A stretch of DNA of 37,774 nucleotides from a virus: positions 1 through 37,774 of IMG/VR virus record IMGVR_UViG_3300029319_003744; one strand, given 5' to 3'. Positions 1-37,774 of this stretch are shown here, piece after piece. Within the stretch, counting starts at the first letter, position 1. The number at the start of each line of letters is the position of its first letter. The notes below the pieces were generated by a model. The model saw nothing but the letters and a program-made list of their open reading frames with translations. It made no database searches and had not been told where the DNA came from. Made by a program: the position numbers and the translations under genes.

Positions 1-91
1 TTTGTTGAAGTTTCTTTGGCAATGTCTTTTGCTTTGCAGTTAGACCATTCATTTTCTTTTTACCGTTTTTCTTTTTATGCTTTCCTGGCAT
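1..91 (-). CDS. Small basic protein, C-terminus outside window
   Basis: An ATG at 91 opens a frame that runs off the left end of the window; 30 codons are visible. The product begins MPGKHKKKNGKKKMNGLTAK and is dominated by lysine. A GGAAGGATAATAAA-type ribosome-binding stretch lies just upstream on the minus strand. It is the last visible gene of the leftward operon, downstream of the HMA-domain gene. Short Lys-rich proteins with an NGLTAKQK-like stretch are, from memory, common in marine phages; function is unknown and nucleic-acid binding is only an inference from charge. Confidence 0.55.
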   Translation of the reverse strand, partial: MPGKHKKKNGKKKMNGLTAKQKTLPKKLQQ

Positions 92-104
92 TTTATTATC
101 CTTC

Positions 105-359
105 CTATTTTACTACCTGATAACCTGAATCTGTTATTATCTTTCTAACTTCTATCAAGTCTAAAGGCACTTTGTCTTTTATTGTTATTATTATAACACC
201 TTTTTTTAAATCTACTTTTACACTCTCTACAGCTTCTAGTTTAGATATATTCTTTTTTATACCTTGAGCACAAAAAGAACACACCATCCCTTTAACTTCT
301 ATCTGCACAGAAGTTGGCATAGCAAAGACAAGACTTAAAAATAATAGTATTTTATACAT
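105..359 (-). CDS. Exported HMA (heavy-metal-associated) domain protein, MerP/CopZ-like
   Basis: 84 residues. Residues 1 to about 18 form a hydrophobic signal-peptide-like segment (MYKILLFLSLVFAMPTS), followed by a single HMA fold with the metal-binding GMVCSFC motif at about residues 24-30 (GMxCxxC) and the beta-alpha-beta-beta-alpha-beta pattern of this family. HMA domains bind Cu(I), Hg(II) or similar soft metals through the two cysteines and hand them to transporters or enzymes. The predicted export points to a periplasmic site. The gene touches the stop of the preceding gene, so translation is probably coupled; no good ribosome-binding site is visible. No metal transporter is encoded nearby. 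Domain identity is secure from the motif; metal and role are unknown. Confidence 0.8.
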   Translation of the reverse strand: MYKILLFLSLVFAMPTSVQIEVKGMVCSFCAQGIKKNISKLEAVESVKVDLKKGVIIITIKDKVPLDLIEVRKIITDSGYQVVK

Positions 360-665
360 TTACTTTTTTTTCTTTCTATTATGCATTCTTCTAATAGCAT
401 CTTTACCAGCCTTAGCTATCTTAGCTTGTTGTGGTTTCTTAGCTACTTTAGCTCTTTGCTCTAGAACAGTTAGTATCTGTATCTTTCTAGCAAAAGGCTT
501 TCTTATCTTCTTAACTTTAGCTACAGTTGCTCTAGCATCTGCAGGCGTAGCAAACTTTATTCTTACTGTATCCTTAGGATTCTCATCTGTATATAATCTT
601 CTACCAGAACCTTTAGGCTTTTTACCAGTCCCTACTTTTGGGTCTCTCTTCTTCCTTTTCTTCAT
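360..665 (-). CDS. Basic conserved marine-phage protein (GTGKKPKGSGRRLYTDENP type)
   Basis: 101 residues, very basic, ending in a run of lysines. Residues 12-30 carry GTGKKPKGSGRRLYTDENP, followed by a small folded region and a helical basic tail. I recognise this N-terminal motif as recurrent in marine phages, but no activity is known to me. ATG at 665 overlaps the end of the next upstream gene by 4 bases, so it is part of a tightly coupled cluster of basic proteins. Possible roles are DNA binding or minor virion components; both are inference from charge and from position at the end of the structural operon. Confidence 0.75.
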   Translation of the reverse strand: MKKRKKRDPKVGTGKKPKGSGRRLYTDENPKDTVRIKFATPADARATVAKVKKIRKPFARKIQILTVLEQRAKVAKKPQQAKIAKAGKDAIRRMHNRKKKK

Positions 666-976
666 TTCTTTTTACGCCTTGTAGTAGTCTTCTTCTTCTT
701 GCCACCTCTGATCAAATCAGCATCAGCTTTTCTAGCACCACCTTTGCCAGTAGCAAAGCTTCTTACTCTACCTGCAGCCCATTGATGAGCAGATACTCCA
801 GGTCTACTACCACTGGAATAGTACGCCCCCAACCCTCTCGAGTACACCTTAGATAAGGTTGATTTAGATATACCAGAACTCTTAGAGTACTTTGCTAGTA
901 CTGCAGCTTTACTGCCTCCAGTAGATTTCTTTTTAGGACTTGCTTTTTTTCTTACGCTTTTTTTTCTTGTTGCCAC
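662..976 (-). CDS. Basic protein, DUF5824-like
   Basis: 104 residues with Lys-rich N- and C-terminal tails around a conserved core, SRGLGAYYSSGSRPGVSAHQ followed by WAAGRVRSFATGKGGARKADADL (about residues 46-90). I associate this core with the DUF5824 family of marine phages and giant viruses; function unknown. The start is GTG at 976 preceded by an AGGAAG ribosome-binding site 4 bases away, lying inside the end of the upstream gene (44-base overlap). The combination of a conserved core with polybasic ends suggests a DNA- or RNA-associated role, which is inference. Confidence 0.75.
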   Translation of the reverse strand: MATRKKSVRKKASPKKKSTGGSKAAVLAKYSKSSGISKSTLSKVYSRGLGAYYSSGSRPGVSAHQWAAGRVRSFATGKGGARKADADLIRGGKKKKTTTRRKKK

Positions 977-1157
977 TATTCTTCCTCACTTCCGATATAG
1001 CATCCATCATAGCTGGAGTTAGCTTTCCCTCTCTGTAAAGCCTTCTTGTTCTCATTATCTCAGCCTCACTAGCAGATGGATTCTTAGAACCTCTCACGTA
1101 CTTAAGTGGAGTTCCTCTTTTTGTTTTAGGTACTTTTTTAAATCTTCTTCTAGACAT
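933..1157 (-). CDS. Basic small conserved phage protein
   Basis: 74 residues. A conserved-looking centre (GTPLKYVRGSKNPSASEAEI, then TRRLYREGKLTPAMMDAISEVRKNSG) is followed by a run of Lys. This half resembles the region that precedes the AYYSSGSRPGV core in longer relatives, so this gene and the next one (662-976) may be the two halves of one ancestral protein; that is inference. ATG at 1157 overlaps the stop of the upstream 53-residue gene by one base (TAATG). No function recognised. Confidence 0.7.
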   Translation of the reverse strand: MSRRRFKKVPKTKRGTPLKYVRGSKNPSASEAEIMRTRRLYREGKLTPAMMDAISEVRKNSGNKKKKRKKKSKS

Positions 1158-1318
1158 TACTTCTTCTTAGTTTTGTGAACTTTCTGAACATCAAAGCTAG
1201 CCATTAAAGATGCACCTTTATGTGCTTTAAACTTGCCAGTATGTTTCATTAGTTTATAATTATTCTTACCTTTTTTCATCCAATGAAAGCCAGTAGGTGC
1301 TTTTACTTTTTTAATCAT
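1157..1318 (-). CDS. 53-residue basic protein (PTGFHWMKKGKNNYKLMKH type)
   Basis: ATG at 1318, preceded by a GGAGAG ribosome-binding site, opens a 53-codon frame ending TAA at 1157-1159. Sequence features: APTGFHWMKKG near the start, then LMKHTGKFKAHKGASLMASF and a basic tail. Residue pattern is protein-like and the reading frame fits exactly between its neighbours with a one-base overlap downstream. I associate similar small His/Lys-rich proteins with marine phage structural operons. No known function. Confidence 0.7.
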   Translation of the reverse strand: MIKKVKAPTGFHWMKKGKNNYKLMKHTGKFKAHKGASLMASFDVQKVHKTKKK

Positions 1319-1330
1319 ACTAATCTCTCC

Positions 1331-2011
1331 TTATTCTAATAATTTATTTATTAAAGAAACTACTCTAGGTAACGCTTCTTGTCTGCTTTTTCTTTTATCT
1401 AGTAAGCCACCTGGAGTCATAGGTAACTCCATTAATGGTCTGCCTCCAGATATAGTTTTTTGAGTATACTCTTCTACTCCTCTTAATATTTTTAATAGCT
1501 CTTCTTTTTCTAATGCAAGTTTTTGAAACTCATCAGCATCAAAAGGTTTGCTTTCAAACTCTCTAAACTTAGAACCGTAATCTTCAAATCTTTTTACTTG
1601 CTCTTTTCCTAAAACTTTTTTTATCCTATCAATATTAGACATTCCAGTAAGAGGACTTTGGGTAGCCTCTTCCATTGTTTTTGGAGTCGCCTTTATAACA
1701 TCTGATAATCTAGGAGGAGTTTTTGTTCTAGTCATATTTTTTAAAACTCTAGCTAGAGATGGAACAACATTAGCTCTAGTCGTCATACCCATTGCTAAGT
1801 CTTGTACATCTCCTAGAGTCAAAGGCTTTGTAGGTTGTCCAAAAATATTTGTATCAGCTTCAGCTAAAACCCTACCTCTAGACCTTTGCTCTGCCTCCAT
1901 TGCTGATTGCAATAAGTCTGACACAACTTGCTTTCCAGTTGGCAAATCACCAGAAGTCATAAATCTGCCTCCAGTTAACAAACCTAAAAGTGTATTTTCA
2001 TTTCCGTTCAT
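1331..2011 (-). CDS. Unknown protein downstream of the ejection-type protein
   Basis: 226 residues, largely helical, no transmembrane segment and no recognised motif. The start at 2011 overlaps the stop of the 1162-residue gene by 4 bases, so the two are translationally coupled and probably act together. Residues 70-105 hold a basic stretch (TRANVVPSLARVLKNMTRTK) and the middle is charged and coiled-coil-like (EEATQSP to KEELLKIL). Its position in the internal-virion block suggests a minor virion protein; this is inference. Confidence 0.7.
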   Translation of the reverse strand: MNGNENTLLGLLTGGRFMTSGDLPTGKQVVSDLLQSAMEAEQRSRGRVLAEADTNIFGQPTKPLTLGDVQDLAMGMTTRANVVPSLARVLKNMTRTKTPPRLSDVIKATPKTMEEATQSPLTGMSNIDRIKKVLGKEQVKRFEDYGSKFREFESKPFDADEFQKLALEKEELLKILRGVEEYTQKTISGGRPLMELPMTPGGLLDKRKSRQEALPRVVSLINKLLE

Positions 2012-5000
2012 TCTATATTCTCCATTTCTAATCCAGCCTCTTCTGTTCTAACCCTTAAGGCTTTTTGTATAATTTTTTGATAACCTCTTTGAAAGTTAAT
2101 ATCATCTCCAGTTATTATAAACTCTGGGAACTTTTGATTCCATTCTCTAATATTACTTATCGCTTCACTAGACCTACCATCTAAAAGCAAATCTATTTGA
2201 TCAGACACTATTCTTGATCTTCGTTGTTTTATGGTTTCTATTTTTTGCTGTGGAGTTTGTAATTTACTAATTAATCTAGAAGGAACAGAACCAAATATTG
2301 GTGCGATAGGCTTTAGACTTCTTCTTAATGCTATCTCTCCAACACCAAAAGTATCTAAGTTCTTTTGCAAAGCTACCAATCCATCGTATAGTTTATTTAC
2401 ATCACTTGCTACAACTGGAGTAAATGTCCAAGATAAATCACCAACCAAATCTTCTCCATCAATTATATCTCCAAGCACTCCAAAAGCACCAACAGCTAAC
2501 ATGCTATCAAGTATAAAATCCATTCCTTCTTTGTTTTCAGAAAAACTTTTTTCTCCAGTAAGCTTTTCTAAATATATTTCTCTAAATTTATTTACAGCAT
2601 ATCCACCAGCTACACCACCCAATCCTAATCTCATAAGAGCAGTAATGTTGCCAGCTTTAACCTCTCTTGACAAAACTTCATTAATATAATTTACTTGCTT
2701 GTAACCAAATCTTTTAAATATAATAAAAGGTCTCCACTTTGGTTCATTAAAAAAGATGGGGTCGCTAAGTATATTTTTTTGAAGCTGACTGTCTCTAGCA
2801 AACTTAAACATACCAGCAGAAAGCTTCTCAGATGACAATGCTTTTGATGGATCAATGTCAAATCTTTTTAAATTTGTTATAGCCCAATTTTTTCTAGCTT
2901 TTATAGAAGATGTATTTGCTATTCTATGTAAATCTTTTAGAAACATTTCTGCTGTAGAAGCAGCAAGAAGATTATTAAAATAGTTAATACCTTTAAAACC
3001 AGATAAGGTTGCTAATGCGTTTGATATATTTAATAATGAATTCTTAGGATTTTTTACAGCTTCCTTTACAGACCTTTTTATTCCATCTGCAGATCTTAAT
3101 TCTAGATTAGTTCCCAACAAAACATCTAATGCATTGTGATATGTAGAGCCAGTTGCTTCTAATTTTTTTCTATAATCTTTATTTAAAAGTTTAAATGCAC
3201 TTTTAAAAGTTCTATAATAACCAGCTTCTATTGCAGTAGATATTGCAAACTGACTTAAGTTTGGTATAGTAGCAGTTCCTAAAGCTATCTTAGTTCCCAT
3301 TTCAAATGCCATGACATTCTCTGCTATTTTTTTACCAGTAGGAGAATAGTTTTTAAATGGATCAGATTCTATTTGACCAGTAAAGCTTTGCCAAACAGTA
3401 TTCATAGCTCTTGCTTCTGATGGATTTTTTTCAGCTATTTCTTTTAGTAGAGACTCTGCTCTTTCTCCTTTTCTTCCAAACAAAGATGCTATTTCAACTC
3501 TTCTAGCTAACTTCATATTATATGCTGTTGAAACTTTTAAAGCATCTCTTTCTAATATTTCTTCTGGAAGATTAAGTCTTCTTTTCTTTTCAAGGTTTCC
3601 AAATGGACTTAACTGCTGTACAAATAATTCATTTTGTAACTGCTTGTATGCATCAAAAGCATTTAAATTATTTTCTCTCATTACATACTTCATCACATTT
3701 CTAGATTCTTTGCTAAACTCTGTATCTACTTTTCTCATTACAAACTTATTTAGCTCTTTTACAATCTCTGGACTGTAGCCATCATCTAAAAGCTGACCTC
3801 TTTTTGAGACCATTGACATAAAATCATTATTTATAACCTCAGATATAGAACGCTTTATCATTTGTGGAAAATAGTCTTGTCTGTACTGAGCAACTTTTAT
3901 ACCTTTTGAATCAGCGTAATTATACATATCGTCATATATACTTCTAACTTCTTTTGCTATCAAAGATATTTTTCTATCAGGAGACCCTTTGTTTTCCATA
4001 GCACTTGCGACACTATTTAAATCTTTATCGTTTAAAGTTCTTAATGCCTTATCAATTCTATTTTGATACCTTTCAAAGGTAAGTTTGGTGGCTATATCTG
4101 CTTTTTCAATATTGTCTACTATAACTCTAGATTGTAAAGCCTTTGCTCTTTTTTTAGCTGGCACTAAAAATCTTACTAATGAAGGTGGCAAAGCATGTTC
4201 AATAAAAGTTTTTTGAGGTAAGTCTGCAAGATCTAAATACTTGTTTTTATACTCTCTAATTCTATAATCTGCTGTAATATTTTTAGCATAATTTACAAGC
4301 TGTACATTATCCATGTCAGATAATTTAATATTACCTTTTATCTTATCACCTACAGCATATCTTCTTTGAGTTTGTATCTGGTCTTTTGTATAACCACTTT
4401 CTACCTCATACAATCTATATTTATCCAGAAGTAAATCTCTAGAATCTGATGTTGTATATAGTTTTCTAAAATTTTCAGATGTAAGTGTACTTTTAGACTT
4501 GTTTGCTTTATTAACAAGGTTAAATCTTTTTACATTATCTTTTCCTACGTTTACGCTTTTTATTGTAACAACATCTGAAGGGTTATCTTTTCTTCTATAT
4601 AACGTAGTGCCTTGCTGCATTTTTAATTCTTGTTCAACTTGATCAGCAGCTAATCTAGTTGTTAATTGTTCTAATTCTGTTTTTCTCTCTAATGAAATTT
4701 TTGGTCTCTCTGTTAATCCTATTTTTCTAGAAGCTAAAGATAATCCAGCAGCAGCAGTTCCTAATCCCATAACTGTGCCAACAGAATATACAAAATCTTG
4801 TGGAGTTGGAGCTCTTCCCTCTAATACTGGAGAAATGACTCCAAAAGCAGTACCTTCTTGTAATGTTTTTACAGCTCTGCTAGTTCCTTTTATATCTGCT
4901 CTTGCCCCTATACCACCAGTTACAGCCCCTAACAAAGCTCCTTTACCAGCTTCTGTTAAAACTTGATTGTAATCTATTTGTCCTTTTTGAATTTCTTGAC

Positions 5001-5496
5001 TTAATGCACTAGCTATACCAGAGTAAGTACCAAATCCAGTTGCTCCAGTAACCACTCTATTTATCCCACCATTTACTATTGCTCTAGTAGATTTTTTACT
5101 TACACCAGACCTAAGTAACTGTTTAGTAGCCATAGTTCCAGCTCTTTTAGCTGCAGCTTTTACAGCTAAACCACCCACACCACCACCAGCTATTGTAGTA
5201 ACTAAGTCAGCAGGCATTAAAAAACTAACTAAAGAAGAGCCTATATCATCAAGTATTTTAGGATCATATTTTTCTAAATCAAATGGTTTTCTACCTATAG
5301 CAAGTTCTCTAGCCATACCAGTAATAGAATTATTGTAACCATCTTTTATAAAATCTGGCAACCAACCAAAAACTCTTTGCTCAAAGTTTTCAGTCTTTAC
5401 ATACTCTTGTGGTGCTATTACTGGTTTTTGTTGCTTTCTTCTTCGTTCTAATTCAAGCTGAACTAAACTTAAGTTTTTTTGTAAATACTCAGACAT
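2008..5496 (-). CDS. Very large internal virion / DNA-ejection type protein
   Basis: 1162 residues, the largest protein in the window. Residues about 85-260 contain several glycine- and alanine-rich hydrophobic segments (for example VTTIAGGGVGGLAVKAAAKR and GALLGAVTGGIGA) that could insert in membranes; residues about 430-720 are long charged helices; a second set of hydrophobic segments lies near residues 980-1040 (LMRLGLGGVAGGYAVNKF and FILDSMLAVGAFGVLGDII). Such giant mixed helical/membrane-active proteins, encoded after the tail genes, are typical of podovirus ejection proteins that pass DNA through the envelope, and also resemble large polyvalent phage proteins. No lytic transglycosylase motif was found. 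Role is inferred from size, composition and place. Confidence 0.65.
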   Translation of the reverse strand: MSEYLQKNLSLVQLELERRRKQQKPVIAPQEYVKTENFEQRVFGWLPDFIKDGYNNSITGMARELAIGRKPFDLEKYDPKILDDIGSSLVSFLMPADLVTTIAGGGVGGLAVKAAAKRAGTMATKQLLRSGVSKKSTRAIVNGGINRVVTGATGFGTYSGIASALSQEIQKGQIDYNQVLTEAGKGALLGAVTGGIGARADIKGTSRAVKTLQEGTAFGVISPVLEGRAPTPQDFVYSVGTVMGLGTAAAGLSLASRKIGLTERPKISLERKTELEQLTTRLAADQVEQELKMQQGTTLYRRKDNPSDVVTIKSVNVGKDNVKRFNLVNKANKSKSTLTSENFRKLYTTSDSRDLLLDKYRLYEVESGYTKDQIQTQRRYAVGDKIKGNIKLSDMDNVQLVNYAKNITADYRIREYKNKYLDLADLPQKTFIEHALPPSLVRFLVPAKKRAKALQSRVIVDNIEKADIATKLTFERYQNRIDKALRTLNDKDLNSVASAMENKGSPDRKISLIAKEVRSIYDDMYNYADSKGIKVAQYRQDYFPQMIKRSISEVINNDFMSMVSKRGQLLDDGYSPEIVKELNKFVMRKVDTEFSKESRNVMKYVMRENNLNAFDAYKQLQNELFVQQLSPFGNLEKKRRLNLPEEILERDALKVSTAYNMKLARRVEIASLFGRKGERAESLLKEIAEKNPSEARAMNTVWQSFTGQIESDPFKNYSPTGKKIAENVMAFEMGTKIALGTATIPNLSQFAISTAIEAGYYRTFKSAFKLLNKDYRKKLEATGSTYHNALDVLLGTNLELRSADGIKRSVKEAVKNPKNSLLNISNALATLSGFKGINYFNNLLAASTAEMFLKDLHRIANTSSIKARKNWAITNLKRFDIDPSKALSSEKLSAGMFKFARDSQLQKNILSDPIFFNEPKWRPFIIFKRFGYKQVNYINEVLSREVKAGNITALMRLGLGGVAGGYAVNKFREIYLEKLTGEKSFSENKEGMDFILDSMLAVGAFGVLGDIIDGEDLVGDLSWTFTPVVASDVNKLYDGLVALQKNLDTFGVGEIALRRSLKPIAPIFGSVPSRLISKLQTPQQKIETIKQRRSRIVSDQIDLLLDGRSSEAISNIREWNQKFPEFIITGDDINFQRGYQKIIQKALRVRTEEAGLEMENIE

Positions 5497-5499
5497 CTA

Positions 5500-6807
5500 T
5501 TACTCGTTATAATAGTTTTGCAAAGCCCTATATCCTTCTCTTGTATTTAAAGCTTCTGCAGATTCAAATCCCAGTTCTCTAGCAAGAACATCTAAAAATT
5601 CAAATCTAGGAGCTGTTTGAGCAAATATTCCTCTTTGTGCTGCTCTTGGATTAGGTACAAAATCTTCTTTAATTTTAATTAATCTTCTTAAAATAGATGG
5701 AGTTATTTCTTTACCTACTAATCCTTGAGGTACTCCTGCAACTGAAGGTGCTGTAACTTTTATAGTGGTCTGTCTGTTTTGAGGTATTATAATATCAGAT
5801 AAACTTTGCACTGGTTCTGCAACAGTAGATACGCTAGGTATCTGTTCTTTTATTGCTGAGTCTATTTCATCTAGCTCTTGAGTTGTCATATTAGCTAAAT
5901 CTTCTGCTGTAAAATCTTCTCCACGTGAAATTTTTTGTCTAACCAATGATTGCATATTTGACCTAACAGTAGGGCTATATGGAGACTTTCTAGATTTTAT
6001 TCCCTCTATCAAAGCATCTCTTTGAATAGTCAATGCTTGTATATTTTGATTTACTAAATCACTAGCCTCTGTGTTGTTAGCTGCTAAATCTGTCTGTTTA
6101 GCATCATTTAATTCTTTATCAAGATTAATTAGTCTTTTATTTATTTCTTGCAAGTTAACTAAATCTAGTTCATCGTCTTGACTTATATCTTGCATTGCTT
6201 GAGATGTTATTCTATTATAAACTCTTTGATAAGATGCTTCATCACTTTGATCAGAGCTTCTTAATAAAATATTATATGCGTTTTCGTTTATAAGACCAGA
6301 ATCAAAAAGAGTTTTTATTTCTGACTGTCTAAACCCTGCAGCAGTCTCTGCTTTATTAATAATCGCATCTAAAGCATCTACTGAAATTGGATCTTTTACT
6401 CTTGTTTTAAACTGATTAGCCAATCTTTTTTTATCAGTAAAACTATCTGCTTCATCAACAAGATTAATAAGTCTACTATCCAACTCTCTAGTTTCTTGCT
6501 TTACTCTTTCTCTGTTTTGAAGAACCATTTGCTCTTCAAAATCTAGTCTATTTTGTCTATCTAATCTTCTTTGATATCTTTGTTGATCTTCTTGTTGAGC
6601 AAGCTGTCTGTTTTGAAAATTTAAATTATCTTGTCTAGTTTGTTCAAAGTTTGCTTGATTTCTTTCTATTTCATCCAATCTATCAAATCTAGCTTGTTCT
6701 ATTTGTTGCAATCTATCTTGTCTAGCAATTTCATTTTGCAATAAACTAGGAATTGTTTCGTTTAATAATTTATTTAATGGTGATTCAAATGTAAATCCAT
6801 TAGCCAT
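5500..6807 (-). CDS. Q/R-rich coiled-coil internal virion protein
   Basis: 435 residues. Residues about 20-115 are an extreme coiled coil rich in Gln, Arg, Asn and Glu (NEIARQDRLQQIEQARFDRL and onward), followed by helical segments and a C-terminal globular region with VPQGLVGKEITPSILRRLIK. ATG at 6807 has an AGGAGATAAAT ribosome-binding site. It lies between two other Gln-rich proteins and the giant ejection-type protein, an arrangement like the internal core proteins of T7-like phages (gp14-gp16). No enzymatic motif. Assignment as an internal virion protein is inference from composition and order. Confidence 0.6.
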   Translation of the reverse strand: MANGFTFESPLNKLLNETIPSLLQNEIARQDRLQQIEQARFDRLDEIERNQANFEQTRQDNLNFQNRQLAQQEDQQRYQRRLDRQNRLDFEEQMVLQNRERVKQETRELDSRLINLVDEADSFTDKKRLANQFKTRVKDPISVDALDAIINKAETAAGFRQSEIKTLFDSGLINENAYNILLRSSDQSDEASYQRVYNRITSQAMQDISQDDELDLVNLQEINKRLINLDKELNDAKQTDLAANNTEASDLVNQNIQALTIQRDALIEGIKSRKSPYSPTVRSNMQSLVRQKISRGEDFTAEDLANMTTQELDEIDSAIKEQIPSVSTVAEPVQSLSDIIIPQNRQTTIKVTAPSVAGVPQGLVGKEITPSILRRLIKIKEDFVPNPRAAQRGIFAQTAPRFEFLDVLARELGFESAEALNTREGYRALQNYYNE

Positions 6808-6816
6808 ATTTATCTC

Positions 6817-7461
6817 CTAATAAATACTCATTGAGTTTGTATTTAAATTTAATTCTTCTTCTTTCATAGGATCTGTTCCACCAGCCATGCCTGCTGCTCC
6901 AACACCAAAAGCTCCTTGTTGTGGCATTGGGGTAGTTCTAGAACCACCAGTTGGGTCTAATTGTTGTATTCTTCTAGCTTGAGCAAAAACTCCAGTTAAG
7001 TAATTTTGTAATAAGCCAGTTAAACCAGCTCTTTCTCGACCAGCTTGTTGCTGTATGCCAAACATACCTTGATCTCTTCTTTGCATTATATCAGATAAAC
7101 TTTGATTAGCTCTTTCTCTGCTTTGCTCTATTTGTCTTTGAGTAACTCCTGAACCAGCAAAACCAGCCTGACCAGCTGCCTGACCTATTTGTCTTGTTGC
7201 TTGTCCTAAACTTTGACCAAGCCCTTGAAATCCAGATTGAAACTGAGATTGTAAAAATCCTTCTCTTGTTGCTTGTCTGCTTTGAATTTCTTTTGCAGCA
7301 TCTACAAGTCTTTGTTGATTAAAAGGCTGAAAAAACTGTCCAAACTGTTGAGCTTGATTTCCAGTAAATCCTAAAGATGCAGCTATCTGAGTTGGGTCTT
7401 GTTGAAATAATGCAGCTTGGTCTTGCAAGCCAGCTTGTTCTAATAATTCTTGAAATGTCAT
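6817..7461 (-). CDS. Gln-rich helical virion protein
   Basis: 214 residues, about one residue in five Gln in the N-terminal half (QAALFQQDPTQIAASLGF, FLQSQFQSGFQGLGQSLGQA). The region 85-130 is Gly/Ala/Gln-rich and could form flexible helices (ATRQIGQAAGQAGFAGSGVT). C-terminus is Met/Gly-rich and low in complexity. Good ribosome-binding site (AAAGGTAATATT) before ATG. Sits in the internal-virion block with the same orientation and short spacing. Composition resembles T7 gp14-type inner core proteins, but no sequence motif confirms it. Confidence 0.55.
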   Translation of the reverse strand: MTFQELLEQAGLQDQAALFQQDPTQIAASLGFTGNQAQQFGQFFQPFNQQRLVDAAKEIQSRQATREGFLQSQFQSGFQGLGQSLGQATRQIGQAAGQAGFAGSGVTQRQIEQSRERANQSLSDIMQRRDQGMFGIQQQAGRERAGLTGLLQNYLTGVFAQARRIQQLDPTGGSRTTPMPQQGAFGVGAAGMAGGTDPMKEEELNLNTNSMSIY

Positions 7462-7478
7462 AATATTACCTTTTTAAT

Positions 7479-8246
7479 CTAACCAAATGGATTGTAACCA
7501 GAGCTACTACCCATCATAAAACTACCTCTTCTAGAACTTAAAGGATTGATGCTAGGAAACCTATCTTGTAACTCTAATAACTGCATCCCCCTCTGATAAG
7601 AACTTGGTGTTACGCTTTGTATTGGAAGCCTCATTCTGTCTCTTATTGGTTCAAGTAAATCTACTGTTTTAGGTGGATTTAAAGCAGTAGCAGAATCTGC
7701 TAGTTGAGTAGTAGGATTAAACATACCTTGTAAAAGACCACCTGCACTATATCCAGTAATAGCATCTCCAAAAGCACTAGTTAATTGTTTTTGTTTAAAA
7801 TTTTGCTCTGCTTCATTTAAAAATCTATTTATATCTTGAACTGCTCCAGAAACACTTTCTCTTGCTCCTTGAAAAAACATTCCTCCACCCAATCTAGATC
7901 TAACATCATCTAAGGATAAATCACCAGATACTTTTTGACCAGCAAAACTTCCTAGCCCAGCACCTAAAGCAGTACCAGCTCTTATTGACAACCCACCAGT
8001 AAGAGGAGCTAATGCTGCACCAGCTAATCCACCAAGAATCCCTCCAATTAATCTACCCCTTCCTCTTTTTCTTTCTTGTTCTGCAGCTTCATACTCTCTA
8101 TCTTCTTGCTGGTCTTTTATATCTCGTCTAGCAGCAAGTATATCTTGTCTTTCATCTGCAGCAACACCAGTTAAGTTAGTAAAAGCTTCAGAAAGCCCAA
8201 CAGATTGACCAGCTCTTATACCAGCTAATATTTCTTCTAAAGTCAT
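7479..8246 (-). CDS. Virion protein with Gly-rich membrane-active segment
   Basis: 255 residues. After a charged helical stretch (residues 30-62, DERQDILAARRDIKDQQEDR), a Gly/Ala-rich hydrophobic segment follows (LIGGILGGLAGAALAPLTGG, about residues 66-86, continuing to AGTALGAGLGSFAGQKV). Such glycine-zipper segments are frequent in phage proteins that enter the host envelope during DNA delivery. The rest is helical with no motif. It is upstream of the two Gln-rich proteins and downstream of the nozzle gene, consistent with an ejection or core role. Confidence 0.55.
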   Translation of the reverse strand: MTLEEILAGIRAGQSVGLSEAFTNLTGVAADERQDILAARRDIKDQQEDREYEAAEQERKRGRGRLIGGILGGLAGAALAPLTGGLSIRAGTALGAGLGSFAGQKVSGDLSLDDVRSRLGGGMFFQGARESVSGAVQDINRFLNEAEQNFKQKQLTSAFGDAITGYSAGGLLQGMFNPTTQLADSATALNPPKTVDLLEPIRDRMRLPIQSVTPSSYQRGMQLLELQDRFPSINPLSSRRGSFMMGSSSGYNPFG

Positions 8247-8247
8247 T

Positions 8248-8433
8248 TTAACTCCTTATAAATTCTAAATAGTGCCAAGCACCAAGTTCTTTTCTATAAA
8301 GTCTAAGTTTACCATCAGGTGTCTTGACTATTCTTTCTTCGCCATCATTGCCAGAGTTACTAGCTGGATAGCCTTTTTGTAGTTTTGTTTTAACTCCTTT
8401 AGAGTTATATAAAAATCTTTTTTCTCTGTCCAC
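8248..8433 (-). CDS. Small unknown protein next to nozzle gene
   Basis: 61 residues beginning with GTG at 8433, which shares one base with the TAG stop of the nozzle gene; an AAGG ribosome-binding site lies 7 bases upstream. The sequence (MDREKRFLYNSKGVKTKLQK, then DGEERIVKTPDGKLRLYRKE) looks like a compact beta-rich domain with a KTPDGKLRLYRK hairpin. No family recognised. The tight coupling suggests it works with the tail nozzle or with the following virion protein. Confidence 0.6.
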   Translation of the reverse strand: MDREKRFLYNSKGVKTKLQKGYPASNSGNDGEERIVKTPDGKLRLYRKELGAWHYLEFIRS

Positions 8434-10781
8434 TATGTAACCTTCTTATAAATAGGTCTGTATTCTACAGATACATTTGTAATCTTACTTTTAGTGTTTC
8501 CATTTAAATCTAAATGCACTTGAAAAGAAGAACATTCTACTGGAAGATTACCAGTTAATCTTGTTACAAAAAAAAGATTACTGGTATCTGGTAAAGTACC
8601 AACAACAAAATCGCTACTAGTGCTTTCTGTTGATACTCCAGCTGCAGTAGTAAAAAACATTCTTACTCCATCAGTATGAGCTGCACCATTAGCATGCTCT
8701 ACTGTTACTGCGTAAACTTTTTTAACAACTCCAGGTAATCCAAAATCATCATTTTTTAATTTAATCTCTACATTATTATCATCATCTGGGTCACCATCGT
8801 AAACTAATATTTCGTTTGTTGATGAACCAACAGCTAGCTGGTTATGACCATCTGTTATAAAATTAGTATTGACTGCATTAGCCATAATATCTTCAACAAA
8901 TGTAAATGATCTGCTAATAAAACTGTATATAAAAGCATCAGTAGAATCACCAACCTCTGAATCTGTTTGACAGCTTCTTAATAAAATTAAATGTTTTTTG
9001 CTTGGCTCATAACCCAATATGGATGTATCGCTAAAAATACCATCCCAGCTTTTAGTGCTAGAATCTGAGTACAATATTTTATCTTGCAAGTTAACTATTC
9101 TAGAACCATCATATAAATACAAACCATTTTTATTTGCCCATGCTATTCCAATATCTGTTTTAACAACAGCACCATGAAAACTAACTCCCATATTTTTATA
9201 CTCTGCTTCTAAAAACCATTGAGTATCAGAGCCACCTCCTATGTTTATAACATATAAAGTTTTTTCTTTATAAGCTAATAATCTATCAGCATATGATTCT
9301 AATTTTATAAACTCTTCTCCATCATTTACACCTATATCTAAAAAATTAAATTCTGGGAATGTATCAAATTTATTTATTTCACTATATCTAATAGTATCGC
9401 CTCTATTTTCAAGAATGCCCTCTTCATTTGTATACCTTACATTTGCTATAAAAGCTCTTCTATTGCTTATAACGCTAGTTTGATACTTTTCTCCAGCTAA
9501 ACCAATACTTATAAAAGATGCATCTTGGTTGTAACCATTTAACGATTCGTAAGTGTCTGCATTTATAGATGTGCTAACAAACTCAGAAAAAGCAAAAGGT
9601 GCACTTGCATACTCAAGGCTCCAACTTGTAAAGGCTCCATCAATAGTTGGTTTTGTCCCATTAACAAAACTTATTTCTCCAAAAAATATAAAAGCACCAT
9701 CTGTCCCTTGCTCTCTAAAATATATTCTTCCTCCTTTTATACTACCAGCGTAAGTCGTGCTAGAATGATTTTCTGTTGCTAAAACTGTGCAAGTAATTTT
9801 TTGATTAGCAGTAACAGTAAGTTCTCCAGATAGTATATAAGGTAAAGACTCTTGATCGTTATCATATAAAAATGTAGTAGCAAACTCATAATCTCCAGCG
9901 ACCCAACTACCACCAGATGATACTGCAAAATGTAAATTAAACCCAGTTCCTGCAGCTGGATATATTCCATATGATTCGCTAGAACTAAAAGTAGCTGAAC
10001 CAGCACCAGTTGCTAATGTAGTTGTATTTGTTCTGCTTGCAATAGTATCAACAGATGAGTCTGAAGAGTTTACAGCTAAATAGGTTCCAGTTCCAAGCTC
10101 TGTATTTGTTGAGTCGGGAAAAGAACTAGATGTGCTAGATACTAATTGAGTATCACTACCACTAGAAACACTTCCTTTCATTCCTATACTACAAATACCT
10201 CTAGTAGGTTTGCTTAGCTTTGTATCTAAATCTTGAAATCCAGTTGCACCAGCATACCCTCCAGGAGTTTGACTGCTACCAGAAGAGTTTCTCCATCTAT
10301 CTGTAGTTTTAAAAAATCCATACTTTTTAATACTTGTAGATGTGTTAGCAACATTTGTATCACAAGCTCTAATTATTCCATCTGCAATATGAAATATTAC
10401 TTTGCCTTGTTCGCTTCCAGTAACAGAGCCAAGATCTATAGCTGAAGCATAAGAACCAGAACCATCAGACCTATTTACAATACACTTTGATCCATTATCA
10501 GCATTAGTAAAAAAAGTAGATAGGGTAGGAGTATTTGTATTACTAGTATTGTAATCAAACCTAGCTTGAAATAATCCATACCCAGCTTGAGTAGCATTTA
10601 CACTAGGGTCTTGATAGTTAGTATCATCATCTGCAAACTTACCACAAGTCTTAACAACACCAAGCTCATCCACCATAACATTTTGAGCTAACACCATTTC
10701 GTTATCAGCTATATCACGAGGACTAGCAATCGTATTTTGACCACCTTCAAATCTACTATATGTTTTTGATCTTTTAGGCAT
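8433..10781 (-). CDS. Tail nozzle / DNA-stabilisation type protein
   Basis: 782 residues, beta-rich, Ser/Thr-rich with many short repeats of strand-turn-strand. The N-terminus, SKTYSRFEGGQNTIASPRDI followed by ADNEMVLAQNVMVDELG, is the signature of podovirus tail nozzle and packaged-DNA-stabilisation proteins (T7 gp12 / P22 gp10 type), which begin by stating the nucleotide-independent gate region and continue as a beta-propeller-like tube. It closes the tail and contacts the host. Neighbours are the endolysin upstream and internal virion proteins downstream. Family assignment is from motif style and position; a profile search would settle it. Confidence 0.65.
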   Translation of the reverse strand: MPKRSKTYSRFEGGQNTIASPRDIADNEMVLAQNVMVDELGVVKTCGKFADDDTNYQDPSVNATQAGYGLFQARFDYNTSNTNTPTLSTFFTNADNGSKCIVNRSDGSGSYASAIDLGSVTGSEQGKVIFHIADGIIRACDTNVANTSTSIKKYGFFKTTDRWRNSSGSSQTPGGYAGATGFQDLDTKLSKPTRGICSIGMKGSVSSGSDTQLVSSTSSSFPDSTNTELGTGTYLAVNSSDSSVDTIASRTNTTTLATGAGSATFSSSESYGIYPAAGTGFNLHFAVSSGGSWVAGDYEFATTFLYDNDQESLPYILSGELTVTANQKITCTVLATENHSSTTYAGSIKGGRIYFREQGTDGAFIFFGEISFVNGTKPTIDGAFTSWSLEYASAPFAFSEFVSTSINADTYESLNGYNQDASFISIGLAGEKYQTSVISNRRAFIANVRYTNEEGILENRGDTIRYSEINKFDTFPEFNFLDIGVNDGEEFIKLESYADRLLAYKEKTLYVINIGGGSDTQWFLEAEYKNMGVSFHGAVVKTDIGIAWANKNGLYLYDGSRIVNLQDKILYSDSSTKSWDGIFSDTSILGYEPSKKHLILLRSCQTDSEVGDSTDAFIYSFISRSFTFVEDIMANAVNTNFITDGHNQLAVGSSTNEILVYDGDPDDDNNVEIKLKNDDFGLPGVVKKVYAVTVEHANGAAHTDGVRMFFTTAAGVSTESTSSDFVVGTLPDTSNLFFVTRLTGNLPVECSSFQVHLDLNGNTKSKITNVSVEYRPIYKKVT

Positions 10782-11173
10782 TATTCCTTAATCTCAAAGT
10801 GAACTAAATCGTCAAAGTTATTATCTTTGGTTTGGGTGTCCATATCCCAGTCTCCACCCCATCTTATCTTGATTCCCATTTGGGAAGCAATTCCCAAAAC
10901 ATAACCAGCAAAGTAGTGAAACCTATCACGATCCCTCCAATCAATAGGATAGGGAGCGACATCAACAGCAACACTAGGGCTTTTATTATGTTTACCATTA
11001 GGGAATTTAACTTTGCTATTTCCTTTATTATATGCTTCATCTTGTTTTTTCTGACCTCTATGTCCCTCTATGATCGTACAATCAAAATGTTTTACAACTT
11101 CCTCAAAAAGTTCTACTAATCTATCATCACAAGTATTTAACCTTGATTTACTTCTTGTACTAAATCTAGGCAT
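10781..11173 (-). CDS. Endolysin, M15-type D-Ala/L-Ala-D-Glu peptidase
   Basis: 130 residues, a single peptidase domain of usual length for M15 endolysins. Residues 36-41 EGHRGQ form the conserved strand-turn, H62 and D71 in KHNKSPSVAVDV and H125 in DLVHFEI are the expected Zn(II) ligands, and W105-D110 (WGGDWD) precedes the last strand. The enzyme should cut the peptide stem of peptidoglycan at the end of infection. No signal peptide is present, so it depends on a holin; three small genes immediately upstream provide candidates. It overlaps the nozzle gene start by one base. Confidence 0.85.
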   Translation of the reverse strand: MPRFSTRSKSRLNTCDDRLVELFEEVVKHFDCTIIEGHRGQKKQDEAYNKGNSKVKFPNGKHNKSPSVAVDVAPYPIDWRDRDRFHYFAGYVLGIASQMGIKIRWGGDWDMDTQTKDNNFDDLVHFEIKE

Positions 11174-11349
11174 TACTTGCTTAAGACTTTTCCCATTACA
11201 TCTTCAAATACATTGTAGATAGCAGCTATGACTTTCTCTTCTGTATCTTCATTGATAATAGGTATGTTAACATTCTTGTTTAGTTCGTCAATAATCTTTG
11301 CTTTGTTATCATCGTTAAACAAATATTCCATAATCATTTTTTGAATCAT
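11173..11349 (-). CDS. 58-residue acidic protein in lysis block
   Basis: ATG at 11349 (GGAG ribosome-binding site 6 bases away) to TAA at 11173-11175; 58 residues starting MIQKMIMEYLFNDDNKAKII, with DELNKNVNIPIINEDTEEKV in the middle and a C-terminal helix. It is soluble, acidic and helical, without membrane segment. Both ends overlap neighbours by one to three bases. Comparable small proteins (N-IPIINE-TE pattern) occur, from memory, in marine phages beside endolysin genes. Function unknown; a lysis accessory or antiholin role is only a positional guess. Confidence 0.7.
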   Translation of the reverse strand: MIQKMIMEYLFNDDNKAKIIDELNKNVNIPIINEDTEEKVIAAIYNVFEDVMGKVLSK

Positions 11350-11498
11350 TATTTTCTCCTGATCTCATTATTTATTTTAATTACTAAATACACTAATGTA
11401 GCAAGTGAAACAGCCATCTGTAAAGTCATTGGCAAGTTTACCCACCAGACTCCAACTCCAACAATACCATTTGCGACTGTTTTAGTTGTATCAATCAT
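11349..11498 (-). CDS. Small membrane protein, holin candidate
   Basis: 49 residues from ATG at 11498 to TAA at 11349-11351, overlapping both neighbours by one base. Residues about 9-20 (ANGIVGVGVWWV) and 24-42 (MTLQMAVSLATLVYLVIKI) are hydrophobic, the second long enough to cross a membrane, followed by a positively charged end NNEIRRK. Size, topology and position directly upstream of the endolysin chain fit a small holin. The sequence itself has no family-specific motif, so the function remains inferred. Confidence 0.65.
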   Translation of the reverse strand: MIDTTKTVANGIVGVGVWWVNLPMTLQMAVSLATLVYLVIKINNEIRRK

Positions 11499-11800
11499 TA
11501 TGATTTACCATTCATCCTTCCCTTGATGTATGATAGGTCATCTGTTACATCATTTAGTTCAGATACAATGGCTTCTCTATGTCTTTGACTTGTATCATCT
11601 GACTTGTTCCACCTATCTAACATTTTTAAGACAATGCTCTCCACGTTACTCATTTTAGTTTCTAGTTTTGCATTAGCTTGTCTTATCAAATCTAAATCTT
11701 CGTTTTGAAGTTTTTGACTAGACATTAAATTTAAAACCATGTAACCAAATAGTATTATTACTACCCCTACAGCTCCATATTCTGCGTATGTTTCGAACAT
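11498..11800 (-). CDS. Membrane-anchored coiled-coil protein, lysis (holin or spanin-like) candidate
   Basis: 100 residues: a short N-terminus, one transmembrane segment at about residues 8-28 (YGAVGVVIILFGYMVLNLM), then a long soluble helix with heptad character (KLQNEDLDLIRQANAKLETK) ending in a charged tail. One N-terminal membrane anchor with a coiled-coil periplasmic or cytoplasmic domain is the layout of inner-membrane spanins and of XhlA-like holin partners. Together with the 49-residue membrane protein and the endolysin it forms a lysis cassette. Exact type cannot be decided from sequence alone. Confidence 0.6.
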   Translation of the reverse strand: MFETYAEYGAVGVVIILFGYMVLNLMSSQKLQNEDLDLIRQANAKLETKMSNVESIVLKMLDRWNKSDDTSQRHREAIVSELNDVTDDLSYIKGRMNGKS

Positions 11801-11815
11801 TATCTATCCTATCAT

Positions 11816-12040
11816 TTATTCTTTATCTTCAGAATCCTTTTCTAAAGATGCTTTTAGTGCATCAACAAAGGCTTGTTTTCCAAAGTTAAGTTGTTGAAGA
11901 TTAAAAGTAGATGAATTAATCTTTCTCTCTAAATCAGCAACATGATCTACCATGACCTTTTGCTCTTGAGTTAAATCATCTATTAAATATTCTTTCTCGT
12001 CTATTTTTAAAACAGCTTCTTTTTTTTGTTCTTTTGCCAT
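11816..12040 (-). CDS. Small conserved phage protein, DUF6447-like
   Basis: 74 residues. The pattern EAVLKIDEKEYLIDDLTQEQ followed by a helix and a C-terminal QAFVDALKASLE is the layout of DUF6447-type phage proteins (short beta hairpin with a I-D/G-x-x-E/Y-D-L-T motif, then coiled coil). Function is unknown. ATG at 12040 has a GGAGATAAA ribosome-binding site. It sits between tail-fibre genes and the lysis block, where such proteins are usually found. Family call is from memory of the motif. Confidence 0.7.
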   Translation of the reverse strand: MAKEQKKEAVLKIDEKEYLIDDLTQEQKVMVDHVADLERKINSSTFNLQQLNFGKQAFVDALKASLEKDSEDKE

Positions 12041-12048
12041 TTTATCTC

Positions 12049-12285
12049 CTATTTTTCTATTATGCTAGAATCTCCTAGCGTTATTCTCATGTTCATCATT
12101 AGCGAATCTAATTCAAACATAGATCTTACTAATTCTTCGTTTAGATCTTCTTTGCTTTTACCAAAATAAAATTCGTCAGCACAGCTAACAAAAATAATCA
12201 TCAGTAAACAAGCAAATAAGAATCCATAAAAAAATTTGTTAAACCTTTTAGTCATTCTTACAACTGCAACAGCAACAGCATTCAC
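12049..12285 (-). CDS. Predicted lipoprotein, possible outer-membrane spanin subunit
   Basis: 78 residues as read from ATG at 12285; a second in-frame ATG at 12255 gives MTKRFNKFFYGFLFACLLMI followed by IFVSCADEF, a much more normal lipoprotein signal with a lipobox-like end (FVSC, with Ile at -4). After the cysteine the mature part is short and acidic with a helix (KEDLNEELVRSMFELDSLMM). Near the lysis genes this could be the Rz1-type outer-membrane spanin partner of the coiled-coil membrane protein at 11498-11800; mature part lacks the usual proline-rich stretch, so the call is tentative. Confidence 0.6.
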   Translation of the reverse strand: MNAVAVAVVRMTKRFNKFFYGFLFACLLMIIFVSCADEFYFGKSKEDLNEELVRSMFELDSLMMNMRITLGDSSIIEK

Positions 12286-12294
12286 AATTATTTC

Positions 12295-12762
12295 TTACCA
12301 AGGTACACCATTGCCTTCTGTAGCTGCAGGTGGATTCTCTTGTGCATCTATTTTAGCTGCAATATCATCTTCTACTTGTTTTACTTTATCTTTTCCCAAA
12401 ATAGATTTTACCCATCCAACAACCGTATCTTCAGTCAAGTCATCATACTCAACAAAGTCTACACTTGCCCAAGGGTCTTTAGCTTCTACTGCTTTCACAG
12501 CTGGTGTTTTAATATCGCCTACTTTTACTGCTTTATCAGCGAGTAAAGTGTCTTTATCTGTATACAATACTGCATCTTTTGCTTCTACAGCTTCTACTTT
12601 TTCTAAATCAAGTTGTACGCTTTGACTATTAACTGCATAGTACTCTTTATCTCCAACCTTTTTAGAACCTAAAACAGTGTAATTTACTTTATAGACAACT
12701 TTATCTTTACTGTGTTTAGATAGATAGTATTGCAAATTATCCATTTTCCATGTTACTGTCAT
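12295..12762 (-). CDS. Conserved tail-region protein ending GVPW
   Basis: 155 residues. N-terminal beta region (TVTWKMDNLQYYL to VVYKVNYTVLGSKKV), an Ala/Lys/Val-rich middle with a repeated VEAVEAKDA / VKAVEAKDP motif, then a compact C-terminal helix-rich part (EYDDLTEDTVVGWVKSILGK) and a terminal GVPW. I recognise the overall type, a phage protein with N-terminal TWK and C-terminal [GV][LV]PW, from many tail-fibre neighbourhoods, but no function is established. It lies directly after the tail-fibre gene and may be an assembly factor or tail accessory. Confidence 0.6.
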   Translation of the reverse strand: MTVTWKMDNLQYYLSKHSKDKVVYKVNYTVLGSKKVGDKEYYAVNSQSVQLDLEKVEAVEAKDAVLYTDKDTLLADKAVKVGDIKTPAVKAVEAKDPWASVDFVEYDDLTEDTVVGWVKSILGKDKVKQVEDDIAAKIDAQENPPAATEGNGVPW

Positions 12763-12776
12763 TATAATCTCCTAAT

Positions 12777-14993
12777 TTATTTAACAAACCACAGTTCTAC
12801 TGTGTCTGATATATCTTTCATTTTAATCCAATTACTTGCTACTGGCTGACCTTTTGTAACTGGTAACTGCCCCATAATTCCAACTACATTCCATTCTTCT
12901 CTATCTCCTCTTGGGATATATTCTATTGAATCATCATAGTCTGGATTTTCAATTTCATTACCATTTTCGCCAATTAATTTTTTTCCATAATCATCAACTA
13001 ACCATCTCTTTTTCCATTCAAATTCAGCACCTCCAGCTATAACAGATGGGTCAGCAGATATTACACCTATGGGAGTGTCTCCACTTTCACAAGGCACAAC
13101 CTTATCGCCATCAAGTTTTACAGATGTTCCAAATGGAATTGCCTTTCCATCTTTAGACTCAAAATACTCTGCGTAGTCTGGACTTCCACTTGCTTGATGT
13201 GTACCAGATGTAACAAAGTTTCCACTATCATTTATAGACATAACTGCTGATGCAAGAGTATCATCATCAGTAGTTCTTCCAGTTGTAAAAAATGTAGCTT
13301 TAGTTCTTGGAAAATTATTGCCGGGGTCTTGATACCTACTTAAACCAATACCAAAATTTGAACCTTTTTCTGAACCAGAGAATCCAGTACTCCATTTTTG
13401 CAACTTATGAATAGTAGTGTCTACACTTACTCCATATTTAACCACTTGAAGTCTTTGGTCTGGTGTTGTTCCAGTATGAACTGTTCCATCAGAAAAATTA
13501 CCAATTCCGACATTCCCACCATTTGGTTGCATATTTATATGATAAGTCTGTGAAAGGTTGCTTCTATCTGCCCCTTGAATCCATATTGGGTATGGGTCTG
13601 CACCCTGACCAATATCAAGAACTGAATTGTATGTTGAATCAAATCTTGCTATTGCAGTTGGTGCAGTACCAGATGTTGCTGGATTTCCAGTAGCACCTAC
13701 AACATGGAGCTTTGTTAAAGGACCATTTTTATTTATACCCACATTCCTTGTATGGTCAAGTCTCATTGCTTCTGCTGTTCCAGTACCATCATTTATATCA
13801 AAAATCAAACTTGTTTTTTCTGTGCTACTTGCTTGAATAACAGCTTTTATATCAGCACCAACATGACCTCTATTGTTACCAGAAAATCTTATAATACTAC
13901 CACTACCAACAGAACTTTGGCTTGTATCCAATGTTAATGTTTCATCAGCGGAACCAGAAGTTGTGGTTCTAATATGTAATTGACCAGTTGGTGCGCATCC
14001 AATACCAACCTTTCCAGAGCTGTCTATTCTCATGGCTTCTGTAATATTATCACTAATTCTTGTTTTGAATATTAAAGCACCTTTAGTTGCACCACCATCC
14101 CTATCAGCAGAAATACTTGCTCTTGCAGTTACCCCATCGCCTTGGTCACTTTGAAAACTAATAGCTGGTACATGACTTTCAGCAGTAGATGATGTTCCTA
14201 ATGCTCTTAATTTTATTCCAACGTCATTGCCACCAGATGAACTAAAAATTTCAAGCTCTTCATCTGGGCTTGAACTATTTATACCAACTTTGCCATCATG
14301 GTTAAATCTTACTAACTCTGTACCACCAGAATGAACTTTAAAAACATGGTCGCCATTATCTCCACTTGAATCATTAAAAGCAGAATTATAAGTTAAATCT
14401 CCATCGCTAACTAACTGCCCACCAGCTACTCCATGTTCACCAACTTCTAATGTTCCTTGTGGTATTATTACTCTTCCAGAACTCAATATTTTCAAAGATT
14501 CAGCTAAACTTCCACCAGTAGCCTCTGTATTAAATATTATATTTCCACTATCATTTGCACCATCTGTATTAAATGTTATCGATGCTAATTCTGCATCTAC
14601 TGAGTTACCAGCTGTGATTCTTCCAATTAATTGTGATGCGTTATTATCAGTTCTTAAAATAGATAAGCCTTGACCACCACCACTTGCTGGGGTTGTTATT
14701 TGTAAAGGGTCAGCAGTTCCACTTGCTGGAGCTGCACCAACACCTACTAAAGCATTTGTGCTATCAACTGTTAATACTGCTGTGCCGTCTGCTTGTGATA
14801 CCTCGAAAGCATTTGTATCATTAGAGCCAGGTATAATCTCTACTTTATTAGTAGCTAATTTTATTCCAAATGTTGTGCCATTATCTCCATCTTTTACACT
14901 TACTAAAGTGTTAGCATTGCCTCCACCATCTCTATCTACATGAAGTAGTTGCTCGTAACTACTTGCTATTGTTTGTCCATTTAAACTTGCCAT
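12777..14993 (-). CDS. Tail fibre / appendage with Peptidase_G2 self-cleaving C-terminus
   Basis: 738 residues. Residues about 20-590 are Gly/Ser/Thr/Asn-rich beta-helical repeats with recurring GVGAAP, KVGINSSSP, KVGIGCAPTG, NVGINKNGP and NVGIGNFS units, each marking a fibre repeat. The C-terminus (from SPDYAEYFESKDGKAIPFG, about 600, to the end) matches the Peptidase_G2 / IMC-type autoproteolytic domain known from the phi29-family appendage protein gp12, with DTPIGVISADPSV and VVGIMGQLPVTKG. In those proteins the domain acts as a trimerisation chaperone and then cuts itself off. This is the likely receptor-binding protein. Confidence 0.8.
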   Translation of the reverse strand: MASLNGQTIASSYEQLLHVDRDGGGNANTLVSVKDGDNGTTFGIKLATNKVEIIPGSNDTNAFEVSQADGTAVLTVDSTNALVGVGAAPASGTADPLQITTPASGGGQGLSILRTDNNASQLIGRITAGNSVDAELASITFNTDGANDSGNIIFNTEATGGSLAESLKILSSGRVIIPQGTLEVGEHGVAGGQLVSDGDLTYNSAFNDSSGDNGDHVFKVHSGGTELVRFNHDGKVGINSSSPDEELEIFSSSGGNDVGIKLRALGTSSTAESHVPAISFQSDQGDGVTARASISADRDGGATKGALIFKTRISDNITEAMRIDSSGKVGIGCAPTGQLHIRTTTSGSADETLTLDTSQSSVGSGSIIRFSGNNRGHVGADIKAVIQASSTEKTSLIFDINDGTGTAEAMRLDHTRNVGINKNGPLTKLHVVGATGNPATSGTAPTAIARFDSTYNSVLDIGQGADPYPIWIQGADRSNLSQTYHINMQPNGGNVGIGNFSDGTVHTGTTPDQRLQVVKYGVSVDTTIHKLQKWSTGFSGSEKGSNFGIGLSRYQDPGNNFPRTKATFFTTGRTTDDDTLASAVMSINDSGNFVTSGTHQASGSPDYAEYFESKDGKAIPFGTSVKLDGDKVVPCESGDTPIGVISADPSVIAGGAEFEWKKRWLVDDYGKKLIGENGNEIENPDYDDSIEYIPRGDREEWNVVGIMGQLPVTKGQPVASNWIKMKDISDTVELWFVK

Positions 14994-14999
14994 AATTTT

Positions 15000-15119
15000 T
15001 TATCCCGTATGTTCTTCCCACTTAACATTATCTTCTTCCCAGTTAAGTTGAGTAATATTCCAAATAACGTCATATATTGACTTTAAAAAGTTTAGTTGTG
15101 TTCTAGCCCAGGTAATCAT
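15000..15119 (-). CDS. 39-residue Trp-rich protein
   Basis: ATG at 15119 overlaps the stop of the helical 329-residue gene by one base; TAA at 15000-15002. The product MITWARTQLNFLKSIYDVIW then NITQLNWEEDNVKWEEHTG has five tryptophans in 39 residues and repeats a W-E-E pattern. Too short for a domain match. Position between two tail-associated genes suggests a tail or fibre accessory peptide. The WE-x-x-x-x-W pattern recalls the end of the 89-residue repeat protein (WESETRTWTQ) at 16887-17156. Confidence 0.55.
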   Translation of the reverse strand: MITWARTQLNFLKSIYDVIWNITQLNWEEDNVKWEEHTG

Positions 15120-16108
15120 TATTCTTTTAACGCCACCATATTACTAGCAGTTGTACCACTTTGATATACTTGAGTTATTTGTATAGGTAATATTTGACCA
15201 CTTGCTACATTGCTAAAAGTAATGCCAGATCCACTTGTGCCCATATTAACTTTAACATTTCCACCAGTTCCAACATATAAAGCATTATGACTCAAAGAAG
15301 TATGATTGCCACTACTTATATCTATAGCAACTGCAGTTCCATATATCATATCAGCTAAAGATGCTTGAGCTCCCTCTGTTGCAGTTTTTATATCATTGGT
15401 ATCAGAATCTATTGTGCCAAGCAAGGTAACAGCTGGATCATCAGATGCTAAAGTAACTCTTTGCACACCACCTGCAACAGAACCTGCACCTCCAACTATA
15501 TCAGTACCAGCTATGTTATTATTAACATTTAAATAGTTACCATCAACAGCATTGTCTAATAATTCTACTGCAGTCTCTATTGCTTCAGTATCAACTTTGA
15601 TTGTATCTAATACAGAATCTATCTCAGTATTTTTTACAAGAATATTATCTAATACAGAATCAAGTGTATCTATTTTAGAGTTAGTAGATGTTATTAATGT
15701 TTCTATTGCAGCAGCATCTGTTCTTATAGCATCAGTATCTGCATCAATGCCAGTCAATAATGTTTCTATAGCTGCAGCATCTGTCTCTATTGCAGTAAGA
15801 GTAGTTTCAATAACATCTTGCTTTGCTTCAGTAGCAGCTCCACTAGGTAAAGCAGTAGATAAAGCATCTACTTGTAAATGTCCATCACTATCTACCAAAG
15901 GAACATAACTAGTACCACTACCATCTTTAGTAGTGTTACTAAATACCAACATACTGTCTTCAGCTTTGTCAGTATGCACCTCTATAGTTATATCTGAACC
16001 TTCTGTTTTTAAAGTTACGTTATCTATATCTACTTTTAAAGCATCTTCTCCAGAGTTCAAAACTTTGTTTAGAACTTCTTTTGTTTGAAATTTTGGGAAT
16101 CCAGCCAT
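15119..16108 (-). CDS. Structural protein with helical D/A/I/E-T repeat (coiled coil)
   Basis: 329 residues. N-terminal about 90 residues are beta-rich; residues about 95-190 form repeated helical units such as TEAKQDVIETTLTAIETDAA, TDAIRTDAAAIETLITSTNS and TEIDSVLDTIKVDTEAIET, period roughly 7-11, typical of a trimeric coiled-coil shaft. The C-terminus is a small beta domain (GGNVKVNMGTSGSGITF to VYQSGTTASNMVALKE). This architecture (head, coiled coil, knob) is common for phage fibre or connector accessory proteins. No enzyme motif. Good start with GGAG-like ribosome-binding site upstream of ATG. Confidence 0.65.
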   Translation of the reverse strand: MAGFPKFQTKEVLNKVLNSGEDALKVDIDNVTLKTEGSDITIEVHTDKAEDSMLVFSNTTKDGSGTSYVPLVDSDGHLQVDALSTALPSGAATEAKQDVIETTLTAIETDAAAIETLLTGIDADTDAIRTDAAAIETLITSTNSKIDTLDSVLDNILVKNTEIDSVLDTIKVDTEAIETAVELLDNAVDGNYLNVNNNIAGTDIVGGAGSVAGGVQRVTLASDDPAVTLLGTIDSDTNDIKTATEGAQASLADMIYGTAVAIDISSGNHTSLSHNALYVGTGGNVKVNMGTSGSGITFSNVASGQILPIQITQVYQSGTTASNMVALKE

Positions 16109-16147
16109 ATTAAACTCCTATTACCTCCACCACCGTCTCAAAGACCA

Positions 16148-16579
16148 TTATCTTAAATCTGCTGGCATCACTCTTCTTGGTGCACCAGTCTTATCACGCT
16201 TCTTCATACCATATCTCTTGGTTAGCTCATTATATTTATTTTCATGAGCTCTAGCCATAGTCATAGCAACAGAAGCAATATTGCCATCACTTGTTGTACC
16301 AGCTCTATCTTGGTACAGTCTAAATTTTACATAATCAATCAAAGCAGTATGCATGCTATTATCAATATCTGGAGTATCTGTTAATGCAGATACAGCATCA
16401 GGTTCTCCAGAATAGTGTATTAAAACACCATTAGTTACTGCTTCATCTATAGGTTTATAATCTCCTAACTGTTGATGAACAGTATCTGAATCGCTACCTT
16501 TTGTTGTAACAATAGCAAGGTGATCGCCAACGATATACCAAGCTATAAAATCTTCTGGTCTATTATAACTACTAGCCAT
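16148..16579 (-). CDS. Head-tail or tail tube associated protein
   Basis: 143 residues. ATG at 16579 overlaps the stop of the upstream gene by one base. Globular, with a central helix (ALIDYVKFRLYQDRAGTTSD) that resembles the helical region of phage adaptor proteins and a basic C-terminus (RYGMKKRDKTGAPRRVMPAD). Lies in a coupled run of connector-type genes (16579-16887, 16887-17156, 17156-18670). The DY-x-K-x-RLYQDRAG pattern is found, from memory, in podovirus-like marine phages at this place. Assignment to head-tail joining is positional. Confidence 0.55.
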   Translation of the reverse strand: MASSYNRPEDFIAWYIVGDHLAIVTTKGSDSDTVHQQLGDYKPIDEAVTNGVLIHYSGEPDAVSALTDTPDIDNSMHTALIDYVKFRLYQDRAGTTSDGNIASVAMTMARAHENKYNELTKRYGMKKRDKTGAPRRVMPADLR

Positions 16580-16887
16580 TAGTCTATGTCCGTTGTTTGT
16601 ATTTCATTATTAATTAATCTAGGTATCTTTGTATAATCTCCAGCAGAATCCATAAAGTCTAATCTATAAACTTTATTTATTTCTACACCAGCATTAGCAT
16701 CGCTAAGTGTATACCATTGTTGATCAGCTACAGTACTAAGCTTTGCATATTCTATTTTAGTATTATACTTGCCAAGTTCTACAAGAGCTTCGTTAATTAA
16801 ATTAATTACGTAAGTTTCTGGAGCATCAGGAAAAGTCTGTCTTACTCTAGATAAAATTTGTTTTACTGTTAACTTGTGTACAGCCAT
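16579..16887 (-). CDS. Head-tail adaptor-like protein
   Basis: 102 residues: helix (KLTVKQILSRVRQTFPDAPE), second helix (YVINLINEALVELGKYNTKI), then beta strands around QWYTLSDANAGVEINKVYRL and a short tail. Helix-helix-beta layout with LINEALVELG and a WYTL-x(10)-I-x-K-V-Y-RLDF stretch is that of phage adaptor proteins that sit under the portal (P22 gp4 / T7 gp11 class in position and size). One-base overlaps with both neighbours. Moderately sure of adaptor type, not of exact family. Confidence 0.6.
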   Translation of the reverse strand: MAVHKLTVKQILSRVRQTFPDAPETYVINLINEALVELGKYNTKIEYAKLSTVADQQWYTLSDANAGVEINKVYRLDFMDSAGDYTKIPRLINNEIQTTDID

Positions 16888-17156
16888 TAGTCAGAATCCT
16901 TTCCAAGCATACCTATTTGAGTCCAAGTTCTAGTTTCACTTTCCCAATTATTGCTAGCATCTAAAAAAGAACCAGATAAAATAAATGATGGACTTGTATT
17001 TAAAGCAACAGCAGTAAAGCTAGGAGATGTATTTAAAGTAACACCAGTAAAAGATGGGCTAGTATTTAAAGTAACTTGAGTAAAGCTGGGGCTTGTATTC
17101 AAAGTAACTTGAGTAAAACTAGGACTTGTATTTAATGTTACAGCAGTTAAAGCCAT
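16887..17156 (-). CDS. Five-copy 11-residue repeat protein (VTLNTSPSFTx)
   Basis: 89 residues. Residues 6-60 are five consecutive copies of an 11-residue unit VTLNTSPSFT[Q/G/A], the last degenerate (VALNTSPSFIL), followed by SGSFLDASNNWESETRTWTQ. At the DNA level this is a 33-bp tandem repeat. The unit alternates hydrophobic and polar residues with an NTSPSF turn, which could stack as a small beta solenoid. ATG at 17156 overlaps the preceding stop by one base. It lies between two connector-type genes, so a role in the head-tail region is inferred. No known family recognised. Confidence 0.7.
   Translation of the reverse strand: MALTAVTLNTSPSFTQVTLNTSPSFTQVTLNTSPSFTGVTLNTSPSFTAVALNTSPSFILSGSFLDASNNWESETRTWTQIGMLGKDSD
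16977..17141 (-). repeat. 33-bp coding tandem repeat, five copies
   Basis: The DNA encoding residues 6-60 of the repeat protein. Each 33-bp unit encodes V-T-L-N-T-S-P-S-F-T-x; copies differ mainly at synonymous positions (for example cta/ctt and gga/ggg in the complement), indicating that the amino-acid sequence is kept while DNA drifts. The first four copies encode the same ten residues exactly; the fifth is altered at three positions. Confidence 0.85.
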
Positions 17157-18670
17157 TATGCTCCTCTTAACAACTGAATACCTTTGTCGTAATCAGCTTG
17201 TAGTTTTGCTTGCTGTCTTTCATACCATTGATATTCTGTGCTATCTACATTTAATCTTAACTGAACTTCATTGCCATAAGCAGAAGCTATATTTAATTTA
17301 GACTGAATCTCATTAGCATATCCAGTTGCAGCATTTATATAACTTGCAGCTACATTTCCTTGAGCACCAACTTGTGCTAATCTTTGAGATACCTCGTTAC
17401 CAAAAGCTTGCACTTCGTTTGCAGCAGCATTTGCTTCTGCTAAATAAGAGTTACCTAACTGTATTCTAGAATTAGACTCTTCTCTTTTAGCCTGAGCTTG
17501 AGCAAGTCTAGCTTGTATTTCACTTCCATAACCATTTGCTTCAGACAAAGAAGCATTGATTTGCTTTATTCTCATATCTCCAATAGCAGTCCACTCTGAT
17601 AAATGAACTTGAGCTCTAGATAATTCTGTTTGAGCAATATTTAAAGCAGATGTTACTAATTCAATATCTTCATTAGCTTGTGCTCCAAAAGCATCTGTTG
17701 TGGTACTAGGTTGATTTCCATTAACAATATCTGAAACTTTATCAACTGCATCTTTTACTCTTGTTAATTGAGAATTGGCAGTAGTAAAGGTATCTTCATC
17801 TCCAAATACAGACTCATTATCTGCTGCATCCATTTTATCAAAAACAGCTTCTGCAGCTTCTACTGCTGCTTTCATAGCTGCTAATGCAGTACTTACATCT
17901 CCTTCGGTATCTGCTTCACCTAAAGCCAATAAAGCATCACCTTTATCAAACTCAGCGTTAGCAAGTGCAACAGCTGTGTTTATTCTTCCAGCTGCAGTTG
18001 TCATAGCAGCTAAAGCAGTATCTACGCTAGAATCTACATTAGTAACAGTCTCGGCTATCTCTACAACAGCTGCATCTATTTGAGTATTTATTAAATCTGC
18101 AATAGTAAGTGTTTCGTCTATTTCTGTGTTTATAGCAGTTAAAGCAGTTGTAATATCAGAGTTGCTATGTAAAGCAGAAAGATTTTGATTTAATGCTTTT
18201 ATAGCTGCATACAATGTAACAAGATATTCATACTCGTCTGGGAAATTAGTTATTGTAGATATTCCACTTGCATCTAAAGGAGAAGATTGACTATAGGTAG
18301 GAACTGAAACCATCAATCCATTACCATTTGGAAATATATTTATCTTTCCATCTTGTATATAGTAAGCTGGGTCTGATGTAGTAGCAAACTCCATGTCAGA
18401 AGAATCTTGTATTCTACCTCTTTTAAAAGCTGGAACTAACCTACATGGTTGATCTATTGTTCCATCGTTTCTAAGAACATATAATATTTTATGACCTTCA
18501 GATGTTGTGGTGCCATCAGTAACAGATGTTTCTTCTGCAACTCGTTCTAGTATAGGACGAGGCATAGCATTTATAACTTCATTAGCACCCTCTGTTATAA
18601 AGGTATCTAATGCAGTTTCATCACTAAACGTACCTACTAAATCTACTACTTGTGCACTAAAAGTTGCCAT
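17156..18670 (-). CDS. Connector-type protein with long coiled-coil C-terminus
   Basis: 504 residues. Residues 1-165 form a globular head resembling phage adaptor or head-tail proteins (DTFITEGANEVINAMPRPIL, then AYYIQDGKINIFPNG and FPDEYEYLVTLYAAIKALNQ). Residues 170-360 are Ala/Thr/Asp-rich helices with spaced repeats, and 365-480 is a repeated helical shaft with recurring units ANGYGSEIQARLAQAQAK, AANEVQAFGNEVSQRLAQ, ATGYANEIQSKLNIASAY, all of the form A-x-GYxxEIQxRL. C-terminus EYQWYERQQAKLQADYDKGI. Long rod-like virion component joining the portal side with the tail is likely, not proven. Confidence 0.65.
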   Translation of the reverse strand: MATFSAQVVDLVGTFSDETALDTFITEGANEVINAMPRPILERVAEETSVTDGTTTSEGHKILYVLRNDGTIDQPCRLVPAFKRGRIQDSSDMEFATTSDPAYYIQDGKINIFPNGNGLMVSVPTYSQSSPLDASGISTITNFPDEYEYLVTLYAAIKALNQNLSALHSNSDITTALTAINTEIDETLTIADLINTQIDAAVVEIAETVTNVDSSVDTALAAMTTAAGRINTAVALANAEFDKGDALLALGEADTEGDVSTALAAMKAAVEAAEAVFDKMDAADNESVFGDEDTFTTANSQLTRVKDAVDKVSDIVNGNQPSTTTDAFGAQANEDIELVTSALNIAQTELSRAQVHLSEWTAIGDMRIKQINASLSEANGYGSEIQARLAQAQAKREESNSRIQLGNSYLAEANAAANEVQAFGNEVSQRLAQVGAQGNVAASYINAATGYANEIQSKLNIASAYGNEVQLRLNVDSTEYQWYERQQAKLQADYDKGIQLLRGA

Positions 18671-18673
18671 TTA

Positions 18674-18772
18674 TTACATCACTCTTTTTTTCTTATTAGT
18701 CTTTTTTTTCTTTTTTTTGGGTTTGGGTTTTTTCTTTCCCATTTTTGAGTTTCCTCCGTAATGATACGGCAT
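18674..18772 (-). CDS. 32-residue polylysine microprotein
   Basis: ATG at 18772, preceded by GGAGGAAGG, runs to TAA at 18674-18676. The product is MPYHYGGNSKMGKKKPKPKK and then nearly all Lys, ending KKRVM. An internal ATG at 18742 has its own GGAGGAAA site. The N-terminal MPYHYG pattern with a Lys-rich tail is, from memory, frequent in marine phage structural operons. It overlaps the 48-residue frame at 18696-18842 in another reading frame for 77 bases, so one of the two may be spurious; this one has the stronger ribosome-binding site. Confidence 0.5.
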   Translation of the reverse strand: MPYHYGGNSKMGKKKPKPKKKKKKTNKKKRVM

Positions 18773-18842
18773 TTTCTTTTTTCCTTCCTCCAGTCATTGT
18801 GCAACTGGATACTGTTTTAAAACCTTTACCAAACCTACGCAT
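18696..18842 (-). CDS. 48-residue basic frame overlapping the polylysine microprotein
   Basis: ATG at 18842, GGAAG five bases upstream, inside the end of the Zn-ribbon gene (8-base overlap); TAA at 18696-18698. Product begins MRRFGKGFKTVSSCTMTGGR and becomes a low-complexity Lys/Arg/Gln tail because it reads the same A-rich DNA as the neighbour in a second frame. The first 20 residues look protein-like and the packing with neighbours is typical of this operon. The 77-base out-of-frame overlap is unusual, hence moderate confidence. Confidence 0.45.
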   Translation of the reverse strand: MRRFGKGFKTVSSCTMTGGRKKENAVSLRRKLKNGKEKTQTQKKEKKD

Positions 18843-19044
18843 CGAACTTCCAAGCTTGGTCTCTCATCTTATCAATACTTTTTTGTCTATCCATAGTACC
18901 AAATTCTATATCAGTTCTCTTAGCTATATCGCTTCTCATAAAAGAATTTGTTGTAAACTTAGGAGCAGACGCTCTCTTCCCACACGATCTACAATAAAAC
19001 CAGTTTTCTTTATTAGGTTTATTGCAATGTTGACAAACGCTCAC
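18835..19044 (-). CDS. Small Zn-ribbon protein
   Basis: 69 residues from GTG at 19044. CQHC (residues 4-7) and CRSC (19-22) form a four-cysteine Zn ribbon: CQHCNKPNKENWFYCRSCGK. The rest is basic and polar (RSDIAKRTDIEFGTMDRQKS). The GTG start overlaps the upstream TGA by four bases (GTGA), the normal coupling arrangement; a longer frame from TTG at 19092 would overlap the upstream gene by 52 bases and is less likely. Function unknown; small Zn ribbons often bind nucleic acid or protein partners. Confidence 0.7.
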   Translation of the reverse strand: MSVCQHCNKPNKENWFYCRSCGKRASAPKFTTNSFMRSDIAKRTDIEFGTMDRQKSIDKMRDQAWKFDA

Positions 19045-19250
19045 GATCCAGATACCACCATAGTCATAACTCTTTCTCCATTCATAGGGCAATGAGATAT
19101 TGAAATAATTGCATTATCAGTAGAATCTAATGAAACAATGTAATCATAAATTTCTTTTGCTATATGACCAGATGCACTGCTTTTATCTCCACCCTTTGGA
19201 TCATTAACAAAAACTTTTACGTTTGTATTACTTGAATTATAATTAGCCAT
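19041..19250 (-). CDS. Small unknown protein
   Basis: 69 residues, no membrane segment. It begins MANYNSSNTNVKVFVNDPKG and ends ISHCPMNGERVMTMVVSGS; the alternation of strands around a single helix (AKEIYDYIVSLDSTDNAIIS) suggests a small alpha/beta fold. It is the first gene after two hairpins that separate it from the decoration protein. Coupled by a GTGA overlap to the Zn-ribbon gene. No family recognised. Confidence 0.65.
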   Translation of the reverse strand: MANYNSSNTNVKVFVNDPKGGDKSSASGHIAKEIYDYIVSLDSTDNAIISISHCPMNGERVMTMVVSGS

Positions 19251-19278
19251 TTATTATTCCTTTTCTTTTTGGATTTTT

Positions 19279-19319
19279 GGGGCTACCTTTTATTGATAGC
19301 CCCACAGTATCCATACTGT
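19279..19319 (-). other. Two adjacent hairpins after the decoration-protein gene
   Basis: ACAGTAT/ATACTGT (19304-19319) and GGGGCTA/TAGCCCC (19279-19303, 11-base loop) lie in the 92-base gap between the decoration-protein gene and the next leftward gene. On the minus-strand transcript the G/C-rich stem is followed by A-rich sequence, not a U-run, so it is not a classical intrinsic terminator. It could serve as an RNA-processing or stability element that sets capsid-gene message levels above downstream genes. Confidence 0.5.
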
Positions 19320-19342
19320 CAATCCTTATTTATTCGGATTTA

Positions 19343-19807
19343 TTAACCAGCAGCAGTAGCAAATGGAGTTTCAGAAGCGTCCTTAGTCATTCCATGCACG
19401 TACCATCTTTCACCATCTGTGAAGATGTCAAACATGTCTCCAGGACTCGCACTTGCAGTACAAGCAATAAAGTCATCGTTGTCAACAGCCTGGTCTCCAG
19501 CACCACCATCACCAGTATCTCCTATCAAACCAACAACATCATTACCAGAGCCAAAGTCAATATTAACTTTTTGACCCATTCCTGCATCTGATCCATCAGT
19601 ATCTTCAGTTAAGACAATCTTAACATACCAACCAGAGCCAGCATCAGAAAGACTTGGAAGGTCAATTTCTGTTGTAGCAGTTGGATTAACAAGAACGATA
19701 GATCCACTATGCTTTGCTTCCAAAGCAGTACTAGCAGTTATTTTGGTAATCTTTAATGCGTGTCCAGCTATTCCACTGTTTGCATTTAGGTAATTAGAAT
19801 ATGACAT
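19343..19807 (-). CDS. Capsid decoration / head accessory protein candidate
   Basis: 154 residues, beta-rich, acidic, rich in Gly, Asp, Thr and Ala, no Cys ladder beyond one residue and no membrane segment. Sequence layout: N-terminal turn (NANSGIAGHALKITKITAST), strand-rich centre (SGSIVLVNPTATTEIDLPSL, WYVKIVLTEDTDG), C-terminal (FDIFTDGERWYVHGMTKDAS). It directly follows the major capsid gene with a 12-base gap and a GGAG-type ribosome-binding site. Small acidic beta proteins at this position are commonly head decoration proteins. Function is inferred from position and fold style. Confidence 0.6.
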   Translation of the reverse strand: MSYSNYLNANSGIAGHALKITKITASTALEAKHSGSIVLVNPTATTEIDLPSLSDAGSGWYVKIVLTEDTDGSDAGMGQKVNIDFGSGNDVVGLIGDTGDGGAGDQAVDNDDFIACTASASPGDMFDIFTDGERWYVHGMTKDASETPFATAAG

Positions 19808-19818
19808 ATTTAATCTCC

Positions 19819-21222
19819 TTATACACTTTCTACTTCATAGAGTGCATGACACTCTGGAAGTGTAACTTCAAGACCAGCCTCAGTAATAACCATATCTTTA
19901 CGTAAGTCTTCGTCAGTATTCTGTACATTAGTAATAATATGCGTATCACGATTTAAGCCATTACCAACTAATGGTCTATACATCAACTTGCTCATATCAG
20001 CCATCAACATAAATCCAGAGGAAAGACCTCTAAACAATGGCTCTTTTACTAAGTGCATTGTTCCATGAACAGTGTCAATAGTCATAATCTTATGACCAAA
20101 AGCACCTTGTCTTTCTTCGAAGTTGTAACGATTAACCATATTATTTTGCGATCCCATAGAAGCATCCATGAAAGCACCATCGCCTAACTTGTTAAAGAAA
20201 GTAATTACTGGTAATGAAGCAAGTACTAATCTATCTGAAGAACCACCTCTTGCTGGGTCAAAGATAACTTCTAAGTCAGCAAGTAATCTATCATAAGTTA
20301 GCTCAGCTTGAGCAACACTACGATAGTAAGGAGTTCCAGATGTATAGGTAAAAGCAGAATCATCAGTTATTGGGTTTGCATTTTTTACAATATGACCAAC
20401 TAATCCTTCAGTATATTGAACACCACTAACACGAGCTTTTTGTCCAAACAACATTGCACGCTCAATATCTACTTTATGCTCACGTAATTTAGAAGCCCAA
20501 ATTCTTTCAAACTCATTTGCATATCCACGGTAGCGTGTTGCAATAGCTGTGTTTGATAATTCACAAGCAGTTTTAAAGATTTGAGTAAAACCAAAATCAT
20601 CTTCTATTTCAGTTGAAAAAGTATCAGGTGAAGCAGAACCTTCAGCAAACGCAGTACCAACAACTTGACATACGTCATTGTTTGCAAGTACATTGTAACC
20701 AGAAACATTTGCATTTGAAACGTCAATGATCTTACCAGTAAAAGTACTAGTAGTTCCATCATCGTTTGGAGTGGTTTCTATTCTTACCATTGTTTGAGCA
20801 TAACCAGAGGTTTCAGCTCCAGTAGTTGTGTTGACAACAAATACCATTCCTTTAATTAGGAAATCAACTGAAGCTCCACCAGATGCAACACCACCAGTAG
20901 CAGTATCAGCATCAACAGTAAAAGTGTATGAGCTTCCAGCAGAAACAGCAGAGCCACCATTTACATCAGCAGCTAATAAGAAGTTTCTTGTTGTCATGTT
21001 TATTTTTGATCTATTCTCTAGATAGCGAAATACTGAGTCATCAGTAGGAGATTTAGCAACCTGCGAAAGGTATACGAAGAATGGCGATTCTTCTGGAGCC
21101 AATTCAGCAACTCGATCACTAAAATCGTATAACCGTCTTCTATCTGGAGCTTGTCCTATACCAGCACTAGCTGCAGCAGCAGTAATATCGCTAGAGAGTT
21201 TAATCCCTTGTTTAACAGACAT
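19819..21222 (-). CDS. Major capsid protein (HK97-type)
   Basis: 467 residues. Contains features seen in long phage capsid proteins: PEESPFFVYLSQVAKSPTDD near the N-terminus, an inserted Gly/Thr-rich domain (residues about 90-190), a helical spine (ANEFERIWASKLREHKVDIE, about 230-250), the loop FDPARGGSSDRLVLASLPVI and a C-terminal A-domain-like part (RPLVGNGLNRDTHIITNVQN). It sits between scaffold (21251-22114) and decoration protein, the usual order. Start ATG at 21222. High confidence from position, size and character; no residue-level family signature was verified. Confidence 0.85.
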   Translation of the reverse strand: MSVKQGIKLSSDITAAAASAGIGQAPDRRRLYDFSDRVAELAPEESPFFVYLSQVAKSPTDDSVFRYLENRSKINMTTRNFLLAADVNGGSAVSAGSSYTFTVDADTATGGVASGGASVDFLIKGMVFVVNTTTGAETSGYAQTMVRIETTPNDDGTTSTFTGKIIDVSNANVSGYNVLANNDVCQVVGTAFAEGSASPDTFSTEIEDDFGFTQIFKTACELSNTAIATRYRGYANEFERIWASKLREHKVDIERAMLFGQKARVSGVQYTEGLVGHIVKNANPITDDSAFTYTSGTPYYRSVAQAELTYDRLLADLEVIFDPARGGSSDRLVLASLPVITFFNKLGDGAFMDASMGSQNNMVNRYNFEERQGAFGHKIMTIDTVHGTMHLVKEPLFRGLSSGFMLMADMSKLMYRPLVGNGLNRDTHIITNVQNTDEDLRKDMVITEAGLEVTLPECHALYEVESV

Positions 21223-21250
21223 TTTTAATAGCCTCCATTATTCATTTATT

Positions 21251-22114
21251 TTAAAGTAATCTTCCAGCATTGCCAGCTTTTAAGATTCTATCCCAAGAAA
21301 CATCTAACTCGCTTTTTACATTAGGTTCTCCACCTTGTAAAACACCAGCAGATCTTGGCATAGCTTGAGTATCGGCTACAGCTTGTATGTTTTCTGATGA
21401 GGGAGCATTTTCTCCTTTATTATAAAATTGTCTATAAACATTAATAAGAAAATCAACTGGTAGCTGATCTCTTGGTGTCATAGCAAAATTAATAAAGTCA
21501 TCTATTTCCTTATCATCGCCCATACCATACTTGCCTTTTAACTCAGTCTTAAGATTTTGCATAGCAACTTGACTTTGGATTCCAGCCATTTGTTCAGAAA
21601 CAGCTTCATTAACCAAAGCCTTTTCCTTCTCTACACGTAACTTATACGATGGAGAGTCAGGTTTGTAATAGGCTTCCCATGGGTCAAATGAATTTTCATC
21701 TACAATATTATCTTGAGATTTAGTTTCATTATTTTGTGCAGGCTTTCCTTCGAGTTGTTGTTGTAGTGCCTGAACCACATCTGGTCTAGATTCTAAAACA
21801 GATTGCAACTGCTGTAAAGGTTTTATTTGAGAACTTAATGCATCAAACTCAGCTTTTTGCTTATCATACATAGATTGAAATTTTCTACTTTCTTGTTCCC
21901 AATCAGTAGCATAATCAATCTGTTCTTCACTTCCTTCAGCAGTTATTTCGCTTGGAACCCTATATTGTTCTTGTTGTGGCTCTTCAGCTACTTGTTCTTG
22001 TGGTTCATTAGATACAACTTCAACATCTGGCATAGAAATATCTATACCTTTTCTGTCTTGTACTAATTTATCCTCGTAAGTATTTCCTACTTTTTCTGTT
22101 GTTTGGTCTTCCAT
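21251..22114 (-). CDS. Scaffolding protein
   Basis: 287 residues, acidic and Gln/Glu-rich. The N-terminal half is predicted disordered (EVVSNEPQEQVAEEPQQEQY), the centre is a long coiled coil (DWEQESRKFQSMYDKQKAEF), and the C-terminus has a helical region (MGDDKEIDDFINFAMTPRDQ) followed by GGEPNVKSELDVSWDRILKA. This layout and the place between portal and capsid fit a scaffold that directs procapsid assembly and is then lost. Good ribosome-binding site AAAGGAATAAA before ATG. Confidence 0.8.
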   Translation of the reverse strand: MEDQTTEKVGNTYEDKLVQDRKGIDISMPDVEVVSNEPQEQVAEEPQQEQYRVPSEITAEGSEEQIDYATDWEQESRKFQSMYDKQKAEFDALSSQIKPLQQLQSVLESRPDVVQALQQQLEGKPAQNNETKSQDNIVDENSFDPWEAYYKPDSPSYKLRVEKEKALVNEAVSEQMAGIQSQVAMQNLKTELKGKYGMGDDKEIDDFINFAMTPRDQLPVDFLINVYRQFYNKGENAPSSENIQAVADTQAMPRSAGVLQGGEPNVKSELDVSWDRILKAGNAGRLL

Positions 22115-22192
22115 TTTATTCCTTTCTGAATCTTCTTACTCTAACTTTGGCAATACCTTTCGATATCCTAGGTAAGACTTGACTCTATATTG

Positions 22193-24208
22193 TTAACCTT
22201 CAACGCCTTCTTCGGCACCCAATATGCCTTGTTCTTGCCTTTGTCCGAATCTAGCCTGCAAATCAGCTTTGTCAATTACATTTTCCAACCTATTGAGATT
22301 TTTTCTTTCTTTTTCTTTTAGCTCACCCATTACACTATCTAATCCGCTTTTGAACTTTTGAGTGATGGTTTGTTTTCTAGCATTAATCATTTCACGCTCA
22401 GAAGTTTGTAAATCACCACGCAACTTTTTAACCTCTTGTTCAAGTTGTTTAATGTATGACTGCATCTGATTCATAGTACCTTTTCGTTGCAGAACACCTT
22501 CTTTGTCGTAGATTTCAGTTTTCTTTAAAACCTCGACATCATCTACCAAGCCCAACTTGTAAGCATCTAAATACATATTGTACTCAGCCATCTTATTTGA
22601 TGGTAATGTTGAACCTGATACTATCCGAATATCGTGCTGACCTAATGATATATCATTATCTATAGACTGCAATTCTTTAGACTTATCATCGTAAAGTCTG
22701 TTATTTACAGTAAATTCTGTAATGTCATTATTAGGTTGCACTATTCTAAAAGTCTTTTTAAAACTATAATGTCCTTTTGCAAAATTATAAACACATCTGC
22801 CAAGAACATCTAAGCTTCCCTCTATATCCCTTAATTTAGATCTTCCTCTTGATTCTCCCATTTCTTGCAACAAGTATGTACCTCTAGCTGTATCAGCAGC
22901 ACCACTTTTAAATCCTTGTAACAACTCTGGTATACCAAAATTTAAATCTATATAATTTTCTACTCTACTAATTAATGCATAAAACTCAGAAGATAAAGCT
23001 TGGGGTGCTGGATAATGAGGTTCTCCAAACTCTGGATTAAACTCAATAACAGCATTAGGGTTTGCCCAATCTCTTTCTAGCTGACCAATATCATCAACAC
23101 TACCTTCTGGAACTAAAAGTTTTAAACCAGCAGAAGCTTGTGCATGACTTAAAGTTAAAGAAAATAATTTATTAATTAGTCTTTGAGAATCCTTAACCTT
23201 ATTTACATCGGACTTTGGATAAGGAGTGTTTGTCCAAATATTTGGGACTGGTATAATAGGGTATATATCAGTATTTAGCACTTGTTCATAAAGCAGTATT
23301 TGTCCAACTGTAGCCACATGTTTTATACGAGTTTGCATAACCTCGACTGCTTCAACCAGTCCCGATTCTATCAAATGAGAGTTTTCAGACAGAATCTTTT
23401 GAAAAGAATCTAAATCAACTATCTTTTCTTCTTGTGTTTCCTTATTAAATAATCTATAAAAAGGAACTTTAATTTTTTCAAATCTCTCTAGTATTTTATA
23501 TTTTTCATATCCGTCAGCATCATAATCTTTAACTACATCAGGAGTAAAAGAGGATGAAGAGTTTTTTCTTTTAGATGTAGGATAATCTTCTTCATCTGTT
23601 GAGCTATCAATACTATCAATAATTTCTTCTAGCTTTGGATATAATCCTAATAACTGATCTTTTGTAAGTATAGTAGAAAGGACTATAGCTGATGCATCAG
23701 CATAATGCCTATCTCTAGATGCTGGGTCTACATAAACACGAAAAGGGCTAACACCAGTAATCTTAACATCTCCTCTACCAAAATCTGATTCTGGGTCAAC
23801 ATAAACATAAAAGTATCCTATGCCAGATACTGAATAGTCATGGACGACTTGTTTAAAATGTGTATTGCAGTTTGATATATCCCAAATGTATTCTAGTATA
23901 GTTCGCCAAACATTTGATAATTTATAATCAGAATCTTCTCTGGCAACTGCAGTAAACTTTGGGTTTCTTGATGTTAGTAAAGATTTTAACTTATCTACAG
24001 CAGCATAAACTCTATCTATAATAAAATCACCTTGACCAACAGATTGAAGCATTTCTGATTCTTCTGATGAGTAGTGATTTCCTAAAACAAAATCTATAGC
24101 ATCTCTGGCTTCTGTATCCCAGTTTGCTCTAGCGTCTCTATACCTTCTAAATAAGTCTCTATTTCGCTGTGCTTCTTCATGCTCAGCAAATGTTTCTACG
24201 TAGTTAAT
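22193..24208 (-). CDS. Portal protein; probable AUU start
   Basis: Read from ATG at 24052 the protein has 619 residues and starts MLQSVGQGDFIIDRVYAAVD, but the frame stays open for 52 more codons upstream and encodes protein-like sequence (RRYRDARANWDTEARDAIDF, VLGNHYSSEESE) of the kind seen at portal N-termini. No ATG, GTG or TTG exists in that extension; an AUU at 24208 lies 7 bases after AGGAG. From AUU the length is 671 residues. Later parts: WRTILEYIWDISNCNTHFKQ, FRVYVDPASRDRHYADASAI, VPNIWTNTPYPKSDVNKVKD, LNFGIPELLQGFKSGAADTA and a C-terminal coiled coil. The dodecameric portal forms the DNA entry gate and binds the terminase. Confidence 0.85.
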   Translation of the reverse strand: MNYVETFAEHEEAQRNRDLFRRYRDARANWDTEARDAIDFVLGNHYSSEESEMLQSVGQGDFIIDRVYAAVDKLKSLLTSRNPKFTAVAREDSDYKLSNVWRTILEYIWDISNCNTHFKQVVHDYSVSGIGYFYVYVDPESDFGRGDVKITGVSPFRVYVDPASRDRHYADASAIVLSTILTKDQLLGLYPKLEEIIDSIDSSTDEEDYPTSKRKNSSSSFTPDVVKDYDADGYEKYKILERFEKIKVPFYRLFNKETQEEKIVDLDSFQKILSENSHLIESGLVEAVEVMQTRIKHVATVGQILLYEQVLNTDIYPIIPVPNIWTNTPYPKSDVNKVKDSQRLINKLFSLTLSHAQASAGLKLLVPEGSVDDIGQLERDWANPNAVIEFNPEFGEPHYPAPQALSSEFYALISRVENYIDLNFGIPELLQGFKSGAADTARGTYLLQEMGESRGRSKLRDIEGSLDVLGRCVYNFAKGHYSFKKTFRIVQPNNDITEFTVNNRLYDDKSKELQSIDNDISLGQHDIRIVSGSTLPSNKMAEYNMYLDAYKLGLVDDVEVLKKTEIYDKEGVLQRKGTMNQMQSYIKQLEQEVKKLRGDLQTSEREMINARKQTITQKFKSGLDSVMGELKEKERKNLNRLENVIDKADLQARFGQRQEQGILGAEEGVEG

Positions 24209-24225
24209 AGTCGGACTCCTAAATG

Positions 24226-24241
24226 TATATTATATAATATA
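24226..24241. repeat. 16-bp perfect palindrome over the portal -10 element
   Basis: TATATTATATAATATA reads the same on both strands and covers the -10 box of the portal promoter. A 12-bp version of the same palindrome (TATTATATAATA, 27128-27139) covers the -10 region of the small-terminase promoter. Such symmetry over a promoter is typical of a repressor operator but A/T-only palindromes also arise by chance in AT-rich DNA. Confidence 0.5.
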
Positions 24242-24264
24242 ATACGTTTTATGCTTTTTGTCAA
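24236..24264 (-). promoter_or_regulatory. Promoter for portal-scaffold-capsid operon
   Basis: Minus-strand TTGACA (24264-24259), 17-base spacer, TATATT (24241-24236), followed by AGGAG and the AUU start of the portal gene. It lies just after the terminase stop. The same TTGACA-N17-TATATT form occurs at 27136-27164, 28609-28637, 28652-28680 and 34721-34749, and with TTGATA at 34763-34791. Confidence 0.8.
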
Positions 24265-24272
24265 GTATTTTT

Positions 24273-25859
24273 TTATCTTCTTTGCCCAGTAATCCAACTT
24301 CTTAATACAGATTTTTGTTTTTTCTTTCGACTATTATTATTATCTGCTTGAAAATTATCAGAGTTAAAACTTTTACTTAAAGGTGCTCTCGCATTTACAA
24401 TAGAATACCAAAGACCATCTAACAAGTCATCATTTTTTCCTTTTGGAAAGTGAAACATTTCGTCTACTAACTCTTGATGTATTTTTCTATGAAACAGTTT
24501 ACCACGATTTACAATAGGACAAAGTGTAGATTCTATTCTATCTTCTTTTTTAATACCATGAGGTGGTCTAACTCCTCTAGCTATTCCAGGTGTCATCTTT
24601 CTATCGAACCCACTCATATTGTTTACAGAGTCTTTAATAATACCCTGAGCACCTACGTGCTCTACATTAACTCTTCTAACTGGATTATATTGTTTTGCGA
24701 TCTCAAATATTTTTTGTGGCATTTCATACAAGGGTAAATGATCGTGATAATATTCTAATATGTAATAATTTTTCTCACTATCAATAGCTGTAACCATAAT
24801 AACTTGATAGTCATTGTTTGCATTTGCTTCGTATGCCAAGTCCACACCCATATAAATATTTACTGGTATAACTTTATCTTTTGATTTTATGTAAGCTTGA
24901 TTAGAGTTAGATACAAACTCATAATCGTGATGCTGTAGCTTATCAATCTTAAATTTAGCAGTAGCTAAATCTCTAGCATCATTCATATACTCTTGTGCAA
25001 ACTTATGTAACTGACCTACGTTTTCATAGTCTTTACGTATTTGATTTATCTTGTCTTTACTAAAATAAGAATCCCATAAAGGCTTACCATTTTCGAGTAC
25101 TCTATGAAATATAACATCCCAAGTATAAGATTCGTTTTTTTCTTGGGCTTCAAGATATCCATCGTATATAGCCTGCAATGCTGAATCGTAATGTACGATA
25201 GTGCCAATTAACCAAATGGATCCCTCGTTGCCCTTAGATTCTTCTAAAGATGGGTAGACAGTTGACATCAACCATTCTTTAATCTCTCTTCTTCTATCTG
25301 GTGTTTTTGTATTTAACTCAGATTCAAAGTCATCAAGAATAATATTTGTATATCTAGTACCTAACTCAGATCGACCACGCAATCTTTGACTAGTACCTTT
25401 TGCTATAACTCTATCTCCACGACTAGTTGTTATTTCTTTTTCAGTCCACTTATCTCCAACCATATCTCCAAAGTAATAGTGTAATGGACTGTTAAACTCA
25501 ATATGATTTTTAATATACTTTAAATGATCAACAGCTTGTCCTTGCTCTTCCGATACCCAAGCAGCAAATTCTTTTTTACCTTGTGGGTTAAAATATATTT
25601 TATGAAGCAATGCAGCTTTAGCCATAGTAGATTTAGAATGACCTCTAGGTAAAACAACACAAAGTTTTCTAAGGCTTCTGTCAAGCAACTTATTACCAAC
25701 CTCATAATGAAAAGGTGCTGGTGTGCTTTTCATAAAATCTTCTGGAAGAAACAGTTGACCAAAAGCTATAAGATCTTTTGATACTAAATTAAGAACTCTT
25801 TCTTTTTCAGAAAGACCGCTTGAGTTTATATTAAAATTATCTATCGTACCAGTCTCCAC
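24273..25859 (-). CDS. Terminase large subunit (TerL), T7-like
   Basis: 528 residues. Walker A PRGHSKST (71-78), Walker B NIILDDFESE (172-181, catalytic DD), and an RNase H-like nuclease with YMGVDLAYEANANNDYQ (D340), NVEHVGAQG (E400) and a C-terminal KNDDLLDGLWYS acidic motif. This is the ATPase-nuclease motor that packages DNA and cuts concatemers. The start is GTG at 25859 with only a weak ribosome-binding site and a 23-base overlap with the preceding gamma-glutamylcyclotransferase-like gene, implying coupled translation. Neighbours include small terminase and portal, as expected. Confidence 0.93.
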   Translation of the reverse strand: METGTIDNFNINSSGLSEKERVLNLVSKDLIAFGQLFLPEDFMKSTPAPFHYEVGNKLLDRSLRKLCVVLPRGHSKSTMAKAALLHKIYFNPQGKKEFAAWVSEEQGQAVDHLKYIKNHIEFNSPLHYYFGDMVGDKWTEKEITTSRGDRVIAKGTSQRLRGRSELGTRYTNIILDDFESELNTKTPDRRREIKEWLMSTVYPSLEESKGNEGSIWLIGTIVHYDSALQAIYDGYLEAQEKNESYTWDVIFHRVLENGKPLWDSYFSKDKINQIRKDYENVGQLHKFAQEYMNDARDLATAKFKIDKLQHHDYEFVSNSNQAYIKSKDKVIPVNIYMGVDLAYEANANNDYQVIMVTAIDSEKNYYILEYYHDHLPLYEMPQKIFEIAKQYNPVRRVNVEHVGAQGIIKDSVNNMSGFDRKMTPGIARGVRPPHGIKKEDRIESTLCPIVNRGKLFHRKIHQELVDEMFHFPKGKNDDLLDGLWYSIVNARAPLSKSFNSDNFQADNNNSRKKKQKSVLRSWITGQRR

Positions 25860-26199
25860 TTTCTATTACCCTAAATGAATTACTACGCTGCAACATCTCA
25901 TCTCCAGCAACATATATCCAAACATTTTCTGTAGAACCATTATCCATTTCTACATCTGTTTTAACTCTTCTGTATAAACCAGAACTAATACCTTCATACA
26001 TATCATATCTCATTAGCTCTTCAAATGTAACATCATGTACTTCAACAACTGTTCCTTTTCCTTTTTCGTTTTGTATTACAGCTGGAAAGTTTTTATGTCC
26101 TGGATATACAAGAGAGGACTTTTTTACCCTGCCAGTATTTTTAGAACCTCTTCTAAGTGTTCCATATACAGCAAGCTTTATATCTTTTTTATTACTCAT
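25837..26199 (-). CDS. Gamma-glutamylcyclotransferase-like (GGCT/AIG2 fold) protein
   Basis: 120 residues, the usual size for this fold. The substrate-binding loop YGTLRRG is at residues 12-18, a conserved acidic YDMYEGI (Glu73 as putative catalytic base) follows in the middle, then GLYRRVKTDVEM and WIYVAGDE. Enzymes of this fold release 5-oxoproline from gamma-glutamyl amides or peptides, or bind them. It is placed in the terminase cluster, overlapping large terminase by 23 bases. Interesting because enzymes of this family belong with glutamine amidotransferase and amidoligase chemistry, both encoded on the right arm. Confidence 0.85.
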   Translation of the reverse strand: MSNKKDIKLAVYGTLRRGSKNTGRVKKSSLVYPGHKNFPAVIQNEKGKGTVVEVHDVTFEELMRYDMYEGISSGLYRRVKTDVEMDNGSTENVWIYVAGDEMLQRSNSFRVIESGDWYDR

Positions 26200-26423
26200 T
26201 AACTCACTCCATGAACTGCTGGTAAACCAACAGAATCTATTTCTAAGTTATTATCATAAATAGTCATACAACTCATGCATTCAACATACATTTTATTTTG
26301 ATCTAAATTATTTATTATATAAGCAGTAGGAAATAATTTATGCCCACATAATACACAATGACTAGACTTCAACTTCTCTGTTAGCTTCTGCAATTTGTTT
26401 AACTCCTCCTGATCCGATGGCAT
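26199..26423 (-). CDS. Small Zn-ribbon protein in terminase cluster
   Basis: 74 residues as read from ATG at 26423; a TTG at 26393 preceded by AGGAGGAG could be the true start, giving 64 residues and a shorter overlap with small terminase. CVLCGH (about 23-28) and CMSC (about 51-54) form a CxxC-CxxC Zn ribbon. N-terminal part before the first pair is a charged helix (QEELNKLQKLTEKLKSSH). Role unknown; overlaps small terminase by 32-62 bases and abuts the GGCT-like gene with a shared base. Confidence 0.65.
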   Translation of the reverse strand: MPSDQEELNKLQKLTEKLKSSHCVLCGHKLFPTAYIINNLDQNKMYVECMSCMTIYDNNLEIDSVGLPAVHGVS

Positions 26424-27126
26424 CTAACTGCTCCTTTGTAAATCCTTGAAAGACAGCAACTGATTCTGTTCTTTTATCTGTATCCATCATCCCACTGATT
26501 TGCATTAATGTTTTAATAGCTTGTATTTTATCTTTATCTTGAGACTCCCCATTGTCTACAATATGTTTCATTTGTTCTAGTAAATACAAAGGAGTAATCT
26601 CAGCTTCTGTAAGAACTTTATCTATTTCTTCTCTAATCAATTTTTGTATCCTTTTTGCTTTCATGAGTATTTTGGCTTGACCCTCAGCATATTTTCTATT
26701 ATTGGTTGGGTATGCTTTTAAAAAAGAGTCTACTACATTATCACCTTTAGCAACAAATTGAGCAAAAAGAAACTCTCTGTGTGTTAACTTTTGTTTCCCA
26801 ATTTTATGCTTCCAGACTGTTTTATCAGCCAAGCCAAAAGAGTAAAGATTTTTTCTAGGCTCTCCTTTAATTTTAATATTGTCTCTACAAAGAAATGTTC
26901 CTAATGGAGCTCTAATATAATTTTTAATTACTTTAGAATCTTTTCTATGTTTAAGTTCTCCACGTTTTAAAACCTGACAAACTTGCCCATCATCTGAAAC
27001 TATCCAATCTCCCTCTTTACCATCTCTCCAATTATAAACAACATCAATATTAGGATTGTATTTCTTAAACTCTTCTATACTTTCGTATATAGGATGATTA
27101 ACTTTATTAATCTTTCTGTTTATCAT
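26362..27126 (-). CDS. Terminase small subunit (TerS)
   Basis: 254 residues. The C-terminal 150 carry the small-terminase pattern LTHREFLFAQFVAKGDNVVD, SFLKAYPTNNRKYAEGQAKI, then LMKAKRIQKLIREEIDKV and EAEITPLYLLEQMKHIVDNG: a helix-turn-helix DNA-binding region followed by the oligomerisation helices. The N-terminal 105 residues are an extra domain (SDDGQVCQVLKRGELKHRKD) not usual for the family. The promoter TATATT ends 9 bases before the ATG and no ribosome-binding site is present, so the message is probably leaderless. Confidence 0.85.
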   Translation of the reverse strand: MINRKINKVNHPIYESIEEFKKYNPNIDVVYNWRDGKEGDWIVSDDGQVCQVLKRGELKHRKDSKVIKNYIRAPLGTFLCRDNIKIKGEPRKNLYSFGLADKTVWKHKIGKQKLTHREFLFAQFVAKGDNVVDSFLKAYPTNNRKYAEGQAKILMKAKRIQKLIREEIDKVLTEAEITPLYLLEQMKHIVDNGESQDKDKIQAIKTLMQISGMMDTDKRTESVAVFQGFTKEQLDAIGSGGVKQIAEANREVEV

Positions 27127-27127
27127 C

Positions 27128-27139
27128 TATTATATAATA
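27128..27139. repeat. 12-bp palindrome at the TerS promoter
   Basis: TATTATATAATA, the core of the 16-bp palindrome at 24226-24241, here over and just after the -10 box at 27136-27141. Same position relative to the promoter in both places supports a shared control element; A/T-only sequence lowers confidence. Confidence 0.4.
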
Positions 27140-27164
27140 TAACTTATTTTATTGTTTTTGTCAA
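27136..27164 (-). promoter_or_regulatory. Promoter for terminase operon (leaderless)
   Basis: Minus-strand TTGACA (27164-27159), 17 bases, TATATT (27141-27136). The TGA inside TTGACA is the stop codon of the upstream exonuclease gene. Expected start of transcription is within a few bases of the TerS ATG at 27126, which lacks a Shine-Dalgarno sequence. Confidence 0.8.
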
Positions 27165-28039
27165 GTAGCAGATCTATATGCTACATTTGTTTTTAATGTA
27201 TTTGACTTGCCTCTAATATGTGGAGAGTAGCAAGACGTACAATAGTAGACATCGTATGCACTTGCACCAGTATAGTATTTCTTTTTATGTTTTTTAATAG
27301 AATCACTACCACATACAGAACAAACATTCTTATCCATCATAACAGCTATGTTAGGATGGTTTTTAATGTAAGGTCTTAGTTTTAAATACATTTGTTCTAG
27401 CCCCATAATATCATGCTTATTATACTCTTCCATTTCTTTGAGAGCTTTTCTATCTCCATTCATACAATCAACCCAAAGCTGAAAGTCTGTTTCTAGTTTT
27501 TGTTCTAGTCCTAAAAACTTTGTAATATAATCTTGCTTGTTGGAAGTTAGGGCAAATTCTTTTCTAGCTACTTTTAATGTATCTACTGTCTTATATGGCA
27601 TTGGGGGCACAAAGCCATTGCTTAGAAATCTAGCTTTTAATTTTTTAAGATCAAACTTATCTCCATTGTGAGCAATAACAATATCTGCTTCATTAAGAAG
27701 TTTCCAAACAGATTTTATTATTCGTTTGTCATTTCTTTCTTTTGCTTCTTTAGGAGTTAAGACATCACTTAAGATCTTGTCATCGTACAACCATTTAGCA
27801 GACCAGCTTAAAACATACCAGTCTATAGCTTTATTGTTATTATCTTTTATAATGTTTTGTGGATATACATATTGCTTGCCTATACTCCAAACCCACACAG
27901 CTATTGGTGTGGTCTCTATATCAAGAAAAAGTATCTTAGGCAGTTTTGCATCAAAAGCATCTGCTCTATCCATAGCAGCAGTATTGCCTTTAATAAACTG
28001 ACCCTTTGCATTACGATTGCCATCTGCTTGCCAACTCAC
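27161..28039 (-). CDS. DEDDy-type 3'-5' exonuclease with C-terminal Zn ribbon
   Basis: 292 residues from GTG at 28039, which overlaps the preceding TGA by four bases (GTGA); TTG at 28048 is the alternative. RNase H-like exonuclease motifs: FLDIETTP (D40, E42), AHNGDKFDLKKL (D130), and EYNKHDIMGLE (Y206, D210), the Tyr marking the DEDDy subtype (DnaQ/YprB-like). A Zn ribbon follows (CSVC at 240-243, CTSC at 267-270). Usual roles are proofreading or trimming of DNA or RNA ends. Placed in the late operon near terminase, not with replication genes. The GQFIKGNTAA N-terminal stretch is basic. Confidence 0.85.
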   Translation of the reverse strand: MSWQADGNRNAKGQFIKGNTAAMDRADAFDAKLPKILFLDIETTPIAVWVWSIGKQYVYPQNIIKDNNNKAIDWYVLSWSAKWLYDDKILSDVLTPKEAKERNDKRIIKSVWKLLNEADIVIAHNGDKFDLKKLKARFLSNGFVPPMPYKTVDTLKVARKEFALTSNKQDYITKFLGLEQKLETDFQLWVDCMNGDRKALKEMEEYNKHDIMGLEQMYLKLRPYIKNHPNIAVMMDKNVCSVCGSDSIKKHKKKYYTGASAYDVYYCTSCYSPHIRGKSNTLKTNVAYRSAT

Positions 28040-28395
28040 TTGCCCCAAACCTTTTCTGCAACCAACTGAGCAATCACGCCATATATTGATAAGTCTCTAA
28101 ATGCATCCATGTATGTTTCATCTGATACTGCATTCTTACCACTATTTTTAATTAAAATATTTTTTAATCTATTTACTTTGTCATTCATTCGAATAACCAA
28201 AGCAATAAGAGACAACATTCTGTCGCTTTCATTTTCAAGATCTCCACCAAGCGTGATGTTGCCACTTCCATAATCATATTGTTTTTTACAAAATAATTCA
28301 TACTGTTCAGTTGTTATCTCTCCAAACCTTTTCATCATTTGAGGATACATTTCTTCTATCTTCTTACGAAAAATTTGATTAGTAATCTCTCTCAT
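28036..28395 (-). CDS. Nucleotide-modification-associated protein, DUF1599 family
   Basis: 119 residues matching the DUF1599 (nucleotide modification associated domain 1) layout: ELFCKKQYDYGSGNITLGGD, then SLIALVIRMNDKVNRLKNIL, and DAFRDLSIYGVIAQLVAEK. The family is helical and similar in appearance to all-alpha nucleotide pyrophosphatase relatives; it often occurs in phages and near thymidylate-metabolism or base-modification genes. Here no thymidylate synthase or base-modifying enzyme is in view. Substrate unknown. Coupled to the exonuclease gene by a GTGA overlap. Confidence 0.8.
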   Translation of the reverse strand: MREITNQIFRKKIEEMYPQMMKRFGEITTEQYELFCKKQYDYGSGNITLGGDLENESDRMLSLIALVIRMNDKVNRLKNILIKNSGKNAVSDETYMDAFRDLSIYGVIAQLVAEKVWGK

Positions 28396-28404
28396 TTGAT
28401 TCCT

Positions 28405-28602
28405 TTATAATGTTATTGCTGGTACTACAACTCTAGTAAAATAATTACACTCTGTGTCTATGGTGCATTCCTTTCCTTGTCTTTTAGAATCGATACGCAT
28501 AATTAGTTTGCGATCAACAGAATACATATCACACCCTAGACATCTACCATTATCCCAGTTAGCACAATGGGTGCGTGCATCTTGTTTTTTATATTTTTTC
28601 AT
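28405..28602 (-). CDS. Cys-rich small protein, leaderless message
   Basis: 65 residues from ATG at 28602, MKKYKKQDARTHCANWDNGR then CLGCDMYSVDRK, and CTIDTECNYFTRVVVPAITL; five Cys and one His suggest a Zn knuckle or disulfide-rich fold. A longer frame back to 28761 would begin with AT-rich non-protein-like sequence and cross a promoter. From memory, proteins of the form RDARTHCANW...C-LGC...C-NYF are recurrent in marine phages. The -10 box ends 7 bases before the ATG, so the RNA should start on or next to the start codon. First gene of the leftward transcript. Confidence 0.7.
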   Translation of the reverse strand: MKKYKKQDARTHCANWDNGRCLGCDMYSVDRKLIMRIDSKRQGKECTIDTECNYFTRVVVPAITL

Positions 28603-28608
28603 ACACTC

Positions 28609-28637
28609 AATATAATACAAAAAGAAAGTTTTGTCAA
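28609..28637 (-). promoter_or_regulatory. Leftward promoter of divergent pair (left arm)
   Basis: Minus-strand TTGACA (28637-28632), 17-base spacer, TATATT (28614-28609), then GAGTGT and ATG. Paired back to back with the rightward promoter at 28652-28680; the two -35 boxes are 14 bases apart. Confidence 0.85.
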
Positions 28638-28651
28638 GTTTTATTTTTTTC

Positions 28652-28680
28652 TTGACAAATGCTATTAAAGTACTTATATT
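28652..28680 (+). promoter_or_regulatory. Rightward promoter of divergent pair (right arm)
   Basis: TTGACA (28652-28657), 17-base spacer, TATATT (28675-28680). Predicted transcript begins near 28687 and carries a long AT-rich leader before the lipoprotein gene at 28886. Confidence 0.85.
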
Positions 28681-28705
28681 GTATATAGCTAAACTAGAGA
28701 AATAA

Positions 28706-28729
28706 ATATATAATATATATATTATATAT
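28706..28729 (+). repeat. 24-bp A/T palindrome in the rightward leader
   Basis: An A/T-only perfect inverted repeat centred at 28717/28718, about 20 bases after the predicted start of the rightward transcript. It could be a weak hairpin in the leader or an easily melted DNA element; A/T-only palindromes of this length are not rare in such DNA, so biological meaning is uncertain. Confidence 0.35.
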
Positions 28730-28782
28730 AAATTATATAAAGAAAAATAAGTTATTAACATAACTTAGAAAAAGAAAAATAT

Positions 28783-28932
28783 ATGACCTATAAAAAAATT
28801 TTACCAAAAAATTTACAGAAATGGGTTTATAATATATCAGCACCCTATAAAATAAAAACTAAAGAAAGGTTAGAAAAAAACCAAAATGAAAAAATTACTC
28901 TCTGTGTTGTTACTGTTGATTGGTTGCAGTAA
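28783..28932 (+). CDS. Possible 49-residue leader gene overlapping lipoprotein
   Basis: ATG at 28783 to TAA at 28930-28932: MTYKKILPKNLQKWVYNISA then PYKIKTKERLEKNQNEKITL and a short hydrophobic end. It overlaps the first 47 bases of the lipoprotein gene in another frame. The ribosome-binding site is poor, and the last 15 residues are the signal-peptide DNA read out of frame. The front 35 residues look protein-like. Kept with low confidence. Confidence 0.3.
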   Translation: MTYKKILPKNLQKWVYNISAPYKIKTKERLEKNQNEKITLCVVTVDWLQ

Positions 28933-29212
28933 CCCTCCAAAAACTAAATTTTATAATTATAAAGACCTAAATGGCAAACAACATATCTTTACTACAGATA
29001 TATATAAATTAAAAGAAACAGATTATCATTATTGTTATGAGCATGAGACACTACATAAGTTAGAAGTAAAGGGATATGCACAAACTACTATGATGGTAGA
29101 CTCTACTGGATCAAAACATTTTTACGAGCACATGCTGGATAACTCTAATAACTGGTGTTATGTCCATAATCGATATGAATATGTAGAAGCCTTAAAAACA
29201 CTTCAAGAATAA
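28886..29212 (+). CDS. Early predicted lipoprotein
   Basis: 108 residues. Signal peptide MKKLLSVLLLLIGC ends in a canonical lipobox (LIGC, Cys14). The mature part is polar and beta-rich (TKFYNYKDLNGKQHIFTTDI) with two His/Cys clusters (YHYCYEHETLHKLE and HFYEHMLDNSNNWCYVHNRY), suggesting a disulfide or metal site. ATG at 28886 has an AAAGGTTAG-type site. It is the first clear gene on the rightward transcript. Lipoproteins made early by phages often block superinfection or alter the envelope; that role here is inference. Confidence 0.7.
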   Translation: MKKLLSVLLLLIGCSNPPKTKFYNYKDLNGKQHIFTTDIYKLKETDYHYCYEHETLHKLEVKGYAQTTMMVDSTGSKHFYEHMLDNSNNWCYVHNRYEYVEALKTLQE

Positions 29213-29457
29213 CATATCCATACTTATACTAGATAAAAGTAAAAAAACTCCATATAGCAGCAAATTTGGGACAAATAGAAGTATTCTAGTTTTATAGTTA
29301 TACCCATATTCTATACATACACGCTACAGTTGTAAAAATTACACTATTTTGTGTGTAGTTCTTTTTTGCACGACACCCCCCCTGCCCCGATTTGTTCGCA
29401 GCTGTCAAATTTGGTTAGAAAAAATACAACTTGCATATGTCATTTTTTTTTCTTAAA

Positions 29458-29477
29458 TTGTACAGAGCCACGTACAA
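29458..29477. repeat. Inverted repeat TTGTAC-N8-GTACAA
   Basis: Six-base perfect arms separated by 8 bases (total 20 bp), the size of a dimeric repressor operator. Located 17 bases before the first 18-bp direct repeat. Confidence 0.5.
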
Positions 29478-29494
29478 AATTATTTTATTTTTTT

Positions 29495-29537
29495 CTATTA
29501 TACATAATCTGGACGACGGCTATTATACATAATCTGG
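29495..29537. repeat. Exact 18-bp direct repeat, two copies, 25-bp period
   Basis: CTATTATACATAATCTGG occurs at 29495-29512 and 29520-29537 with 7 bases between. Each copy contains the near-palindrome ATTATACATAAT. Exact duplication in non-coding DNA argues for a protein-binding site. Confidence 0.75.
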
Positions 29538-29588
29538 CTTTTTGCTGCTTTTTTTTATGATCTAAAATTTACTTGGATTTACTGCTCA

Positions 29589-29630
29589 AATTGTCCAGGT
29601 ATTTACTTGTAATTGTCCTGGTATTGACTT
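29589..29630. repeat. 20-bp direct repeat, two copies, 22-bp period
   Basis: AATTGTCCAGGTATTTACTT (29589-29608) and AATTGTCCTGGTATTGACTT (29611-29630) differ at two positions. The 22-bp period is about two helical turns, putting both copies on one DNA face. The second copy lies where the -35 region would be relative to TATGAT at 29641-29646. Confidence 0.75.
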
Positions 29631-29683
29631 AATTTATTTGTATGATAACAACCAATAAAAAACAATATAAGGAAAATAATATT

Positions 29684-30043
29684 ATGGGAAAATCTAAAAT
29701 AGACACAACCTCAAACGCTACGCCTAAAAAACCACGTAGAGTAGACGCCGATTTTATAACCTCAATTCTAGAGAATTACAAAATGTTTCTAGATTTAGGG
29801 CTAAGTGATGAAGAGATTAAAATCAAAAATCCTGCATTGTATAAACAATTTCAAGAGATTCAAAATGGCGAGTTAATGGCTAAAGGCTCTAGAGCGTTTA
29901 CAATGGTAGACGAATTTATGAAACAAAATCCAGACCACCCTCTAACAAAGTTTGTACAGGAAAATGGTAGACAATTCGAATTTACTAGAGAAACTGGAAA
30001 GAAGGGAGTAATTCGCATTAACGGCTCTAACGCTACAAGCTAG
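29684..30043 (+). CDS. Early protein of unknown function, own transcription unit
   Basis: 119 residues from ATG at 29684 with AAGGA 10 bases upstream; an upstream ATG at 29642 lacks a ribosome-binding site. Sequence: basic N-terminus (MGKSKIDTTSNATPKKPRRV), helical middle (FITSILENYKMFLDLGLSDE, then NPALYKQFQEIQNGELMAKG) and C-terminal FVQENGRQFEFTRETGKKGV. Short two-helix segments followed by a charged end could be DNA-binding, but no canonical helix-turn-helix was recognised. Direct position between repeats and a strong terminator makes a regulatory role attractive, by inference. Confidence 0.65.
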   Translation: MGKSKIDTTSNATPKKPRRVDADFITSILENYKMFLDLGLSDEEIKIKNPALYKQFQEIQNGELMAKGSRAFTMVDEFMKQNPDHPLTKFVQENGRQFEFTRETGKKGVIRINGSNATS

Positions 30044-30061
30044 ACCATAACTAGGTAAATT

Positions 30062-30088
30062 AACCCGAGTTTATTCTCGGGTTTTTTT
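30062..30088 (+). terminator. Intrinsic terminator
   Basis: Perfect 8-bp stem AACCCGAG (30062-30069), loop TTTATT, CTCGGGTT (30076-30083), followed by TTTTT (7 T in total from 82 to 88). Classical rho-independent form on the plus strand, 19 bases after the stop of the gene at 29684-30043. It should separate this gene from the tiny-gene cluster to its right unless read-through or antitermination occurs. Confidence 0.9.
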
Positions 30089-30122
30089 ACGTCTATTATT
30101 ATTAAATTTCATAGAGGTTTTT

Positions 30123-30527
30123 ATGTATACACCAATAAATAAATATATAGAGAAAAAGCTCGGAGATAGAGAACTTATTATCTACGAGATGGAACGCTCT
30201 ATAAATCAATGGACTCTATCCTGCTCACTTGGTAGAACAATAAAATTTGATACACTAAAAGAATTGATAGAGTATTTTATTATGATGAGAGGAATTCACG
30301 TAGACTTAAATCAAGACGTAGAGATATATGACGTAAATAGAAAGATAAGATATAGAGAGATACATCATATGCTACGACATTTTGATATAGCCAGAGAAGC
30401 TGAAGAGATACGCATACGTAATAGAATACGCAAACATAGAGCGACTGGTGTCAAGAGAATAATGCCAGTCTCTAAGATAGACCCACGTCTTACCAGACCA
30501 ATCCTCAGAGAGGAAAAGAGTTGGTAG
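30123..30527 (+). CDS. Basic early protein, unknown
   Basis: 134 residues. Ribosome-binding site AGAGG five bases before ATG. The N-terminal part (MYTPINKYIEKKLGDRELII) is mixed; residues 85-134 are very Arg-rich (IRIRNRIRKHRATGVKRIMP). No family recognised. Arg nearly always uses AGA or CGC/CGT from the flanking purine-rich DNA. It starts 35 bases after the terminator, but no TTGACA-type promoter is visible between them. Possible nucleic-acid-binding host-takeover protein by charge; this is inference only. Confidence 0.6.
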   Translation: MYTPINKYIEKKLGDRELIIYEMERSINQWTLSCSLGRTIKFDTLKELIEYFIMMRGIHVDLNQDVEIYDVNRKIRYREIHHMLRHFDIAREAEEIRIRNRIRKHRATGVKRIMPVSKIDPRLTRPILREEKSW

Positions 30528-30559
30528 ACAATCAATCAACATAGAGAGGAGTTATTAAT

Positions 30560-30724
30560 ATGGCTGAAAGTGTGAGAGTAATGGATGCTCTAACTGATGC
30601 TCAACAGAGAGTTATACATTTAGAGAGTCAAGTCAAATATCTACAAGAAAAACTATCTGAAGCTAATAAGTCTACATATCAAAGATTCAAAGACTATATC
30701 AAAGATAGAATAGATAGATGGTAG
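30560..30724 (+). CDS. 54-residue coiled-coil protein
   Basis: ATG at 30560 (AGAGAGGAG upstream) to TAG at 30722-30724. Sequence MAESVRVMDALTDAQQRVIH, then LESQVKYLQEKLSEANKSTY and a basic end. One amphipathic coiled-coil helix covers nearly the whole chain. Member of a string of five short genes. Function unknown. Confidence 0.6.
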   Translation: MAESVRVMDALTDAQQRVIHLESQVKYLQEKLSEANKSTYQRFKDYIKDRIDRW

Positions 30725-30737
30725 AGAGGATAGCTAT

Positions 30738-30896
30738 ATGAAATACATATGTCCACATAGTAGAAAGTGGCAACTGGTAGAATGGTACGTCAAATACTTT
30801 AATACGTCTAAAAGAGATGGTAACTCTAAGACAAAGAAACAACTCTATGCTATATGGTATAGAGAGAAAGAGAGAAACGTCTATGAAAAAAGATAA
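30738..30896 (+). CDS. 52-residue basic protein
   Basis: ATG at 30738 to TAA at 30894-30896. MKYICPHSRKWQLVEWYVKY, then a Lys/Arg-rich second half. Aromatic- and base-rich. GAGAGGATAGCTAT precedes the ATG as ribosome-binding sequence. It overlaps the next gene start by 14 bases. No family recognised. Confidence 0.55.
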   Translation: MKYICPHSRKWQLVEWYVKYFNTSKRDGNSKTKKQLYAIWYREKERNVYEKR

Positions 30897-31140
30897 GATT
30901 GTAGAAGCTGAACTTAATAATCTATTAATATGGGTAATGGCTGTTAAACATAGTAAGAAAGACTATCTAAGTTCTCATATTAGACATAAAGATAAAGAGA
31001 AAGAGATGTTTGGAGAAAATCAACCTATATGTTCTCAAAGAGAGTATAAGAAATGTTGCGACCCAATAATTAATAAGATGTGTGGTTCTATAGAAGCTCT
31101 CACAGAGATAGAAGAAGAGATAAAGAAAAGAGCTGAGTAA
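30883..31140 (+). CDS. 85-residue helical protein
   Basis: Start taken at ATG 30883 (MKKDKIVEAELNNLLIWVMA), because the longer frame from 30817 only repeats the neighbour's DNA in another frame. A GAGAGAAACG-type site is upstream. Middle contains KEKEMFGENQPICSQREYKK with two Cys and a Cys-Cys pair (KKCCDP). C-terminus is a charged helix EALTEIEEEIKKRAE. Stop overlaps the next ATG (TAATG). No family recognised. Confidence 0.55.
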   Translation: MKKDKIVEAELNNLLIWVMAVKHSKKDYLSSHIRHKDKEKEMFGENQPICSQREYKKCCDPIINKMCGSIEALTEIEEEIKKRAE

Positions 31141-31373
31141 TGAAAGAGAAGATAGACCCTAGAATAACTAATCTAATAAAAGCATACGAGAAGACTTTAG
31201 ACAATATAGATCTGGATATAGAGAGAACTAAAGAACAGATAGAGAAAGAAATGAAGCTAGAAAAAGCAATGGGTAGAGAATCCAGAGTATCTTTAGGATG
31301 GGTAGAAGCCTTAGAGTATGTATTAGTTTTAACTAAAAGAGAAAGAACACAAGGAGAAAAGATAATATGCTAG
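31140..31373 (+). CDS. 77-residue coiled-coil protein
   Basis: ATG at 31140 shares a base with the preceding TAA (TAATG), so translation is coupled. Sequence MKEKIDPRITNLIKAYEKTL, then DIERTKEQIEKEMKLEKAMG: a long charged helix, followed by ALEYVLVLTKRERTQ. No enzymatic motif. Confidence 0.6.
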   Translation: MKEKIDPRITNLIKAYEKTLDNIDLDIERTKEQIEKEMKLEKAMGRESRVSLGWVEALEYVLVLTKRERTQGEKIIC

Positions 31374-31519
31374 AATCAATTAAGCATCTACTAGGACTAT
31401 GTGGAGAGCCACATGGTCTAGCACATATGCTATACGCATTAGGTGGTCTACTAGGTACAATATGCTATGGCATGATCAAGAGAGTATTATGGTGGATAGA
31501 AGATAACGTATGGATATAA
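31367..31519 (+). CDS. 50-residue membrane protein
   Basis: ATG at 31367 has AAGGAG ten bases upstream and overlaps the previous stop by 7 bases; TAA at 31517-31519. MLESIKHLLGLCGEPHGLAH, then MLYALGGLLGTICYGMIKRV with a hydrophobic segment (residues about 22-41), ending LWWIEDNVWI. LGLCGEPH followed by a membrane helix is a recurring pattern I associate with small phage proteins. Function unknown. Confidence 0.6.
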   Translation: MLESIKHLLGLCGEPHGLAHMLYALGGLLGTICYGMIKRVLWWIEDNVWI

Positions 31520-31645
31520 AAAGATTTATAAAGAATTACCTACAGAGAGAGGTAGTAGTATAGATGAAAAACAAGCAACCAAGAATATTATCGAGAGGAG
31601 TATGCCTATGAGATAGTATTCTACAATCAAAAGGAAGGAGAATAT

Positions 31646-32818
31646 ATGTGTGGTATATTTGGTTATGCAAAGCAGAGTAATGCACAGACAGACCAACAGA
31701 TGGAGACCATAAACGTAGTTCTAAAGAATCTAGCTAGAGAATCAGAAGTCAGAGGTACAGATTCTACTGGTATAGCAGTTATTAACGAGAATAAGAATCC
31801 TCAGGTATTCAAGTCTCTAAAGAAAGCTAGTAATCTAGTTAAGAACAGACACTATGGAAAGATTCAAGAGCATATTGACAAAGAGACAGCGATAGTTCTA
31901 GGTCATACTAGATACGCTACTCATGGTACAGTATCTCTAAAGAATGCTCATCCATTTAGTTTTAACTCTATCATTGGTACTCACAATGGTGTAATATACA
32001 ACCATGAGGATGTCTCAGCATCTCTTAAGAGAGTGTATGAGGTAGACTCACAAGCTGTGTTTGCTCTATTTGACCAGAATAGTAACTTACAAGAATGTCT
32101 AGATAAAATGTATGGAGACTACGCATTAGCATGGAATAAAGATAACAAGAACACCTTGTATCTATTGAGAGAAAAAGGTAGACCATGCCACTACGTATAC
32201 TGGAGTGAAGCTAGAGTTATGTTCTACGCATCTACTAAAGAGATACTAGAACAAGCTATACAGAAAAGCACTATGAGTAAACGTATAGACAAGCATACGA
32301 TTGAAGTATATAATCACTTGCTAGATCTATATACGTCTGAGATACATACACTAGATGTGGATAAGTTATACACATTTGATACACATAAGTTTACAGACGA
32401 GTTAGTATACGAGACTAAAGACTATATCACAAACTCTATATCATATAACTACGTAAATAGTAGAAGTGCCTGGAATTATGGTGGCTATGGTAGCTATGGA
32501 TATAACACTTGCGATGTAGATGATTATATGCTAGACGAGATTAGTTGTGATGGATGCAATGAGAAGACTCAGTACATGGATATAATCTACAACGAAGATA
32601 CTAAAGAGTATGTATGCTATGATTGTGAATACAAAGAGAATCCAAAACTAAACGTAGACGAAGCTTATATGGAAGGTATAGAGTGTGGCGACTGCAAGTC
32701 TTACGATGACAACATATATAAAGTCAAAGACAATTATATATGTGAAGATTGTTATGTCAAGGGAGACTTATTTAGAGAGGAGGGTTATGAAGATGGACAG
32801 CAAGCTTTTCTCTCATAA
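31646..32818 (+). CDS. Class II glutamine amidotransferase fused to Zn-binding modules
   Basis: 390 residues. N-terminal nucleophile domain: MCGIFGY with catalytic Cys2, GTDSTGIA (37-44), GHTRYATHGT (86-95, Arg and His of the glutamine pocket), THNGVIYN (112-119; N114, G115) and D134 in EVDSQAVF, all key residues of GlmS/PurF-type domains. It should release ammonia from glutamine or transfer a gamma-glutamyl group. No synthase domain follows. Instead, residues 301-369 hold two CxxC pairs twice (C301/C304/C324/C327 and C347/C350/C366/C369), treble-clef or LIM-like. The downstream amidoligase shares this type of module, so they probably work together. Strong AAGGAAGGAG site. Confidence 0.9.
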   Translation: MCGIFGYAKQSNAQTDQQMETINVVLKNLARESEVRGTDSTGIAVINENKNPQVFKSLKKASNLVKNRHYGKIQEHIDKETAIVLGHTRYATHGTVSLKNAHPFSFNSIIGTHNGVIYNHEDVSASLKRVYEVDSQAVFALFDQNSNLQECLDKMYGDYALAWNKDNKNTLYLLREKGRPCHYVYWSEARVMFYASTKEILEQAIQKSTMSKRIDKHTIEVYNHLLDLYTSEIHTLDVDKLYTFDTHKFTDELVYETKDYITNSISYNYVNSRSAWNYGGYGSYGYNTCDVDDYMLDEISCDGCNEKTQYMDIIYNEDTKEYVCYDCEYKENPKLNVDEAYMEGIECGDCKSYDDNIYKVKDNYICEDCYVKGDLFREEGYEDGQQAFLS

Positions 32819-33104
32819 GAAGGTAGCTATGATAGTTGGTATAGAAGATAGTATTAGATACCGTACTAAACTACAAGCTATGAAGAAGCTATACAAGAAA
32901 GCTAAGAACAATCCATTTACAGATACAGAATCGTTTGATAGTTACATGAAGTTCATAGCTAACAAGATCAGAGAAGGTACAAGCGTAGAAGTTCAATCAG
33001 TAGAGCCAGAGGAGATATTCGATACATTGAAGAAGATAGGTTGGCTTAGAGAGAGAAGCTACGCTAGTTTCTATATGATTACTACTAACAAAGCAATAGC
33101 TTAG
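32793..33104 (+). CDS. 103-residue protein between amidotransferase and amidoligase
   Basis: Start taken at ATG 32793 (AGGAGG nine bases upstream; ATG at 32787 is the alternative); the longer frame from 32685 reads the amidotransferase tail in another frame. Sequence MDSKLFSHKKVAMIVGIEDS, helical middle (LQAMKKLYKKAKNNPFTDTE) and ends with KIGWLRERSYASFYMITTNK. Overlaps the amidotransferase by 26 bases, suggesting coupled synthesis. No recognised family; a partner protein of the amidotransferase/amidoligase pair is possible by position. Confidence 0.6.
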   Translation: MDSKLFSHKKVAMIVGIEDSIRYRTKLQAMKKLYKKAKNNPFTDTESFDSYMKFIANKIREGTSVEVQSVEPEEIFDTLKKIGWLRERSYASFYMITTNKAIA

Positions 33105-33113
33105 GAGGTATGT

Positions 33114-34445
33114 ATGCCAGGTAGAATAAATACTAGAAGGATAGAAACCTTTGAATGTGATTGCTGTAGCGATACATATACAAAGACTAGTATCGAAGCT
33201 AGAAAGCAAGAGAGAGAAGGTACCTTAGAGCATTCTATAAGACAAGCAATGGGCGTTGATGTATACGACCAACCACGTTGGTCTATAATATGTAATGTCT
33301 GTTACAATGATGTTATAGAAACATGCTATGATTGCTCTTCTCAGTTAGAGAGAGGTGGTACAAATACTTTCTACTCTGAAGATGGAGATTCATTCTGTGA
33401 AGATTGTTACTATGAACATTATGGACATTGCGATGATTGTGGAGAAGAATGTCATAGAGACTATATGATATACAGAGAAAGCAGAGAAGAGACATACTGT
33501 GAGAACTGCGATCCTGGAGATGGAGATGATGTAGACCTATGGAGTTTCAATAGAACAAATAAGATAGAGTCTACAATACCAGAGGCAGAATCACGTAGGT
33601 TTGTAGGTATTGAGATAGAGTGTTTAGTTGACGATTCAGAATGGTGGAATTATCATGATGGTTATCCAGAGACATTCAGAGCTGTTAGTGATAGTTCTAT
33701 AGAAAGAGGAGGAGAAGAAAGTGCAGTAGAGTTTGTACATAGAGCACCGATACAAGGTAGAAGACTCAAGAGGTCTATAGTTTCTATGTGCGATTATCTA
33801 TCAGATAACAACTTCTTTGTTAATAGAAGCTGTGGTCTACACGTACACGTTGATGCTGCAGATATGGGTTACAGAGACCTTAAGTGGACTTTACTACTAG
33901 GTAAGTCTATTCAAGATATTATCTATAAGATGATGCCAATGTCTAGACGAGATGGTAGATGGGCTAAGAGAATACCTATGAGTAGAGAGAGTATACTTAA
34001 TATCTGTGATGACCATGACTTTGTAGACTCATGGTACTCAGCCTGGGGTGTAGAGCCTAGCTACGAGAAGTACAATCACTCTAGATATTGTGGTATGAAT
34101 ATGCACTCTAGGATTATCAATGGCTCTATTGAGTTTAGGTATCACTCTGGTACTATCAATAGAAACAAGATAATAAACTGGATTACTATATGCCAAGCGA
34201 TAGTAGATACTGGTAGACTTCTAGGTATGTATGGAGAGACTAAACATATTACTAATATTCCACAAGAGTATCAGTATATAAAGATATTAGCTAACCAGAT
34301 CTCTGATAGAAACCTAACCTATGGAGAGTTTTGTAAGTATCTTAGATTACCTCTTGAGGTAAAGCAATACGCTAGAAAGAGACTAACTAAGTTCTACAGC
34401 TCTGACTACAGAGAAGACTACGAGACTATGCATTTCTACGTATAA
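33114..34445 (+). CDS. Amidoligase (glutamine-synthetase-like COOH-NH2 ligase) with N-terminal Zn modules
   Basis: 443 residues. Residues 1-140 are Zn-binding: pairs at C15/C18, C60/C63, C71/C74, C95/C98, C106/C109, C129/C132 (treble-clef or LIM-like). Residues 162-375 match Amidoligase_2 motifs: VGIEIEC (164-170), DSS (193-195), VEF (205-207), SCGLHVHVD (239-247), CGMNMHS (326-332) and GSIEFRYHSGT (337-347). Families with this fold are predicted to use ATP to join carboxyl and amine groups, forming peptide or amide bonds. AGGAGG upstream of ATG. Together with the class II amidotransferase it suggests ammonia- or peptide-linked modification of an unknown target. Confidence 0.88.
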   Translation: MPGRINTRRIETFECDCCSDTYTKTSIEARKQEREGTLEHSIRQAMGVDVYDQPRWSIICNVCYNDVIETCYDCSSQLERGGTNTFYSEDGDSFCEDCYYEHYGHCDDCGEECHRDYMIYRESREETYCENCDPGDGDDVDLWSFNRTNKIESTIPEAESRRFVGIEIECLVDDSEWWNYHDGYPETFRAVSDSSIERGGEESAVEFVHRAPIQGRRLKRSIVSMCDYLSDNNFFVNRSCGLHVHVDAADMGYRDLKWTLLLGKSIQDIIYKMMPMSRRDGRWAKRIPMSRESILNICDDHDFVDSWYSAWGVEPSYEKYNHSRYCGMNMHSRIINGSIEFRYHSGTINRNKIINWITICQAIVDTGRLLGMYGETKHITNIPQEYQYIKILANQISDRNLTYGEFCKYLRLPLEVKQYARKRLTKFYSSDYREDYETMHFYV

Positions 34446-34455
34446 CAGAAAGGAG

Positions 34456-34665
34456 GTGTCTATCAAGACATTTGAAACACTAGATAGATTATATGAATCT
34501 ATAGAGGATTTAGCAAATATATTCTATAAAGAAAATAATTTATCTAAAACACCAGATGGAAAATTACTTCTCCTTCTCAATCAGACTCTTAATAAAGATG
34601 TTAATAAGTCTATTAAAAAAGTTATAGATACTTATACAGAATTAAAGAACATTAGAGAAGAGTAG
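34456..34665 (+). CDS. 69-residue helical protein with unusual start
   Basis: The frame contains no ATG or TTG. GTG at 34456 overlaps the AGGAGGTG Shine-Dalgarno sequence itself, leaving no spacing; an AUC at 34462 lies 5 bases after AGGAGG, the normal distance. So AUC (67 residues) may be the real start. Product is one long helix with a charged front: SIKTFETLDRLYESIEDLAN, LLLLNQTLNKDVNKSIKKVI and TYTELKNIREE. It is the last gene of the amidotransferase/amidoligase run. Its front IKTFETLD resembles the N-terminus of the annealing protein (SNIFETLDKID) at 35707, perhaps by chance. Confidence 0.6.
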   Translation: MSIKTFETLDRLYESIEDLANIFYKENNLSKTPDGKLLLLLNQTLNKDVNKSIKKVIDTYTELKNIREE

Positions 34666-34720
34666 TAATATAAATATATAAGTATATAATTATATATATA
34701 TAGACCCAACCATTGTCTAC

Positions 34721-34749
34721 AATATACGGAGTTTAGTAAAGTTTGTCAA
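34721..34749 (-). promoter_or_regulatory. Leftward (antisense) promoter candidate
   Basis: Minus-strand TTGACA (34749-34744), 17 bases, TATATT (34726-34721): same consensus as the operon promoters. It points into the end of the amidotransferase/amidoligase operon and no leftward gene is present, so transcription would be antisense to the 69-residue gene and amidoligase. Confidence 0.65.
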
Positions 34750-34762
34750 GGAAAAAAATATC

Positions 34763-34791
34763 TTGATATGAAATATTTTTCTTTTTATATT
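34763..34791 (+). promoter_or_regulatory. Rightward promoter for recombination genes
   Basis: TTGATA (34763-34768), 17 bases, TATATT (34786-34791), followed by a short leader with AAAGGA before the nuclease ATG at 34815. Back to back with the antisense promoter; -35 boxes are 13 bases apart. Confidence 0.75.
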
Positions 34792-34814
34792 GTAGGCATG
34801 AGAAAGGATAACAT

Positions 34815-35705
34815 ATGCCAGCTATAGGATTTAAATATCCAGAGGGAGATACTATAACATTTGAAGATGCTCTAGAGAATAATAAGCTAGACATTAATAG
34901 AATGGGTGTGTATCCTACAGCTCTAAGAGAGATGGCTAAACAGAGAGATCCAGATAGAAAACCATCTGTTACAGAGCTACTCAATGGCACTTGCCAATCC
35001 TACTTACAGAGAACTACAGAATATTATCTAGACCCACAAGACCTAGCATTTTCTCTAGCAGGTACTCTACATCATAATAAGTTAGAGAGTAACGCTGATG
35101 AGACAGATGCTGAGATAAATGTAGAGGGATTAGATATAACTGGTATTGTAGATTTGTATGACAGTCAGACAAAGTCTTTAATAGATTATAAGAATACTGG
35201 CTCTTACAAAGCTGCTCAAGTACTAGGTATGGAGTTCTTCTTAGAAGATGACCCTAGTGGTGCTGTTTATCTAAGAAGTGGTAAGTGGGGAAAGAAAGGC
35301 TCTCCAAAGAAAGTAAAGAGATTCTGGTCTAATCCAGAGAAAGCAGATTTTGGAGACTGGTCTTGGCAGATTAACATGTATAGATATATGTTAGAGTCTA
35401 CTGGAAAGCAAGTAGATAGCATGTATGTACAGATGACAGTTAGAGATGGTGGCATACTTGCAGCGAGAGACAGAGGTATAGACAGAAATATATATCTAGT
35501 TGAAGTGCCATACATACACAACGATCACTTACTAGAGTACTATAGAGACAAAAGAGATAGACTATTAGATGCTTTAGAGAGTAAGGTAACTCCAGAGAAG
35601 TGTAATGAAAGAGAAACGTGGGATGGTATGAAGTGTAAGAAGTATTGTGAAGTTAGACATCATTGTCCACACGTAGACAATCGAGACATACTAGAAGGGA
35701 AATAA
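34815..35705 (+). CDS. Cas4-like PD-(D/E)XK exonuclease with Fe-S cluster motif
   Basis: 296 residues. Restriction-nuclease-fold motifs: H86 in AGTLHHNKLE, D113 in ITGIVDLYDS, D124-x-K126 in LIDYKNTGS, and Q185 in WSWQINMYRYML, as in RecB/Cas4 enzymes. Four cysteines suited for a 4Fe-4S cluster: C60 (GTCQSYLQ) with C274, C278, C284 (KCKKYCEVRHHCPH); C263 is a fifth candidate. Such enzymes resect DNA ends for recombination. Directly followed by the Sak-type annealing protein and an SSB-like protein, making a recombination and repair set. Confidence 0.85.
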   Translation: MPAIGFKYPEGDTITFEDALENNKLDINRMGVYPTALREMAKQRDPDRKPSVTELLNGTCQSYLQRTTEYYLDPQDLAFSLAGTLHHNKLESNADETDAEINVEGLDITGIVDLYDSQTKSLIDYKNTGSYKAAQVLGMEFFLEDDPSGAVYLRSGKWGKKGSPKKVKRFWSNPEKADFGDWSWQINMYRYMLESTGKQVDSMYVQMTVRDGGILAARDRGIDRNIYLVEVPYIHNDHLLEYYRDKRDRLLDALESKVTPEKCNERETWDGMKCKKYCEVRHHCPHVDNRDILEGK

Positions 35706-35706
35706 T

Positions 35707-36276
35707 ATGAAAAGCAACATATTTGAAACATTAGATAAGATAGATGTCTCTACTCATACAGAGAAGAAAGGACAGTTCAACTATCTAAGTTGGGCATGGG
35801 CAGTAAGAGAGCTACTTAGAGTGGCTCCAGAGGCTACCTGGACTGTACATGAGTGGGGATTAGAGGGTAATAAACAACCCTATATGCAGACAGAAGCAGG
35901 GTGCTTTGTAAAAGTATCTGTCTCTGTAAACAATATTGTTAGAGAACAAGTTCATCCAGTTCTTGACAATAGAAACCAACCTATTAAAAAGCCAAACGCT
36001 TTCCAAGTAAATACATCTATACAAAGATGTCTAGCAAAAGCAATAGCTCTACATGGTTTAGGATTGTATATATTTGCTGGAGAAGATTTACCAGATACTA
36101 GGCTAGAGGATGATAGTGTAAGAACACTAACTGATCTAGCAGAGAAAACTGGAGATGCAGATATAATGCAGAAGATAGATGAGAGTATAGCTAGTGGTAA
36201 GATTAACAAAACTAATATAGCAGCTTATGAAGCTAGGCTACATAAATTAATAGACAACCCAAAGGAAGAAGGTTAA
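35707..36276 (+). CDS. Single-strand annealing protein, Sak (DUF1071) family
   Basis: 189 residues. Characteristic N-terminus KGQFNYLSWAWAVRELLRVA (YLSWAWA at about 26-32), strands with PYMQTEAGCFVKVSVSV, PVLDNRNQPI, and the family-defining VNTSIQRCLAKAIALHGLGL followed by YIFAGEDLPD. C-terminal 60 residues are a flexible charged tail. Annealing proteins of this family promote DNA recombination by pairing complementary strands. Gene begins one base after the nuclease stop region with GAAGGGAAATAAT before ATG. Confidence 0.88.
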   Translation: MKSNIFETLDKIDVSTHTEKKGQFNYLSWAWAVRELLRVAPEATWTVHEWGLEGNKQPYMQTEAGCFVKVSVSVNNIVREQVHPVLDNRNQPIKKPNAFQVNTSIQRCLAKAIALHGLGLYIFAGEDLPDTRLEDDSVRTLTDLAEKTGDADIMQKIDESIASGKINKTNIAAYEARLHKLIDNPKEEG

Positions 36277-36858
36277 ATGAGTAACGTAGATACAATACTA
36301 GATAAGAGTACATCTGAAGCATACTACGATCCATCTATGGATTTTTCTGGTCTAATGCCAGAAGGAATGTATAAGGCGTATGCTACGGATTTAGTAATTA
36401 AAGAGAACATAGTTATTAAGAATAAATATATATCTGATATATATGAAGTTAAGTTTGAGATAGCACCAGAGAACAAAGAGAACACTTACGAAGATAATGG
36501 TAATGAGATTAGTGGTAAGACTTTCGTAGGTAAAGAGGTACGCTCCAAAGGTTTTTTTAGATTTAAAAAACCAGATAAGACTACTCATCCTAACTTAGAA
36601 GAAAATAGTGGATCAAATAAATCTTATATGGAATTAATACAATCTTTTGGAGTGGTATCAGAGCCAGATAATGAGGGTAGATACTTCTTACCTAATGTAG
36701 ACGAGAGCGATGTCGTAGGTATGCCAGTTGAGATAGAGGTAAAGCATAACGAATGGACAAACAGTGAGGGAGAGAAAGTTAAGACTCCAAAAGCTGTAGC
36801 TATATTTAGATGGGAAGGTCAAGCTAAGAAAGATTTAACAGAAGATTTGCCTTTCTAG
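36277..36858 (+). CDS. Single-stranded DNA-binding protein-like (acidic tail DLTEDLPF)
   Basis: 193 residues, OB-fold-like strand pattern in the middle (MYKAYATDLVIKENIVIKNK, IYEVKFEIAPENKENTYE, GKTFVGKEVRSKGFFRFKKP, FLPNVDESDVVGMPVEIEVK) and a terminal DLTEDLPF, the acidic, Phe-ended tip used by SSB proteins to bind partner enzymes. Follows the annealing protein at once. Could also be classed as a DUF669-like protein; either way an ssDNA-binding role beside Sak is likely. Stop is followed by a strong hairpin. Confidence 0.75.
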   Translation: MSNVDTILDKSTSEAYYDPSMDFSGLMPEGMYKAYATDLVIKENIVIKNKYISDIYEVKFEIAPENKENTYEDNGNEISGKTFVGKEVRSKGFFRFKKPDKTTHPNLEENSGSNKSYMELIQSFGVVSEPDNEGRYFLPNVDESDVVGMPVEIEVKHNEWTNSEGEKVKTPKAVAIFRWEGQAKKDLTEDLPF

Positions 36859-36880
36859 TTGGTTGTTTGACTAGGGGAAC

Positions 36881-36908
36881 GGGGTGTGAGGCTCTCTTCT
36901 TGCACCCC
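36881..36908 (+). other. Hairpin after SSB-like gene
   Basis: GGGGTGTGAG (36881-36890), 8-base loop, CTTGCACCCC (36899-36908): ten pairs, two of them G-U or U-G. No U-run follows, so it may stabilise the upstream message or act as partial terminator. It lies between the SSB-like gene and a 27-residue membrane microprotein. Confidence 0.55.
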
Positions 36909-36922
36909 ACTTGGAGAAAATT

Positions 36923-37006
36923 ATGTATTACAAAAAATCATATTATAGCGTAGGGCATTTAATACTGCCTTTTCTTATACTTTGGTATTTAATACCAGCA
37001 ACGTAG
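36923..37006 (+). CDS. 27-residue membrane microprotein
   Basis: ATG at 36923 with GGAG six bases upstream; TAG at 37004-37006. MYYKKSYYSVGHLILPFLIL followed by WYLIPAT: a single hydrophobic segment preceded by a Lys-rich start. A good ribosome-binding site and exact fit between a hairpin and the next gene (which has its own TAGGAG site overlapping this stop) support a real gene. Function unknown. Confidence 0.5.
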   Translation: MYYKKSYYSVGHLILPFLILWYLIPAT

Positions 37007-37014
37007 GAGAATAT

Positions 37015-37206
37015 ATGGATACACACAATATTAATAGTGCTTTATCTACCGTAATGTCTTTAAATGGAATAAAAGATATAAAGAAAGTAAACATCAAGAG
37101 ATCTTCAGAAACTGGAGAGCACTACATAAATTTTACAGACCAATCTGATAGACAGTTTACACTTAAGGTAGATATACACCATGAGGAGATGATAAGAGAT
37201 GAATAG
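37015..37206 (+). CDS. 63-residue unknown protein
   Basis: Start at ATG 37015 with AGGAG six bases upstream, preferred over a longer frame from 36982 that reads into the microprotein. MDTHNINSALSTVMSLNGIK, DIKKVNIKRSSETGEHYINF, TDQSDRQFTLKVDIHHEEMI: helix then a small beta sheet. No recognised family. Confidence 0.6.
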   Translation: MDTHNINSALSTVMSLNGIKDIKKVNIKRSSETGEHYINFTDQSDRQFTLKVDIHHEEMIRDE

Positions 37207-37453
37207 AATAACTATGGCAGAAGCATCAGAGATAAATCCAGATAATATATTAGATATAGAATCTTTGATGATAGAAAAAGGTAGTAGTACTACCAATGAC
37301 GATATAAGGAACTTTATAAAATTTATATGCACCAAAGCCGAAGAAAGAGGATTGGTAGTTAGAAGAAAGGATAGAGATAATGGAAGTAGCGAAGTGGGTG
37401 GAGATAGAAGAGGAGATGTCAAATCTGATGGGATGGGATCAGGCGATAGATGA
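37199..37453 (+). CDS. 84-residue unknown protein, 3' part overlaps next gene
   Basis: ATG at 37199 with GAGGAG ten bases upstream; overlaps the previous stop by 8 bases. First 60 residues are protein-like (EASEINPDNILDIESLMIEK, then DDIRNFIKFICTKAEERGLV), but the last 24 are Gly/Asp/Arg/Ser-rich because they read the DNA of the next gene in another frame (74-base overlap). The overlap may be genuine, or a frameshift near 37380 may have lengthened it. Confidence 0.5.
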   Translation: MNRITMAEASEINPDNILDIESLMIEKGSSTTNDDIRNFIKFICTKAEERGLVVRRKDRDNGSSEVGGDRRGDVKSDGMGSGDR

Positions 37454-37607
37454 AATGGTTGAAATCAAAAGAGAAGTCGCTCCAAAAAAGCCAATCTATG
37501 AACTCTCTCCAAGAGAAGATAAGCTACTATTGTTCAAGCTTAGACAGAGATACGAAGGATATAGAGAGTATAAAGAGAAACTTGAACTTGAAAAATCATC
37601 TATTTGA
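37380..37607 (+). CDS. 75-residue acidic helical protein
   Basis: ATG at 37380, preceded by AAAGGATAGAGATA. MEVAKWVEIEEEMSNLMGWD, then EIKREVAPKKPIYELSPRED and a coiled-coil-like C-terminus (LRQRYEGYREYKEKLELEKS). Two alternative frames in the same DNA look less protein-like. No family recognised. Confidence 0.55.
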   Translation: MEVAKWVEIEEEMSNLMGWDQAIDEMVEIKREVAPKKPIYELSPREDKLLLFKLRQRYEGYREYKEKLELEKSSI

Positions 37608-37714
37608 AGAATTAAGAGAAATAGTGGAGAGGAGATATTAGATAATAATAACTTGTATGTGTACAAATGAATTATATAATTGATCTGGTTGGCACCAATC
37701 TCCACTAAAAAATT

Positions 37715-37774
37715 ATGAAAAAAAGAAAAAACAAACCTACAATAAAAGAGATTCAGCTAGACTTGCAGACTGTG
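37715..37774 (+). CDS. Start of a gene that leaves the window
   Basis: ATG at 37715 opens MKKRKNKPTIKEIQLDLQTV and runs out of the window. The basic KKRKNKPTIKEI start followed by a helix is of a type I recall in small phage proteins. No clear Shine-Dalgarno sequence is visible before it. About 107 bases between 37607 and this start carry no gene I can support. Confidence 0.45.
   Translation, partial: MKKRKNKPTIKEIQLDLQTV

Follow-up and report, generated by a model that had tools for sequence, protein, structure and literature searches.

An AUU-type start codon conserved in the portal genes of a phage family and its proposed role in limiting portal synthesis

The portal gene and its start region

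The DNA analysed here (the window) comprises positions 1 to 37,774 of the IMG/VR virus record IMGVR_UViG_3300029319_003744. On its minus strand, the portal gene is found in a packaging and head gene order, with the terminase large subunit gene upstream of it and the capsid gene two genes downstream. The features of this region are as follows.

24273..25859, minus strand: terminase large subunit gene; the nominal GTG at 25859 is not conserved, and the gene more likely starts at the conserved ATA at 25844-25842
24236..24264, minus strand: predicted promoter TTGACA-17-TATATT, just upstream of the portal start
24216..24220, minus strand: Shine-Dalgarno sequence AGGAG, 7 nt 5' of the AUU codon
24206..24208, minus strand: AUU, portal start codon assigned from the sequence; the aligned codon is ATT, ATC or ATA (together AUH) in 138 of 172 distinct contexts
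22193..24208, minus strand: portal protein gene (P22-like, 671 aa, stop included), with matches to PF16510 and phrog_156
24050..24052, minus strand: first in-frame ATG of the portal frame (codon 53), which is not conserved and is not the start
21251..22114, minus strand: scaffold-like gene (named by position), 287 aa, between the portal and capsid genes; ATG start (control)
19819..21222, minus strand: major capsid protein gene (phrog_1328); ATG start (control)

The portal product is recognized as a P22-like portal by family-profile matches extending across most of the protein, viz. PF16510 over residues 17-575 (E 2e-51; 175.7 bits vs a cut-off of 26.1) and phrog_156 over residues 13-660 of the protein read from the ATT (E 7e-66). 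The initial annotation had proposed that the portal frame continues for 52 codons upstream of its first ATG without any ATG, GTG or TTG among them, that this stretch resembles a portal N-terminus, and that AGGAG is placed 7 bases before an AUU codon at 24208. All of these observations are confirmed: the open frame runs from 24229 to the stop codon at 22193 and holds none of the three codons before the ATG at 24052; both profile matches begin well within the stretch, so that a start at residue 53 would cost 36 of the residues matched by Pfam; and the minus strand reads AGGAG (24220-24216), TCCGACT (7 nt), ATT (24208-24206) and then AAC TAC GTA GAA. The portal gene thus lacks any NTG codon at its conserved N-terminus and carries a Shine-Dalgarno sequence at a usable spacing, as is characteristic of an AUH start.

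Based on the position of the predicted promoter, which begins at 24264, the portal message probably has its 5' end near 24229 and a leader of about 20 nt. Between this predicted mRNA start and the ATT of the window there is no ATG, GTG or TTG in any frame, and entry by frameshifting from another frame was rejected on this ground. In the window's clade, all 47 contexts long enough to be tested have a promoter-like match upstream of the portal (2 others were too short). No full TTGACA/TATATT promoter was found between the portal and capsid genes, though there is a weaker promoter-like match (10 of 12) before the capsid gene at 22275, which comes from a scan that overall barely exceeds shuffled sequences.

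Start codons in related portals and neighbouring genes

Relatives were collected from IMG/VR in six scans, five of them run with the portal family and the last headed by a more distant member, covering about 65-100% amino acid identity, and the best 80 loci were retained per scan; the start-codon counts given below describe this sample, and its contexts are distinct sequences rather than independent events, some contigs contributing several loci. Left out were 13 of the 302 matches, which lacked the 5' end, the locus L449, and 10 loci missed by the motif search, 5 of which were restored. In seven contexts (L052-L056, L269 and L275) the start was set at the conserved column and not by the Shine-Dalgarno-based pick, and that of L269 can be read as either ATA or ATC. 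Among 50,697 phage records the sole match of the portal was MW202520.1 at 22% identity, and every terminase and capsid match among phage isolates was below 60%. Scans of genome contigs for a host gave no relative, and no tRNA genes were found in the window or in eight relatives.

The 172 distinct portal 5' contexts start with ATT in 96 cases, ATC in 31, ATA in 11, TTG in 3 and ATG in 31. In the first scan, where 11 of the best 80 loci lacked the portal 5' end, all of the other 69 carry AUH at the aligned codon (ATT 56, ATC 9, ATA 4), and these loci reach down to 68% identity. An in-frame NTG upstream of the AUH codon is present in just 6 of the 138 AUH contexts, while some NTG lies within codons 2-25 in 40 of them, mostly an ATG at codon 24 of one clade. 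The L098 group has an ATG in frame with its ATC, 18 nt 5' of that codon and ahead of the Shine-Dalgarno sequence; this ATG is restricted to that lineage.

The neighbouring genes differ from the portal in this regard. The capsid gene starts with ATG in 139/140 loci, the exception (L036) having an ATG behind GGAGG but a match that begins further on, apparently past a frame change, and the scaffold-like gene, for which no PHROG match was obtained, starts with ATG in 114/115 and TTG in 1. P22-like portals at large (PF16510, phrog_156) belong to the same protein family; however, in the other such family examined, an unrelated one reached by a control scan with a distant portal, ATG is the start in 61 of 62 distinct contexts, and the remaining one is without its 5' end. 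A survey of the window and eight relatives for long ORFs whose first 40 codons lack NTG recovered the portal genes of the window and of three relatives (G002, G004 and G008), together with ORFs that run off a contig end or are taken as putative antisense shadows; in the remaining five genomes the portal has an NTG somewhere in this 40-codon stretch and so was not recovered. Judged from these comparisons, i.e. the conservation of AUH in the relatives and the use of ATG in neighbouring genes, the portal AUH is a long-conserved non-canonical start, and neither an error nor a chance codon.

The pattern of sequence variation also changes at this codon. Downstream of the start, codon third positions vary at 0.36-0.43 vs 0.03-0.17 at first and second positions in four clades (the means for positions 1, 2 and 3 are 0.10, 0.03 and 0.36 in the window's clade), and no third-position pattern is seen in the eight triplets 5' of it, which indicates that translation begins at about the AUH codon. 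Codons 3-5 of the portal (TAC GTA GAA; 24194-24202, minus strand) are invariant at the third base throughout the window's clade (49 contexts), compared with a mean variation of 0.38 later in the gene; perhaps they belong to the ribosome-binding region.

In a quick maximum-likelihood tree of 140 distinct portals, whose outgroup (24% identity) roots it weakly, the five start-codon states require 15 changes but the ATG, TTG and AUH classes only 3. The third base of AUH has changed at least 12 times, and on this tree the TTG lineage alone has a G there, with no ATG seen at that column; if all bases are naively taken as equally likely, then the chance of 12 such changes without a G is about 0.008. 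As AUH lineages occur on either side of the family's deepest splits, the AUH start is probably old in this portal family.

In the TTG lineage (L122-L124) the TTG occupies exactly the aligned start column, so that this column is identified as the start. The ATG starts are confined to one clade (L230 and its kin), where they precede the aligned AUH position by one codon (GGGAG TAT ATG GCA AAT TAC vs GGGAG TCT AAG ATT AAA TAC), and the same larger clade also holds lineages with ATT, ATC or ATA. The spacing from the Shine-Dalgarno core is 5-8 nt in all 138 AUH contexts vs 3-4 nt in all 31 ATG contexts, and it is 5-11 nt for the capsid-gene ATGs of the same loci (139 loci). However, the association of codon and spacing should not be counted as 31 events, as the ATG lineages have one or two origins (a tree that places all ATG lineages in one clade is not rejected; p-AU 0.157) and the link thus represents one or two events. 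Further, the scaffold-like gene has a spacing of 3-4 nt in 57/114 loci, and this weakens the case that short spacing alone means weak initiation.

Proposed role of the AUH start and alternative explanations

The portal is a 12-mer, of which few copies are needed, and it is a gene whose dose should be low. The reading we favour, at a probability of roughly 0.7, is that the portal is initiated at a weak AUU whose low yield keeps it rare relative to the capsid protein. The ordinary initiator tRNA (fMet) would start the portal at the AUU at 24208, positioned by the Shine-Dalgarno sequence 7 nt upstream. Since AUU, AUC and AUA would pair poorly with this tRNA and be rejected by IF3, which discriminates against these codons and not against AUG, GUG or UUG (PMC4611024), a small share of the bound ribosomes would start, and portal synthesis would therefore be low despite its first place on a message from a good promoter. 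This promoter would also supply message to the downstream genes, including the capsid gene, which is on the same strand and presumably co-transcribed, with the outcome that the portal is made far below the capsid protein. If so, then selection would act on the low level and not on a particular codon, because AUU, AUC and AUA interchange, TTG has been adopted once, and the ATG clade has its spacing at 3-4 nt.

Two explanations would do away with the AUU start altogether. If the true codon at 24206-24208 were ATG, altered by a sequencing or assembly error, a case raised in the initial annotation, then the rarity of AUU would be accounted for, and nothing else; however, independent metagenome contigs carry ATT, and the 69 first-scan loci with AUH come from many metagenomes, so that such an error is excluded by the relatives and we give it next to no credence. 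If instead translation began at the first conventional downstream codon (the ATG at 24052 here) and the N-terminal stretch were untranslated, then related portals might begin at this position, as was also considered earlier. Of the 138 AUH contexts, 29 do have their first in-frame ATG at codon 53, but it lies elsewhere in the others (over all 138 the median is codon 99, and the position is not conserved), none of the relatives shows a conserved start where ATG 24052 lies, the Pfam domain begins at residue 17, and the early portal codons are conserved with mostly synonymous changes. This possibility is thus exceedingly improbable.

The other alternatives accept the AUH start and differ as to why it is kept. 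The suggestion that the AUU throttles portal synthesis, made in the initial annotation, stands as the best explanation, and what is less well supported is the accompanying link to infC. On a reading of that kind, AUH would make portal synthesis respond to IF3 or to the IF2/IF3 ratio and thus change during infection, instead of fixing it at a low level. The 138 of 172 contexts with AUH use exactly the codons against which IF3 discriminates, and promoters about 5-9 nt before the ATGs of other genes predict leaderless mRNAs, which are likewise antagonised by IF3 (PMC4611024). However, one lineage has TTG and one clade ATG, both canonical for IF3, and no phage protein that acts on IF3 was found. 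The TTG and ATG lineages fit a fixed throttle better than IF3 sensing, which we consider unlikely. It is very unlikely that AUH is retained for a nucleotide-level reason, viz. an operator or RNA element over the start, with the low yield as a by-product. The invariant TAC GTA GAA described above contains the palindrome TACGTA, but other clades without this sequence still keep AUH and the leader has no marked fold (z -1.66); TACGTA as a repeated operator was rejected, as it is not enriched in the genomes (in the window, 8 seen vs 12.7 expected).

Several known systems resemble the proposed throttle. The AUU start of E. coli pcnB is a weak start that reportedly limits the dose of one protein. 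The GTC start of Streptomyces sigR is a weak start of comparable effect, holding one partner below the other (PMC5472188). However, pcnB and sigR are cellular genes, and repeated codon switching as in the portal family is not reported for them in the sources drawn upon. The gene infC likewise has an AUH start (ATT in E. coli, ATC in Streptomyces (PMC5472188), and AUA with an extended Shine-Dalgarno sequence in S. aureus (PMC13009471)), but it is a cellular gene under IF3 feedback, whereas the portal is a phage structural gene, lineages of which have also switched to TTG or ATG. Non-canonical starts are also described for S. aureus cvfC1 (AUU), ccpN (AUA) and citZ (AUA), and those of cvfC1 and ccpN are conserved in Staphylococcus with strong Shine-Dalgarno sequences (PMC13009471). 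These too are cellular genes, for which reporters gave about 10% of AUG expression in poor medium (PMC13009471); that the portal is kept low by its AUH start is suggested by analogy with them.

In a literature search covering titles and abstracts of open-licence papers, no AUH-type start was described for a phage portal. AUH starts that limit dose are already known as a kind; to our knowledge, the novelty lies in finding one in a phage portal family, in how widely it occurs there and in the repeated switching of its codon. The AUH starts described to date belong to a few cellular genes; the present one is maintained across a phage family of considerable diversity (down to about 65% identity), in which the natural lineages with swapped codon and Shine-Dalgarno spacing provide many replicates for examining how the stoichiometry of viral subunits is set at the initiation step. 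Gene finders restricted to ATG, GTG and TTG will truncate or misplace these portals.

Terminase start and other observations in the window

The terminase is probably a second gene with an AUA start. Of the 26 distinct contexts available in the window's clade, 10 have GCG in place of its nominal GTG at 25859, a variation due to the coding of the upstream gene, the end of which overlaps the terminase start region. No NTG occurs before the conserved Phe-Asn-Ile in 11 of these 26 contexts, and 25/26 contexts of this clade, together with 24/24 of its sister clade, carry an ATA three codons ahead of this motif. However, as an ATG is available in 20/24 contexts of the sister clade, the AUA start is probable rather than certain. 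A broader proposal is that leaderless AUG messages and packaging genes with AUH and a Shine-Dalgarno sequence (portal and terminase), both antagonised by IF3, would form one translation programme based on initiation fidelity, which a shift in the host IF2/IF3 ratio during infection would switch together; this we regard as distinctly unlikely.

Elsewhere in the window, TTGACA-17-TATATT promoters like that of the portal, from 27164 and 28637 (minus strand), end 9 and 6 nt before ATGs at 27126 and 28602, respectively, and leaderless mRNAs are predicted from them; close promoter-ATG arrangements of this kind are also present in four relatives (G001, G002, G004 and G008). The promoter-like sites at 28652 (plus strand) and 34749 (minus strand) are followed by AT-repeat tracts with no close ATG, and similar sites are seen in relatives. 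Glutamine amidotransferase-like and amidoligase-like genes are found on the plus strand at 31646-32818 and 33114-34445, respectively.

Follow-up and report, generated by a model that had tools for sequence, protein, structure and literature searches.

A reduced amidotransferase, amidoligase and cyclotransferase module with predicted zinc-ribbon regions in an uncultured phage lineage

The window, the whole stretch of 37,774 nucleotides analysed here (IMG/VR record IMGVR_UViG_3300029319_003744), carries a reduced module that belongs to the core of a phage lineage not yet cultured and includes: (i) a stand-alone class II (Ntn-type) glutamine amidotransferase (GAT), (ii) a small coupled gene, (iii) an Amidoligase_2 protein (AL) with a predicted zinc-binding head and (iv) a gamma-glutamylamine cyclotransferase (GGACT). 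The GAT and AL may form a coupled glutamine-dependent amide ligase that acts on peptide-like material, a reading held with about equal belief and doubt. The enzyme families and their partnership are already known from a prediction of Iyer et al. 2009, as represented in papers citing it. New here are the module in its reduced, zinc-headed form, its core status in this lineage, a fusion of AL to GAT in a distant relative (L043) and an AL-GAT pair in Omnitrophica.

The genes for GAT (390 aa; 31646-32818), the small protein (103 aa; 32793-33104) and AL (443 aa; 33114-34445) lie on the plus strand as neighbours that overlap or almost touch. The ATG of the small gene sits 26 bp inside the end of the GAT gene, its stop codon is 9 bp ahead of AL, and a Shine-Dalgarno-like sequence precedes each of the three. 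The dN/dS values against relatives are 0.19-0.26 for GAT, 0.18-0.35 for the small gene and 0.29-0.33 for AL; thus, the genes are not chance open reading frames (ORFs) and are under purifying selection. A preliminary description of the window had placed the trio at 31646-34445 (+) and assigned both enzyme families from their motifs. The genes are present at these coordinates, the Pfam matches of both enzymes exceed their cut-offs, and the motifs are intact in GAT (Cys2, GHTRYATHG, NGVIYN and D134) and in AL (VGIEIE, SCGLHVHVD and GSIEFRYHSGT). That description overlooked the GGACT as a third partner and the CxxC-rich, zinc-ribbon-like regions of GAT and AL. Downstream of AL (34815-36858, +) are a PD-(D/E)XK exonuclease (PF12705, 4.4e-7), a Sak annealing protein (PF06378, 1.2e-52) and a 193-aa protein with no match in the family libraries searched. 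Position beside the exonuclease, Sak and related genes is the sole basis for the early-infection timing proposed for the pair.

Elsewhere in the window, an 84-aa ORF (105-359, -), whose start is signal-like and which contains the motif MVCSFCAQG, resembles a heavy-metal-associated (copper chaperone-like) domain, and an 89-aa ORF (16887-17156, -) consists mainly of ~ten-residue repeats (LNTSPSFTxVT). A 108-aa ORF (28886-29212, +) with a lipoprotein-like start, MKKLLSVLLLLIGCSN, lies near the point at which the two arms of the genome diverge.

The GAT matches PF13522 (GATase_6, E=2.7e-16, over cut-off) and PF13537 (6.7e-11), and a PDB profile match is to GlmS (1xff, 3.2e-10). Residues 1 to ~230 are catalytic and include Cys2, GHTRYATHG (86-94), HNG/NGVIYN (113-119) and D134. 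The features of class II enzymes are all present (the Cys after Met and the Arg, Asn-Gly and Asp of the glutamine site), and C2, H87, R89, T92, H113, N114, G115 and D134 are invariant in an alignment of 25 homologues. The best NCBIfam match is partial, covering the N-terminal half of GlmS far under the cut-off (77 versus 418 bits); asparagine synthase (50 versus 267) and PurF (39 versus 350) score lower. Identity with GlmS, AsnB or PurF is ruled out, as the protein stands alone, has a zinc-ribbon-like tail and is without a fused synthase domain. The tail (residues ~300-370) contains four CxxC pairs in the window and two or six in some relatives; such pairs are usually missing from the clade that does not have the small gene. 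Homology of this tail to the head of AL was considered and rejected. The match, from one pairwise comparison (E=0.013), spans 27 residues and consists mainly of cysteines; a common origin is not claimed because it is so short and cysteine-dominated.

The AL matches PF12224 (Amidoligase_2, E=4.3e-19; 69.8 bits against a cut-off of 22) and is divided into a head (~15-132) with six CxxC pairs, a number found in most lineage members, and a core (~160-443) resembling glutamine synthetase (GS) and glutamate-cysteine ligase. Weak LIM-like matches suggest that the CxxC regions of GAT and AL are zinc ribbons. Among 34 homologues, E167, E169, D193, E206, C240, G241, H243, H245, R278, R324, Y325, N329, E340 and R342 are invariant; of these, E167, E169, H243, H245, E340 and R342, among others, are predicted catalytic acidic, histidine and arginine residues. 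The AlphaFold2 model (mean pLDDT 84.5, pTM 0.70) is best matched in Foldseek by YbdK (1r8g; E=9.5e-4, probability 1.00), a match that barely reaches significance when the full length is compared (TM 0.32). The top 13 matches are all GS, glutamate-cysteine ligase or glutathione synthetase structures. Following YbdK, the only match with E<0.001, are bifunctional glutathione synthetase, plant glutamate-cysteine ligase and glutamine synthetases. Because GS and glutamate-cysteine ligase structures head the fold matches, the model supports an ATP-using ligase fold for AL, consistent with the ligase role first proposed for it. A second, larger AL (~600 aa) precedes GAT in 11 clade loci (e.g., L021 2477-4354, L023 2752-4458, L025 2801-4624 and L030 2632-4434, where its CxxC pairs begin near residue 167-197) and is absent from the window.

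The small protein has no family in Pfam, PHROGs, NCBIfam or PADLOC. Its invariant residues in a 21-sequence alignment are G16, L33, A37, N40, P41, F42, Y51, L79, K80, W84 and L85, and its gene is kept between GAT and AL in 23 of 30 relatives. A structure model of moderate confidence (pLDDT 70.7) finds no match at E<=0.001 among PDB and viral folds. Fusion of the small protein into the larger AL of relatives without the small gene is rejected, as its profile finds nothing credible elsewhere. A Pup-like tag was considered because PafA is GS-like; this identity is likewise rejected, since the C-terminus is without Glu/Gln and 7 of 30 relatives do not have the gene.

The clade set comprises 32 loci (L009-L039 and L045). 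GAT directly precedes AL in all 30 that reach both genes, the two exceptions (L019 and L033) being loci that start at AL; the counts are not independent because some loci are near-duplicates. GGACT occurs in 27 of the 32 clade records, and the remaining five are fragments. The set searched for AL and GAT was the 37 longer records. Among loci selected by terminase, all 13 that reach at least 9 kb upstream of the terminase gene contain AL sequence. The AL and GAT trees give the same main groups, the Omnitrophica pair included. In L043, AL and GAT are fused in one 921-aa frame (5539-8304) with both Pfam domains over cut-off. A hydrophobic stretch lies ahead of each domain; because the cysteine of GAT (GCGIG) comes after the second of these stretches, processing would be needed for its N-terminal exposure. 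In L005/L068 (G004, 80 kb) and in L027 (G020, 64 kb), GGACT, GAT and AL each occur twice, as non-identical copies ~44 kb apart, which points to either two related phage genomes in tandem or a mixed assembly.

Most of the loci belong to a single lineage whose members share their gene order, and the genes could travel together by shared ancestry without functional coupling. This explanation is very unlikely, as unrelated phages with differing gene orders show the association again, as do Omnitrophica and a gene fusion. The comparison included 12 cultured or named phages, 11 picked because of a similar AL and one, Pseudomonas phage Ab22, because of its GAT. Among the 11 unrelated AL-bearing phages, GAT is over cut-off in seven, GGACT is found in eight and both are found in seven, while profile search detects no GAT in three (W04, W05 and W06). 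As a rough background, GAT matches occur in 352 of 50,697 phage records (~0.7%) by tblastn, which is less sensitive than the profile search applied to the 11. In a Zobellviridae phage the order is GAT, COOH-NH2 ligase, hypothetical gene, AL, ATP-grasp and GGACT, and in Arthrobacter phage Shrooms it is GGACT-AL-GAT. Adjacency, agreeing trees, fusion and recurrence in unrelated phages all support functional coupling of GAT and AL. Two elements of the preliminary description are thereby upheld: the conserved co-occurrence on which its pairing depended is found in relatives, and the tie to gamma-glutamylcyclotransferases drawn there is matched by the GGACT of the window and by the same association in unrelated phages.

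The GGACT gene (120 aa; 25837-26199, -; PF06094, 1.1e-14, above cut-off) is in the opposite (packaging) arm, 5.4 kb from GAT/AL and on the other strand, and its 3' end overlaps by 23 bp the start of the gene for the terminase large subunit (TerL; 24273-25859, -), which is assigned by position and this overlap and served as the lineage marker. Among 80 IMG/VR loci selected by terminase similarity alone, GGACT adjoins TerL in 77 of the 77 with room for it, the other three contigs starting too close to the terminase gene. GGACT is a fixed neighbour of the terminase in this lineage. The nearest terminases of cultured phages are ~26% identical, and a search of 84,980 genomes for a terminase relative that would point to a host found none. 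The YGTL motif (Y12-G13-T14-L15), the catalytic Glu (E69) and Y76 are present in GGACT and invariant in six homologues; by profile match to 1vkb they correspond to the active-site residues Tyr7-Leu10, Glu82 and Tyr88 of the mouse enzyme (PMC2954230).

The terminase-side position of GGACT also speaks for a small-molecule function, in which AL would make gamma-glutamyl amines and GGACT would free them, changing polyamine or nitrogen pools or assisting DNA packaging. The AL fold resembles enzymes that work on free glutamate, and PuuA, of the GS family, makes gamma-glutamyl amines from polyamines. Gamma-glutamylamines are, in addition, the known substrate class of GGACT (PMC2954230). Such a function leaves the need for a GAT unexplained, however, and in Zobellviridae and LUZ24-type phages GGACT shares an early operon with AL and not with packaging genes; it is considered distinctly unlikely. 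Alternatively, GAT and AL might install a gamma-glutamyl (amide) mark early and GGACT, produced along with the terminase, might strip it at packaging. This staged, reversible scheme is very doubtful; if true, the constant overlap of the GGACT and terminase genes would serve a function instead of being left over from the gene order.

The closest known relatives of the module are those of phiEco32/LUZ24-type phages, for which passages in PMC10580990 and PMC11318856 refer to the association of AL, GAT and cyclotransferase predicted by Iyer et al. 2009. These modules and that of Zobellviridae likewise lie close to replication genes and include Amidoligase_2, a class II GAT and a cyclotransferase of the GGACT type, and the window carries AL, GAT and GGACT in one genome, the combination by which the type is recognized. 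By contrast, the lineage is without the ATP-grasp and COOH-NH2 ligases: a profile of the phage-type ATP-grasp ligase matches none of 22 lineage records (the window and 21 relatives), and neither does one for the COOH-NH2 ligase type 2 (PF14395-like, as in phiEco32). The ATP-grasp profile matched four of five control phage records at E<=1e-104, and the same four matched the COOH-NH2 ligase profile; the ATP-grasp negative covers the phage-related type, other ATP-grasp kinds being outside the reach of the profile. The lineage also differs in having GGACT at the terminase gene, zinc-ribbon-like regions in both AL and GAT, an additional small gene separating the two and, in some relatives, the second, larger AL before GAT. 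The Arthrobacter Laroyevirus Shrooms is similar in its contiguous GGACT, AL and GAT and in having no ATP-grasp or COOH-NH2 ligase match; it differs in gene order, in the absence of the small gene and in its AL, which is shorter (338 aa) and shows only 24.5% identity along part of its sequence.

The module could instead tag or amidate host or phage proteins (e.g., translation or transcription factors) and so redirect the host. GS-like ligases such as PafA ligate proteins, and the zinc-ribbon-like regions of GAT and AL might serve to bind proteins or nucleic acids. Modification of host proteins is predicted for the ATP-grasp R2K enzymes of phages (PMC7824862), a parallel weakened by the finding that 0 of the 22 lineage records carry a phage-type ATP-grasp peptide ligase. 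Overall, protein tagging is judged rather unlikely.

In three Omnitrophica genomes a zinc-headed AL (LIM-like match of 5.6e-4, under cut-off) is directly beside a class II GAT (L152 2110-13032, L154 1509-7563 and L153 392-2735). Here the order is AL then GAT, GGACT and the small gene are not seen within the flanks fetched, and L152 and L154 are beside type IV secretion system (T4SS)/conjugation genes: TraD/VirD4-, TrbC/VirB2- and TraC-like genes are over cut-off in L152, and a TraD-like gene also in L154. In a Clostridia MAG (L168 5848-7491), an AL gene is immediately followed by a PF06094 GGACT gene with no GAT nearby.

The occurrence of the pair beside conjugation genes also argues against DNA base hypermodification, in which an amine or amino acid would be put on a modified base, as the preliminary description had allowed. 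Some phages have amino-acid-modified thymines, and the pair neighbours replication genes. Yet the only functions recognised among the scanned genes of the window and of G003, a near-complete relative, are helicase, PolB exonuclease, Sak, exonuclease, terminase, head and endolysin functions, and this general family scan, outside which many small ORFs fall, found no thymidylate synthase-like protein, hydroxymethylase or pyrophosphorylase. Since every function recognised in the scan falls under replication, recombination, packaging, head or lysis, DNA modification is disfavoured and is regarded as exceedingly improbable.

For the coupled amide ligase, the nearest functional analogue is the murT-gatD operon, which amidates peptidoglycan glutamate (PMC3267633). 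MurT/GatD is similarly a two-gene, co-transcribed, glutamine-dependent and ATP-using amidation unit (PMC3267633). It combines, however, a Mur-ligase fold with a class I (CobB/CobQ-like) GAT and has no homology to the GAT-AL pair; membership in the MurT/GatD type is ruled out, as Pfam and fold matches place AL with GS-like ligases and GAT in class II. Because of the analogy, a peptide or the stem peptide of the wall is the likeliest substrate class; the host wall taken alone is judged less likely than not to be the target. Known anti-phage defence systems are rejected, since GAT, the small protein, AL and GGACT are all without a match among PADLOC defence models.

From these features we infer a complex in which the GAT would hydrolyse glutamine and pass on ammonia (or a gamma-glutamyl group) to the AL. 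ATP would activate a carboxylate in the GS-like site of AL, to which the amine would then be joined. The zinc-ribbon-like regions and the small protein probably keep the complex assembled or take part in substrate recognition, and GGACT may cyclise gamma-glutamyl groups off amines to 5-oxoproline, reversing or trimming the product. The benefit would be superinfection exclusion or wall protection. Papers citing Iyer et al. 2009 mention a similar suggestion for the phiEco32 enzymes, that they change the cell wall and block superinfection. No experiment behind that suggestion was found in the literature, and a literature search on the function of phage amidoligase modules gave predictions only. 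Against a coupled ligase, class II GATs can work without a fixed partner, free ammonia or another amine could serve AL, and the location of GGACT in the packaging arm and the three of 11 AL-bearing phages without a detectable GAT count against it.

With GAT, AL and GGACT alone, the lineage shows which parts of the larger phage modules may suffice and provides a compact set of genes for reconstitution. That AL and GAT are fused in L043, and that their Omnitrophica counterparts sit beside conjugation genes, suggests a role of use to mobile elements at large. If the wall is the target, the module would represent a new phage route to altering the host surface.
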